NCBI GenBank assembly: GCA_020809705.1
Contig: CP085830.1
Span: 2,728,001 to 2,792,000, forward strand
Direction: 5' to 3'
Source: Calonectria ilicicola
Lineage: Eukaryota > Ascomycota > Sordariomycetes > Hypocreales > Nectriaceae
DNA: 64,000 nt
The notes under the pieces: model-generated
Database searches by the model: none
What the model was told of the DNA's origin: nothing
The model's input: only the letters and a program-made list of their open reading frames with translations
Part shown: positions 1 through 64,000 of the stretch, in pieces
How the letters are laid out: every line of letters starts with the position of its first letter
Numbering within the stretch: position 1 is the first letter of the stretch
Translations under genes and position numbers: made by a program

Positions 1-206
1 GAAGCAAGGATGAATTGATGGAAGAAGGCGACGGATCTAGCAATGACGAAGCTCTGATTCGACGATGGGGCCAGCGCTGGCTTCGTGTATTCAAGCGTAT
101 GGGTGCTATTGAGGAGGCGTTTGCCATTGAGGCCGCCAAGGCTCCCAAGGCCCCTGCTGCTGCTGCTGCTGCTGATACTACTACTGAAGTCGAGGACAAG
201 AATTAG
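1..206 (+). CDS. C-terminal end of an unrecognised protein (5' truncated by window edge)
   Basis: An open frame runs in from the left edge (frame of base 3) and stops at TAG 204-206. The visible ~68 residues contain a basic/aromatic stretch (RRWGQRWLRVFKRMG) likely to be an amphipathic helix, then an Ala/Pro-rich tail with a seven-Ala run encoded by a GCT/CTG trinucleotide repeat near 157-175, ending in an acidic VEDKN. I do not recognise the family. The frame stays open to the edge, so the ATG at 18 is probably internal. It converges on the minus-strand RFTS gene. That it is coding at all is inferred from the open frame and sensible composition. Confidence 0.45.
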   Translation, partial: SKDELMEEGDGSSNDEALIRRWGQRWLRVFKRMGAIEEAFAIEAAKAPKAPAAAAAADTTTEVEDKN

Positions 207-783
207 GATACCGAGTCCGAGATTCTGTAAAAGGAGTTTACTAAGTCGGTGGAGTGTACAGGTAGAATGGAAACGGGAACAAAAATCGGAGTGTTTTACT
301 CCAGAGGAATTAAATGAATATGAATTGATTGATGCTTTGGCACTTGGCCCTTCCAAGGATTTGCCCTAAAGATGGGTGGTGGAATGTTTGACAACGAGGC
401 TAGTGTGAAATGACATAAAATACTGTATTGCACCATGATGCTGGATTGATGGGATTCATTACGTTCATCATACATGTTCATCTACGCATGACCGATTTCC
501 CTTTTTTCGTTCCTCATGCAAGTTAAAAATAACAAAAAGAAAAGGAAAACACGAGCTCTGGCCGCCAATGCAGGCTAGAGATCTAAAATGCCAAGCCTAG
601 CAGGGAGATAATCCATTCATGCCTTAATAATCATTCGTGCCGACCAACTCCGAGCAAATTTCGAGGGTATCATTTCCGCAAGGGGAAAAGTAAATGACGG
701 AGTTTTCCGGAAAAGAAAAGAGGTAGAAGAAAGATGTCGTAACACTAAGATTGTTGCGTTGAGATCGAGAATTAGGCGCGCCA
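207..783. other. Convergent intergenic region
   Basis: Holds the 3' flank of the plus-strand partial gene and of the minus-strand RFTS gene. Only short shadow ORFs are present; I see no RNA gene or repeat. Confidence 0.5.
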
Positions 784-3300
784 TTAAACATGTAGGTTTC
801 GCTTGATAGGTTTCGGGAGTATTGAGTCTTCAACTGAGATCATGGTGCCGTTGGCGATGATCTGCGTCTGATCCTGAGACTTTCCTGCCATGTTCTTCAG
901 TTTCTCGATAAGGTGACTATTTTTGAAGCGTTAGTTTGGCGATTCTATCTGACACTGGATGGGGGCGTCTCTGGAACTGATGGACGAGATTGCGAAAGTT
1001 ACGTCTTGTCGACACTGTCGGCGTGGACGTACTGATTGGGGAGTTGGATGATGATGGAGCACTTGTCAAACGAATATCGGTCGTGGCGGTGAGAGGAGTA
1101 GGAGGGACACAGAGAGTGGTGGAAGATGTAGCTGAGGAGGGACGAGGGGGGAGTAAAGAAGGGAATTCGACGAGAATGAGAAAGGGGGGGAAATATGCAT
1201 ACTTGATTGGTAAATGGCCGCGGCTCTCAGTCATGGCTAAATTGACCATGCTGGCTTGTTCCTCATGATGTTCGAAGTGTTGTTTGATTCGGTCCTGGCA
1301 GTCTTGAGCATCACCGCCACGGACAACATATCCACAGTCTTCCTCTTCGCAGGTCCATGTTTCAGAAGGCCCCTGTGGAACAGCTGAAGGGATCTTGTCG
1401 GCTCGAATAACGATTCTGATTGGATCCTGCTCCGATTGGCTACTGCTGCTTTCGTCTTCAGCAGAGCCATCGGCTTCATCGTCTAGGACCATGTTGTCAT
1501 CCTCGTTGAAAAAGTGTGATTTTTTCAGTTCCACCTCGTCTGGCTCTGATTCACTCTCGAGCTCGGAATGTTGGCGCTTTTTGGATCCAGTGGCCAGGCG
1601 TAAACCGCCCTTCTTTCCAGCCTTGCGCCCTCTAGGCGCCTTGCCAGCTGGAGAGGGGACACCGGCGTTGCGTGTTGCGAGACCGTTGCTCTGGGTAGTT
1701 CCAGATGCATCTGTATTATTTGCGACGCGAGGCCGTGAACCGCGAGGGACTAGACGAAATGGGAACTCTGAGGGTTTGATAGATACGGGATTGAATTCTT
1801 TTGTAGCCGCATCTTGCAGCCACGAGTATATTTCGTGTTTGCTGTACTTTTCTTTGTCGATTACCTTTAGTAGCTCCGTAGCATTGTATTGTAAAACTTC
1901 CTCAACTGGTATCTTGTGACATCCAGGTGGACCAATCCTCCAGTTGGGAAATTTGTAGATGAAGTATATCTTATTGAGGGTGCTTAAAGTAGTCAACCCT
2001 TTTCGGGATTTTTCAAGTTGTTGATAGGCATATTCAAGTGCGTGCAAAACAGACTCAAAGGGAGTGTGTTTTTCGTCATAAAGGGGCAACGTAGTTGTCG
2101 AGCCTTGTGGTGGTGGTGGGGTAGCGTTGGATGCAACATGTTCGTCAACTGTAGCAACAGAGCTGGTGGGCTGCGCTTTGTCCAGTTCAACTGTTGCTTC
2201 AGGCTCTGGCTCCATAGCTGGTTGGGATTTTGCGGATCGCTGTTTTGGCGCATTGGACTTGGACTCGACTCGAGGCGAATTCTGCCTCGGCGTAGCAACA
2301 GAGGGCGAAACCGCTGCCGCCCTTGTACGCGTTCTGGACGGTAGCGTCTGAGTGGTAGGAGGAGCAGGCTCCGCCGAAGGAGATGCAGGGAGAGGAACCG
2401 GGTTCTTAGCACGCTCGATGATTTTTTCATAGACGTCCTAACAATGTCAGTGGCTTGTAGGCGTTTACTTGGTGGAGGGGTGGCCTACCGGGGATTTATT
2501 CTTCAGCCAGTTGAAGAAGGGAGTAGGTCGCCAATCAAATTCATCCAGATCCTCTTGTAAAGATTGAGAAAGTAGAAATGGTGCATGTTCTAGACATCGC
2601 TCGACAACTTCATCCAGAGTTGATCCATCACCAACCCTTGCGGCATACTGCAACATGTAAGCATGCGAACTGGATTACTGAAGACCAATGTACCACCCAC
2701 TTTGTGAAATATGCTTGATAACTCGATCATGTGGTCAAGACGCTTTCCTTTTTTAGATTTCTTTGGCTTTTCACTTTTGTAAACGTCCATGATGTGGTAG
2801 TATAGCGTGGCGGCTTCGCACATCTTGTTGTAGATGGGAACGTAGCTGGGTGCGGGGACAATTTCGTACCATCCTCCCTTCCCAGCAACCCAGATCAGAG
2901 GCTGGCCATCTTCGGCCTCTCCGATAGAATAAGAATTGCTCTGGCGGATCTCGATGGGAATCGAATTTCGGACCTTCATAATGACTGTGCATAATGGTCA
3001 GAGGGCACCGACGACAGGAGACGAGGGAGGCTCACGATGTTGTTTTTGAGAGGGGTCGTCGATAATCAGGGTGCCGCGAATGATGAGGGGCCCAGTGTCA
3101 CCCACGTGGAGGGCATTTTCGAGACTATGTCCGTCTTTGTTGAGAACGATGGTGTCTCTGAGTTCGAAGATCGGCCAACTATTGGAATCGCTCTGCTTTG
3201 GGACTGATCGCAGGACACTCGTCTCTTGGCGCCATGGTATCTGGTCCTGATCCACTGTTTCCACGCTGGATGTGGACGCACCGCGGCTACGTCCAGTCAT
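784..3300 (-). CDS. RFTS (DNMT1-RFD) domain protein with C-terminal zinc finger, Raf2-like candidate
   Basis: Five exons on the minus strand: 3300-3036, 2984-2701, 2647-2489, 2437-1203 and 916-784, giving 691 aa. Introns 1-3 are 51-53 bp; intron 4 is 286 bp with a good branch point (AAACTAACGC) before its acceptor. The donor of intron 2 (GTGGGT) is the least certain join. Residues ~25-260 resemble the replication-foci targeting domain of DNA methyltransferase 1 (WPIFELRDTIVL, GGWYEIVPAPSYVPIY, DWRPTPFFNWL), but no methyltransferase motifs follow. A Pro/Ser-rich linker, a second helical block (FESVLHALEYAYQQLEK) and a finger (WTCEEEDCGYVV...HFEHH) come next. In fission yeast an RFTS domain occurs in Raf2, part of the Clr4 H3K9 methyltransferase complex; Neurospora DIM-7 is its proposed counterpart. 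Orthology to either is inferred. The promoter is shared divergently with Pus4. Confidence 0.72.
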
Positions 3301-4366
3301 GATGAAGATTGTTGCCTGAGAAGGACCATGGACGAATGCACGCGTGCTCGCGGGGTTGTCGCTCGATGTTCAATGGGGGGGTAGGTAAACGAGGCGACGA
3401 GAGCGGGCGCGGCGATGTTCTGTGTAGGGGAAGAAGTCGGCGGTCGGCGATCGAAAAGTGGCAAGGCGAGGGTGTGGACAGAGAGAATTGATCGTCAAGT
3501 TTTGGCTGTGTTTTCGAGTGTTTGCGTGAGCCTTGGAGGTTGCAAGAATCAATAAACACGTTCACACGTTTTGTGAGTTCCAGCCTTGCCCATGGCCTGC
3601 ACAGGCGCCTGCATCTGGTGGCACTGGCATAGGCGCTGACATGCTACGGCATCTGCTCCGCTGATGGGTACCTGTGTTTAGTGGCCAATAGCGGGCGATG
3701 GATGCTGGCAAGGTTCATATGATGGGGCCCGCGATTAGATAGTGCTACGACTATGACTATGTGAGATGGGCAATTTGCACAGGCCAAAGCTTCCTGAGTT
3801 GACTGATGACTGTTGCCGCGGGATTGCATTGGGTGAAGAAATAAATGGACGAATAAATAAAATAATAAAATAAATAAATATGGAGAGGATAATAATCAGT
3901 CATTTTTGAGCATAATTTTACCAACGCTCAGCCTTGGAAATTCGAGGCGCAGTGAATCGTGCCAAAGCAGGTGACAGAACGAGGCAACAGCAACAATCTA
4001 CTGACGAGGAGAGATGGGAACAAGTGGAAGAGAAGGAATTGTTTCAATGTGCTGTAACTTCTGAATATAGCCATCTTACTTATGTCAAATTGGTTGGTTC
4101 TTAACTGGAATAGAAGCTTGTGTTTCACTTGCCCTGCTACTCAGGTGCGAGGTCACAGGTGCAAATTTGTTGCTGCCCTGTGTGAGCGCTGGTCAATCTT
4201 TTTGCATGCCAGCCCACCCCCCAGCGATTGCAACCAAGTCAGCCCGTCTGCGCTCCCGCTCCACCTCTTTGCGTCCCTTGGCCGCTCTTACAGCCTTTTT
4301 TTTTTTCTTCTTCTTGCTCCTTCACCACGAGGGATCGCTCGTATGAAATTTCCCCTAAAGCTCAGG
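3301..4366. promoter_or_regulatory. Divergent promoter between the RFTS gene and Pus4
   Basis: About 1.07 kb between two divergent start codons. Contains an A/T-rich tract with repeated AAATAA units (3839-3882) and pyrimidine runs (TTTTTTTTTTCTTCTTC near 4297-4315) just upstream of the Pus4 ATG, typical of fungal core promoters. No specific operator can be named. Confidence 0.45.
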
Positions 4367-6003
4367 ATGGCCTCGGACATTGTCCGGGAAGGCGTCTTTG
4401 GTACGTAAACAGCTCTCTCTGTGCGCAGTCTTCCAGAGCTGTCGTGTCGCATGCGATCGCTTCGACCTGTTTTTTTTTCTTATCCTTGCTCCCCCACGCC
4501 TTTCCATGACACCAGGCAGCACAGCTCGATAGACCAGCTTCACTTGGCTAACCTCTACGTCAATGTCCAGCCGTTAACAAGCCTTGCGGCCAGAGCTCCG
4601 CACAGATTATTCGCGAGTGCCAAAAGGTCTTCAACCCCTCAACCTTCTTCAAGCCGTTGATCGACGCCGAGATTGCGAAGCGCATGCAAGAGAACAATAA
4701 ACAATTCAACCGTCGCAAAGCTGTCAAGAAGGCCTCCCAGGTCAAAATTGGCCATGGAGGCACCTTGGATCCCCTCGCCACCGGCGTTCTGATCCTTGGC
4801 GTTGGATCTGCTACCAAGCTGCTGAACCAGTTTCTTGAGTGCACCAAAACGTATGAAACAATCATCATTTTTGGCGCAAGCACTGATACCTACGATCGCG
4901 TCGGCCGTGTCCTCACAAAGCGACCCTATGATCACATTACTCGCGAGAAGGTGGAGGAGGAGGTTGCCAAGTTTAAGGGCCCCCAAATTCAGATTCCACC
5001 CTTGTACTCGGCATTGAAGATGAATGGCAAGCCTCTCTACGAATATGCACGGGAGGGAAAGCCTATTCCTCGCGAGATTGAGGGTCGCAAAGTCGAGGTC
5101 AAGGATATCGAGGTGATTGAGTGGTACGAGCCTGGAAAGCACAGCTTCAGGTGGCCAACTGAAGAAGCTGAAGCTGCGGAGCGCAACCTGGCTGAACAAG
5201 TTTGGAGAGTCAAGAAGCAACAAGAGGAAAACGGCAAGATGCTGAGCCCTGAGGAGAAGGAAGAGGACGATCAGGCAATAGCAGCGCATGAGTCGTTCAA
5301 ACGCAAATTTGAGCAGCGCCAGGACGAGCTCATCAAGGATGCGCCTCCCAAAAAGTCACGGCCATCCAAGAACCCCGCCATGATGTCTGGCGCACTGGGT
5401 CAACTGCCGCAGCCTGTCTACTCTGACAAGGGCACGAATCTAGTTCCCGATGCCCCAAGCCAGGATTCCCCTCTCCCATGGAGTGACGAGGGCCCGCCTG
5501 CCGTCAAGATCCGCCTTACGGTTACTTCGGGTTTCTACGTTCGCAGCTTTTGCCATGATCTGGGTGCCAGGCTCGACTCGGCTGCTCTCATGTCGGAGCT
5601 ATGCCGGTCTCGACAGAGTGATTTCACTGTCGGCGGTGTCAACTGTCTCGAGTTTGATGACCTCGCTAAGGGTGAAGAGGTCTGGGGCCCTAAGGTAGCC
5701 GAGATGCTGGCTAAGTGGGATGCTGGATCCAAGTCTGCTGGCGCACCCTCCCCTTCCGGCGACTCTAATAAAACGCCTAAGAAGCAGGAGAAGAACGGCA
5801 ACAACGACGCCAACAATAAGAACCGCGATCGCAGCCCACAGCGAGCCAACAAGGGCGAGAAGCGACGTCGGTCAGAGTCTCCCAGTGGAGCCGGCTCACC
5901 ACCTCGCAAGAACGTTGCTCTTGAGTCAAAGGGAAACTCCCCCAAGCCAAGCAATAAAGGCCGATCAGATGACGAAAGGTCTTGGAACGGCTTTGATGAT
6001 TAA
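4367..6003 (+). CDS. PUS4: tRNA pseudouridine(55) synthase Pus4 (TruB family)
   Basis: Two exons, 4367-4400 and 4571-6003, give 488 aa. The first intron (170 bp) has donor GTACGT and a GGCTAAC branch point. Pus4 converts U55 in the T-loop of tRNAs to pseudouridine in nucleus and mitochondria. TruB hallmarks: an N-terminal AVNKPCGQSSAQ strand formed only after splicing; the catalytic motif GHGGTLDPLATGVL with its nucleophilic Asp near residue 60; the KTYE and PPLYSALKMNGKPLYEYAR motifs; and late in the fold VTSGFYVRSFCHDLG. The ~110-residue C-terminal tail is Lys/Arg/Ser/Asn-rich low complexity, longer than in bacterial TruB and usual for fungal Pus4. The ATG at 4367 has purines at -3 and +4; an in-frame ATG at 4343 would add eight residues but has weaker context. 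Confidence 0.93.
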
Positions 6004-7204
6004 ACCAGGATAGCTATGGCGAAGGGAAGTCACATGAAACCAAAAAAAGGAGAACACGAGGGCGTCGGAGTTTGGGAAGTGAGATTCGATTACTTTTCTT
6101 ATTGTGGATATATACATACGCCAAAGGCCTCAAGGGTCGACCGACTCACCAAAGGGCGTAGGCAAAGTCATCTGTAATTAGGGGACACCGTTGGGAGGGG
6201 GAGCGGTTATTATGCATAAGAAAGGCGTTTGAACGTTTCTGTTTGCGCCCGCGAAACGAGGATGAGGACAACATATATATGTATAGACGACAGCCGCGGC
6301 GGTGCTATCAGAGCGATATATCCTTTGCGTCACACGAGAGAACCAAGAAATAAAATAAAAATACCATGATATCCTGGCATGGAACTTGAGGCTTATATGC
6401 CTTGTTGAATAGTGTAACCTTTGAAAGATTGTGCCGCTCTGCGTTTTTTTTTCAGGATCCCGCAATCAAGTCAACCAGCATGCAGTATTTGCCCATGGAA
6501 AAAAGAAATATTAGGAATAAGTATTATACGATACAATAAAATGAAATACATACAATGCTGTATAAAAACTCCATTTATTTCTTTCAACTATAAATTTGAT
6601 TGGCCATAATAGTTGAGTTCTGTGGCGTTAAGGGAGGAACAAGCTTTCAGAGGAGTGTACCCCCTCTACCTTTGGCCATCATCCTTTAGACAAATTATAG
6701 ATAAATACAGAATTTTAGATGTCAATGCCTTCTGTATTCATTTATTTGCTTATTTTGCTTTCCTTTACGATCAAATCGAAGTTTTAGGGCGGCTGGGTTC
6801 CGTGCTACGAAAGGTGAAGGAGTCACGGAGGTACAATCTTTTAAGGGAGTGTATTGTATATTGCCTTCGCCAACAACCTCTTACATATATCTCAACACTA
6901 GTGCTTTGCCAGACATTTCCATATTACCGAAACCAAGTCTCATAAACTCAGACCCTCGAGACAGCCCTAAAAAAAACAAAAACGAAACTAAAGAAGACAA
7001 ACCCGCTTGACTCCTTCTTCAACCGAACCCAGCTTTTTATAGACCAGACCATACATATTCTTTTCCGCGTTCCCATACATTCATTCCCCCGCTCGAACCT
7101 TGACAAAAGAGAGTGAGAAGTGATGTAGTAGACAGTTTTGTACTCAAGGAAATGTTGCAAATTATTAAGCCGGTTTAATGCCTCGTATGAGAGATGCTGT
7201 TTTC
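6004..7204. other. Convergent intergenic region between Pus4 and the Sec2-like gene
   Basis: The 3' flanks of two convergent genes, AT-rich in the middle. It carries the degenerate inverted-repeat elements listed separately at 6409-6856. An open frame at 6613-6945 lies inside that element and is not taken as a gene. Confidence 0.5.
6409..6856. mobile_element. Degenerate pogo-type MITE pair or nested MITE
   Basis: The left end GTAACCTTTGAAAGATTGTG (6414-6433) and the right end TACAATCTTTTAAGGGAGTG (6832-6851, followed by TATTGTATA) are inverted copies of the terminal repeat of the cleaner element at 40808-41030. An internal, more decayed terminus pair lies near 6635-6660 (ACAAGCTTTCAGAGGAGTGT), followed by CCCTCTACC, which also follows the left terminus at 40808. 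So this looks like two adjacent or nested copies of ~200-250 bp. The interior is AT-rich and non-coding with ATAAATACA and TTCATTTATTT segments shared with the 40.8 kb copy. The family assignment rests on TA target sites and CAGT-like ends; no transposase is present. Confidence 0.5.
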
Positions 7205-8107
7205 TTATAGAGCCAACGGCTCGACTTGGACTTTCACGACTTGGTCGTGTTGTGTGGTGGTGGTGTGAGGCTTCTCTTGCCTGATATCGTGTTCGTGTTC
7301 GCTCTCGAATACGGAGCTGTCGTCAGTGTCCAGGCTTTGTGTGTCGTCCTGCTCAGCCAGCAACAGGCGCACTCTCTGGATGCGGTTCATGGCACCCTCG
7401 AGCTTCTCTAGCCTCTGCCTCTTTTGGTTGTCCCTGCGTTCTAGTTCGCCCACACGCTCTTCGAGCCTGGCGCGAGCCCGGCGCTCCTCTGCTACCATCT
7501 CATTGGCCTGCTCAAAGAGGGCGGCGCTTAACTCCTCGATTTCCTTGCTCGTGGCGGCTACCTGTGTTTCGGCTTCTTTGCGGAGGTTCTGCTCGCGGTT
7601 TAGCGCCTCGAGGAGATCCTCATTGGACGGGGAGGGCGGAGGCACAGGGCTGGTGATATTGCGGTGCCCGCTGTGGTTCCGGGTATCGAGGGCTCGTAGG
7701 TCGGGCGTCGATTTTCGCGGGGCCAGGAGGGCGGAGAGTCGGGAAGTGCCAGATTGGAGAAAGGACATGCGGTTATTTTGGGGGGCGTTCTGGGGTTGAA
7801 GTTGGTTCTGGTATTGTTGCTGCATCATCTCGGGGGAGCCCTGAGGCAGTTGCTCACGCAGCCTGGCAAGTTCGTCTTCGTAGTCAGCCCAGCGGTCAAC
7901 GGCGGCAGAGGCCTTTTCGTTGAGCAGCCGGACCTGGTTCTCTAGGTCCTGGATCCGGGACTGGGCCTGGAGCAGCTGGGCGTGGGTGTCGTCGAAGGCA
8001 GGGAGGCTGTAGCCGCAACCCGGGCAGCACGACGAGGCCGTGGCCGTGGTGGGCTGCGTGGGGAGACTCGGTGGCGTGGCCAGCGTCATGACCATTGTCG
8101 ATGACAT
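7205..8107 (-). CDS. Sec2-domain protein, putative Rab (Sec4-type) guanine nucleotide exchange factor
   Basis: A single-exon gene of 300 aa. In yeast, Sec2 and its relatives exchange GDP for GTP on Sec4 on secretory vesicles, through a long parallel coiled coil. Here residues ~45-85 form a first heptad-rich helix (AQLLQAQSRIQDLENQVRLL), followed by a Gln/Asn/Pro linker and then, at ~175-255, the Sec2-type coiled coil with the diagnostic ALFEQANEMVAEERR segment that contacts the Rab, and LEKLEGAMNRIQRV beyond it. The N-terminus has a CCPGC cluster of unclear meaning. The protein is shorter than Sec2 (~760 aa) because it lacks a long C-terminal tail. Fungi often carry such a short paralogue, so it need not be the main Sec4 activator. 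Confidence 0.72.
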   Translation of the reverse strand: MSSTMVMTLATPPSLPTQPTTATASSCCPGCGYSLPAFDDTHAQLLQAQSRIQDLENQVRLLNEKASAAVDRWADYEDELARLREQLPQGSPEMMQQQYQNQLQPQNAPQNNRMSFLQSGTSRLSALLAPRKSTPDLRALDTRNHSGHRNITSPVPPPSPSNEDLLEALNREQNLRKEAETQVAATSKEIEELSAALFEQANEMVAEERRARARLEERVGELERRDNQKRQRLEKLEGAMNRIQRVRLLLAEQDDTQSLDTDDSSVFESEHEHDIRQEKPHTTTTQHDQVVKVQVEPLAL

Positions 8108-9373
8108 GGTGGGGAGAGGACTTGTAGGAGAGACGGATATTTGGAGTTGCGTTGCAGGCCGGGCTCGTCGGTAAAACCCGGGGTAGTTACATGTAGTGAG
8201 TTGGCGTCCTTCGTTTCGTCGTTTTTTTTTGTGAATGGGCGCAGGCTCTGGGGTAGACGGGCAGACCGGACAGGTGACGAGGGGATTGTCGTTGGTTCTT
8301 ATTTCGGACAGTGTGCAATGGCAGGTTCAGGTCAAGCGCGCGGGCGTTTGTGGCTTTGCGACAAGGCCCCAGTCAAGACACTCCTCGTCACAGCTCAAGG
8401 GGGAGGAGGCATCTGTGTGGTCAAGGGGTGGCGCGTGCCAAGCAAGTCGCGAATAAGAAGAGGGAGGCAGTGAGGGAGACCAAGGATCAGGATTGGATCG
8501 GCGGCTCACACCACCGACTAAGGATGACGGAGGGCACCAAACATTGCATCAGGTTTTTTGTTTTTTCCCGGGCTGCTATTTACGTGTGTTGCTGGGCTGT
8601 CAACTTACTGTTTTTGGCTTTATTTTATTTTTCGACACCGCTGCGCCGTGCCGTTTGGCAGCCCTTCGGGCATTTATTGTTGCTAGTGGAGTCGGCGGGA
8701 ACAACGGTCGATGCTCCAGAAGGTCGTAGCGGCAGGGGCAGTGGCGGACGCTGAAACGGAAGAGGGAAGATTCACTGCATCAGGGTCCCCACATTGCACA
8801 TAGCTAAAATAGAAATTGAAACCAAATAAGCCCAAAAAGTCAATGGGACATTGCCAATTTTGATTTGGCCAAGAATGCGAGGTTTGGCCGTGGCTGGCGT
8901 GTGGCCACTGAGTCGCAAGCTATTCCTCTCACACTTTGGTTACTTTTGCAGTTGGAACGTGCGACTGCAGTCATCCTTGCTGATGGGCGACAGGGTCCTT
9001 GGCGGGGTATCTATTTGGTGGTGCTTGGAGCATGAAACTCCCGTGCACTCACTCTATATATGTATGCCTGTAACAAAAGCGTCATGAATGACGCGCACTA
9101 CCACAGTGCCATAAATAACTGCAACTACCGACAACTTTTTGGTTTGGCGTTTGACCCATTCTGCTCTGCCAGGGCATGTTTGGATGCGCCTGCGCGGCAT
9201 GACGCTATGAGCCGCCCCCTTCCATTCTCAACTCTAACGGCATTGGTCGAAATCCTGAGTTTGCGACAAGGCGCTTTTTCTTCCCTCAATGTCTCTTGTG
9301 ACGGATTACTCTGAGACGCTATTTTCCCAGTCTGTGCATTCCACAAACACCCGAGACGACCGATTCAAAATAT
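8108..9373. promoter_or_regulatory. Upstream region of the Sec2-like gene and 3' flank of Csl4
   Basis: 1.27 kb without a supported gene. Short ORFs on the plus strand have no recognisable domain. It presumably contains the promoter of the minus-strand Sec2-like gene at its left end. Confidence 0.4.
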
Positions 9374-10065
9374 TCAGCTGGGCTTGGCCACCTTCCTAGG
9401 CTCGCTGATTCCTGTTTCAGGGTCTTTGTATTCCTTCCAGCTGACGGGGACCATGTCGTTCCCTGCTTCGCTTGTCGCCATAATGACTCCCAATTCGTTC
9501 GAGGCTGTCGAGAGGTAGTAATTGGCTTGATCACCGAGCGAGATCTATCCGAGTTGGGAATGTGATTAGCTAGATGTCTATTGCAGCTGAGATGAACATG
9601 TCTTACCACTTGAGCGCGCACAATGTCACCTGGTCTAAATGACTCGTAGATTTTGACCTTGTCCTTCTCTGTCGCCCTCACGTCCTGAACACGAATGACG
9701 CCCTGCCACTCGGTTTGCAAGACTGTGTCGCCAACTTGTTGGATCACCACAATTGCCTGCCGAGGCATGAGGCGCACAACACGTGCCAAGACAATGTTGT
9801 CGACATCAGGGAGAATCTCATGCTTGGTGCCATGGCGTGAGACGGTGATTGTGGCGAGCTCTTCAACAGCTGGCGCAGTGATCTTGTTGAGGCGCTTGGC
9901 GGGACCAGGAGCTTTGGCTGGAGGGATGATGGTGACTCGGCCCATGAGAGAGGAGACGACGTTGCCCTCGAAGATATGAGTTCCGGAGCCGGGGATAAAC
10001 TTGGATGCCGGTCCAAGGACCTTGCCAGGCAAGGCAACGGAGGGGAAGTCGTCGACGGCGGCCAT
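9374..10065 (-). CDS. CSL4: Exosome complex subunit Csl4
   Basis: Exons 10065-9607 and 9544-9374 give 209 aa; the intron is 62 bp (GTAAGA..ATAG). Csl4 is one of three S1/KH cap proteins of the RNA exosome, which degrades or trims RNA 3' ends in nucleus and cytoplasm. The N-terminal strand block has the family signature [21 protein letters not shown]. An S1-type OB fold follows at ~60-155 ([17 protein letters not shown] ... [12 protein letters not shown]). The second exon completes the C-terminal domain ([19 protein letters not shown], then [23 protein letters not shown]). The archaeal-type zinc-ribbon cysteines are absent, as is common in fungi. Length fits the family (~200-290 aa). Confidence 0.93.
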
Positions 10066-12248
10066 GGTGATCGGTGTAGTGGATAGAAATTGTAGCGAAT
10101 CCCGGAGAAAAGTCTAACGCAACGAACCAACTCCTCTCTGCACCACGCAGTACGTAGCACTGGTCTCCTGCAGCTAGACACCTTAATTCCCAGCAATATC
10201 CAGTTCAAGTCAGCACCGGAACAAAAGCTGCAGGTCCTATGTACAAGCTCCTCCACTGCAACAGAAAAGATCTGACGCTCTGTCAGCGGCGATTTGGCCA
10301 GGGTGGAGCCGGAAAGTGGCAGTCGGGCGGCTGGCACGTGACTGACCGGCGTTCTTAGCTTAAGTCCTGCCGTTTAACTCCGTGTGGGGGAGCTCGAATG
10401 TGTTTCCGTCTTGGGTTTTGTGAACCAGGACGTGCACTAGAATTCCATTTCGTATTCACAGTCATGTATTGTTGCCCCATTGATCCCTGTCAAAGATGGG
10501 GTTGCTCGCGATTGCGAGGCGGCGCGCGACCCATGTGTCAGCAATTAGATGGCTTGCCAATGAGTCGGCATCCAATTGCCTAGCGTCGAGGTTTGTTGGA
10601 CCTAACTGATCCGAACCGAACAAGGGCTGGCAGTTTGCGAGAGCGAGGCGTCGAGCAAATTCCTGTCTGCCTGGAGGGACCTCGTCCTTCATCTAGAGCC
10701 CAAAAGCGATGTCATTCGGGAGATTGACAACCAAGGTCCGATCGAGGAGGGGCGGGATAGAAACCCAATGCACGGATCCAGCGTGGGCGGTGGTTAGCAT
10801 CATGACAAATTCAGACCCCAGGTTGCAGCAGGACGACGAGAGTCAAAAGAAAGAGTTGCCGTTGAGCGCCCGAATACATCTGCCGGCGGAGAAGGTTGAA
10901 AGCTAAACAACTCGACGAGGCCGATCCCTCCTCCACACTCCGTTGAACGGACCCGTCGATTGGATCTCTCGGACCCGACGTCCCGGCAACCCAGCCAATG
11001 GCCCCGGCGAGCCTACGCGGGCCATGTGCTCTATCGAGCGCCAGACTCCACACAGCCCTCAGCCAGGCCAGGATGAACTAATCACAGCTTCCTTTTTTCT
11101 CGCTCGGGACCGACAGAGGAAAATTATGGCGCTGTACGTACCCTCGTACTAGCCAAGCTATCCGTGGATAGAGAGGTGGTAGTTAGTCATGGGCGTAATG
11201 GTCATGGCCTTGGGCCTGCCTGGATCCTCGCAACCACTCGTTTCCGAATCCGAAGTCCGACCACTCTGAGTTGGTTGCATATTCTGGGGGAATCGGACAT
11301 GTCATGCCATGCCATTCTGTGTCATGTTGATAAGATCGATGCTTTGCATCTCGGGTCGTCGCCTTTGCCTCCGGCAGGCCTTCCATCTCACCTCGGCCCA
11401 TCTCCTCCCATCACACTGTCGATTCGGTTTCCGTTCCAGATGACTCTTCTCAACGCTTTCCTCCTCGTCTGCTGTCTTCATATTGCCACCAGATCTGCTT
11501 CCCTTTAACCGGTTGTTTGGTGTGAATCAGAGGATTAATGGGTCCATCACGGCAAGATCCTCGTCTAATCTAAGAGAGCATCCACATCCCCATCCTCCTC
11601 AATCCAGCGGCCAGGACCGGCCAATTCTTTCTACCCCCGACCGGATCGGCTGCCGCCCCTCGAGCTAGTGAACGAGTCCCAGTGTTTTCACACCGTACTT
11701 CCAATTGAGCTGCCATTGTTAGTATGCTTTGCTTTGTAATGCTAGGCCTCAACGCGGGTTTACCAGTCTAAAAGTCCGTCTCCCACCCACTCTTATTGTC
11801 CACACCCCCCCATCATTACCGACCGGCTGGTTTAGTTCTGCTCCGAATCCCGTGTCGCACACTTTTGCTGGGGTTCTTCTAGCCAGCCATTGCTGCCTTT
11901 TCAAGTCGCGCCGGTGCAAGTAACCATCAACTTTACTCTTGCACTTGCATTGTCGACTCTGTTCTGCTAGGCTGATAAACAGTTGCCTTGTCCGGCACCA
12001 TTCCCCATCGCCCTGTTCCCACTATCTTGTTCTATTCTCAAAAGAGAACCGCGCCTTTCAATGTTCAAGCCCAAGACCTCGACATCTTGCTGCTAAACAA
12101 CACACTCCCAGCCTTACCCTTATGTGGACCTTACCCACTTGAACTTGTTGATCTTGCCAAGACATACTACTGTATTGCTATATCTGGACCTTGTTCCGCG
12201 ACTAGCTCGCTGCCTATTTTTTGAGACAAACTCCTTGTCTCGGCCGAT
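10066..12248. promoter_or_regulatory. Divergent promoter between Csl4 and the ABC transporter, with a long pyrimidine-rich leader
   Basis: 2.2 kb between divergent start codons. The right part (about 11700-12240) is C/T-rich with many short upstream ATGs, as is usual for a long fungal 5' leader; the AAACTCCTTGTCTCGGCCGAT stretch leads straight into the transporter ATG. Drug-transporter promoters in yeast are often bound by zinc-cluster regulators, but I could not identify a definite site. Confidence 0.4.
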
Positions 12249-15200
12249 ATGGCAGGCCACTCGGAAAAGGAAGATGAAGCACTTGGTGCTCAAGATATTC
12301 CCATCTCTTCCACCAACCCGGATCGCTTTACGGATTCAGACGAAGAACGCGCCAAAAATTTGAATGAAAAAGGCAGCGACAGCATTGACCACATCAAGGA
12401 TCTCGAGGATGACGAGGATTTAAAGGCCGTTGAACTAAAGGCAACACGGACTTCTGCATCTGCGGCTACATCCATAACTCGTGTCACTACACAACAACCC
12501 GTTGAAGAAGAAAAGAAGCCATGGCACAAAAAACTGAACCCTCTTCGCTGGGGCCCTCCGCCTCCCATCCCAGATGAGAAAATGACAAGCAGAGAATACC
12601 AAGCCAGCTTCTTCAGCCTCTTGACATTTCAGTGGATGGCACCTTTAATGACAGTAAGCTTGTTTTTTTTTTGTCTCAGAGCTAAAACCTACCCAATTAT
12701 CTTGGGCGGCTCTTTAGCAACCAAATATTTGGTAAGCGCTCGCTAACTAGCACGCAAATAGGCCGGATATCGACGATCCCTAGAAGAAAAGGACATTTGG
12801 GCAGTCAATCCCGACAGAGCTGCTGACCCTCTTACCAAAATATTGAAGGATTCCTTCAAAAGACGGGTAGAGCGAGGCGACAAATACCCTCTTCTTTGGG
12901 CAATGCACGAGACCTTCAAGTCGGAGTTTTGGCTAGGTGGCGCCTGTTCTCTTTACACTAGTATTATCCAGGTCATTAGTCCATTTACTCTGAGATATCT
13001 CATCCAGTTTGCTTCCGACGCTTGGGCGGCGCATCATAATGGTGGCCCGGCTCCTCATATTGGCCGCGGTATTGGTCTTGCATTCGGAATTACTCTGATG
13101 CAAATTACGCAGAGTTTAGGTACTAATCATTTCATCTACCGTGGAATGACTGTCGGAGGCCAAGCCAGAGGCCTCCTGATTGGTTTGATTTATGAAAAGT
13201 CCATGGTCATCTCGGGTCGTGCGAAAGCAGGCGACACCAAGGCAATCGCAGCATCAGAATCTGGTACTACCGGAGAAAAGGGGACAACCCAGGAAAATGG
13301 CGAAAAGGACAAGAAAAAGAAGAAGAACGGCAAACCAGACCCAAACAATGATGGATCTGGCTGGAGCAACGGTCGCGTTGTAAATCTTATGAGCGTTGAC
13401 ACTTATCGCATTGACCAAGCTTCGGCGCTCTTCCATATGACGTGGACCTCTCCTGTCCTTGTCTTTGTTACCCTTGCTCTTCTCATTGTTAACATTACCT
13501 GGAGTGCTCTGGCTGGTTTTGGTCTTCTGGTTGTTGGCATGCCCTTTCTAACCTGGGCCATTCGAAGCCTCTTCCGTCGCCGTGGTGCTATCAACAAAAT
13601 TACCGACCAGCGTGTTTCTCTGACACAAGAAATCTTGCAATCGGTCCGTTTTGTCAAGTACTTTGGGTGGGAAAAGGCATTCCTGGGCCGAGTTGGTGAC
13701 ATTCGAAACCGGGAGATTTACGCGATCCAGGTTTTGTTGGCCATCCGCAATGCCATCAACGCTGTGAGCATGTCGCTGCCCATCTTTGCCTCTATGCTTT
13801 CGTTCATTGCCTACTCTCTGTCCAACCACGGTCTTGCGCCTGCAGAAATCTTCTCCTCGCTTGCCCTGTTTAACGGTCTCAGAATCCCTCTGAACTTGCT
13901 TCCCCAGGTTCTTGGACAAGTTGTTGATGCCTGGTCCTCATTGAAGCGTATTGAAAAGTACCTGCTTGAAGAGGAGCAGGCCGAGGACATGACCATCGAT
14001 AGCCAGGGTGAGGACGCAATTCGCTTGGAGAACGCTTCGTTTACCTGGGAACGCACTGCGACAGCTGAGGCTGAAAAGGGTGGAGAAAAGTCAAAGAAGG
14101 GGAAGAAAGAAAAGACCCAAGCCCCTCAAGGAGACTCGGAAGACAATGCCAGTACTCTTGTTGAAGAACGAGAGCCTTTCAAGTTGAATGATCTCAACAT
14201 CAGCATCAAGAGAAACGAGCTCGTCGCTGTCATTGGCTCGGTGGGTAGTGGAAAGAGCTCCCTGCTCTCCGCCCTCGCTGGTGACATGCGAAAGACCAAT
14301 GGTGACGTGGTTTTTGGCGCTTCTCGAGCTTTCTGTCCACAGTATGCTTGGATCCAAAATACGACGCTTCAGAACAACATTACCTTTGGAAAGGATATGG
14401 ACAGGAACTGGTATAAGAAGGTTGTGCGAGCGTAAGTATTATATCCTGATTGTCGCGACATGTCGTATGCTAATATCTTTCCGTAGCTGTGCTCTGCAGG
14501 CCGATCTCGACATGCTTCCAAACGGCGATCAGACGGAAATTGGCGAGCGTGGCATCACCATCTCTGGAGGTCAAAAGCAGCGTCTCAACATTGCTCGAGC
14601 CATCTACTTTGATGCTGACATTGTTCTCATGGATGACCCTCTCAGTGCGGTTGATGCCCACGTCGGACGCCACATCTTTGACAAGGCTATTCTCGGTCTT
14701 CTTAAGGACAAGTGCCGTATCCTTGCCACTCATCAGCTCTGGGTGCTCAACCGTTGCGACCGCATCATCTGGATGGAGGGTGGCAAGATTCAAGCCATCG
14801 ATACCTTTGACAACCTCATGCGCGAACACGCTGGCTTCCAAGCTCTCATGGAGACTACCGCTGTAGAGAAGAAGGAAGAGGACAAGCCCGCCGAGACGAA
14901 GCCTGCTGAAGAGGATAAGAAGAAGAAAAAGAAGAAGAGTGCAGGGCTTATGCAGCAGGAGGAGCGAGCCTCGGCCAGCGTTTCCTGGTCTGTGTATGCC
15001 GCGTACATTAGGGCTTCCGGATCCATGCTCAACGCTCCCATAATCATCCTCACACTCCTCCTCTCCCAGGGTGCCAACATCATGACCAGTCTTTGGCTTT
15101 CATATTGGACCTCCAACAAATATGACCTTTCCACTGGTGTTTACATTGGAATCTATGCGGGTCTCGGTGCTTCGCAGGCGCTTCTCATGTTTATCTTTTC

Positions 15201-16791
15201 GGTCCTGCTCTCCATCCTCGGAACCAAGTCAAGCAAGGTCATGCTCCAGCAGGCCGTCACTCGAGTTCTCCGCGCGCCAATGTCCTTCTTCGACACCACT
15301 CCTCTAGGACGCATCACCAACCGCTTTTCTCGCGATGTGGATGTCATGGATAACAACCTGACTGATGCCATTCGCATGTTCTTCCTCACCCTTGCCATGA
15401 TCACATCCGTCTTCATTTTGATCATTGCTTACTTTTACTACTTTGCCATTGCCCTCGTTCCACTGTACACTCTGTTCATCTTGGCAGCTTCCTACTACCG
15501 AGCTTCTGCTCGCGAGGTCAAGCGTTTTGAGTCCGTTCTTCGCTCTCATGTCTTTGCCAAATTCGGTGAAGGTCTCAGCGGTGTGGCCTCGATCCGTGCC
15601 TATGGACTTCAGGATCGCTTTGTTCGGGAGCTGCGCGAATCAATTGACGAGATGAATGGTGCCTATTACATCACCTTTGCCAACCAGCGTTGGCTCTCGG
15701 TGCGCATCGACTTGATTGGTACGTTGCTAGTATTTACTGTGGCCATCCTCGTTGTCACCTCACGTTTCAGCATCAACCCCTCCATTGGCGGCCTGGTGCT
15801 CAGTTATATCTTGTCCATTGTTGGTATGATGCAGTTCTCTGTACGTCAGCTTGCTGAGGTCGAAAACGCCATGAACGCCGTGGAGCGCCTCTACTACTAT
15901 GGTACCGAGCTCGAAGAAGAGGCTCCCCTGCACACTGTCGAAGTACGAAACTCTTGGCCTGAAAAGGGAGAGATTGTCTTTAACAATGTCGAGATGCGTT
16001 ACCGCGCTGGCCTTCCTCTGGTTCTGCAAGGTCTCACCATGCATGTCAAGGGCGGCGAGCGTATTGGTATTGTTGGCCGTACCGGTGCAGGCAAGAGTTC
16101 CATTATGAGCACGCTCTTCCGTCTTGTTGAAATTTCAGGAGGCCAAATCACCATTGATGGAGTCGACATTTCCACCATTGGACTTCACGACCTGCGATCT
16201 CGTCTTGCCATCATCCCTCAAGATCCAACATTGTTCCGCGGCACCGTCCGCAGCAACCTTGATCCTTTCCATGAGCATACCGATCTGGAACTGTGGTCCG
16301 CCCTACGACAAGCTGATCTTGTTTCCGCAGATGCTGGCGACTCGTCCGAAGCCGCACGTCGCCAGGATCCTTCTCGCATTCACCTCGACAGTGTTGTCGA
16401 GGAAGATGGTCTTAACTTTTCGCTCGGCCAGCGACAGCTCATGGCGCTTGCTCGTGCACTCGTGCGTGGAGCGCAAATCATCGTGTGCGACGAAGCAACA
16501 TCATCGGTCGACATGGAAACCGACGACAAGATCCAAGCAACCATTGCCACTGGTTTCAGGGGCAAGACGCTTTTGTGCATTGCGCACCGCCTGCGCACCA
16601 TTATTGGATACGATCGTATTTGCGTCATGGACGCCGGTCGGATCGCAGAGTTGGATACCCCATTGGAACTCTGGAAGCAGGGTGGCATCTTCAGGAGCAT
16701 GTGCGACCGAAGCGGCATCCGAGTGGAGGATATTCACGGCGCAAAAGAGGAGATGGATGAATTAGATGGAGGTAAAAGAGTCCAGTCTTGA
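12249..16791 (+). CDS. ABCC-family full-size ABC transporter, Yor1-like
   Basis: Three exons, 12249-12653, 12762-14431 and 14487-16791, give 1459 aa. The architecture is TMD1-NBD1-TMD2-NBD2 without the extra N-terminal TMD0 of Ycf1-type proteins, matching yeast Yor1, a plasma-membrane exporter of oligomycin and other organic anions. An acidic cytosolic N-terminus (~130 aa) precedes the first membrane block. NBD1 has Walker A GSVGSGKSS, signature ISGGQKQR and Walker B IVLMDDPLSAVD, with Asp in place of the catalytic Glu, a known ABCC asymmetry. NBD2 has Walker A GRTGAGKSS, a signature variant FSLGQRQLM, Walker B IIVCDEATSSVD and the switch His in CIAHRL. Lys-rich insertions sit in TMD1 (KKKKNGKPDPN), before NBD1 and between the halves (KKKKKKSAG). 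The second intron interrupts NBD1 just before its signature. The substrate is not predictable. Confidence 0.93.
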
Positions 16792-17116
16792 TGGGCTGGT
16801 TACTACTAGATGAACGTTTTCAAAAGCGCGAATCATGACGAGTGGAGTTCATATAGCGTATATAATAAAAGCGATGTTTTGGTCTGTAAGAGCAATACTA
16901 AAAATAAATAACCTTATTTTAGTACTTATGATCTTGATAATAAAATACAAAGGCTTTAGGATAAGATACATAGAATAGCCACATCGCGGTGAATCAGTGT
17001 TTCTTATATAACAGTTATCATTATGGTCCATTGGTTTATAAATTTCAACCTCACGCAACTCCACACGTTCTTCTTTCATTCCTACATCTTCAACTCATCC
17101 CACTCCGAGTGATGCC
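16792..17116. other. Short intergenic region
   Basis: 325 bp, AT-rich in the middle (16850-17030). Contains the transporter 3' flank and the promoter of the next plus-strand gene; nothing else seen. Confidence 0.4.
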
Positions 17117-18016
17117 ATGGCTTTCAGACCGGATCCATCTCTGCTCGCTCGCCCACCAGCCCTCCCCGACCCATATGACGATGGACTCGACACCGCTGAC
17201 GAGGAAACCATACAGTCTAGGAGGGCTTAGAGATCCCGAAAAAGACAACGTCGCCAGCCAGCATCTCGGCGTCGAGAATCGCCTACACCTGCGCCATCAA
17301 CGATTCCGTCCCCTCCACTGTCGCCCTCGCCCTCGCCCACGCCTGAACCCTCTGGGCCAAGTTGGTTATTGATGATGCCTCTCGAGGTGCGCGAAAAGAT
17401 TTACGAGAATCTCTTGGTTGCCAAAACCCCGATTCCTGTCCACAAAGGCTGGCACCGTGTTTTCGCACGCAAGCGACCCTGTCTCGAGACAGCCATTCTC
17501 CGCGTCAACACGCAAATAAATTTCGAAGCCACCCGAGTGTTGTACGCAAAGAACCACTTCCTGTCTCGCCTGACTTTGCCCCCCAACCACGTTGTCAACA
17601 TCGAGGCGCTCGCGTACAACGACGATCCCCCCAACGAGCAAAGCGAAGACGAGGACATGAGCGATGCCTATGAAGATGATTCCGAAGACGATTATGTCGG
17701 GGATGATGATTCTCAAGATGGTGATTTTGGAGAAGCTCATGGATCCAACGATCCCGACTTTGAACCAAACGCCGCGGACATGCGCCAGACTGGGAAAAGC
17801 GAGGCCATCGACATTCAGAAGTACGGCTGTCTCTTCCGCCAGCTGGTTGTCGAAGTTCCATGGGGCCTTTCGTTCAACACTCGACAGTCCATGATCGACG
17901 AAGCAACTAGTGTCTTCACCTCCCACCCCTCTGTCTGGGCTGAGAAAACGTATGATGAGCTCAACACCGTGAGCTTCATCCTTCGCTGCAACTACCCAGA
18001 GACTAGGTTTTGGTAA
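17117..18016 (+). pseudogene. F-box/2EXR-like protein gene with an in-frame TAG stop
   Basis: The downstream frame from ATG 17372 (213 aa to TAA 18014-18016) begins MPLEVREKIYENLLVAKTPI and continues with ILRVNTQINFEATRVLYAKN, the pattern of the many fungal F-box/2EXR-like proteins. An acidic insertion follows (DEDMSDAYEDDSEDD) and then FRQLVVEVPWGLSF. The same frame extends upstream as a coding-looking, proline-rich N-terminus to a well-placed ATG at 17117, interrupted only by TAG at 17228-17230, after which comes a basic stretch (RSRKRQRRQPASRRRE). No GT..AG intron of workable size removes the stop. Either this is a recent nonsense allele, or translation starts at 17372, or the base call is wrong. 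The C-terminus also seems short for the family. Confidence 0.5.
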
Positions 18017-18978
18017 ACATTGAGACGGCGGGGTGCGGGTCTCATGGGTTCTTTCAGGGCAAGGTGAAATCTGGGTGGGGGGAATCTGTCGGGGCGAAAT
18101 TGGTTGCGAAGCGCATTTTTAAAAACAGATATCTATATGCGTATAGATCTAAATGGGACTCACAATGGTATTCATTTGACGTGATTCATGATGATGCATG
18201 TTGAAAATTAAGCCTTTTACTTTGCCCTACTCGAAGTGATCTATTGTGAAACTCATTACTTTATTTCTAGATTATAAGAAAAAGATTGGATGTACTGATC
18301 GCATGTACTAATCTTATATATAACTTAGCAATTACACGAGAGGCATTATTTCCATTGCACTTTAAATGAGATTCAGCTTCCGTATTTAAATACAGGGTCT
18401 GTGGCTCCCCGTCGGTTCAACATGAGCCTACACAACTTCACATTCGATAAAACCAAGTCACATGGTTATCATTCGTCAAGATGCCTCGCCATAATTGTTG
18501 TATCTAGTATATGAATATCTCATATTCAAACCATAACTATGTACAAGTCGAACCAGAAAAGCGTCTCGCTGATAGCCCAAGCACCTGGCCACCAACCAGT
18601 GAATCCAACTCCTCTGTCTTCAAAGAGTTGCTATACAGAACAAACGACCGTCATTGTACTGTTAGCCATTGGGCTTCCCTTTGTTGGAAGCACACCGTCT
18701 GATGACAACCGGCATATACAAGTAATCGATGCTGGAACCTTGTGGCACCAGCGCATTAAAAAGTCCTTAGAGTCAAGGAGAATATTACTCCAATGTGCTT
18801 AATTAGAATAAGAAAACACACACAGAGTATCCACAAACCATTCCCAAAAATGCCACTCCTAGACGCCGTAAAATTGAATGAGTCGATAAAGTCTCTTCCC
18901 TAAACCCGATTTTGATAATCGACGATTGTGACAAAGGCTAGCCATTTATATGCTTTGCCATTGTTACACAACAGCAGG
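18017..18978. other. AT-rich convergent intergenic region
   Basis: 962 bp between convergent genes, AT-rich, with only short ORFs. I see no RNA gene or mobile element. Confidence 0.45.
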
Positions 18979-20082
18979 TTAAATACGGTTCTGTGGGTCG
19001 GGAGCGCCGTACGACGAGTGTCTGCCCCTCCCTGAAACGGGCATGTTTGGTGGAGGTAAAGCGGAGGGGTCATCGGCAAGAAGGTCGTCGAGGTATGCAC
19101 TGGGAGCGCGCTGACTTGGTGGCCGGTTCATGTTGAGAGTTGTGGTACTGATATCCCGTCGGGCGTTGAATGAAGGCGAATCGGGAGGCGACGGGTTGAG
19201 AGTGTTGCGTGAGTTGTTGGCAAACTGTCCACGAGAGTCAGGGCGCAGGTTGGTCAGACTAATCGAATGATCATGGTTGGCTCCAGGAGAGCTAGTGCCA
19301 GCAGCATAAAAGCCCGAGGGCAAAAATGTGGAATTTCGGTTGCCTCCAGCATTTCCAGAGACGGTGGCAGTGGGAGAAAAGAAAAGGTTGGATGCGCTAG
19401 GCGTGGACGAGAGCACAGGGCCGCGGGTCGTGCGGCGAACACCGCGTCCTGCAGCACCGACGGACATAGTTGAGGCGTGATCTTTATACTGGTAGAAAGG
19501 CGCTGGAGGGGCGGGAAAGCCAGTCTTGACATTGGCGTCATGTTGAGCCTTGGCAGCACGTTCAACGGAACGATGAAGGAGGAAACCGACAATAACGCGC
19601 CAGAGGAGGATAGCAATTCCAAATGCGCCTAGGATAGCACCTACGGCAATAAAGACAGTTCCATCGGGAGCACTGGAGTGCTGCATGAACGGAGCATTGT
19701 TGGTGGGTGGGACAGATGGTGCTGGGTACGTGGGGATTGCCGTGGTCTTGGTCAGGGTCGGCATGCCAGTAATGGCCGAATCGGTCTCTGATGCTGAGGA
19801 AATGCTGCTCGTGATATCAGTTGCCGAGGATGCCGCATCAGTTGTAGAGGCCGCTTTGGTCGTGCTAGTTTTCGCACTGCTGGTGCTGCTAGCCTTCGCG
19901 CTGGACGTCTCCTTTGCAGATGAGGTTGTTTTAGATGTTGTGTCATCTTTGCTGGTGCTCTGGGAGTCGCTGGAGCCGGAGGATTGTGCAGAATCGCTGC
20001 TCTGAGCATTGGCAATGGCGCCATAAAGGACCAAGGTAGAGAGCAGAAGCTCGGTACTGGGGAAGTAGCTGGTCGACCGCAT
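18979..20082 (-). CDS. Ser/Thr-rich single-pass membrane protein, Csi2-like
   Basis: A single exon of 367 aa. A cleavable-looking signal peptide (LLLSTLVLYGAIANAQS) is followed by a ~90-residue Ser/Thr/Ala-rich stalk likely to be O-mannosylated. Next come a conserved block PFMQHSSAPDGTVFIAVGA and one transmembrane helix (ILGAFGIAILLWRVIVGFLL, ~residues 150-172). The cytosolic tail of ~190 residues is Ser/Pro/Asn-rich and ends in a Tyr-containing SYGAPDPQNRI. The extracellular Ser-rich stalk plus the TVFIAVGAILG membrane entry fits the fungal Csi2 family, implicated in chitin synthase III trafficking in yeast. The name is a family-level inference; a wall-stress-sensor type protein is the alternative. 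Confidence 0.65.
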   Translation of the reverse strand: MRSTSYFPSTELLLSTLVLYGAIANAQSSDSAQSSGSSDSQSTSKDDTTSKTTSSAKETSSAKASSTSSAKTSTTKAASTTDAASSATDITSSISSASETDSAITGMPTLTKTTAIPTYPAPSVPPTNNAPFMQHSSAPDGTVFIAVGAILGAFGIAILLWRVIVGFLLHRSVERAAKAQHDANVKTGFPAPPAPFYQYKDHASTMSVGAAGRGVRRTTRGPVLSSTPSASNLFFSPTATVSGNAGGNRNSTFLPSGFYAAGTSSPGANHDHSISLTNLRPDSRGQFANNSRNTLNPSPPDSPSFNARRDISTTTLNMNRPPSQRAPSAYLDDLLADDPSALPPPNMPVSGRGRHSSYGAPDPQNRI

Positions 20083-22201
20083 ATTGGCAGATGGCTATAG
20101 TTTCGATATAGTAGAGATTCTAGGGCGAATGAATTCGTGACTGTCGTAGGTTGCAGAATTACTCGAAGTCGAACGTTGTAGCAAAATCGAAAACCGGGTC
20201 GAGCGAGGGAGAGTCGAGAGGAATGTGGAAGGGAGGTCGATTGGCAAGTTTGGAACAGGCCCCTTCCTAGCGAGAGAAGGACGAACGAGGGAACTTGGTT
20301 TGAGATTCGTCGAGTTGGAGCGACAGGACGTGTGGTGTCGAGGCGAGAGCGAGAATTGGCGATGGAGGAGTCGCGCGCGCGAAGCGAGGGACGTGAGAGC
20401 CTATTGCGAAGCGAATAGCGCTGGCAATGACTTTAAGCAAAACGAAAGAGGGCAAAAGAGCGTAGACAGAGAGGCGAGATAGAGCGCAACCAGCGAAGGG
20501 GGAATACGCCTACCAGCACTGTCGAAGCATGATCCGGGGGGCTGATGTTGGATGCGAGGTGAAATTGGCAGAGTGAAAGGAAATGGGGTTGCACGACCAG
20601 ACGGACGCAGCGCACTAGCACAGCCCCAGGTCGGGTCGGGTAGGTGCGTGGTCTGCTCCTGCACCGTGCGTGCAAATCTGGCGTGCCTTCCCAAGCAGGG
20701 AAAGAGCACTGGGACCAAACGAGCCCAGAGGCAAAAAAAAGGAGACCTGCGACCAAAGCGGGCCTAGTCTCGTTGCCGTTTTACTTAGAGTCGGACGCAG
20801 CTGTGCAGGTGACCAAGCCGTTGATTCGCCCATTGCTCTACGCCAGCGGTCTGGACCGCACCACTGACACGACACAGCGGCCCCCAATATCACCATGCCG
20901 CCCATGCCGCTTCGCTGTCACTCACTTGCTCTCAATGCTAAAGCGGCCAGAGGCTGGCACCAACCAACACACTATTTTTGGGCCCATCTGCTGCAGTTCA
21001 GCTCTATTTCAGCGCCACAGTGCTGGAGGATTTTCCTCGTTGGATCGGGGCCTGCAGGGCAGGCGGGTGACCATGTGGTGGGTGGTTGCCGTGGGAAAAA
21101 AAAAATGCGGATTTTGTTCCTGGCCGCTCGAGATGGAATGCTACGTAGGTACAGCCCGTACCTACATACGGATGGCGCGGGGCCTACGTACGCACTCCCC
21201 CGCGCTGGGTAGCCGCTGCGTTTCTGGCATCTGCATGCTACGCAATGCGTGAGCCCATCTATTGGCTGGGTGGGTATGTGGTTGCGTCGTTCACTCGACG
21301 ACAGCAGTGGGCACGCGAAAGTAAACACGCACAAAACTGCATTGCCAACCAACGAGCACAAATGGTTGGTGTTGGAGTGTTTTGCCGTGAGCAATTTCTC
21401 TCCGACATTATGGTGCCGCAGACTCGCATTGGCTTGCACAGCGCCGTGCTCGGCTTTTTGTGCATCATGCGAATGCGATGTTTTTTTTTTTTTGCTACCT
21501 TGTTGGTGCGGACCACAACAGCATGCAGTGCCAGTTAATCAGGTATGAGAGCATCCCTTGCCTCGACATGCGACATGTCGCCGCATGTTCCATCATTCAC
21601 ATGTACCCTCTTTCTCGGGATTGACGCACATCTCCACGGACCGACATCGCGGAGACGATTGGGGAACCCGTGCAACGTTAATGCACGGCCGTCACTAGGC
21701 TGCTTTGAATGGGTTCCAGGGTCCTGTTCGTTTGTAGAGCAAGCAGATCTTCTTACCGGCTGACTGGTGACTGGCCAGCGGGTCACATCAATGGATCCTC
21801 AGTCGTTGAGTTGAAATCTTCCCGTGTTTGGGTACTTTACTCCATTTACTTAGGCATTTGACCCACGAGTTTTCAGGCATGTACCATGCTCACTCACACA
21901 CGGGCCGCTACAACAGTCGCACACAGCTTACCTCAGCAGTTGAGAAAAGTACAAAGCCAATGTCACTCATGGCGCTTCCACTAATCCACGTGACCATGGT
22001 CAATGCCAAGCCTTCGACGTCGTAGAACCGCCAGCCTCGCCACCAGCCTCAGAGCTTCATTCCGAACCGACATCAGGTGCCTGGATTGACTTGACACCCA
22101 CATTCAACACCACCATCCCCATCAACATCCACAGGATCCTGCGTCGCCTTTGCACACATCGCAGTGCCCCGAACCCCGATACACATTCATACATCGACAA
22201 G
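20083..22201. promoter_or_regulatory. Divergent promoter between the Csi2-like gene and Vps68
   Basis: 2.1 kb between divergent starts without a supported gene. It includes a TACGTA-rich palindromic patch (21142-21192, several overlapping GTAC/TACGTA words) and poly-T/A runs (21096-21106, 21480-21492). Plus-strand ORFs of up to 202 codons here begin at near-cognate codons and show no domain. Confidence 0.4.
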
Positions 22202-22911
22202 ATGGAGGAGGAGCGCCTTTGGAAGTTCAGACGGCCCGAATGGCTCAACAGCATCTGGGCCCGTAACGCAGGCGTCTACGGCGCGGGAGCTCTGGTGCGT
22301 CACAAATAACTCTGTGCCTCTGATTGTATTTCAGTCAAGCACACCGTTGGATTGCGATGGGAGCGCTGGCAATCCGACACTCCCGCATGCTCCCCATCTT
22401 GCGCGCAGCCGCTAACTTCATCCCTTCGCATAGTTCTCCATCGCCTTTTACGTCATGCTCGACTCTGCCGTGTGGTCCAAGTCCGCCAGCAACGGCTCTG
22501 ATATCCATGTAAAGTTTGTCGACTGGCTGCCCTTTATCTTTTCCAGTCTGGGCATGCTCATCATCAACTCTGTTGAGAAGCAGCGCCTCAGCGCCGACTC
22601 GTTCAGCTATAGTGGATCTGGTGTCGCGTGGAAGGCCCGCGTGGTTCTGTTCCTAGGCTTTGCCGCCCTCGCAGGTGGCATGGCCGGAGGCGTTACTGTC
22701 TTCGTTCTCAAATTTGTTGTCCCAAGTGTGGGGATGCCTGCGCTCGGCATGGGTATTGAGAACGTTGTAAGCAATGCCTTGGTTGGTCTTAGGTGAGTTG
22801 CAATCTAGACAACGAGATAACAATGCAGATAAGCTAACACATTTTAGCTCCGTCGTCCTCTGGGTCAGCCAGAACATGGAGGACGAATATGCTTACAACC
22901 TCTCCTTGTAA
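22202..22911 (+). CDS. VPS68: Vps68 / TMEM50 family vacuolar sorting membrane protein
   Basis: Exons 22202-22294, 22434-22792 and 22848-22911 give 171 aa. Intron acceptors are preceded by GCTAAC branch points. Vps68 is a small endosomal membrane protein acting in the late endosome to vacuole route. Visible features: an N-terminal FRRPEWLNSIWARNAGVY entry, four hydrophobic helices (ALFSIAFYVMLDSAVW; PFIFSSLGMLIIN; VVLFLGFAALAGGMAGGVTVFVLKF; NALVGLSSVVLWVSQN), the conserved VDWLPFIFSSLGMLIINSVEK stretch of the family, and a short terminus ending EYAYNLSL. The length matches family members (~160-185 aa). Confidence 0.9.
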
Positions 22912-23627
22912 ACGAAAACACAGGGCCACGAGGCATGAGAATTGATATAGCATCATCTATTGGTCAAGGCGTATTCATGGGTTGTGTGCTATGTACAATA
23001 GGCCAGACTATTTCATGAGCAGCAGGGCGCCGAATTGGTTCAATGGGCATAATTCTCTACAGGCCCTGGGAATTATCGTCAAGGCTCGTTCATGATTATC
23101 TGAACTTGAAGGCGGGATAGTTTGACGGGGGCACTTTCCAAGACATCGGTAGGATGTCGGGATGCCATTTTCTGATTTAGCGTTATTGATAGGCAAATAT
23201 ATTTGTATTTGATTGTTATGAGGTGGATGAAACTGTCCCTGTGAGGCTTTGATATGTTTACTCAGTACGCCCAAAACCACACGTGTAGAGCATCTGATGA
23301 TCTGTGAGATGTAATCATATTTCTCTCAACTAGACTGGGTGGTTTTCATTTGGTTACCCACGCTTGTTCGTCACATAAACTGAAGTACAAGCAAGGGTGG
23401 GTATGGTGCAACTAATATTATGCCCTCTTCACAGGCCATCGCTCAGCGCCTAACATCACTGGCCCCCTAGCAGATCCCCACCGAAAGTCAACACATCCGC
23501 CTCCGCGTTTGTTCATTTCAACCTCTCAACGTCAGACGCCGCGCGACAAATAGCCCTATCAAAAGTTTTGCTTTTATTCCCCTTTAACTTTTTTTTTTTT
23601 TTCCTATTCCACCACCAGATTTAAGCA
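22912..23627. other. Intergenic region between Vps68 and a small unknown gene
   Basis: 716 bp with no supported feature apart from the T-rich tract (23588-23602) shortly upstream of the next ATG, typical of a fungal core promoter. Confidence 0.4.
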
Positions 23628-24215
23628 ATGGCCGATCGCAGTCGGGCAGCCACCAACGGCGTCTCGCGCGCTCGCAATGGTACCTCGAGCAGCGTCCGCC
23701 GCAACCTCTTTCAGAACCAGTTGACCCGGCGACCTACAACTGGCTCGTCGACATCAGCCGAAACGCTGCATCTCGACGTCGATGTGCTATCGGACACGTC
23801 TGAAATCGTCGTTCGCGACAAGCATGGCGAGATAGAGCTCGGTGACCCGCCGACGCCTATCCTAGACGATGATGACGAGCTGCCCCCAGACCATCGTCAG
23901 GAGAGTGAAAGTACGTGCACCACCTTGCATCCCATGATGCGTTTCTAGAGTCTGAAACATAACTTTTAACTTTTTTTTTAAACAGAGGAGCGGCAGCGGT
24001 TGGCTGAAGCAGTAAAACACCATAGAACTAATCACAGTTCAGTCATGGATCAATCCGAAGGTATGTTGTCAATGTTCGCAACCAGATCCTAAATGGATCA
24101 CTAATACGCCATCACAGAACTCCTCGACGCCGTGAGAGCAAGTCTCAAGGCCAAAGTCGCGGCTCTCGCCGAGGACAACTGGATGTTTGAGCCAGAAGAA
24201 CAACCCCGCGGTTAA
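23628..24215 (+). CDS. Small conserved-looking protein of unknown function
   Basis: Exons 23628-23910, 23986-24060 and 24118-24215 give 151 aa. Both introns have clean GT..AG borders and preserve the frame. The N-terminal half is basic, Ser/Thr/Asn-rich and probably disordered (SRAATNGVSRARNGTSSSVRR), followed by an acidic stretch (ILDDDDELPPDH). The C-terminal third, encoded by exons 2 and 3, is a charged helix of coiled-coil character (KERQRLAEAVKHH; ELLDAVRASLKAKVAALAEDNWMFEPEE). I do not recognise the family. The helix-then-NWMFEPE end and conserved splicing suggest a real gene, perhaps a small subunit of a larger complex. It ends only 97 bp from the convergent Get4 stop. Confidence 0.65.
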
Positions 24216-24312
24216 CCATGCCATTCAGCCTATACAACGCCCGCTGTCCATGATTTTTTTTCCTCTATCAGATCCTATGATACAAGACCACCTAAACGTT
24301 ACGGCTAAACCA

Positions 24313-25357
24313 TTAGTCCAGTCCCTCTGGCGCAGGAGCATCCAGGCGTTGGGCTGGCCTGCGCTGCTGCTGCTGCGGCGCACCCGCGGGAGCGCCTCCA
24401 CCAAACAGGCCGCTCATCATATCCATCAGAGGGTTGCTCTTGCGGGGCTGGGTAATTCCAAAGTACATCTCGCCAATCATCTGGAGCGCATCACCCCATG
24501 TCTCGGCCTCGTTTATTTGCGTGGCATACTTTGACACCAGACCCTTAAACAATTCGGGGGCCGAACGTTGGACAGCCATGAGGAGGAAGCCGAGGAAGTT
24601 GAGGAGAGGGAGGCTGGGGAAGATGCGGATGTCACCGCTGGAGCTCGATACGTCCTGGACACCCAGGTTGGGGTTCTCGGAGCTCAGTGTACTGGTAAAA
24701 AGACGGTAGCAAGTGTTGGCTGCGCGTACGTTGCCAACCAATAGATAGGGTATGACAGCTCGGCCAGCAAAGAGTCCAGCCTCGTGGGGCTCGCCCTCCT
24801 TGTACCACTTGTATTCCATCTTGGTCAAGACCTCGGGAGAGTCCTTTGTTCCCAATACCAAGTGTCTCTCTGCTTCGTATGTCTCGTGCTCTTCGGCGTA
24901 AAGCGATCCGGCAACGTGGTGAAGCTCTGGGTCGCCGGCAGGGTATTCGCCGAACTTGGCAGACCATCTATCAAGTTGTTAACATGTGACTTGTAAGTCC
25001 CCAAACCACGGCTTCTCACCCCATCATATCTCCAACAAACTTCTTGCGCGTGGGCTCCTCGGAGTCAAACAGGCGCAGGCAAGTAAGTAGTCTGCCCTTG
25101 TTGGTAGCATCAGGCTTCAGCTCGGCCTGATTGTAGACGTCAACAAGCATGATACACAAGTCGCCGCCGCTGCCGCCCTGGCCGGCTCGGAGTAGAGACT
25201 GGGAAACATTGGCGAGGATGTCTATCGCAGAAGGCCAGTTGGACGTCTTGATGTAGCGGGCGGCGACGACACGGGTCTGCTGCTGCGCTTCATAGTAATC
25301 ACCGTCGGTGATCTTGGTCTGTAACCGGGCGACGATGCGGTCGACCTTGTTGGCCAT
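24313..25357 (-). CDS. GET4: Get4, cytosolic factor of tail-anchored protein insertion
   Basis: Exons 25357-25020 and 24967-24313 give 330 aa; the intron is 52 bp with an in-frame join through a split Gly codon. Get4 with Get5 bridges the Sgt2 chaperone to the ATPase Get3, handing tail-anchored proteins to the ER pathway. The sequence shows the alpha-solenoid expected: KVDRIVARLQTKITDGDYYEAQQQTRVVAARY at the start, DILANVSQSLLRAGQGGSGGDLCIMLVDVY, then after the intron WSAKFGEYPAGDPELHHVAG and RIFPSLPLLNFLGFLLMAVQR, which lie in the Get5-binding C-terminal half. A Met/Gly/Gln-rich tail ends the protein. The frame extends upstream of 25357 but has no ATG, so 25357 is the likely start. Confidence 0.92.
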
Positions 25358-25647
25358 GGTGGGCGAGGCGCTGGGCGATCGGTCGACGCGGTTGGGGAGA
25401 GTGGCGGACGGGGCTGGTAGTAGAGCGAGCCGGGAGGTTAAAGCGACAGAGCTGTTCAAAAATGACGATAGCGATGATGCTCAGAGACTTGACAACGCGG
25501 AAGGGCTGCGTGGAGGGGTTGGCTGTCCATAGCTTAACGGTTAATCAACCCCACATTGGATGGCGCTAGATCCACATTTTTAGCGTACCTATATATACTG
25601 TGGCTCTTTCCACCGTCTCCAAAATCAGCATGGTCGCGCTGCCCACA

Positions 25648-25718
25648 GCGCGAATGGTTTAGTGGTAAAATGCGGGCTTCCCATGCCTGTGCCCCGGGTT
25701 CGATTCCCGGTTCGCGCA
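25648..25718 (+). tRNA. tRNA-Gly (anticodon CCC)
   Basis: A 71-nt intronless cloverleaf. The acceptor stem GCGCGAA (25648-25654) pairs with TTCGCGC (25711-25717), with discriminator A at 25718. D-arm: TGGTTTAGTGGTA. The anticodon stem CGGGC/GCCTG, including one G-T pair, encloses loop TTCCCAT with anticodon CCC. The T-arm CCGGGTTCGATTCCCGG is perfect. Alignment position by position with the standard eukaryotic tRNA-Gly gives the same length and no gaps, which fixes the anticodon. The internal A and B boxes are intact. Confidence 0.97.
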
Positions 25719-25723
25719 CTTAC

Positions 25724-25728
25724 TTTTT
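25724..25728 (+). terminator. RNA polymerase III terminator of the tRNA-Gly gene
   Basis: Run of five T residues 6 nt after the tRNA 3' end, the usual Pol III stop signal. Confidence 0.8.
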
Positions 25729-26574
25729 GCCCTTTCTGCGTGTTATTTTTTGAGAGTGCCTTCTCCTCATTCCCTCCGTCTCGCCATATAGTTCTCTATG
25801 ACTCAATTGGTTTTAGAGTATTCCGATTTACGTTCAGTTAAAAACAAGTGGCGGGCTTGGCCAGGGTTTCTGTCAGAAGCTTTAGAGCCAAGGTAGTATA
25901 TATACAAACTACACTCAATACCTTTACTAGGTCACAATTTGACGACCCAAAAAAAAAACAATCAATTCAGTCCTCTTTCCAGTAGAATTTTAATGCCCTC
26001 ATAAAAAATTAGATAATTATACCTGAATAAGATGGCTTCCCTAGCTAAGACCGGTATGCCCCAAGTCATATCCCATCCTTTACCGCAATAATAACCTTTG
26101 AGCACCTCTTATCACTGATGATGTGGCCAGCTATTTTCCGGGATGGTCTATCTAACCTAATGATCCTAGCTCCCGCCAATGAATTATTTGCTATGCCGAA
26201 CTTAAATCCTTGCACCCGATTTGTTAAAGTCATAATGGCTTGTTTTTGCCAGGTAGCTCAGACGATTTATTTTGGAATTTTGCCAAAGAAGAAAAAACAA
26301 AGTTAGAGTTCATGATTTTGGGCGAGGTGCAGCACAATTGTATGGTGTATAGGGGCTGAAGATTCGTTGACTAAGATAATTAGACATATTCAAGTCAGGA
26401 GCTTCTAGTCACATGCCGTTTTGCCAAGGCCAGGTCAAGAGACCTGAGCTCTTTCGGGCTCAACGTAATCAGGATGAATCAAACAAGTAGCTCATTGACA
26501 GTAAACTTGTGCTTGTTATAAGATGGCAAACATTTGCCACTAGGACGTATTCGTCAAATACAGGAAATGTTTTT
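25729..26574. other. AT-rich intergenic region
   Basis: About 850 bp of AT-rich sequence with no supported gene, leading into the decayed gene on the minus strand. Confidence 0.4.
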
Positions 26575-27190
26575 GAGGACCGTACCTGGCTTCGACCCAA
26601 TACTTCGCAATGTCGCCAGCAATCCGGTTGACCTCGGATAGCGCATTGCGAATGAACCGGACTTTGTTGGGTAGGCTGTCAAGATAATCACGAAGCAGCT
26701 TGGCAATGTTCCAAAACCCCTGGCCAAACATTGCTTAGCAACATTAGTAGGCAATAGTCACATGCAACAGTCAATCAAACACACCTTCTCAACCCTCGCC
26801 CATTGGGTTCGAATATGCTTCTCTTTTTCATCTTGAGAAATCGCCTGAACACCCCACCCTTAATTGGTGACGTTATTGATGGCCTTTGAGTGGGCTAGTT
26901 CTACCGTACTCAGATTGTCGATGTCCCCTCAGTCAGAGTGTTCGTCATCTGAGCGTGCGTAGCACAATTCATCCTGCACGGGTACTCCAATGGGTTGCTG
27001 AATGCAAACTGGGTGCGCCCGATGGCCATACTATTGATACAACTCGATAAGCATACAACCCACAAAAATAGCAAACAGTAATCACATACTAATACACCTC
27101 AGTCTCGCTTCGCGACTTCTCGACGAGGGCTTCCTGCTCTTGAGGCGATTTCAACATTAGTGTGAGCTGGTTAGGAATCCTACTGAGTTC
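26575..27190 (-). pseudogene. Decayed multi-exon gene of unknown family
   Basis: Read on the minus strand, coding-like blocks are separated by plausible introns. The first block ends SPQEQEALVEKSRSETE at a GTGTATTAG donor. A second, after an ATAG acceptor, reads ...AHSKAINNVTN, stop, GWGVQAISQDEKEKHI, then RTQWARVEK to a GTGTGT donor. A third, after TACTAATGTTGCTAAG, reads FGQGFWNIAKLLRDYLDSLP, NKVRFIRNALSEVNR and IAGDIAKYWVEA, and ends at GTACGG. The middle block contains TGA and TAA in frame. The splice-like signals, helix-like composition and broken frame argue for a pseudogene rather than chance ORFs. The family is not recognised. It lies directly upstream of, and divergent from, the H3-like gene. 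Confidence 0.4.
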
Positions 27191-27672
27191 TTGCCCCGCG
27201 AGAGGTGGCTTTTTTTTAGGAGAAAACGAAATTAAAACCGGATGCGACGGTATGAGATAGCGAAGAGGGAATACCAAGGAATCGTTACAATTTACCGTGG
27301 TCAAGTGAATGATGCAGGAAATTTGCAAACAGGGTAAAGCTTGAAACTTGCCGTAAATCAAAAGTGAGAAGAGGCTCGCTAATTCTTAGGGTTGGATCGG
27401 TATGGGAACCTTAGGCCTTAGCCCAGTGATGTATACAAACGCAGACATGAATGTTTGTCTCTCCTCTTCTCTTCACATTTCAACACCTACACACCCCGGT
27501 TCACTGTTCTTTCATTTATCTGTAGCGAAGTATCATTCTATTCTGCTTTATTTTATTCACTTACTCCTTCGGTTGATTCCAGTTTCTTTACCATTTTCCA
27601 CAACGCGGATTCTCCAGTGCAAGATCCTAGACCCGTTACGTACTATGTGCTCGCTAACCGTGACTATTTAGC
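27191..27672. promoter_or_regulatory. Upstream region of the H3-like gene
   Basis: About 480 bp, T/C-rich near its right end (27460-27620), directly preceding the ATG at 27673. It presumably contains the promoter; no histone-type motif can be assigned. Confidence 0.35.
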
Positions 27673-28331
27673 ATGCCTCGCAAGAAGCTAGCAAGGAAGA
27701 TAGTGCTTGGCTTTAAACGATCGAAAAAACGTGTGATGAGAAGGAAGAAGACGGTGCTCCAGGAGCCGATTCCACCCGGGAAAGTGTTTCGATACAAACG
27801 CAGCAGTGCGTACTTTGTCCTTGCTCTGGTCTATTTGTCTTAACCCTTTTCTAGCTGCCTTGATCAGACAATTTCGACGCTCTCAGAAAAGAGACGACCT
27901 CTTGCTCCCGAAGTCACCATTTGCAAAAGTTTTCAAGGACGCCTCTGAACAATACAAGCCAGGTCTTCGTTGGCAGCGAGACGCCCTTGACGCCCTCCAA
28001 GATGCAGCCGAGTTACATCCCACCACTGTTTTTTCCGGTATGCTCAATCACACACATGCCACTTCCTTGTACTAATGACTATATAGCTGCACAGCTGCAA
28101 GCAATCCGTCTGAGAACAACTGCGATTCATGTCGAAAACATGCAACTCGCCGCAGCTATTCTCAAAAAGCTTTGCCCCCAGATCACTGGTGGGGTAGGTG
28201 AATTCTACAACGAGAAAAGCTCTGCTCAGCCTGCCTGCGACAAGTATGCCAACATTGGAGGAGATGATGACGAGAGTGGGGGAAATGGTGATGCTAGTGG
28301 CCGTACTGGTCTCAATGCCGAGCAGAATTGA
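27673..28331 (+). CDS. Divergent histone H3-fold protein (H3/CenH3-like variant) with C-terminal extension
   Basis: Exons 27673-27805, 27855-28037 and 28087-28331 give 186 aa. Both introns are 49 bp with intact donors (GTGCGT, GTATGC) and branch points (CTTAAC, TACTAAT). Residues 1-44 form a very basic tail (PRKKLARKIVLGFKRSKKR) with none of the canonical H3 tail motifs. Residues ~39-134 align almost without gaps to the H3 fold: RYKRSTALIRQFRRSQK against RYRPGTVALREIRRYQK; LLLPKSPFAKVFKDASEQYK against the alpha-1 region; GLRWQRDALDALQDAAE against DLRFQSSAIGALQEASE; LQAIRLRTTAIHVENMQLA against LCAIHAKRVTIMPKDIQLA. By hand about a third of core positions are identical to H3. Trp in LRWQ recalls fungal CenH3. 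Oddities: HPTT inside alpha-2, loss of the FEDTN motif, and a 50-residue acidic/Gly-rich C-terminal extension (GGDDDESGG) that H3 lacks. Nucleosome incorporation is inferred, not shown. Confidence 0.8.
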
Positions 28332-28963
28332 TTGAAAATTCGGGTAGGTGGCCAACCACAGCCTTTCCATAGCTGATTAGGACATCGAATTAGTTATATC
28401 CAATTAGTACGTCCAGTCATTTCAATCATTAATTGCTAGATATATATGGTGACCAGGTGTTTTTCCTTCCATCAACTTGAGTAAATGTACTAGTCAGAAT
28501 TAAACCCTAATTGTTTCTACAAATCTCACTTGGCTCGCGTTGAGCCCGAAACGCCCGTTTTACAACATCTACTTCACAAGGATCCGACTTTTCTTTCATT
28601 TAAAACCATTACGATTTGACATTGGTTACTAACGATAAACCAACAGAGAGGGTATTTCTTTTCGTGCATGCATGCAAAATAGCAACTACAAACACCAGAC
28701 CGACCGTCCTACCTCATTTTCAACCGTCTTGTATACATTGCGAATCCTTTTCCTCGTTTCCTCATCTTTAAAATTGCCTGATACGGCCACACATGTCCCA
28801 TACACCGCGGTACTCCTGCGCGATACAACATTTGCTCCCAGCGGTCCGATTTGAACCAATCAAGAGGCTTAGCGAGGCTCTCCCAGTCATTACTTGAATC
28901 CCGCGTCGATTATATAGCCGACTGATGGCTAGAGCCAACGCGTTCATGGTGATTAAAACCCAA
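28332..28963. other. Convergent intergenic region
   Basis: 632 bp, AT-rich, between the 3' ends of the H3-like and F-box genes. No further feature seen. Confidence 0.4.
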
Positions 28964-30994
28964 TTACCTCCACAGATCTTTGTTGGCTCTTGTTGAATCT
29001 CCTCCACTGCTGTACGGCCGGCCCGAGTCTGACATGGCGCTTCCATAGCTGTGGCCACCAAATCCACCACCAAATCCACCTCCAAAACCGCCTCCAAAAC
29101 CGCTAGGAGCAGGTTCCTGCCCTGGGAGGGCCAAGAAGCCACCAGTTCCATTACCCACCATGATGCTTCGGCGAGCATCACCCCTATCCCATCCAGATCC
29201 TGCCACATCGAGTTCCAGCCCATAGCTGCTAATCGGTCGACGACCGCCCGGAGCGGCCGCCGTCATTGTATCAACACGGGCAAAGTTCCATTTTCCAAAC
29301 TCGTCACTCTTCGTGAAGACCTCCAGTGTGTGAGTCGGAGGTGGCGAATTGGGTCCTCGAGCGGCATATGGATTGTTAGAGCTGAGACGATGCGATGCTG
29401 GTATGTTCGAGACGGGCCTTCGGGGTTGAGCAAGGGGGGAGGAAAAGCTGTGCGCGGCAGCGGGCGAGAGACTAAACCCTGGGCTTGACTTGACAGATGA
29501 ATGAGAGCTGGATCGCATGTGTCCTCCGGCGAAGGCGGCATTGGGTGGTGGTAATCCTGAAAGTTGATCAGGGAAGGTGTCGTCATGAACATACAAGCGA
29601 CGCAGGCGGGGGAAACCACCAGTCATGATAGATGTAGCTAGGTAGGTGTAATATCCCGTTGTGATGGAGGAGAAGGCTCCGGCAGTTGCAACACTTGAGA
29701 TCTCAAATCGAAGCGTTTCCAGCGAGCGAGATGACATTGGGCGGATAGAAGAAGAGTGAGGAAACTGTTCAATGACCTTTGTTTGGATAGCAAGCGTCTT
29801 GAGTGACGAGGCCATAGTGAGAACCTCTTGTAAGCTAGAGGGATGAACGCCAGTGTCGTGGAGCGTTAGCACTCTGAGGGCCTGCTGCGTTTCCTGCCAT
29901 GCAAGATATTCTATAAGCCCGCGGACCGTCACACGCGGCGTATCTTTGAGAACAAGCTCCTTGAGCGGAGGGAGTGTGGCAAGCCCATCGGCAGATGACA
30001 AGACCTCATCTGAGAAAGTAGGGATATCCGACACCTTCAAGGCCTGGAGCTTGGGCAGGGTACCCAAAACAGCGCGAATAGTGATAGGATCAATATTAAG
30101 GTTATTAATCTCTAAAACTTCCAGTTCATTCCAAATTCGGCCAGTCGCCAATGCGGCGAAGCTGCGCTCGGATCCTTGGTTGTACGTCATCTTGCGGATA
30201 TTGGGACAGCGAGCCTGAACCTCAAGACGCAGGGTCGCAAAGTTGGGGTCGTCGCAAAACATGCCCTCAGGCAAGTCAATATACTGGAGGTTGGGCAGCA
30301 CGGCCAACGTCTGAGCTAGCTCAACTGGGCACGACTCGCGCAGCATATAAGGCATTTTGAGGAACTGGACCAGCTTGCCCAGTCGAGTTGGGTCGTCGCG
30401 GACAGTGCGCCTGAATAGCCGCAAGCGGGCTTGGGCAGGATCCTCGGGCACTCCATTGCGGTCAAACCGTGACGTCTTTTTACGCTTCTCGGCTAACCAC
30501 GCCTCACGAGGGCAGTAATGGACGGGGTCGATGCGAACACTGTGATATCTAGAAGTGGGGAGGAAATTGTCAGCGATCAACGCGTCCCAGAACATGGTTA
30601 CAGTTATGGGTATGGGGGCACGGGCTGTGGGGGACGATTGACGAGCAACTTACAAGGTTCTGATTGCGACGGCTCGCCAAGCTCGGCAAACGCTGGTGCA
30701 ACGGGACAGATCGCGCAGGTCGCAGAGCATGCAGAGAGACTCGCTGGAGGCGGCGCTGCCCTCACACGAGTCGTAGGTCTCATCGCGGGAGTGGGGGCAG
30801 ACAAAGGAAAAGATGCGATCGAGAACGGATTGTGGCAGAACCTGGACGAGCTGTGCGGATCGGAAGGTTGGAGGGAAGAGCAGCGGGGCTGGCGCGAAAT
30901 CATCTGGGAATGAGAAGTCAGAGCCGCTGCTCTGGGAGTTGTGCTTCTTCTCCTTGTTCTTGTCCTTGCTGCGGCGGCGAAAGGAGAAGCGCAT
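28964..30994 (-). CDS. F-box protein with leucine-rich-repeat-like region
   Basis: Exons 30994-30654 and 30548-28964 give 641 aa. The ATG at 30994 is the first in frame. The N-terminus is basic (MRFSFRRRSKDKNKEKK). An F-box follows at ~residues 48-115 (VLPQSVLDRIFSFVCPHS ... LRDLSRCTSVCRAWRAVAI), interrupted by a Cys/Ser-rich insertion (CEGSAASSESLCMLCD). The central part has LRR-like units (LPNLQYIDLPEG, LEVLEINNLNI, LQALKVSDIPTF, LKELVLKDTPRV, LRVLTLHDTGV). A C-terminal low-complexity tail includes GGGFGGGFGGGFGG, encoded at about 29053-29108. F-box proteins recruit substrates to SCF ubiquitin ligases; the substrate is unknown. The intron sits right after the F-box. Confidence 0.87.
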
Positions 30995-31347
30995 GGCTGC
31001 TGTGTTGGTGGTTGCTGATCGCACTATTGGGCGAGCGGTGGGCGGTGTGAGACCAAGAGCTGAGGCACCGAAGGTGAAGAGGATTGAGAGTTGGAAGGAG
31101 CAAAATCGAGGCTGTAGTAGTTGTTGTACCTGGTAAGAGAGAAGAAGAGAGTAGAGGGGATAGAGAATAGAGGGAGGGAGGGAGTGAAGAGGACAAAGAA
31201 AGAAACAAGAATATTGTGTGTGGGTTGGAAACGGGCTGGGTTTCTTGGGTATAAAGAGGAGTGGGATGACGGAGGGAGTGAGAGAGACACGGGAGGGAGG
31301 CGAGTTTGAGAAGCGCAATGGTTGTCGTCGATCCGATGGGCAAGGGT

Positions 31348-31379
31348 TCAGGTCAGGTACGTCAGGTACATCAGGTACA
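31348..31379. repeat. Short tandem repeat, unit TCAGGTACR
   Basis: Three near-perfect TCAGGTAC units in a row, preceded by a partial TCAGG. It lies in the upstream region of the F-box gene. Confidence 0.6.
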
Positions 31380-32495
31380 AGTTTCCTGAACAGGACCCAA
31401 GCTTTTTTAGCAAGCAACCTATTCGGGCATGTGTGTAGTGGGTGTATTGTGGGTTGTATAGCGGGCGTGCTCGGTGTCGCGGTCCTGGGCAGCTGCGCTG
31501 GCTTCAATGCCTGCAGGGCAGCGCAGGGCAGCACAGAGCAGCGCGCAGGGCAGGTCCGAGGTGGCCCTGTCGCGGTCGTTTTCCTGGCAGATTCTCTAAC
31601 AGGGGATCATGCCTGGGGTACGCTGCTGGAGCTTTTGCAATGCGCCTTGCTGCACCTTGAATGGTGGTGGGAGCGCTGATCCGGGTCTAGCTCATGGGGC
31701 GAGCGCCTGGCCTTCCACTAATAACGGTGGTGAATGTTTGAATGGCCCCCTCCCCCCCTTGCCCCGCAGCCGCTGGATCAAGTGCCGCCGCGAGGGCCTC
31801 CTCGTAGGCCGGTTAGACGGCTGCAAGGCTGGTGGCCCGTTCACCCATAGGCTGTTAGAGAATTGCGCTGATCCCGCTTGCCATTTGCCTGGTGCGTCGC
31901 TGGCGCCCGAGCGAGCTCTGTGTTCGCCGCCCCCTTGATTAAAATAGCACCCAGCTGGACCACCAGCTGGGCAGCCAGCGCGCAGAGGATCCCCAAGAAC
32001 GGCAATCGAGGGAAAAAGAAAGGAAAAAAGTGCCTTGGGCCGTTGGCTATTTTGGGACAGGGTACGGAATACAAGAAATTAGCCAAGGGGCGCCAGAGGG
32101 GGCGGCTTCCAAATCGGATGCCAGCATGCCATTTGACGTATTATTCCCATTCAACCTGCTGGCAATACGGCTCGTGTCGCCCACCACCCACCAACGAGCG
32201 AGCCAATGTTTCTCCCTGACTGCGTAATAAGCAGCGCAGGTCAGATGTAAACGACAGCTGGTGGATTCCACTTTCAAGCGAAGGGGCCTGACGCGACGGC
32301 ATAATCGGCGGGCGCCATCCCATGCTTACACTTGGAGCTCTTCCAATCTCGTGCGGAGACACATGTTCGAGAGCACCCACGCTTGAATAATCAACCCAAG
32401 GTACCCATGTCTTCACCCACCACCTCGCGCTTTCATTCGCAGGCCGAGCCGTCACTTGTATAACAACTACTCAAACTGTCAGCCCTTGCCATCCA

Positions 32496-32545
32496 TTGTG
32501 TGTATACATGTGTGTATGTGTGTATGTGCGCATGTGCGTACGTGT
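32496..32545. repeat. TG-rich imperfect microsatellite
   Basis: Alternating purine-pyrimidine tract of TGTGTATG and TGTGCGCATG units. Confidence 0.7.
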
Positions 32546-32634
32546 CGCTCCCATCCTTTTTGCTTAACCTTGTTTCTCTTTCTCCCTTTACGGGCCAGAC
32601 ATCCGTACAAGCCCATCTATATTACAACCACGAA

Positions 32635-32663
32635 CCCATCCCATCCATCCATCCATCCATCCC
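32635..32663. repeat. (CATC)n microsatellite
   Basis: Six or so CATC units in a row. Confidence 0.8.
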
Positions 32664-32816
32664 TTCACCATCCCATCCCTCGTCCCTCGTCCCAATGGCT
32701 CCGGCCACACCAATCTATTCCATTCCGTGACAGCCATCACCCGAGCTCAAGCCAAACCCTCAGACATATGCATGCATGTGTCCTCTGCGATTCACACCGT
32801 CCCGTCTACTCCGGAC

Positions 32817-32858
32817 AGCGCACACAGACGCACACAGACACAGACAGACAGACAGACC
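32817..32858. repeat. (CA)n/(CAGA)n microsatellite
   Basis: CACACAGACG and CACACAGACA units, then five ACAG units. Confidence 0.8.
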
Positions 32859-33700
32859 CAAACACACTAAGTAAAGACTCGCAAAAATTCTGGCCGTGAC
32901 GTAGTTTGGCTTCTCCCGCCCCAGGTCAGTCATAACGTAGGGACGGGGACCCTCCATTCTGATACATACTTAACCCCCTGGCACCCTTCCATCCTCTCCA
33001 CCTTAGTCCCGAGCCAATCATCCCGGTCGTCCAGAGTTTCCATCTCTCTCTCGGCCGGGGTTCAGCTGTCACCCTGCCATGTTTATCCCCTGTCCCCGAG
33101 GCAAAATATTGCAAATACATCTCACATTGGAATCGGCGACGCTCCTCTCTCGGGCATCCTGTGTTAATTCAATCGTGACGCGTCCGCCAAACGCTGCGCT
33201 GCCAAGTCTTCCACCAAATATGCACCATGCGTAGGGGCCATGCAATGTCACCGCGGACCATGCATGCGCCATGCAGCCAGGCAAACCACGGCCAAAGAAT
33301 CGGCCATCGTCCTCTATTCCTAGTTCCATCAGCGTTTATCAAACGCTTGGCAAGCCCCTTCTCTGGAATCCAGTGGCGTCTGGCCTTCGTTCGTCTTGGC
33401 CTTGGCGTTTACGTATGCGCGAGAGGCGCAAAAGTTACCTCGCAGTACCGCTCCGCGGAGATTGCCTCCCGCTATTTGCTGATGTGTACATGAGGCTCAA
33501 TTGGGCCAAAAATGTAACCCAGAAGAATTTCTGTTTTCTTGAGTGAAACACCCAGATCACATGCGCAGACAGCTGAGTCGCGGACCCTGGAGCGGAGTTG
33601 ATTGCCGCCAGGGGGATTTGAATCTGTTTGGCTCCCACCATGCTACTACATTGATGTGTTTTTTCATGACAGCTCTGCGACTGAAGCGAAGACAAATAAG

Positions 33701-36700
33701 TAAATCAATTATAAAAATAATTCCCAATTCATACTCTATGTTTTAGGTTGTTTGTATTTTAATATCCCATCCTCGATTGTTATGAATTCTACAATTCCAT
33801 GACCAATTTTGCGATACTAGGTGGCACTCTTTGTGGCATTGTACCGACGGCCAAAACCAGGAAAATTGCGAATCAAAGGCTAAAATATTTTACGTCATTT
33901 CCCATCGCCCACTCGATGAGGATGATTTACTAGACATATAGACTAAAAATAACCGGCTAGCGTAACCAAGTACGACGAAATGCGAGATTGGAGTTCACAT
34001 AAATAGTTATATAGGGTAGCAGTGCGAGGTTGAGCATCGCGTGATTCAGTGTACCTCCTCCATATCAGCGGAAGGCTGCAAACGGGAATTCCAGAAATAG
34101 GAAGGATACGCGAGTAATCTGGTACGTTGATTCACTTACACAAATATATCAAAAGTGAGATTTTACCCACCTTCCAATGGATCAAAGTGCATACGCCACC
34201 TGTCCACACTCATGACCTCATCCATCATCTTCTCACATGTTTTGCGGTGATTTGGGCTGGCAGAAGGGAAATCAATGTGAAACTGAGACAAAAAGAGGCT
34301 CTTATTTACTCTGCTTTCAGGCTACCAACAAATTTATTTTGCCTCAAAAGAAATGCCCGCTGTCACCCAAGCTTTACTTGGTAGTGATTCAACATGGCCC
34401 CTATAACTCACGAGCTGAGCTTTCTAGAGGTCTTTACCGAGGATTGTGAAATCTCATTATCGGAAGTCTATGAATGCCTATTGAGATCACCCGACTTTCA
34501 ACATGTCCTCCTCACCACCAAACCTTCATTCATATCTACAAACCCCAGTTGCCACAGGATAGCCATTCACTGTTAATTTTATCCCTCTTGATTTAATGAT
34601 ATTCGAAAAAAAGGCTTCACTATCTCCTTCGACCGAGAATACACTCCAAAGTCGAAATGGCCGAAAATCATCAAAGTGTCATATTTCCTTGATTTGTACA
34701 GCTCAAATTGCGCTGACTGGTATTTACCTTATAGTTTCCACCTACACTGTATAGAAAGTTCTGTATTGTCACGTGAATGGAATCGCGATGTATCATGTTT
34801 GGGATGTTGTGACGCAGCGGATAAGATCATGTGCCGTGGTAACAAGCTGTGAGTCTCCTCATTACAAACTTCCCTTGACATAACCCACTTGGCAACTACA
34901 ACAATCATGAATGTAACAATGTATTTTGCGAGTAATTCCCGCTAATTATTTCTAGGTGTGTAGAAGTGTGTATCTTGTCCTGTAACGGGTAGCTCTGGCT
35001 TGGTCACTCAGGGAGCACTGTAATACTTGATTATTGCCGATGTAAAAAAGCCGAGGTGGACTGGTAGCCTGTGCCTCTGTGCTGTATGATATCGAGCACG
35101 ATAAAACCGTGAGCTACATTGGATCCGTAATTCTTACATTTATTTGCTATATATTCTTCAGTGCGCATTATTTAGTGTGGGCTTCTCCAATCTCTGTAAA
35201 CTATTTCTTTTTAACTGCGCCTATTCAACATACACCAACACAAGTCAAAGTTGACCGGAAAGACAGTGCGTGAGTTCTAGCCATAGAGGCGCTGCAGTAA
35301 TCCACCAAGCTGTCCACAACGTTTCTGAGAAATCCAGGCTGAATCTTCTCTGATGGAAATAGCGACACTAGTAGATATGATGAAACTGGAAGATGGAGGA
35401 CCGGGTTTAATCTCGAGCAGTCGGCTTTATTCACTCGTGATAAAATCGCCAATATCGGCAAATTTATTGAAAATGACACAGGGAAGAAGTCTTAGGCCGA
35501 CTAGTTGTGGTTTATGTACAGCGATGACATGGCTAAGGCTATTGCATCGAGCAACATTGATGTTTACGAATTCCGGGTTCAAAAGCAAGTGCAAGCACAA
35601 CCAAGAAGAGAGCACTTACCAATAAAACTGGGTTTTACAATCAGCAGTACTGTTAGTAATAATATCTGTACCAGACAATTAGCTCTCATATAATCGTGTA
35701 CGACACAACTTTGAGCTGCCCTCAAAAAGCATTGGTGAGCATCCATCTGAAATACGCACCTGAAAGAAGATTTTTGGCTTCGGAAAGGAAATTGAGAAAG
35801 AGCACGAGACCAAGTCTAACACCGTGTAAATTCAAGGTCTGGAAAACTCGGCTAAGTTGAACGAGTAGATGAGCCTTGGCGGATCAGGTTTGGATGGGCA
35901 AGGAGCTGACTCTCGAGCAGCGACACCTTCTTGAGCAGATCAAAAGAGAATAATAAAAACTGTGCCTATAGACACTATTCAAAGCAATTAACCAGGATTT
36001 AGTTACCCAGGAAATTTCTCGAGAAGAATTGGAAGGTGCTATCAAGACTCAATGGGCAAATGGCAAAAATATAGATCTAGTAGTTTTCTTGATGATAAAT
36101 AAAGCTCTTTATTTTAAGCATTTTGTAGAGGATTTTCTCAGAATAATTATGGGCGAATAGTTTTATATGCACATAGAGCAAAATGGATGTGTGGGGAGTA
36201 GGAAGCCTCAAAAGTAACGAACAAACAAGAGAAACAAAAGAGTATGAATGGTGCTAATACAGTATAACCCTTGAAAAATCATGCCCCCTCTGAAATTTCC
36301 ACACTCTCCCACCCAAATTATCAGAGGGCATTATTGATTTGAAGGATAGGATGCGTGTCAGGGGATACTGATCTTGGTCAGAGAAACCATCTTAATTAAG
36401 TATAATTATTTAAGATAGTATCGAGGTTGTGCCATACATGGAATTAAGTTGGTTGCTTTTTGATCAGGCAAATTGTGACCTAGTGAAGTTATTGAATATA
36501 TATTGTATCTCCTACCTTCATCGCTTTGGAACTTCACCCTCTTGGTTGGAGTGACACTAGTTGGACGGCCAATAGTGTGCGGGGGATTTGCAACATCCAC
36601 AACCAAATAAAATTTGGGTTTCTGTAGACTCATTTCGACTCAAGCTACATGCTCAGATTCATCACTTGGAAGTTCATTGTTTTCATTTGCTTTTCTTCAA

Positions 36701-36800
36701 AACAGATACATCAATTACAATCGTCTACTGCCCTTGCCCCAGGACCCAGGTCCAGAGCAAGAAGCGGATGCTTCTATCATACATTTAGTAGTCAGCGAAG
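33701..36800. other. AT-rich gene-poor island
   Basis: About 3.1 kb visibly richer in A/T than its flanks, with many stop codons in all frames. Some stretches keep a coding-like run (35403-35480 and 35499-35640, plus strand) broken by stops, which suggests eroded genes, but I cannot name a family. One short inverted-repeat element (36260-36370) is listed separately. Confidence 0.45.
36260..36370. mobile_element. Short pogo-type MITE relic
   Basis: The left end CAGTATAACCCTTGAAAAAT, preceded by TA, matches the terminal repeat of the 40.8 kb element. It is followed by CATGCCCCCTCTGA. The mirror copy on the other side (TCAGAGGGCATTATTGATTT then GAAGGATA, 36321-36348) forms the inverted partner; GGATACTG at 36363-36370 may be the true outer end. 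It is only ~110 bp and non-coding. Confidence 0.5.
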
Positions 36801-37281
36801 AGTGATTACAAGGGTACTAGGTAGATCGTCGTAGCCTGGGATGGCCCGGCTCGTGCGCATCACGACTCCAGCCCAGGCGTTTTGGTTCCATTACAACCCT
36901 GCCCGTCCAGCCAAAATGCCCCATGTTCGCCAGGGAAACAAGAAATCCGCACATGACCATCCTCCCCGTCATTATGACTTCCCACATACACCATATTATT
37001 ACTTCTCCAGGATGGCCTGAAAAGAGACCTTCCCATGGCCCCAAGATGCAACGCAAAAGAAACAGAAATCTCCAAAACCCCAACTGTTTGTATGTACGTG
37101 TCAATGCCGCTTCAGTGCACAGTAGATCCAACTCTTCATATTCCCGTCATAGCGAGTTGGTCGTACACCATTTTGCGGATGCATCATTAAATGAGCTCAA
37201 CCGCCAGGCGCCTACACCACATAACACCGTTTTCCTACGCCATTCTCTTCACCGCGATCATGGCAGTATGGCAGTGTCCAC
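36801..37281. other. 3' flank of the elongase gene
   Basis: 480 bp, mixed composition; no supported gene. Confidence 0.4.
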
Positions 37282-38488
37282 TTAAGCCTTGCGGGATCGG
37301 GGAGTGGTGCCGTTGGTCTTGGCACCGGTGGTGGTAGCACCGTTGGCACCCTTCTTGGGGGTGCTCAGGTCGGGGAGAGGAGCCTGGCTCATTCGTCGGA
37401 GACTCTTGCGAGTGGTGTTGCTCGACTTGCCATCGCGCTTGTAGGTGGCGAGGTAGAACGAGATGAAGAGGACGAGGTACGAGCTGAGGATAGCAATACC
37501 GGCGAAAGCGGCAAACTCCTCACCAGCGCATCGGCCAGCATTGGGCATCCAGGGCCAGTATGTGGAGGTGAAGTAGGTGTAAGAAGCAAAGTAGACAAAG
37601 CCTAGTTCTGGATTAGTCTCACATGTCAATCTGCCAGGGTATCAAGCGACTTACCAAGATCAATGATGAACTGGATGATCTGGATGCGGGTAACCCACTC
37701 CTTCCACCAGATGCGGATGCCACGAGCGCTCTGGAAGTAGTACCAGTACATGACGACGTGAACGAAAAGGTTCAGGGTGATGGGGACCCAGGAGACCGAT
37801 GTGGAGCCAATGAGCTGAGTGTAGCAGAGCAGAGCGGTAGCGCCATGGTGGTAGCAGTGGAGGAAGGCTTTGCGCCAAAAGTTAGCAGGATGTTCCTTGA
37901 AATATTATGCTTTGTGAGACGTACTGAGAGGCTTCTTCTTGAGGAAGAGGAAAACGGTGTCGAGGAGCTCAAGGTACTTGGTAAGGTAGGTGAGCTGGCC
38001 AAAAGGTTAGTTCTAGACCCACACACGAGAAAGGGAGAGAAGCTGGAAGCTCGAGGTTTGCATACATAGTACAGGACAACTAGGTGCTGAGTCCAGCCAC
38101 CTTCGGCGTCACAGATGGCGTGGAAGATACCGCCGCGGACAACAGTAGGCAGAAGCTCCTCAATGTACAGGGCCAGGAGGATGGCGCTGATGACGGTCAA
38201 GAAGAGGTTGTGGATCAGGAACAGCGACTTGAGCTTGAAGGGCTCACGCTCGCGCATAGCAGCGCGACCACCGAAGATGACCAGGTAGTAGACGACAATG
38301 AAGATGGATGTCGACTTGAGGGTGGACATGGGCGTCTCGAAAGGCACAAACTTGAACTCATCGGCCGGGTAGCCCAGGATGGCGGTCCATGCCTTGTCGA
38401 AGATGGGCCATAGATGGATGCCAAAGGGGCGGTCGATGGTAGGCAGCGGCAGCTGCTCGTAGAAGGTGGCGGGGGCCGCGGACGACAT
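37282..38488 (-). CDS. ELO-family fatty-acid elongase (3-ketoacyl-CoA synthase)
   Basis: Four exons on the minus strand, 38488-38066, 37994-37925, 37867-37655 and 37601-37282, give 341 aa. ELO proteins are ER membrane enzymes that condense malonyl-CoA with long-chain acyl-CoA in very-long-chain fatty acid synthesis, feeding sphingolipids. Family motifs are in order: [38 protein letters not shown], the His box LHCYHH (HXXHH) at the start of exon 3, HVVMYWYYF, and [14 protein letters not shown]. Around seven hydrophobic helices are visible. The C-terminus is Lys/Arg-rich and ends GTTPRSRKA. It resembles yeast Elo2/Elo3 in length (~345 aa); which of the two is not decided. The start at 38488 is the first ATG. 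Confidence 0.93.
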
Positions 38489-40807
38489 GTTGGGCAATTA
38501 GGTAGACAATGCCAGTCGGTGAGAGCAGACGATGTCGGTGAGTATAGATTTCGAGAGAAAAAGGGTCGCCTTTGTACTCGAGACGAGACGCGACGGATGG
38601 GACGGGAAGGGGGTAAAGAAGATCAAGGAATGACAAGAAGGGAAAGAAGGAGTCTCCTGAGGGAAGTAAGGAGGGTGGCGAGGCGAGACGAATCCCAGTG
38701 AAAGGCGATTGAAAGGAGAAGAAAAGAAAAGGAAGACGAGGAGGGGAGAAGAAGATTATTTGGGGCAGGAGACGCGGCGCGCAACAAAAAAGGGGAAGAG
38801 ATCGATTTGGCACCTGGAGAATGTTCCGCTGCTGCAGCACAAATACGCTACGCGGAGGCTACCTGGCCACTCTTGGCCATTATTGGAGTGCGCTACCACG
38901 GACGGGCCTAGGGACTTTGCGCTAGCCAGACCTCGGCGCCCCGTCTTCTCCTGGGCACTGACAGTGGAGGTGAAGCGCCATGGCAACCTTTCTTCTATTT
39001 TTCTTTTTTTTCTTCTCGACGGCACTCTGTACCGTGTCTACTACGTGTCGGGCCTCGATCGAGATTTTGTTTCGATGCACACGGGTGGTACCTTGAGACC
39101 ATGGCCGGCTGTCTGGCCTTCCATCCAATTGTTCCTATGTCCTGGTTCTAGTCAAAATCTTACAGGAACCCGCCCCTCCACGTTTTTTTTGGTCCCTCTC
39201 ATAAAGATTGGGAGAGATTAGGAAAGCGAGGTACGAATTCCCACCACGCTCTCACTCGCGTGCCTCACGTCAGGCATATCGTGTCCTGAAGGACGTTTTC
39301 GCATGTGATTTGCCGGACCCTCCGGATTAGCCAATGGGAGCATCATTTTTTGTAGTTCATCTCATTCAACGCGCGTGCACGTGATTGACGGGATTCCCTT
39401 GTTGTGGGGCCTTGTCCTAGTCGGGTCGTGCATTGTGTCCGTGGGTGCCGAGGTTTCCAAGGATTCCAAGGGTTCCAAGGCTGCAGACCCTTGACAGCTC
39501 CAATTTGGCGTCGCTGCTGGTGAGAGGATTGGGTGTCATTGTTGACTCCTCTGCAGGCTCGGCCGAGACTTATGACGTTGAGTGCAATCACTGGGGCGCC
39601 AACAAAGAGCGGTCATTAGTTGACATATTCCGCACAGCCTTTTGAAAAAGGAGTGCACCTGGCCTTGCCCTCCCAATTTGCTGGTCCCTCCATCAATGCC
39701 TCATAGAACTAGGAGGAGAGGGATCCTGGGGCAACCCTTTCCCGCTGCGTGGACTGGAGTTACGGCAATTTCGGAGCTGCAACTTGCTGGAGCTCTGGCG
39801 GGCTTCCTTGCTGATCACTCTGTTTGTTTTGGTGCCGTGATCCCACCGCCTCCAGTAACTCGATCCCAAATGCTTGGCATTGTCGTGATAAGATGAAATG
39901 CGTAATGCAAAGAAAATTGGTTAGGGTATCGCAGACTTCCCTGCAAGGAAACATCATGAATCAATTGGCTTCCTCGTCACCGTCGCAACAATGCTGTTCG
40001 AAACCATAATTTGGGCTTGCAGGAAAACGCCACGACTCTTGGGCAAGGGGTTCCTCCCCCTGTTGGCGGCCCACCATTTGTGGTTGTGGCAGTTGGCCAA
40101 CACTGTGGCGCAGAGTGATGCAATCTCATGGAGTGTTCGAATGCTTCCACCTAGTCGCTTGCAGAGCTAGCGGATGGACGAACGGCCGGCGCAAAGTCCT
40201 ATCACACCGCTCATGACAACGAACAACGTAAGATAGACGATATATGGGAGTAAATAAAACGAGTCAAAGGCAACATGGTTTATTTGGTGGATTGTTTTCC
40301 TTTAAAAAAAAAAAAAACCTCCTGGGCGCCTCCATCAATGTTACCAGTGTATGATGCATTCTGAGTTAATCGCCGACCTGCGCGGATATAAGCACGCCAG
40401 AGGAGTATTGAGCATGAGATTGGGGGAGAGGCCTGTGGAGGGGATGTAAGGTGCTGTGCATGCAGTCAAATAAACATTCGGCGATTGAGAATTGATCATT
40501 GGTGAGGCGACCACCCAGCTGCGGAACTCCCTGCTGGTTCCTGTATGATTGAGGAGCTGACCATAGCCAAGAGATTTTTAGGGAAAAAAAAAAAAGAGAG
40601 CGAATAAAGCATAGAGAAGATGTGCTTAAACAGCTAGGTGATCCAAGGCTCACTTCACTTCTTTTTATTTTATCTCATGTTTTTATCCTTCCTCGTGTTC
40701 TTTGTTCTGCGGCGCAGACGAAGGAAGGAATGGGGAAAAATGATCTGATATCAGCCTGGCGCTCACAATTACACCTCAGGCAACTCTTGGTTTTTCCCTT
40801 GTTCATA
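38489..40807. promoter_or_regulatory. Upstream region of the elongase gene
   Basis: 2.3 kb without a supported gene. GA-rich on the plus strand (38530-38760), which is a pyrimidine-rich leader on the elongase strand. It contains the NTTCCAAGG tandem repeat (39453-39480) and an A-run (40302-40315). Confidence 0.4.
39453..39480. repeat. Short tandem repeat, unit NTTCCAAGG
   Basis: Three consecutive 9-bp units (TTTCCAAGG, ATTCCAAGG, GTTCCAAGG). Confidence 0.65.
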
Positions 40808-41030
40808 CAAGACAACCCTTGAAAGATTGTACCCTCTACTTTTTCCCACGATATCCCAGCTGCCTGGAAATAAATAAGTAAATAAATACAATGATTTAGA
40901 TAATATTTTCTGAATCCGTGTTTATTTATTCATTTATTTTCAGCAATCAGAATGATGATTGGAGCAATTGAATTCTATTGTATTCAAAGGGAACAAGTCG
41001 CTGGAGGACAATCTTTCAAGGGGTGCACTG
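40808..41030. mobile_element. Pogo-type MITE with terminal inverted repeats and TA target duplication
   Basis: A 223 bp element flanked by TA on both sides (40806-40807 and 41031-41032). The left terminus CAAGACAACCCTTGAAAGAT and the right terminus, read inverted as CAGTGCACCCCTTGAAAGAT, align over 23 bp with four mismatches. The interior is AT-rich with AAATAAATAAGTAAATAAAT and TTTATTTATTCATTTATTTT blocks and no ORF. The TA duplication and the CAGT-like end are typical of Tc1/mariner-pogo (Fot-type) fungal elements. It would need a transposase in trans. Confidence 0.72.
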
Positions 41031-41428
41031 TACAGGCAGTCAGTTCATCCTATAGCCTTTTCGCTGTTGTCAACCTCCACTTGGGGCCCTTGTTGTCGCA
41101 TGACGAATGAAATCGGCGTAAAGTAAGCTCGCAGAGAAAACAGTGTATATAATTTATACACACTGTTTTTATTGTATACAGTCCTACACCCATTTGCTGC
41201 TGTGCCCGTCCAATTCGCACGGCCACCTCCACAGGGCAGAATTTGGCCTAGTCCCCGGCTTAGTCACCCAGAAGTGGCCTCAGATGATTCTTTGTGCCTC
41301 GCCCAAACAACTCTGCAGAATCACCCGAGCCGGAAAAGCCCACCAGCCTTAACCTCCAATTCCTCCTGCACCGACGCTACTTCCTCGCCTTTGCGATATC
41401 CTCCCCAGACATTCTCCCCTCCGCCACC
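41031..41428. promoter_or_regulatory. Promoter of Cox6
   Basis: About 400 bp between the MITE and the Cox6 ATG. Contains a hairpin-forming inverted repeat (41137-41169; arm AAAACAGTGTATA) and a CT-rich leader up to CCGCCACCATG, a good start context. Confidence 0.5.
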
Positions 41429-42394
41429 ATGTCTGCCGCTTTCCGTGTCGCCCGTGGCCTCCGTGCCGCTCCCATTCGGGCCGCCAAGCCCTTCGTTGCC
41501 CGCTCGGCTGTCGCTTCCTTCACCACCTCTATGCCTCGACGATCTGACAGCCACGAGGAGACCTTTGAGGAGTTCTCTGCCAGGTGAGGCGACCCTCCGT
41601 GCCCCCAATGGCTTCACCTCGACCGTTTTTGAGCATTTTTAAAGCCTTGGGGACGCCAATTCGTCCCCCTCCGCCGGCTATGCTGCGAGCCGTTCGAGCT
41701 GAAAAGATGCCTCAATTTCGGCCAGAGCTACGGCTACGCGATTTTTCCCGAATACCTTCAATGCGCCCACATGCGTCTCTCTTGCGCTTCAATGGCTAAA
41801 CTGTACCGCTCTACAGATACGAGAAGGAGTTTGATGGTGTCCAGGACGTTTTCGAGCTCCAGGTAATGCGCCCCGCGACCTCGCTGCCTTCAGCGAGATC
41901 CCCAAATGTCGTATGACTTTTCGGCTCACAACCACATAGCGCAACCTGAACAACGCCTTCGCCTACGATCTTGTCCCTGCCCCCTCCGTTATCGCTGCCG
42001 CCCTCAAGGCCGCCCGAAGGGTCAACGACTTCGGCACTGCCGTCCGTATCTTCGAAGGTATGCCTCACTGCAATTGAGCCCACATCGTCGCCGTCCCGCC
42101 CGCCCGACCGTCCTGCCGCGCCAAAGGGCCAATGCCCACACTCCATTGACCCGCACCCATTGATCGACGCCAACCCCTCGACAACATGACCAGCGACGGA
42201 AACGGCGGACGACTTATGTGACACACTGGTGAAATTGGACCTTTGCTGACTTTTTTTTTCTTCGTCATCTAGGTATCAAGTCCAAGGTTGAGAACAAGGG
42301 TCAGTACGAGCAGTACCTCGAGGAGCTCAAGCCTCTGCGGGAAGAGCTCGGTGTGCCTCTGAAGGAGGAGCTCTACCCTGAGGAGCAGAAGTAG
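41429..42394 (+). CDS. COX6: Cytochrome c oxidase subunit Cox6 (mammalian COX5A homologue)
   Basis: Four exons, 41429-41583, 41817-41862, 41940-42057 and 42273-42394, give 146 aa. Cox6 is a nuclear-encoded structural subunit on the matrix side of complex IV. The N-terminus is a mitochondrial presequence (MSAAFRVARGLRAAPIRAAK, Arg/Ala-rich with no acids), with a likely processing region before SFTTSMPRRSDSHEE. The mature part has the family pattern EEFSARYEKEFDGVQDVFEL, RNLNNAFAYDLVPAPSVIAA, ALKAARRVNDFGTAVRIFEG and LGVPLKEELYP. The introns are long for this window (77-233 bp). Length and motif order agree with fungal Cox6. Confidence 0.95.
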
Positions 42395-43141
42395 AGGACG
42401 CTTGCTTCGTGCATCCAGAATTTCTTTGATTTCTCGGGCGAGTCCCGTGTACATGTTAGCAGTCAGAAGGGAATCCAGAGCAAGAGGTAGACGGGGGAGT
42501 TTTGGTTGCGGCAAGCCCCGAATCGATTTTGTTATAAGCCTCATGGCCCGCCCTACGCTAATCTCCTCAAAAATCTTGATATTGTATACCCAGTTGTCTT
42601 GCCGCTCGACTCAATATTGCCATGAGTTTCTTCTGAGCTGTTGTCCATGCGATGAGTCAATCACGACATTCAGGCCCATGACAAGTCAAATCCGTCTCCA
42701 GCAGCATCTTGCATCCCATGTCCGTGCCTCAATGCCAGATTTCATCACTTATCAGCTTGTGCTGTAACATTCACCCTCAGCCTTGCTTGTGTTACGCGGG
42801 GCACACCTCAGGGCAGTTGATGCATACCACCACAATTAATTAATTCTTTCATCCCATACCCCTGCTTCCGCATATGCTTGTTGCAACGATGTGACCCTAT
42901 TGAGAACTGGTAGAGCAAAAAAAAGAAAATAGATAGATACAATTCGTAGCCCCAAGTCACCCTGCTCCCAGCCCATCTTGGTCGACGAGACAACTCTAAA
43001 TAGAAAAAATATTCGTTATGGTAGTAAAACAATGGTTCTAACCAGTTTGGTCGTTGAAGTATTCAGATATTATCATCCCCCTATCATCGGTTTGCCATTC
43101 CAGTCCAAACCCCAAAACTCGTACCACCCGGTTACTTGGGT
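42395..43141. other. Convergent intergenic region
   Basis: 750 bp between the 3' ends of Cox6 and the chromodomain gene; AT-rich towards 43000. No other feature seen. Confidence 0.4.
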
Positions 43142-46100
43142 TCAGTCCCTCAGGTGACCCCATCGGCCGTTACCGGGTTGTTGGCCCATGAACTGCACAC
43201 CCGGAATGGCCCCAGCCCCATTGCCCTCGTACCCAGGTCCGGGGGCAGGGCTGGTTCCTCTGCTCGCTGACCCGCCGAACACTCGACCAGGCCGTGGGCT
43301 TATCATGCCCATGCGAGGGCTGCGTGGTACACTGGCCTGTCGGGTTGAAGGCCGACCGTTGCGCAATGTCATCTCCTCACGGAGATGCGACAGCTCGATT
43401 TCCCGCTCCCGTAGTTGAATCTTCAACGCCGTAATTTGGGCAAGATTCTTCTCGTTTGTGCTGTCAGCCTGGATTTGATGAATCTGCTTAAGGTTATCTG
43501 ATGCCTTCAGCTGCAGATCTTCATTGTCCTTTCTTAGGCCCTTGATCTCGTTTCCAAGTTCACCGGCCCTAGAATTGACATCTTGGTAGAGATTCCGAAT
43601 GTAGTCGGTCTCGCTCTGGGCGTTTTCCAGCCTCTTCTCCAGCTTTTTGACCTTTTCTTGGGATTCTTCAAGAAGTTTCTCGGATTTAGCGAGAGGACTC
43701 TCAGTCTCATCGGCAGCTCCTTGCACAGCTGTTAAACGCGCGACAGTAGCTTCAAGTTCCTCTATCCGTTTCTGCTTCTTTTCGGCATCCTTTTGCGCTA
43801 CCTCTGCTTGGGTTTTCGCCACCTCGTCGGCTTTAAGCTTGGCCTTTTCGAAGCTAGAGCGATCCTGCAGAGCTTTTCTTTTCACTTCGAAGATTTTGTT
43901 TGTTGTTCTCTGGTATTCCTTGACCTGCTTCTCTAACCGGTCAATAATCGCTTTGTATTCCGTCTCCCGGTCAGCAAATGCTATTTGTCTTTGATACTCA
44001 GAGACCTAAGCGTGGTTAGTAACTTATATTTCATCTACACTCGGTCAATCAAACCTTTTCTGCTAGCACATCCAATACAGCGAGAGGGATGCTAATTTTG
44101 GATGCTCTCTCCTTGGAAACATTCTTGGGCCTGGCAAATTTCAACAAGCCTCGGAGTGCATACGGGAGCGGAGGGTCGTTCGAGTCTATTATCGGCTCAA
44201 GTATAGGGAACACGCGCATCCGTTTTGCATCATCCGAATCTTCGTAATCCTTGGTCCAGGTTATTATGATGCTTTCTCCTGCAATTTCTTGAACACTTAC
44301 AAGTTTCCGCTTAAGGCCATTCCCTGCTGTTAGTTTATTCTCTTCCAGCCCTTGCGTGAAAGATTGTGTGTTGAGAAAGAAATCCATCACGTTATCAGGG
44401 ATAGATTGAGGTTCCCAAGAGACGGTATCAGTAAAGCCATTTAAATAGCTAGAGAAAACCTCTGCCGCTTTGTGAGGGTCATCATAACCTCGATCAGGAT
44501 CATCTATAAGCCTCCTGGCTTGTACGATGCCCGTCAATAGTGCATTCTTCTTCTCCAGAGGCGATATATCTTGAGGGATGTGTAAAAATATGTGCTCAAT
44601 GGAATGGGTCGTCACGAGCTGCAAGACAAGCGGTCCCTTTCCTTTGGGACTGCTTGATGTAAGTCGTTTCGGGACAGGCGAAGAGCTAAATGTGTGGTCA
44701 AAGCCAATAATAGCATCAAATTTGAACGGGTCGAAGTCTTCCGTTGATAGGGCCAAGGTGACCCGAGGTGCAGAGTTCTTGAAAGCGCTCTCGGTCTTTT
44801 GGAGATTTTGACAAACGCATTCCACCTCCAGTGCCTCTGTTTGAGCGTAAAGAAGACGAAGAAGTTCTGGGGTTCGAACAAGGACTAGGATTTCGGTATC
44901 CTGTTCGATAGCTTGAAGCAGTTCATACATAAAGTTGAATTTAGGATTGGCATCGTTAGAGTACTTGGCTTGATCAACTGCAGGAAGATCCTCGAGCTTT
45001 GTCCCAACGAGATCTTGAGGGTAGTCACAAATATTAAACAGGCGACCCAACAATTCATCGATTCGCTCCACCAAACTCTCATCAGGCTCCTTGTAAACCT
45101 CGCTGTTGAAAACTTCACTAAACTTCTCGGCCTCACGCCTATACTCAAGAAGAGTTTCATCATAGTACGGCCGCCTGCTTGCTTGGAATGGTAATGTGAC
45201 GATGTGTTCCGAGAGCGTTGCTTCATCCTGAGATGAGGAGGATGATTCCGCATATGGTTGCTGTGTAGTTTGACCCATGGTGATGGGTTCGTCCGAACTT
45301 GGGTTTACGACCGAGGGGATCGTAGTTCGATCTGAGAGTGGCATCAATAAATGATTCGTCGAATCGCTTGGACCTCCAGAATGGCTGATGTCGGCAGGTG
45401 AGATAGTTCCTTGTGATATATCATTGAGCTCACTGCCCATCAAGGCACCTGTAATCGAGCTGTTTGAGCTAGCAAACGTCATGTTAACCAGATCTCTGAT
45501 AGAATCAACTGCTGATGGGTTCGGCCCAGGCATGATTGATGCGGGCGAGATGGATGGAGGGGGCATGTCTTGAGTGGTGTTTCCTATAACCTCGGGCTTC
45601 CAGGGTTCCACAGTCAGGGCAGGTTGCGAATGGACCTCTGGCTCAGAGGCACCAACAGCGACTTCGGGAGCGACTGCCACGTCATCTGTAATGCTGCTAG
45701 TGGCTGGCCGTTCGGATAATGACACAGAGACATCTTGGGGCTGGGCATCAAGGCCGGAATCGCCGTCGGTTGGAAGTGTCGCTCTACTGAAGTCAAAAAG
45801 GCTTCTGAGCTCATCTGCTGCCGAGCTCGGCTGTCTAGGATCTGAGGGCTCCTCCATTTTCAGAGCTACCCGATCCTGGGTTAAGTTAGCAACCGCTCTT
45901 TCTGGCACTTGTGCACGCGAATTCCACGACTCGCCCGATTTTGCTCGTAGCCAAGTCGAGTCTGCTGAGCTCGATTCACGTGCTCCCTTGCTGAGCTCTT
46001 TCTGACCTTGTGATGTTTGTTCAGGATCGCAACTCCTAGACGCTTCCGTCGCATGCAAATTCGGCCGAAAATAAAGGGTGTCACAACGCCCTACCACCTC

Positions 46101-47666
46101 AGAAGAATGAAGGGAATGTTTGTTACTCCGTGGTGACGAGGTTCCTAGGAGCCTGTCTTGGCCGCTGGATTGTGGGCGTGATTCGGGTCTTTGGCTAGTG
46201 TTATTGCTATCGATAATTGTACCTGTGAACGTATCAAAAGCCCGAGGAACAACTTGAGCCGCCTGCGACCCCTCAGGATTATATATCAGATTATCACGTA
46301 GTTCGCTGGTATAGTTGGCGGAACAACTATTTGTAGAGTCAGGCGCAATGATTTTATCAGAGTCTTGCGTTGCCTGTTTACGGTGATAGCTTGGCGCAGA
46401 ACTTGACAGGATGAATAGATCTTGTGAGTCCTGGGGTTGGGTCAGAAAAACGTGCTCAGGGCGAGTATCCACTGGTCCAGATGGGTTGTCAAGTCTGGGT
46501 ACGGGCGCTTCTAGGCTTAAGTGGTGAATTGGCGACTCCAGCACACTTGTTGACAGGTCCGGGCTTCCTGAACACCCCAGTTGCGATCGCTCAGGTTGAC
46601 GAGACGGAATGTCTAAATTATCAGTTTCCAGATCTTGACTGTTGCGCCTTTGGGGCAAGTTCAACGTATCCAGAACAGGAACCGAGTTTTGGCTCTGGCT
46701 CTGGCTTTTAGCCGTACCAGACAGAGGACAGCCAGCAGAGTGGTCCTGGGAATCCGAGATAACCAACGAGCTGACGAGAATACAACAACGGCTTGGCGCT
46801 TGATCCGGTTCTGAATTTGAGAGTTTAAGGTTTGTTAGAGGGTCTTTGAAGGATGATTCAGAAAGGCTCTGGCCGGATGGCTCTTGTGAATCAGGGATAG
46901 TCCTCTGACTTAGCTCTGAAGCAAGGATAACTCTACGATCTTCCTCCTCAAGCTCCGATACGAGCTGAGAGCTGCTCTGGGTATCTGTTACACTTCGATA
47001 ATCTGCAGGGTCAAACTGAGAAGGTTTGCTCAGCTTGATGGCAAGTTTCTGTCCTTGAATACGGGCAAAGTCTTCGGAGTGCAAGGATTCAGGGCTCTGC
47101 GGCTCAAGTTCACTTGTCGAGGCCAACCCAGCGGACTGTGTAAGCACCCCTGTAAGCCCCTCCTGGCTACCTACCCTCGCCCTCTTTGAGGAGTGTTGGT
47201 CTCGATCAGCCGAGCTTGGTCCAGGCTGGCTTACAGGAGATTCTTTTAAACGCTTCAGACCTCGTCGCCAATTTGGGGGGCGTATATCGTCGTCGCTTCC
47301 ATCAATCGGGGTTAGGGAGGTCGTTAGCTCTTCCTGATCGATATCCGGAATAGCAACTTTCAACGAGGTAGGCTGTTGCGCTTTCCTTTTCTTTAGTTCC
47401 TCCCAGTCCTCAAGAGCAGCTTCAGTCACACCGTCGCTCTAAATACTTTGTTAGCTCGTCTGCGCAATGCTTGGTATAGAAATGCGAACCCAACTATTGG
47501 GATACTGCTCGCCCGTGTGGATATTATCGTCCCAGTGCACAAGGTACTCCGTTCGTCCGTTGACTATCCTCTCATCTAGAATGCGACGTATCGTGAACCA
47601 CTCTTGGGTCTTTGGGGCAGCCTTTATACTTTGTTTCCTGGGTTTCTGTCGGCGTCGCTTAGGCAT
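43142..47666 (-). CDS. Chromodomain / HDA2-3-like / coiled-coil protein, CDP-2-like
   Basis: Exons 47666-47490, 47438-44055 and 44005-43142 give 1474 aa. Residues ~22-75 form a chromodomain (EWFTIRRILDERIVNGRTEY, LVHWDDNIHTGEQYPNSW), split by a 51-bp intron with a GAGCTAAC branch point but a weak donor (GTTCGC). A ~700-residue Ser/Gln/Pro-rich disordered region follows. A helicase-like class II HDAC complex (HDA2/3) domain comes at ~800-1180 (ITLPFQASRRPYYDETLLEY-like entry, LLQAIEQDTEILVLVRTPEL, FDAIIGFDHTF, LQLVTTHSIEHIFLH). A long C-terminal coiled coil fills exon 3. This order fits Neurospora CDP-2, of the HP1/HDA-1/CHAP heterochromatin deacetylase complex. By hand, one of the three aromatic-cage positions looks non-aromatic (WDDN versus WKGF/Y), so methyl-lysine binding is uncertain. 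Start: first ATG at 47666; earlier open frame lacks ATG. Confidence 0.78.
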
Positions 47667-48925
47667 AGGCACGGGTGATGGCGGGATTCGGCAGCTGCGC
47701 GAAGGAAGGACAAAGTCGCGGGCGCGTGTGAGTGGTCGCGGCGGAGGATATTGCTGTGGCTGCAAAAGCGACAGCTTTAAAAGGCCGTGGGGAGCTTGCG
47801 ACGGCCGTCTCCAGCGCTCAACGCTGTTGTGTAAATGGGCCGAGGGTGGCGCGCAGCGAGGATGGATAACGAGGCTACAAGGAGGTGATCGCTGCTGTCC
47901 CGCCAACGCACGTGATTCTGGCTGGAGGTGGTTCTGAAACCAAGTGACTGACAGCGTGTTTAGCGGACCAGTGGGGAGCTCTAGCGCTGGTCGGGGACTG
48001 ACGACAGTGGTGGTTGGGTGCTGTGACGAGAACTTGCAGAGGTTGGGTTGAAAGAGGGTTGTAAAAAAAGACGAGAGAAAAGCTGGAAAGTATTTAAAAT
48101 TGTCCTCAAAGCATCTGGCAAAAAGAGTTTTGTGGATGAGATAAGATTCATGTTTGTTTGCTGCGCGAAGGAGAAAGGGTTATAAGGCCCGGCAAGGCAA
48201 GGCAAGGCAAGGTGCTGCGCAACTAGTTCTGACTGCTTACCGTCGGGTGGCTGCCTGCCAAGCAAATGCCGGCTAAAAGGACAAAGGATGCGCTGGCATG
48301 TAATTATGCAGTGCTAGATTGCTCATGTCTCGTTGCGATTCATGATTCATGTGGCTCTCCGCCGTGTGCTTGAAGCTGTTTGCGCGAGCAAGGTACATTT
48401 ATACTCTGTACTACATCGGATGCGGATTCCCACTGGCACTTGTCAGGAAACAGGCGGCGCCTGAGAACAACCCGATCCAAAATACCATATATTACATGTG
48501 GAGGTCGTGATTCTAGGCTGTGCCATGGGCTTCCCTTGGCTGACGACATCTTATAACTATATCGGGCCCGTATGTACTTTTGCCGCAGAACTTTGTCACG
48601 GGCGAAGGTATGTCTGATGGGTCAGGTCAGCTGGGCCTCTGCCACTGCCACCACCCTTGCTCATGGAGCCTCGCCCAAGACCAATTTAGCGCTACCGAGC
48701 GCGGGTTCCAACGCTGAGACCACTATCCATTTCCACAAGCCAGCAGCAAACCGCGTCTTTCCGTGAGACCACACAAACAAATCTCGACGAGGCTCATCAT
48801 TTCTGCAAGCCGCTGGGTCGGAGCCAGGCTCAATTGCGTCCTCAAGACGTCCCAGTACTAGCCGCCGTAATTGCGACCTTCATTGAGATTTTCTTCTTGG
48901 TTTTCCTCGCTCGCGACAGCCGTCA
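47667..48925. promoter_or_regulatory. Divergent promoter between the CDP-2-like gene and Rai1
   Basis: 1.26 kb between divergent starts. Contains a GGCAA pentamer repeat (48191-48212). No gene supported. Confidence 0.4.
48191..48212. repeat. (GGCAA)n tandem repeat
   Basis: Four perfect GGCAA units plus GG. Confidence 0.75.
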
Positions 48926-50562
48926 ATGTCAGCAGCATTCTCTATCCAGCCCATCGGCCGCTTTGCTGGTGGCAGCCAGCCCGTCAAAAGACCAAAGGTA
49001 ATTAATTACAGAACACGTTGCCCCGATATACCCGCCCTCTACACCTACAACAAGAAAACAAAAATGGAAAAGAAATAATATAGCTTCAAAGGACACTACT
49101 CACACAGCCTCTAGGAGTTTGCATGCTTCTCATACGATGACAACCATGAATTTCACCCTGATGATTCCTCGCTCAAGTATTACTACACGCCTCAATTAGG
49201 CGCAGACCTCTCAAAGGGGTTCGACACTTTCCAGAAGCAGGATGACTCTGCTGATGAGCATCTTGATAGTCTTCTAAAGGCCATCATTGTTCATGAGAAA
49301 GAGACAGGCAAGAAGATCGATGCCAACCTCGTCACGTGGCGAGGTATGATGACAAAGGTGTGCTTGCCCTGCTCCCATATCATTGAACCATATAGCTCAA
49401 CTTGACACCTCAGATCATGGCAACCCCTTTCGAGAATAGAGATGGGTATGTTTTCCATTGAGTAACCCAATGCTGCTTCAGTCATTCCTGACTTCTTGTA
49501 GGTTTGAGATGAACGCGACTCTATATCAAGTAAGATAGCAAAGCCCTCCGATCTACATTGCCTGCTAACCCCAGTGTCTTTCAAGGACTGCCTGTAAAGT
49601 TTGAATCACAGTTTATTATGTACAAATAAATTGACTTTAGCAGCTTCATTGAAGAAAATAACCAGTACAAAATGGCCTCGAGGGCCAATGAGAATCAAGG
49701 CAAGCCACGAAGGGGACCCCCCCTCGAAGTAATGCAGTTTTGGGGTATGTCCACCTTTATCAAACACTATAACCAGCATCCGCCACATCTAACATCAATC
49801 AATATCTAGGCTACAAATTTGAGACGCTTTCGACCCTACCCTCTACCTGGGGCGAAGCCTCCAGAGACTTCATCGAGAATCGGGAAAATGAAGTAGTCAA
49901 CAACAAAGCCCAGTATTGCTCCATTGTTCGCACGGGAATTGGTAAGACTGTTCTTTGCCTAGGCGGCGAAGTAGATGCGAGTAAGTTTCCCTGTTGTATC
50001 CCTACACTCATGTTGTTGTTGACGTTGGGCAACTAGTCTGGGATTCCAAGCCGGAAGACAAAGGGAGTCCAATCAACTGGGTTGAGCTCAAGACGTCTGC
50101 CGAAATTCGCAACCCAGGCGATATGCGAGCCTTTCATCGTAAGCTTATGAAGTACTGGATTCAGTCTTTTCTTCTCGGCGTCCCTAAGATCATGGTTGGA
50201 TTCCGTACAAGGGATGGCATACTCGTCGACGTGAAGGATATTGAGACACACAAAATCCCAGAGACTGTCAACTCGCAGCCTAACCCTGAGTGGAACGCCG
50301 ATATGTGCGTCAACTTTGCGGGCATCTTTTTAGAATGTAGGCCGTCTCTACTTATCATCATCATTTGAAACTAACGTATATAACTGCAGGGCTCATGAAA
50401 ACGATCAATGACGAGGGTGTCTGGAGGATATCGCGTCGGCCACAATCATCGTCAATTGAGGTATACAAGGTCGAGGAGACGGGTCACGGAGACATACTTT
50501 CAGATGAATTCAAAAACTGGAGGATCAAACTGGCCCTGGGGCCTCCCAGCGGTGAAATATAA
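48926..50562 (+). CDS. RAI1: Rai1/DXO-family decapping nuclease
   Basis: Nine exons: 48926-48997, 49115-49357, 49414-49445, 49502-49529, 49586-49593, 49644-49744, 49810-49980, 50037-50336, 50390-50562, giving 375 aa. Rai1 removes incomplete or non-canonical caps and stabilises the 5' exonuclease Rat1 in the nucleus. Family motifs: EFACFSYDDNHEFHPDDSSL near the N-terminus, LVTWRGMMTKI, FWGYKFETLST, then GGEVDAIWD (acidic metal ligands), INWVELKTSAEI (metal-binding Glu with catalytic Lys), and KYWIQSFLLGVPKIMVGFR. The active-site Asp-Ala/Ile-Trp-Asp segment is formed across intron 7. Exon 5 is only 8 nt (GACTGCCT); it is needed to join ATLYQ to FIEENNQYK in frame as YQDCLFIEEN. Introns are 50-117 bp. 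Length matches fungal Rai1. Confidence 0.9.
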
Positions 50563-51023
50563 TATTTAGTGTTTATTGACCATTGGCGCGGATCATCGTC
50601 TTATCATAACAGTGATGACAACATATCTCTTAAAGTATTATACCAGTAGTAGGTTCAGCAGATGACACTCGCATTCAACTATAACAGGAAAACGGCAGGC
50701 AGGTTCTGCCTCGTAAACACATATAAGTAGATGTGAGCCAGTTTAGGCCATTCCGAAGCCTCCACGACATTTGCCAGCCAATTTCTCGAGTTTCTCTGGT
50801 AGGCATAAAGAGTCCGGCGTAATTTTACCAATGGGTGATAAAATGTGGTAGAACCATCATGTTGTCAAGACTAACAAGGATTTGAGATAAATATCTTTCC
50901 TTCCCATCCGCAAAAAAAATCCCGCAGACAATCGATCCCATTACCATCCATTACATTCAGTTAGCACAATATTTTTTGTCTTTCTAAAATATCATCTCCA
51001 AACTTCACAGTTTTTGAATCGCA
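50563..51023. other. AT-rich region after Rai1
   Basis: 460 bp, AT-rich; holds the Rai1 3' flank and no recognised feature. Confidence 0.4.
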
Positions 51024-51976
51024 ATGTATCAGTTTATGATACTCATTCCTCCCTCTGTGCCCTCGCGGTATCTGAAATGGGCTCGTGATCATAACATGGA
51101 CTGGGCAGTTAAACTTGGTTTATTAAACAAAGGGCAACAGCGGTATAATTCCTGGAACATTTGAAATGTAGTGTCTGATATCTATCATGTCGCACCGCGC
51201 GACATGTTGGTTAAACTTATGAATCCTTGATTATCGGGGTCCTCTTCGACGATCATTTCAACCCAGCCCTTTTAAATTATGTCGAACTTGTAAATAAAAC
51301 TGCTACTGAGATTGAAATGATACCATTTCGACCAGTTGGTGCTCAAGTGTACGTTTCAAATCCGCTTACTCTGGCTTGGGCGGAGATCTGGCTGCAGTTC
51401 GCAGCGACTACCCTAATAGCTTGACAGACTCGTTTTGCCACTCACTGTGCTTAATAGATAATTGGATACATCACAAAAGTTACTTACTCCTTGAAGGTGC
51501 GTTTCTTAGAATTTCCGGATTAAATCACAATGCAGCGGAAATCTGCTGGTTTATACTCTGTATGCGAGCTCGTCGAGTGGGCCCATGACTTTGAGTTGCC
51601 TTTTGTTGATCCGCTCTTCTACTAATTGCGTGAAGTTGCAACAGAGGCAGCAAGCTTCATGAATGATGTCCATTCATAAGAGCGCGAGGCCAGCCAATGG
51701 TTTACTTATGATCTCTTCCTTGTATTAAAATATCACAGTAGTTTCGTAATTGAGGATGTGCTTGATACCGCGATTGAAATGGCCTGAGATGTAGTTCATC
51801 TCTTCTGACTTTGGGGGAACTTCTGCCAAACCTTTACTACAAGCATCATTTGTTTTCTAAATAGCGAGAATCGGCGCAGTTGGTTGTTCAAGGAATTCGA
51901 AATTGGATACGAGACTGTCATGACTGGGCTCTTGCATCAAAATGGTCTCGAGCGTTGGCAACCATGGCACCTTTGA
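51024..51976 (+). pseudogene. Class I terpene (sesquiterpene-type) cyclase pseudogene
   Basis: From ATG 51024, with frame changes, one can follow the whole fold: PPSVPSRYLKWARDHNMDWA; VKLGLLNKGQQRYNSWNI then TGA (51162); YHVAPRDMLVKLMNP then TGA (51228). The frame shifts to LFDDHFN (Asp-rich metal motif), then PLTLAWAEIWLQFAATT and TGA (51422). Further on are MQRKSAGLYSVCELVEWAHDFELP and FMNDVHS-stop-ERE, the NSE motif (NDxxSxxxE) with TAA (51677-51679) inside it. It ends with VQGIRNWIRDCHDWALASKW, the usual C-terminal NWxRxxxDWxL segment. Motif order and spacing match pentalenene-synthase-like fungal cyclases (~320-350 aa). At least four stops and several frameshifts make it inactive. TGA and TAA in place of CGA and CAA are what C-to-T (RIP-like) change gives; that cause is inference. 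Confidence 0.75.
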
Positions 51977-54900
51977 GGACAATCTTTTTGCGCAAGAATA
52001 GGGAAATACCAAGGTTTCCTACTAACAGGTTTAAAATATGATTCGTGATTGTTTACAGTGTCAACTTAGGATCATCTTAAATAGTATATCGTGTCCGGGA
52101 AGAACGTGGCCTGTCTTGCAGCAAATATTCTTGGTTTCTTAATTCAACTTCACATGTGCTTGATGTCCTGATTTTTCCGTGCCCAGCTGACAATTCTGCA
52201 AATAAAACGACCATGAAACCAGCGTACAATAGGATGGAGAGATGCAACAAGTAACCAAACACTCGCCACACACCTTCCATTGATCCCGTCTCAATGGTCA
52301 TTGCGTCATGATTCGAATCTGTCGAAGCTGCAATCGCATACATATCGACGCTGTTGTTGTCTCAACCCCTGTTCTTCTCATCCTTCCGCCTTGCTTTCTA
52401 TTTCGAAATCATGTCCCAACAGCAGATATGCGCTTTCGAGCTTACAAAGACAATGGTAATATAAATAAATAAACATATAATGCAATCCAAAGTGTCCACT
52501 AATAGAAGGTGGTGTCATATTTATGCCTTGTTTCTTGACCCGCTGGCCACAGAATGCATGGTATACCATGTAAATCTCTCTCAACCTAGCTGTGAGAAAA
52601 TAATATCGGCTTACGTTTCTCGAAATTAGTCCTTACAGTGCATTTATTTTTCTCATCATGTTTCGTCTATCATTGGGCTTCTTGATTTAGTTCTGCAAAT
52701 GGTGTACAATCCTTTGTGTCATCGCCTGTTTGGACAATATTTATGGTCGCTTTGGTAAGCACCAATGCAGCAATTGAAACAAGGTGGTGCCAAGAATTGG
52801 GGTCAGGGTTCTCCCATCCAGCTTCTTGGATACCGTTGCCCCGCGCTATAACAGTTCGACCTCATCGGATTGGCCTATGCAGGGTAGACCCCTCACCAGC
52901 AGATGCAGCAGCACGTCATCGCTTAACAAGAGGCTGGACAAATGGTGGGATGCAGGTTTTCAAATATGAAGGCTGGGAAACTCTTGGATGGTTGACATCA
53001 CACCCTTACCTTTGCAAGTTTGTCTAGCGGGCCTCGTTACTGGATTTTTTATCCCCCCCCCCAATTATCTGAGCGCGTGACACGTATGAAATCGGAGGGC
53101 TGGATGGAACGTCAGGTTTGCGGAAGAGGGGTTTCTTGATCCCAGTATACCAACCGAACACACTATCCGGCACAGTATTGCCGACGGAGAGTGACAAAGG
53201 CGTTTCTTCAATGCGTCATCTCAGGGTCTAGACCCATTAGAGGCATCCCGATAACGACAACTTCATACCTGTCAATAAAGTGTACACGACATGTAGATGA
53301 GGATAAAAAAATGAGAAACAAGTTTATGACGTGGATAGCAAATAATGGTCATCACATCATTGCTCGGTCAATGCGGGAGAAACTTCCAGGGCGAATAATC
53401 TTCGCTTTGGGCACACCTATCAGATGTAGGAGCGATCACATGAAAGGCGCCAGGACACACTCCCGGTATCTTGGGGCACCATTCCCTAATCACCCTTCTC
53501 CCCAAAAGGCCTCATTTTTAAACGCTATCTCAATTTTATCTAAGAAACGGCCAAATGCAAATGGTAACTTATCTATTATAACAGTAACCTTCGTTGGAAC
53601 AAGAGTCATATATAAAAGCCGCATGCAGAGTTGGGCACATTTGCACATGTGCTTGTCGGCTTTCTCAATGAAAATTAGATAAGCAATTTTCATCTCTCGC
53701 GGGATTTCTTCTAGTATTAAATGATCATAAATATAGACCGTTCTGTCTTCCAGACTCAAGGAGGCTTTTTCCTACTTCTGTGACGTACACACCATGAGAT
53801 CTCAAATATTGATGATATTGGCAATCACGTTAGCCTTAGTTCTGGCTCACGTTAAAGAGGAGAACAATCCGATTGTCTTGCATTAATTGTCTCCGTTCTT
53901 TTTCCAATGCTCAAGCAGCTCCAGAAGCACTGTTGCGATCAATTCACATTTTAAACTCATTTTAATTCTTGCTCTAAGCCACAGTAGGACGGGAATCAAA
54001 GACTTTTCAAGCAGCATATTTTATGAGTTTGGTGTCGGTCTTAGTGTTAGCGACACCCAGTTCCATAACATGAGTATTGCCCAGCTTTAGATTTCACACA
54101 AAAATGTCCCCACCACCATGGAATATCTTTAGTAATCACAATTCGATTACGTTTCGAATGGGCGTTGCTTGGTGAATATATTTGCTAAAGCTCACCCAAT
54201 CAAATCAACTTTCCATTAAGATCTTATTACAGGGTCAACCTTGGAAAAGATCAACTCTTCCTGCACATATAGGTGCAATCAGATGTGATATATCCACCAG
54301 TCTCATAGGTTAATGCATTCCCCCTGTTCTTGAATTCTTCTGTCTTGTTCAATAATAATTATATAGACGAATCTCGAGGCATACACCACGCTTTACTCAC
54401 CTCTATGCAAAATGTTGGTTCAAACAAATCGGTTTGAGATATCTCTGGCCAAGGATATATTTGGTCCGGTTGTGTTCCATCTTAACAGCACATTAAGATT
54501 CAAGGAATCACAGCGGCGAACACTAATATTTCTTCTTGGTGATCACGGACGCGGTCTGTTGGGCACTCTACAATAACACATATCCTGCAAATTGCCAACC
54601 AATATATGACAAGAGTAGTCACAGATTGGAACTCGGGCAATCACCAATGTCTAGACAAACACAATTGATTCTTCTTGGTGGAATTAAATCACATGGGTAT
54701 TTATTGTGGTAGATAGAAAATATAGTATTTGCATCAGAGGTATTGAGTGAGTGAGCAGTGCGATGAGTTGAAAGTCGTCCATGGTATATTTGAGCACGAC
54801 AACGATTTGTTGGACTATTTTTACCATTGAGAATGAGTTGCAACATTTGCTGTTAGGCCAGATTCATTTCATAAATGCTGAGTTTTCACATTCCTTATTT

Positions 54901-55050
54901 CTCACAATGGACTCTCCTGGTATTACAGATTACAGTTCTTTCTTTTGGCCATTGAATCAAGATGATACGAGCTGAACAATTCTACTGGTTTCAATGCATC
55001 GAAAAAGGACTTGAAATTTATGCCAGGTTAAAAGCTACGTTACAGGCCAA
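51977..55050. other. AT-rich gene-poor island
   Basis: 3.1 kb of AT-rich sequence. Open frames of 88 codons (52077-52343, -, with one hydrophobic helix) and 163 codons (53191-53682, +, not starting at ATG within a coding context) have no recognisable family and are not called genes. A C-run lies at 53052-53062. The material resembles repeat- or RIP-degraded DNA, but no transposon could be named. Confidence 0.4.
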
Positions 55051-58000
55051 AGACGGTAAGGAACGGATGCAGTCGTCTCTTCGTGGTTAGTTGAACAGGG
55101 CAGACGGAGCCAATGAGCAAGTCTAGGATGCATCTCCGGCATTGTTGCATTGAAGTGCAGTTTATTAGTGGGGAGTCGCCTCTCCGAAAAACATCGTACG
55201 AGCAGGGGGGTAGAGACAGGTCAATAGGGGTTCTCAAAGGATTTTCCAACAAGTCGATGCAACTTTGTTCTCGGTTGAAGAAGGAAAAAAAAAGAAAAAA
55301 AGTGGACGGCTTTTGCAAACTGCCGGCCTCGCCTAGCATGGTTTGGGAAGTATCCCCGTTGATGGGCGGTGACGTACATAGTGAAGCGAGACTAACTAAG
55401 GGGCAGAGAGCTGCAGATGGCGTTTTGCATTGTTGCGTGCCTGATGGTCTGATGGGAGGGCACCACGGGAGCTGAAAAGCTGCCCGTCGCTTTGCAGTTG
55501 CATGACGGAGGCGAGAGCGCAAGAGTCACGCTCAATGACTGGAGACGATGCTGTTCCTGTATCCCCGTCGGTGTGTGGGTGCGTATGTGTATGTGAATGT
55601 ATGCGGCCCCACGTCACACAGTACAGGCAGTACAATAAGAAGCAACCCATTAAGCAAGCAGCGGTCACGGGCTTCTAGGGGAATATGATGTGTAGTATAG
55701 GGCATGGATGCGCAAGAGACGGTGGTCAAGGCATTAAAGCATATAGAACTTACAGCACGGTAATTTTTTTCCTTCTTCCCCATCTCTCCAATCTGGGAAG
55801 GAGAATCTAGAACCCCTGTGGGGGAATATGGTTTTTTTAACAAGATGGCTGGCTGGCAAGAGAGCCCCTTACCATTGCGTGCGTGTCGACGAGGGTAGGC
55901 ATTGAAGAAGCAATTGGTTTCGTGGTGTTGACGAATGCGACACGCGGATTCAATGCTCCCGCGTGCGGCTTTCCACCTGTCATCGCCGTCTGAGGGATAA
56001 GCGTCTTAGTGCAGCTTACTGGCGTTCATCTCATGTTGCTTGGCCCGATTTCCTACCAGGGTAAAAGTCAGGGACGAAGCATAGCAAAGGGAGGGGGGGA
56101 CGACTATACCACGCACAGGGCATTTTTAACTCGCCCCTTGCGTCTTAGTCTTAGCCAAGCGGGCAGTGAAGCATCACGACGCGCACGCGCTCACCCACCC
56201 TATAGCTGGCTGTGAGAGGCCTCAACTAAGAGCAAGACGTCGCCCAGCAATCATGATTTGCCCTGGCTACGACGAAATGTGTAAGCATTGCGAATGGCCC
56301 CCAAGACTCCTCTTGGAATCCTCTCGGCCCCAAAATAACTCCCTCATTCTCCCTCACCCCATCATACTGGACCTCTCTATCGCTCCCCACACTTGCCAGC
56401 TCACCCGTTAAAGCAAGCAGCAGCACAGCCTTTTCACCCCCCCAGTCACACAAGGTCATGCTGGACACGACTAAGCACCAAAGAGCGAGTTTGATCTGAA
56501 CGAGCTTACACTGTGCTACTTGAATACGTAGGTACACACTATTTGTGGTCATTTTTTTCTTTCATAATCAAGAATAGAAAACCCAAAGGAATTTTCTGGC
56601 CGCTTTCCGCAACGCCGAGTTGGTGGTTAGGTGCTGATGGCATCGGAGTAGTGTGCTCCCAAAATAAAACAGCAACCCACCCGAGAGCGAGAAAAAAACC
56701 CGTTTAGGTTGGCTTGAAGTGTGACCGTCTCGCCACACCAGCCTCTCAGAACCGATTACAGCCCCCTCAGACAAGCGCCATGTGGGGGTTTGCTAACGCC
56801 CATATCCTCGTGTTGGGAGAAAACTGGAGGCTTTGTCTTGTAGTGTACTGTACTGCATACCACGCATCGCAAGACAACTCGAAAAGTAGAAGCATACGAC
56901 CCGCACAGCTGCCTCATGGGCACTCAATAGTAGCGAACCGTTGAGGATCCAGACAAGCCAGCTGCTGATACGCGGCTGGATGGATCTCTTTCGAATGCGC
57001 GCGCAGGGGCGGTCGCACGTTGCTGGAGGTTGTGGGGGCTGCCCGAACGTCGGCATACAGTAGCTACAACACGCACGAACAAACGGGCTTGCTCGCCCGC
57101 CCTCGTGCGCCCTCGAGCTGACACACAAGCTGAGGAGGGAAGAAAAAGATCTAGATGGGCGAAAAAGAGTCGGGCAGCCCGACCAGTGGCTTCCATCCTT
57201 CCATCGCATCGCATGGTGCCTGATAGGGCCTCGGCGGCAACTGACACTGCATCGTCAGCCACGTTGGTGTTGTCATAGCCTCAAAACGCGAATGGGACCT
57301 CACGATCCCAGACGTCACACACACAAAACAAAGTCCACGCGCGCATCAATCCGTCCAAACTACAACCCGCTACCGCCAGCAAGCTCGTCCACTCGGATTG
57401 CGCTGACCCAGAGGCCGAACTGCCCTCCGGCACAATGACCCCACCCTCCCCGATGCCCGGCATCCCAGCTTCCCGGCGGGGCGCACCAGCACTTTTCCCC
57501 ATCCCATCTCACATTGCGAGGGCGAAACTCACACATCTCGTCTCTCTTTCCTGCGTTGTCTAATTTCATACTGTAGCCCCCTTGCTTGCCGCACGTTGCG
57601 TTGCGGGTAGGTCGATCACCGATTGCGATGAGGCATTCTAAAACAAAAGAAAAAAACACCTTGTCGCAGAAAGAGTCAACAAAGTCGCTTCCGCGTGGCA
57701 AATGAACCAGGTATCCTGTGCAGCTGAGTAGAGCAGAGAAGGAAGAGGTATACCGTGCATTGATGAACCCCCTGTAGCCTCCGTTACGAACGTTTTGCAA
57801 CCTATATTTTCGTATCCAGTCCAGCAAAAGGTTTCTTTTTATCGTCCGACCTCTATTGCAACGGGATAAGCGGTTTTGCTTTGGACTCTGCAGTAAAGAG
57901 GAGACATTTAATGCCATGGTGTACAGCTCCGTAGCCGGAATAACACGAGACGCGTTCCTGGAAAAACAAACATCTTCCCAGATCCGCAAAATTTTCCTAG

Positions 58001-61000
58001 ATGAGAAACAAAACAACATGTAAAAGCAATATGGTTCCCGAGATTGGTAGCAACACAACAGCCAAGACCTAATGTGCACCGTCTCAAAGCCACGCTGCAC
58101 GAGCGAGTGCCTTGCTTCGCATAGTGGAGCGGAGGTGCATCAGAAACAAAAGAGAAACAGAAACTCGCAGAAGCAATGGCGTATTACTGGACGAGAAGGC
58201 CAAGTGAGACGTGAGACGCACAAGGTTGCAGATGGAAGCGGGGAAAGGTAACAGAATGATAACGGCGAGATGCAGACGAGAGAAGGGATGATGGATCGAC
58301 TTAAGAGGGCTATAATACAAAATTTGAAACCTCATCTCGCGGCGCGAGCCCTGCCTTGCTTGCGAGTTTCCGAAAGACAAAGCCGTGTTTCTTGTTTGCG
58401 CCGGGTGTCACTTGTAGATCTCTGTCGGCGAGGGAGGTTCCCGGCGCTGTGGGAGCCCATTCACAACTAAGCCCTGGCACAAGTATGACACGGATAAAAC
58501 CCAACGGCCCGAGTTTTCTCTGATAGAGAGGGCATGATCATCTATGCCCGAGGAGTCTATCTGCTGTGCTCGAGTTGCGACTGGTCTGCACCATTGGGCA
58601 GTGGGTTTGAGGGTCGCATCGTGGCCGACCATTTTGCACTGGATGTCTCCTCCTCCGCATGTGATGCACACCGCACAGTGCGTCCATCATGTTTCGCATG
58701 GTGGGGGAGGATGGAGGATCGAGCCCAACTTCGCCCATCTGCATCCTGTGATGTGACCAAGAGTTGCAACGGAGGCCATCATTCGCATCTAAAATAAAGA
58801 CCCAACTCAGCCCAAACAAAAATAAAACATCTCACGGCGTCAACTGGCAGCTCACCAGCCTCGCTCACGAGGGCCAAGTTTTTTTTTTTTTTTGACATTT
58901 TTGGAATGCTGAACAGGTGGGCGGGGCGATGGTGGTGACCATTTTTAGAGGCAGAGATGGATCTAGTCCAATCATGGACTAGCACTAGAGCGTTGGGACG
59001 TTGTGTGGACGTTGTGGATGGTGCTGTGGTTGTGTGGCTGGTATCCAGAGTGGACGTGGCTTGAACTGGATCCTGGAGAGAAGGTTGCGGGGGAAAAGCA
59101 ACGAGTGTGCTTGCTCCCGCTGCAACGTACCGAAGCCAATGACGCCATCGGCATGCCATCACTGGCTGGCCGGCGTGTTCGAGCCCACATCAAGATCCCA
59201 ACCTCCAAAAAAGAAGAAAAAAAAAAGTCACCCACGAGGACTGCACTGTATAGCCCCATAATGCTACTTGCCACTGCAACTTGATGGATCCTTCGCCCAT
59301 ACCTAACTTTGAGCATGAATTTGCCAAGTTGCAGGACGTAAACTCAGATGACACCACCACAAGGACTCGCCATGCGAGGTCGCTTCCCAAAACAACAACT
59401 AATTCACCACCGACCACGACTTTAATGCTGACATGGTTCACGCTTGGCCGGCGCGTTTTGGCTTGAGCAGGCTGACCAAACCCTCGGTCTTGCCATCTGA
59501 CTGGTGTGTCACCCCCACCACGTGCACCAATCTTGTGCTTGTCTTTTTGATGCACCAGCCATGCAAATTGGCATTGGGGACCGATCCAGCAATCTGGGGC
59601 TGCAGCCGCCGAGGACGGAGAGGTCGCCATCATGGCCGCAGGATGATTGCTGTTGCGGGCGAGTTTTCAGGTCATGGTTACCTATCCTGGATGTAAACGC
59701 CGACCTGGGCTGTCAGAAACCTCGGCCAAATTGATCCGCCAGGAACACAAACGTAGATGCTGCACCACGTAGCCTCGCAGCCGGGCGATCATGGCCGCCG
59801 TTGCCCTGGCCCCCCGGCGCATAGTTACCTCAACAGCCGAGAAAAAAATGGTCAAGGTGTTTAGAAAAACGGTACAATGCGCGTTCTTCTAGAGCTTATC
59901 GCATTCCGGAATACTAGCTGAAGCTTGGCGGACCTGGCGCTGCAGGGGAGCTCTGGGACGGAAATGCTGTTATAATTATTCCGTGGCGGCTTTCATGGTT
60001 ATCAGACGAACCTGCGACACCATGATCGCTGTCTCAACATCCAAGACCCCGCGTGCTCATTGGCACCCCGGTGACATAGGACGGCCAACCTGAGACGTCG
60101 AATGACAAGGGGTCTCGGATGGGCGTGTCAGGGTTCCAGCTGGAGTCAGCCAAAGGGGGCCAACAAAAAAGAATACCCGGCCACATCTCGCCAAGTCCCA
60201 TGCACGTCGTGTCGCAGGGGGCGAGTTTTTCTGGCAGCTCACTGAGATGCGAAGGGGGATAAGGTTCGGTAGGGGTGATGGAGTCACGGAGCGAGCACAC
60301 ACACTGTATCTACCCGTAGGAACCATTATGGGACGATGGCATTCCCGTTAAAAGCGACAGGGAGTGTCAATATGGAGTATCGAATGCCTGTCAGGTAGCA
60401 TTTCAAACCCTCAACAGGCAGGGTAGCACTGAACTGATGACGAGTGAAAAAGAGAATCCTGTGGATAGGAACCACTCAAATGTCGGTCTGGCAGAGTGAG
60501 GCTGCTCGATTGAGGTTATTGAAAAAACGGATGGATGGATGGGCGTCTGGCATGCGCAGGGAGGGAAACCGTTTGTGAGATGTGATTCGTGCCTCTGGGG
60601 CACCCATCTGCAGCTGGTACGATTGCGCTGGTGGCCTGCAACTGACCAACGACGTTACAACGATTCGAGTGGAACCTCCCAGCCACGAGACTCAACGGAC
60701 GACTTTTTACACAGAATCGTCATTTTTTCTTGGTTGTCAACCCCTCTTCGGTACGCAAGGCGCTTGACTTGACGCCCAGGCCAAGTCGCTTTTCGCCCAA
60801 TCTCCATTCACCATGGTCCCGCATTGTTCGCGAGTTCCTGCAGCACAACCTCACTAGATATGCACAAACGAGGGCAAAAGAGCAAAATTTAGGTGTAGAA
60901 AGAAACAAACCCAGCGCGAGACAGAACCAGCGTAGCTCGCCCGTCCGTGTGTGTGCGTCGGCTTGCGGTATCTCCGAATTGGATCGCCGCCAGCTGAATT

Positions 61001-64000
61001 ACAGCAGCGCGCCCTGTGTGGGTTGCTTTAGTCTTGGCCGCTTTGGTGAGTTGGCGCGTGGTTGGCGCAGGTGAGTGGTGGTGCTGCTGGTTTTGGAGGG
61101 GGGCATACGGAAACCAAAACCGACTTGGCTTGGTTTGACGCTTTTTCGGATTCCCCCCTCACCGTTCTCTCTTAGTTCTTCAGCCTCTTCCAAGGAGGCT
61201 TACTTTTTCCCTGCTTGCGCCATGGATTGAGACGTTTGGCGCCTGGAGGCTTGGTCGCACGACCATTCCTCCAGGTAGCAGATTGGGCTTCCTGGTTTTC
61301 TCGTCATACACGAATGAGACCTTTTTAACCCGTTCTCATACATAGCGCGCATGTGAATGTATGCAGGATGGACAGCAGGCGAGACAATGCGCAACCACAC
61401 GCACTGGGTTGACACAAGCACACTTGACACTCTTCAGCTGGCAGCTGGACTTGGATGCCAGACGGCGGCTGGTTGAGGGCGAGATGCTGCAAGAGGATTG
61501 GGCAACGGTGGCTAGTGGGTGTGGGGTTCGAGCTTTGTATGGTGGGTGATGTGGATGTGCGATGTGATACGCGAAGCCAATGTTGCAGAAGGCAGTTCTG
61601 CATCATCCACCCAGATGCCGTAGTCAACCCGGTCCAGCACCCGATGGGCGACTGAGTGATGTAGCGTGCCATACCGTCTAGCCCGGAATGTCTTCTGTGC
61701 CTCACAGTGTCCACCACCGACGAGACGGCGAGGCTGCATCCAGCCCCGGGTGAGGCTTCCCGTTGAAGGCCTTGCCTTTGGGTTCCGTCGAGCTGTCGCT
61801 AGACTGACTGATGGGTGGGATGATTTGATCAAGACCCAGCTGGTAGGCCTTGGCTCGGCGCGAAGGGGGACGAAAAAAAAAAGAATCCCCTGGCTAGGCC
61901 AGGCCATCTCCGGATCGAATCATCCAGTGTCGTGGGAGAGGGGACCTGACATGCGGCCATCCATCCATCACCAGGAACGGGCGGCAAGCAACAGGATGCC
62001 AGATGCCAGAGGGTTAGCCGGCTCACCCGCCAACACGGACATTGACCACTACCAACCACCCAACCTGGAGTAGATCCGTTAAAAATTCATTTATTTTCAA
62101 TATATTTTGATTGCTTTTACTGTATCTGACGCAATGACAGGAGGGGTCCCCTCGATAACGTTGACGACGCCATCGTATTCCTCTTTCCCTTAATTCATTT
62201 GCACCGAGATTTGCTGAATAGGAGTTACCCTCCCGGGCAACTTCGGTCTCAGGGAAGGGAAACCCATGAGATCCTTCAAGGGTTTTCTATCCTCCTGAGA
62301 AGCGAGGTGTGGAGGGGTGCCCGACGGGGGTATTGAGGGACCTGCGTCTTTTCGTGTGTCGACTGCAGATCGACGCTGGGCTCCAACGAAGCGGTGTCCG
62401 GTTTGGGCCCGGTGCCCTGGCCTATGATGTGAGGCCCTGCATGGCCCTGATGCATTCCAAGGACGTAACGGAGCAGAATGAGGATTAGATCCAGGGACAA
62501 CTCACACTTTGAGGATGCGCCCAATCGCGGAGGCAGGTCCGCGGTGCGCGGCGATGTTCACAAAACCACCGTAGGACGGAGCGATAGAGCGCCGGTCCGG
62601 ACAAGGTACCCACTCGTACCTTAGAGTTTTGGGAGGGGATGTCAGGTCTCGATGAAGTGGAGATATCGTAGGCCTTTGCAAATTGTATGCTCTGGCGGAT
62701 CTGATCTATGAGTCTATGGTGTTGTGCGGATTGTGGATCTGCTATGTCTGAGTCGTGCTGTGGGCGAAGAGCCCTGAACCCTGACAGTGGGCAAACCGAC
62801 TTGGCACGGGGGGCATCATGATGGATACATGCTTATTGGCAGGGTAGTTATGGGTAGGGATGAGCATCTTCCTGACTTGGATAGCGGCACTCAACACGTG
62901 CAAGAAAAAAAAAACCATCTAGATAATAAGGACTGGACGAGAGACTGAATACGGTAGTTGGTCAATTAATACCGTTGTCGACAGGCGAAGCCGTGATGCA
63001 GGCCTGCAAAACCTTTGGCGGCCGATGAAAGCGGAGATGATAAACAGCCTTGTGTTTGAGATTGCGGTTCGGAACACCTAGTTAGTCACCATGGGATTTT
63101 GGGGGGCATGATGAAAATGATCACCTGAAAACAGTGTGGATATCTGAAGCAGGAACCTGGTTGTGAGTGACGAGAGCGGCCAACTACCACAAGAAGTAGG
63201 CGATGCAGCATAAGAAAGAGCCCGAGCAAGGCAGATAACGCATAAAGTATTACAGTGTGTGCCCGAGAGGTAGCTCACGATGATGATTAACTCGCTAGTT
63301 GACTGTATCTGGCCTCGGATGAGGCTGGGCTCTGTGTGTGCAATGGCAGTGGTGGCTGTACATTCAGGTTCGTCCGCTAAGCACTACATCCAGCCAGTCA
63401 GAAGCTGCTGCGGCCAGTGAACTGTACATCGTGACCAAACTGGCCAGTGGGAGAGTGAGCGGGCGACTCGGGCAACTCCTTTGTGGCTTCGGTGCTGCGT
63501 GTTCTCGAATAAGACGGAGCATTGATATGCATCGGAGACAGCGGCATGTAATTTTTTAGATTTTATTTTATTTATTTTACTCAATATTATTATTATTGGA
63601 TGCCTGCGTAGCGAGTGGTATGCAATACAGCAAGTATCACGACAAAGTATTGGCAATGTCTACCGAACTATGCCCACACGCACACGCACACACGCACAAA
63701 GGGCAAAAAATATTGCAATCCATTTCTAAATCCGTAGCAGGAGCCATGACGCGAGGGATAGCTAGTTCAGGGCTAAATCAAACGCTGCACCGCTGACTGA
63801 GACGTAACGGAAGAGATGGCGTGGTCGAGGGCGAGGGCGGAGATCGGCTGCAGTGGCTCGGGATCGCTGCTGCAACGGACGGACATGGAGATGGAGCGAA
63901 CCCAGCACAGCGGGGAGCAGAGGACGAGCGCGCGCTGCACACAGCACAGCACAGCATAGCACCCAGGGCAGAGCACAGCACAGAGATAGATAGTGCTCGA
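55051..64000. other. Gene desert, about 9 kb
   Basis: Less AT-rich than the preceding island, yet no frame shows a protein domain or a convincing set of spliced exons on either strand. The longest open frame (57360-58100, -, 246 codons) starts at a near-cognate codon and has an odd Cys/Trp/Arg-rich composition. Local features are an A/G tract (55272-55302), T/A homopolymers (58879-58894, 61872-61882), and a CAGCA-rich patch at the right end (63939-63984). It could be a long leader or regulatory region of a gene beyond the right edge, or encode non-coding RNA; neither is shown. Confidence 0.4.
63939..63984. repeat. CAGCA-type imperfect tandem repeat
   Basis: Repeated CACAG/CAGCA pentamers, imperfect, near the window's right edge. 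Confidence 0.6.

What the first reader, a model, noticed from the sequence alone, without database searches (positions are those of the whole stretch)
27673..28331. Intact gene for a highly divergent histone H3-fold protein
The three spliced exons give a protein whose residues ~39-134 follow H3 with one small gap (RYKRST-ALIRQFRRSQK, GLRWQRDALDALQDAAE, LQAIRLRT, NMQLA). Roughly a third of core residues are identical by hand alignment. H3 is among the most conserved eukaryotic proteins, and CenH3 is normally the only fast-evolving form. Both 49-bp introns keep perfect splice signals and the frame is clean, although the neighbour at 26.6-27.2 kb is wrecked. That suggests the gene is maintained. 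It could be an accessory CenH3-like paralogue, a stage-specific variant or an H3-fold non-histone.
Basis: partly seen in the sequence, partly recalled or inferred. Interest (0 to 1): 0.88.

Follow-up and report, generated by a model that had tools for sequence, protein, structure and literature searches.

The report
Divergent fungal histone H3 variant gene
A fungal chromosome carries a complete gene for a very unusual relative of histone H3, one of three scattered copies that share the same introns; it may be a new kind of chromatin protein, but it could also be a gene on its way out.

Summary
Window 27673-28331 (+) encodes a 186-aa protein in three exons with two 49-bp GT-AG introns and an open frame. 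Residues 40-130 align gap-free with H3 at 31 of 91 identities (best of 10,000 shuffles 19), and Pfam Histone scores E=1.3e-13.

The three divergent genes share both introns at identical codon and phase (45/phase 1, 106/phase 1). The other three lack these and share an intron at 70/71. The two siblings have damaged frames; only this copy is fully open.

It is probably not CenH3 (no loop-1 insertion; two clear CenH3 exist). It does not look like hAT-borne H3 cargo (single-copy locus). Six of seven residues of a published H3:H3' contact network are replaced. No homologue passed in two protein-database searches, which need shared five-residue words.

Best reading: a lineage-specific H3 variant still able to fold and pair with H4, specialised or relaxed for tetramer and nucleosome formation. 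Incipient pseudogene is the main rival. No expression data.

The parts
27673..27805 (+). exon 1: basic N-terminal tail (residues 1-39: 15 K/R, 1 acidic) and start of the H3 core
27806..27854 (+). intron 1, 49 bp, GTGCGT...TCTAG, phase 1 in codon 45 (H3 numbering); of the five other H3-type genes only the two divergent paralogues share it
27855..28037 (+). exon 2: region of alphaN, alpha1, loop 1 and most of alpha2
   Evidence: fold of residues 46-105 gives helices 47-56, 68-78, 85-98 at low confidence, mean pLDDT 65.5
28038..28086 (+). intron 2, 49 bp, GTATGC...TATAG, phase 1 in codon 106; of the five other H3-type genes only the two divergent paralogues share it
28087..28331 (+). exon 3: end of alpha2, loop 2, alpha3, C-terminal extension, stop
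27790..28160 (+). H3-like core, residues 40-130 (both introns lie inside), gap-free with H3, 31 of 91 identical
28019..28021 (+). codon for Pro100 in the middle of alpha2 (Leu100 in H3, Leu or Met in six CenH3)
28098..28148 (+). residues 110-126: H3:H3' contact network; C110Q, H113R, A114L, R116T, K122E, D123N, L126 kept
   Evidence: residue roles from PMC3017104 and PMC6795475 (passages)
28161..28328 (+). residues 131-186, about 51 residues past the end of H3; residues 134-186 are Gly-rich and acidic (9 D/E against 3 K/R)
27654..27671 (+). possible 5'UTR intron end: CTAAC branch-like motif and TAG one base before the ATG; the C5 paralogue has the same TATTTAGCATG start context
   Evidence: read from sequence; inference

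Best explanation
This is a protein-coding gene for a lineage-specific, fast-diverging histone H3 variant, one of a dispersed family of three in this fungus. Shown: H3-core homology, an intact spliced frame, and family membership through two introns at the same codon and phase that canonical H3 and the two CenH3 genes lack. Inferred: the family began as an H3 copy without the canonical introns that gained its own before the three copies separated. The protein keeps most of the hydrophobic core and so still folds with H4 (or the H4E-type variant also in this genome), is nuclear through its basic tail, and binds DNA through retained R49, R52, R53, K56 and R83. Because the H3:H3' network is rewritten (with a possible new R113-E122 pair), Pro100 interrupts alpha2 and the tail carries an acidic extension, it most likely works as an H3-H4-like dimer or an alternative tetramer in limited chromatin sites or life stages rather than as a bulk nucleosomal H3.
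For: Pfam Histone 1.3e-13; PDB H3 4.9e-14; 31 of 91 identities, gap-free. Introns at 45/phase 1 and 106/phase 1 in 3 of 3 divergent genes and 0 of 3 others, which share 70/71 phase 0. All three divergent genes also have A106 and A or S at 107. Codon score 0.127 in the true frame; the other five frames -0.09 to -0.39. Identity concentrates at positions where H3 and at least 5 of 6 CenH3 agree: 21 of 46 against 10 of 45, Fisher p=0.016. Precedents: fungal H4E is nuclear, interacts with H3, and is thought to have arisen via cDNA plus new introns (PMC10878826, passages); an A. terreus H3 paralogue has two introns but its authors found no expression evidence (PMC5307856, passages).
Against: No transcript, protein or orthologue seen. 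Two of three family members have damaged frames (C6 copy: in-frame TGA in the likely first exon; C5 copy: coding-like sequence of the alpha3 region lies in another frame). Pro100 and loss of the H3:H3' network could equally be decay; at 34% identity about 4.6 of those 7 residues would differ anyway, so 6 of 7 is not an excess. 31 of 400 neutral runs of a 91-codon core stayed open without indels. The tree does not resolve the family as a clade: holding it together costs 4.4 log units, AU p=0.31. The same conservation test is not significant for the C6 copy, p=0.21. The fold of the exon-2 piece is low confidence, and its best PDB match, an H3 chain, is not significant, E=0.24.
Confidence: 0.5

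Rival explanations
1. Incipient pseudogene: a duplicate H3 family under relaxed constraint; this copy is merely the last one still open.
For: Both siblings have damaged frames. Pro100 in alpha2, and 6 of 7 interface residues changed. 31 of 400 neutral runs of the core stay open. No homologue found. An H3 duplication in Aspergillus oryzae and relatives is described as probably non-functional (PMC5307856, passages).
Against: A full 186-codon frame plus four intact splice ends, in-frame codon preference, and conservation biased to positions shared by H3 and CenH3 (p=0.016); no RIP-type dinucleotide bias (thresholds recalled).
Confidence: 0.28
2. Cargo of a transposon, like the hAT-borne H3L of Pyrenophora tritici-repentis.
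For: Fungal precedents exist (PMC3538342, passages; PMC6710886, abstract and passages). A perfect 14-bp inverted pair flanks the locus at 26452 and 28538.
Against: The 2.2-kb locus is single copy in 70 Mb. None of the 34 hAT dimerisation-domain matches found (a lower bound) is on this chromosome. No DNA match between the flanks of the three loci, and no protein match beyond the gene itself. No transposase family in the nine pieces and ORFs scanned from the window or in ten larger ORFs beside the paralogues. The inverted pair has no matching 8-bp flanks (read), and 4 such pairs occur in the window. The P. fijiensis copies lack introns; these have them. Limit: the P. fijiensis element itself showed only DUF659, not the dimerisation domain, and I did not search the genome for DUF659.
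Confidence: 0.07
3. Accessory centromeric H3 (CenH3-type) protein.
For: W84, as in 6 of 6 CenH3 compared; nearest row by tree path and highest identity is S. pombe Cnp1, 36%; AU test does not reject grouping with CenH3, p=0.268.
Against: No loop-1 insertion, whereas all six CenH3 compared have extra residues there; different introns from both CenH3 genes; two clear CenH3 genes present.
Confidence: 0.06
4. Non-histone H3-fold protein: a subunit of some DNA-binding or transcription complex, pairing with another histone-fold partner through the same handshake.
For: Loss of the H3:H3' network and the extension of about 51 residues suggest a life outside the octamer.
Against: Only the Pfam core-histone family reaches its cut-off, with no NF-Y, CENP-T or TAF-type family listed up to E=1; N-terminal tail of H3-like length and charge.
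Confidence: 0.09

Closest known systems
Aspergillus terreus H3 paralogue (PMC5307856, passages seen)
   Same: An extra H3-type gene in a Pezizomycotina genome with two introns and no known function.
   Different: Its sequence and intron positions were not available here, so no homology could be tested; it is described as a single paralogue, here there are three.
H3L of Pyrenophora tritici-repentis and hAT-borne H3 copies of Mycosphaerellaceae (PMC3538342, PMC6710886; passages seen)
   Same: Multiple divergent H3 copies in an ascomycete.
   Different: Those sit inside amplified elements (26 to hundreds of copies; RIP-inactivated in Mycosphaerellaceae, without introns in P. fijiensis); these are three intron-bearing loci without shared flanks or a detected hAT domain.
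H4E, the ascomycete H4 variant (PMC10878826, passages seen)
   Same: Core-histone variant whose introns differ from the canonical gene; suggested origin via cDNA and new introns.
   Different: H4 rather than H3; H4E occurs through most Pezizomycotina, this family is so far seen in one genome.
H3V-CTG of Candida (PMC6703697, passages seen)
   Same: Non-centromeric H3 variant in an ascomycete, a phylum in which H3 variants are said to be mostly absent.
   Different: H3V-CTG is confined to the CTG clade of yeasts; this protein is only 34% identical to its own H3 in the core.
CenH3 / CENP-A / Cse4 / Cnp1
   Same: H3-type core and W84.
   Different: No loop-1 insertion, different introns, separate CenH3 genes in the genome.

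Membership tests
Core histone H3 (Pfam PF00125, H3 type) | significant match to the core-histone profile with H3 as best relative | tested here: met
   PF00125 E=1.3e-13 over residues 37-130; the 60 PDB sequences shown, of 172 matched, bear H3-type names
Core histone H3 (Pfam PF00125, H3 type) | histone fold in a structure prediction | tested here: inconclusive
   Only the exon-2 piece (residues 46-105) was folded; helices at the alphaN, alpha1 and alpha2 places but mean pLDDT 65.5; top Foldseek hits come from nucleosome entries at E 0.24 or worse
Nucleosomal H3 forming (H3-H4)2 tetramers | H3:H3' contact network (C110, H113, A114, R116, K122, D123, L126) | tested here: not met
   6 of 7 replaced (roles); about 4.6 of 7 expected at this divergence
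CenH3 | longer loop 1 than H3 | tested here: not met
   gap-free with H3; the six CenH3 compared all have extra residues
CenH3 | Trp at position 84 (as a CenH3 mark: recalled) | tested here: met
   W84 in this protein and in 6 of 6 CenH3; F in own H3
CenH3 | gene structure shared with the genome's CenH3 genes | tested here: not met
   introns at 45 and 106 against 29 and 70/71
CenH3 | centromere localisation | not testable with these tools
   needs a tagged protein or ChIP
hAT-borne H3L | hAT transposase domain beside the gene | tested here: not met
   0 of 34 PF05699 matches on contig C6 (a lower bound); no transposase family among nine pieces and ORFs of the window. DUF659 not searched genome-wide
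hAT-borne H3L | multi-copy element with TIR and 8-bp target duplication | tested here: not met
   locus single copy; 14-bp inverted pair without matching flanks
Three-gene H3-variant family of this genome | introns at codon 45 phase 1 and codon 106 phase 1 | tested here: met
   3 of 3 divergent genes, 0 of 3 other H3-type genes
Three-gene H3-variant family of this genome | monophyly in a protein tree | tested here: inconclusive
   very long branches; AU p=0.31 for the held clade
Aspergillus terreus H3 paralogue | same intron positions and sequence relationship | not tested

The most novel reading that the evidence does not exclude
A previously undescribed ascomycete H3-variant family with its own gene structure, whose one intact member has rewritten the H3:H3' interface (H113R and K122E could form a new cross-pair, D123N and R116T remove the old one). 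It could therefore pair with H4 or H4E yet assemble only with itself or stay dimeric, giving an orthogonal, non-canonical chromatin particle.
Probability: 0.13. Interest if true: 0.8.

Novelty: new variant of a known kind. Interest (0 to 1): 0.52.

Why it matters
H3 is nearly invariant, and H3 variants are said to be absent in most ascomycetes (PMC6703697, passages). A fungus with three additional H3-type genes sharing private introns is a natural test of how far the H3 core can drift and still work, and of how histone variants arise by cDNA-type duplication and intron gain. The rewritten H3:H3' interface makes a specific biochemical prediction (dimer or alternative tetramer) that can be tested directly. 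If it proves a decaying copy, it still records H3 duplications unlike the known hAT-driven ones.

Tried and rejected
Search for homologues: the whole protein at E<=1e-3 gave 183 word-sharing candidates and none passed; residues 37-140 at E<=10 gave 103 candidates and none passed. This tool needs shared 5-residue words and did not return even canonical H3 for this query, so it excludes close relatives, not distant ones. That it holds eukaryotic, including fungal, H3 is seen from the C5 paralogue's search (7989 of 8000 scored candidates passed, 120 listed, identity 38-63% to the query; none recognised as an orthologue). Viral origin: 51 stretches of viral contigs matched a pattern from the three-protein alignment, none a relative by tblastn.

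Phylogeny: 11-row tree unresolved (1 of 8 inner branches starred), two rows with very long branches; neither the family clade (p=0.31) nor grouping with CenH3 (p=0.268) is rejected. I therefore rest kinship on introns.

Further family members: searches with this protein (E<=0.01), each paralogue and a consensus gave no fourth divergent gene; extra weak hits were C2:3425118 (E=0.56) and C2:5311504 (E=0.72), not pursued. Six-frame searching can lose very divergent exons, so three is a lower bound.

Transposon reading: see rivals. One side of the C5 paralogue (2.5 kb) holds one ~140-bp repeat about 2 kb away that has 47 further matches; a 2-kb stretch holding the C6 paralogue has one 74-bp match elsewhere. 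Inverted 14-bp pair rejected as a TIR: no matching flanks, and 4 such pairs in 64 kb.

Full report
Observation. The window lies in a eukaryotic, fungal-looking chromosome (G000:C6:2728001-2792000, 69.9 Mb in 12 contigs; short introns and Pezizomycotina-like H3 judged by eye). At 27673-28331 (+) three exons (27673-27805, 27855-28037, 28087-28331) and two 49-bp GT-AG introns give an open 186-codon frame. Pfam Histone matches residues 37-130 at E=1.3e-13 and H3 chains are the best PDB sequence matches (4.9e-14). Over H3 residues 40-130 the alignment is gap-free with 31 of 91 identities to the genome's own H3; the best of 10,000 shuffles reached 19. The N-terminal 39 residues are strongly basic (15 K/R, 1 acidic); the protein runs about 51 residues past the end of H3, and residues 134-186 are acidic and glycine-rich.

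Surroundings. A GET4-type ORF (24316-24978 -) and tRNA-Gly (25648-25719) lie on one side, and a large ORF with weak, sub-threshold LRR hits (28967-30649 -) on the other. The fragmentary stretch at 26.6-27.2 kb gave no family over cut-off in five pieces. The 2.2-kb locus occurs once in the genome. There is no RIP-like dinucleotide bias in the gene.

Relatives in the same genome. Searches with the Pfam family and with proteins show six H3-type genes: canonical H3 (C8), two CenH3 (C4 and C12) and three divergent genes (this one; C5:6212.3-6212.9 kb, -; C6:1290.8-1291.3 kb, +). Gene models from the DNA show that all three divergent genes have introns of 48-51 bp at exactly the same two places, codon 45 phase 1 and codon 106 phase 1. 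Canonical H3 has introns at 25 and 70/71; both CenH3, as modelled, at 29 and 70/71. Two shared positions in three genes, absent from the other three, is strong evidence of a common origin separate from H3 and CenH3, which the protein tree could not give because of very long branches. The three also have A106 and A or S at 107. This gene and the C5 gene share the start context TATTTAGCATG, which looks like an intron end one base before the ATG (read; inference). The C6 copy has a TGA in its likely first exon, and the alpha3 part of the C5 copy changes frame, so this gene is the only fully open one.

Is it kept by selection? Codon choice is best in the true frame (0.127; the other five frames -0.09 to -0.39; trained on ten window ORFs). 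Identity to H3 concentrates at positions where H3 and at least five of six CenH3 agree (21 of 46 against 10 of 45, p=0.016; C5 copy p=0.0037; C6 copy p=0.21). Neutral simulation from the genome's H3 to the same identity left a 91-codon core open in 31 of 400 runs, without indels. This favours constraint but does not prove it.

What it can and cannot do. Residues F67, L82, A88, L92, E97, F104, L109, I112, I119 and L126 and basic residues R49, R52, R53, K56, K64 and R83 are kept (their structural roles are partly recalled). Leu100 in the middle of alpha2 is proline; in the low-confidence fold of residues 46-105 the alpha2 helix ends at residue 98, but the piece itself ends at 105 and I had no control. 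Published work places C110, H113, A114, R116, K122, D123 and L126 in the H3:H3' contact network; H113A, L126A and A114Y are lethal in yeast, and H113-D123 and R116-D123 bridge the interface (PMC3017104 and PMC6795475, passages). Here six of these seven are changed (Q110, R113, L114, T116, E122, N123), whereas both damaged siblings keep H113 and R116. At 34% identity about 4.6 of 7 changes would be expected anyway, so the point is which residues changed, not an excess. The simplest reading is that pairing with H4 is retained while canonical tetramer formation is lost or rebuilt; R113 and E122 could form a new cross-pair (inference). The genome also has an H4 variant at C4:2058.9 kb resembling the ascomycete H4E, which is nuclear and binds H3 (PMC10878826, passages); this is a candidate partner, untested.

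Rivals. CenH3: W84 fits, but there is no loop-1 insertion and the gene structure differs. Transposon cargo as in Pyrenophora H3L (PMC3538342, passages) or Mycosphaerellaceae (PMC6710886, abstract and passages): no hAT dimerisation domain on this chromosome among 34 matches found (DUF659-only elements would be missed), single copy, no shared flanks, introns present. Pseudogene in the making: the strongest rival, given the damaged siblings and Pro100.

Known context. H3 variants are reported absent in most ascomycetes, with H3V-CTG in the Candida clade as an exception (PMC6703697, passages). A paper on aspergilli mentions an A. terreus H3 paralogue with two introns and no expression evidence, and a probably non-functional partial H3 duplication in A. 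oryzae and relatives (PMC5307856, passages). H4E was proposed to have arisen via cDNA and new introns, and the present family fits the same route. Two protein-database searches found no homologue of this protein, with the limit that they need shared five-residue words. I saw no description of this family in the listings of the paper searches.

Verdict. A real, intact, very divergent H3-type gene, member of a dispersed three-gene family with private introns; probably a functional lineage-specific H3 variant (0.5), possibly a decaying duplicate (0.28). New variant of a known kind.

Noticed in passing
L001 (G000:C12:837.5-838.0 kb) and L003 (G000:C4:5539.8-5540.4 kb): Two intact-looking CenH3 genes with the same introns (29 and 70/71, as modelled) but different N-terminal tails; one sits on the small 1.36-Mb contig C12. 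C12 is 1.9% of the genome but holds 7 of the 34 hAT-domain matches found, so it may be an accessory chromosome carrying its own CenH3.
   Followed up: partly
L004 (G000:C5:6212.3-6212.9 kb, -): Less divergent H3-type paralogue (47 of 77 identical to own H3 in the aligned core) with the same two introns and a long K/T/P-rich tail; its alpha3 region runs in another frame.
   Followed up: yes
L009 (G000:C6:1290.8-1291.3 kb, +): Third divergent H3-type copy with the same two introns; in-frame TGA in the likely first exon. UbiA, ankyrin and Gfo/Idh-type ORFs lie within 10 kb.
   Followed up: yes
L053 (G000:C4:2058.9 kb, +): Multi-exon H4 variant resembling the ascomycete H4E/hH4v.
   Followed up: partly
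window 26452-26465 and 28538-28551: Perfect 14-bp inverted pair 2.1 kb apart around the gene; the 14-mer occurs only 3 times in the genome. No matching flanks; probably chance.
   Followed up: yes
window 26543-27385, - strand: Fragmentary ORFs with no recognisable family beside the gene.
   Followed up: partly
L039:2322-2464 (G000:C5:6214.8 kb): About 140-bp repeat with 47 further matches listed, at least nine of them within 20 kb of a contig end: a possible subtelomere-associated repeat.
   Followed up: no
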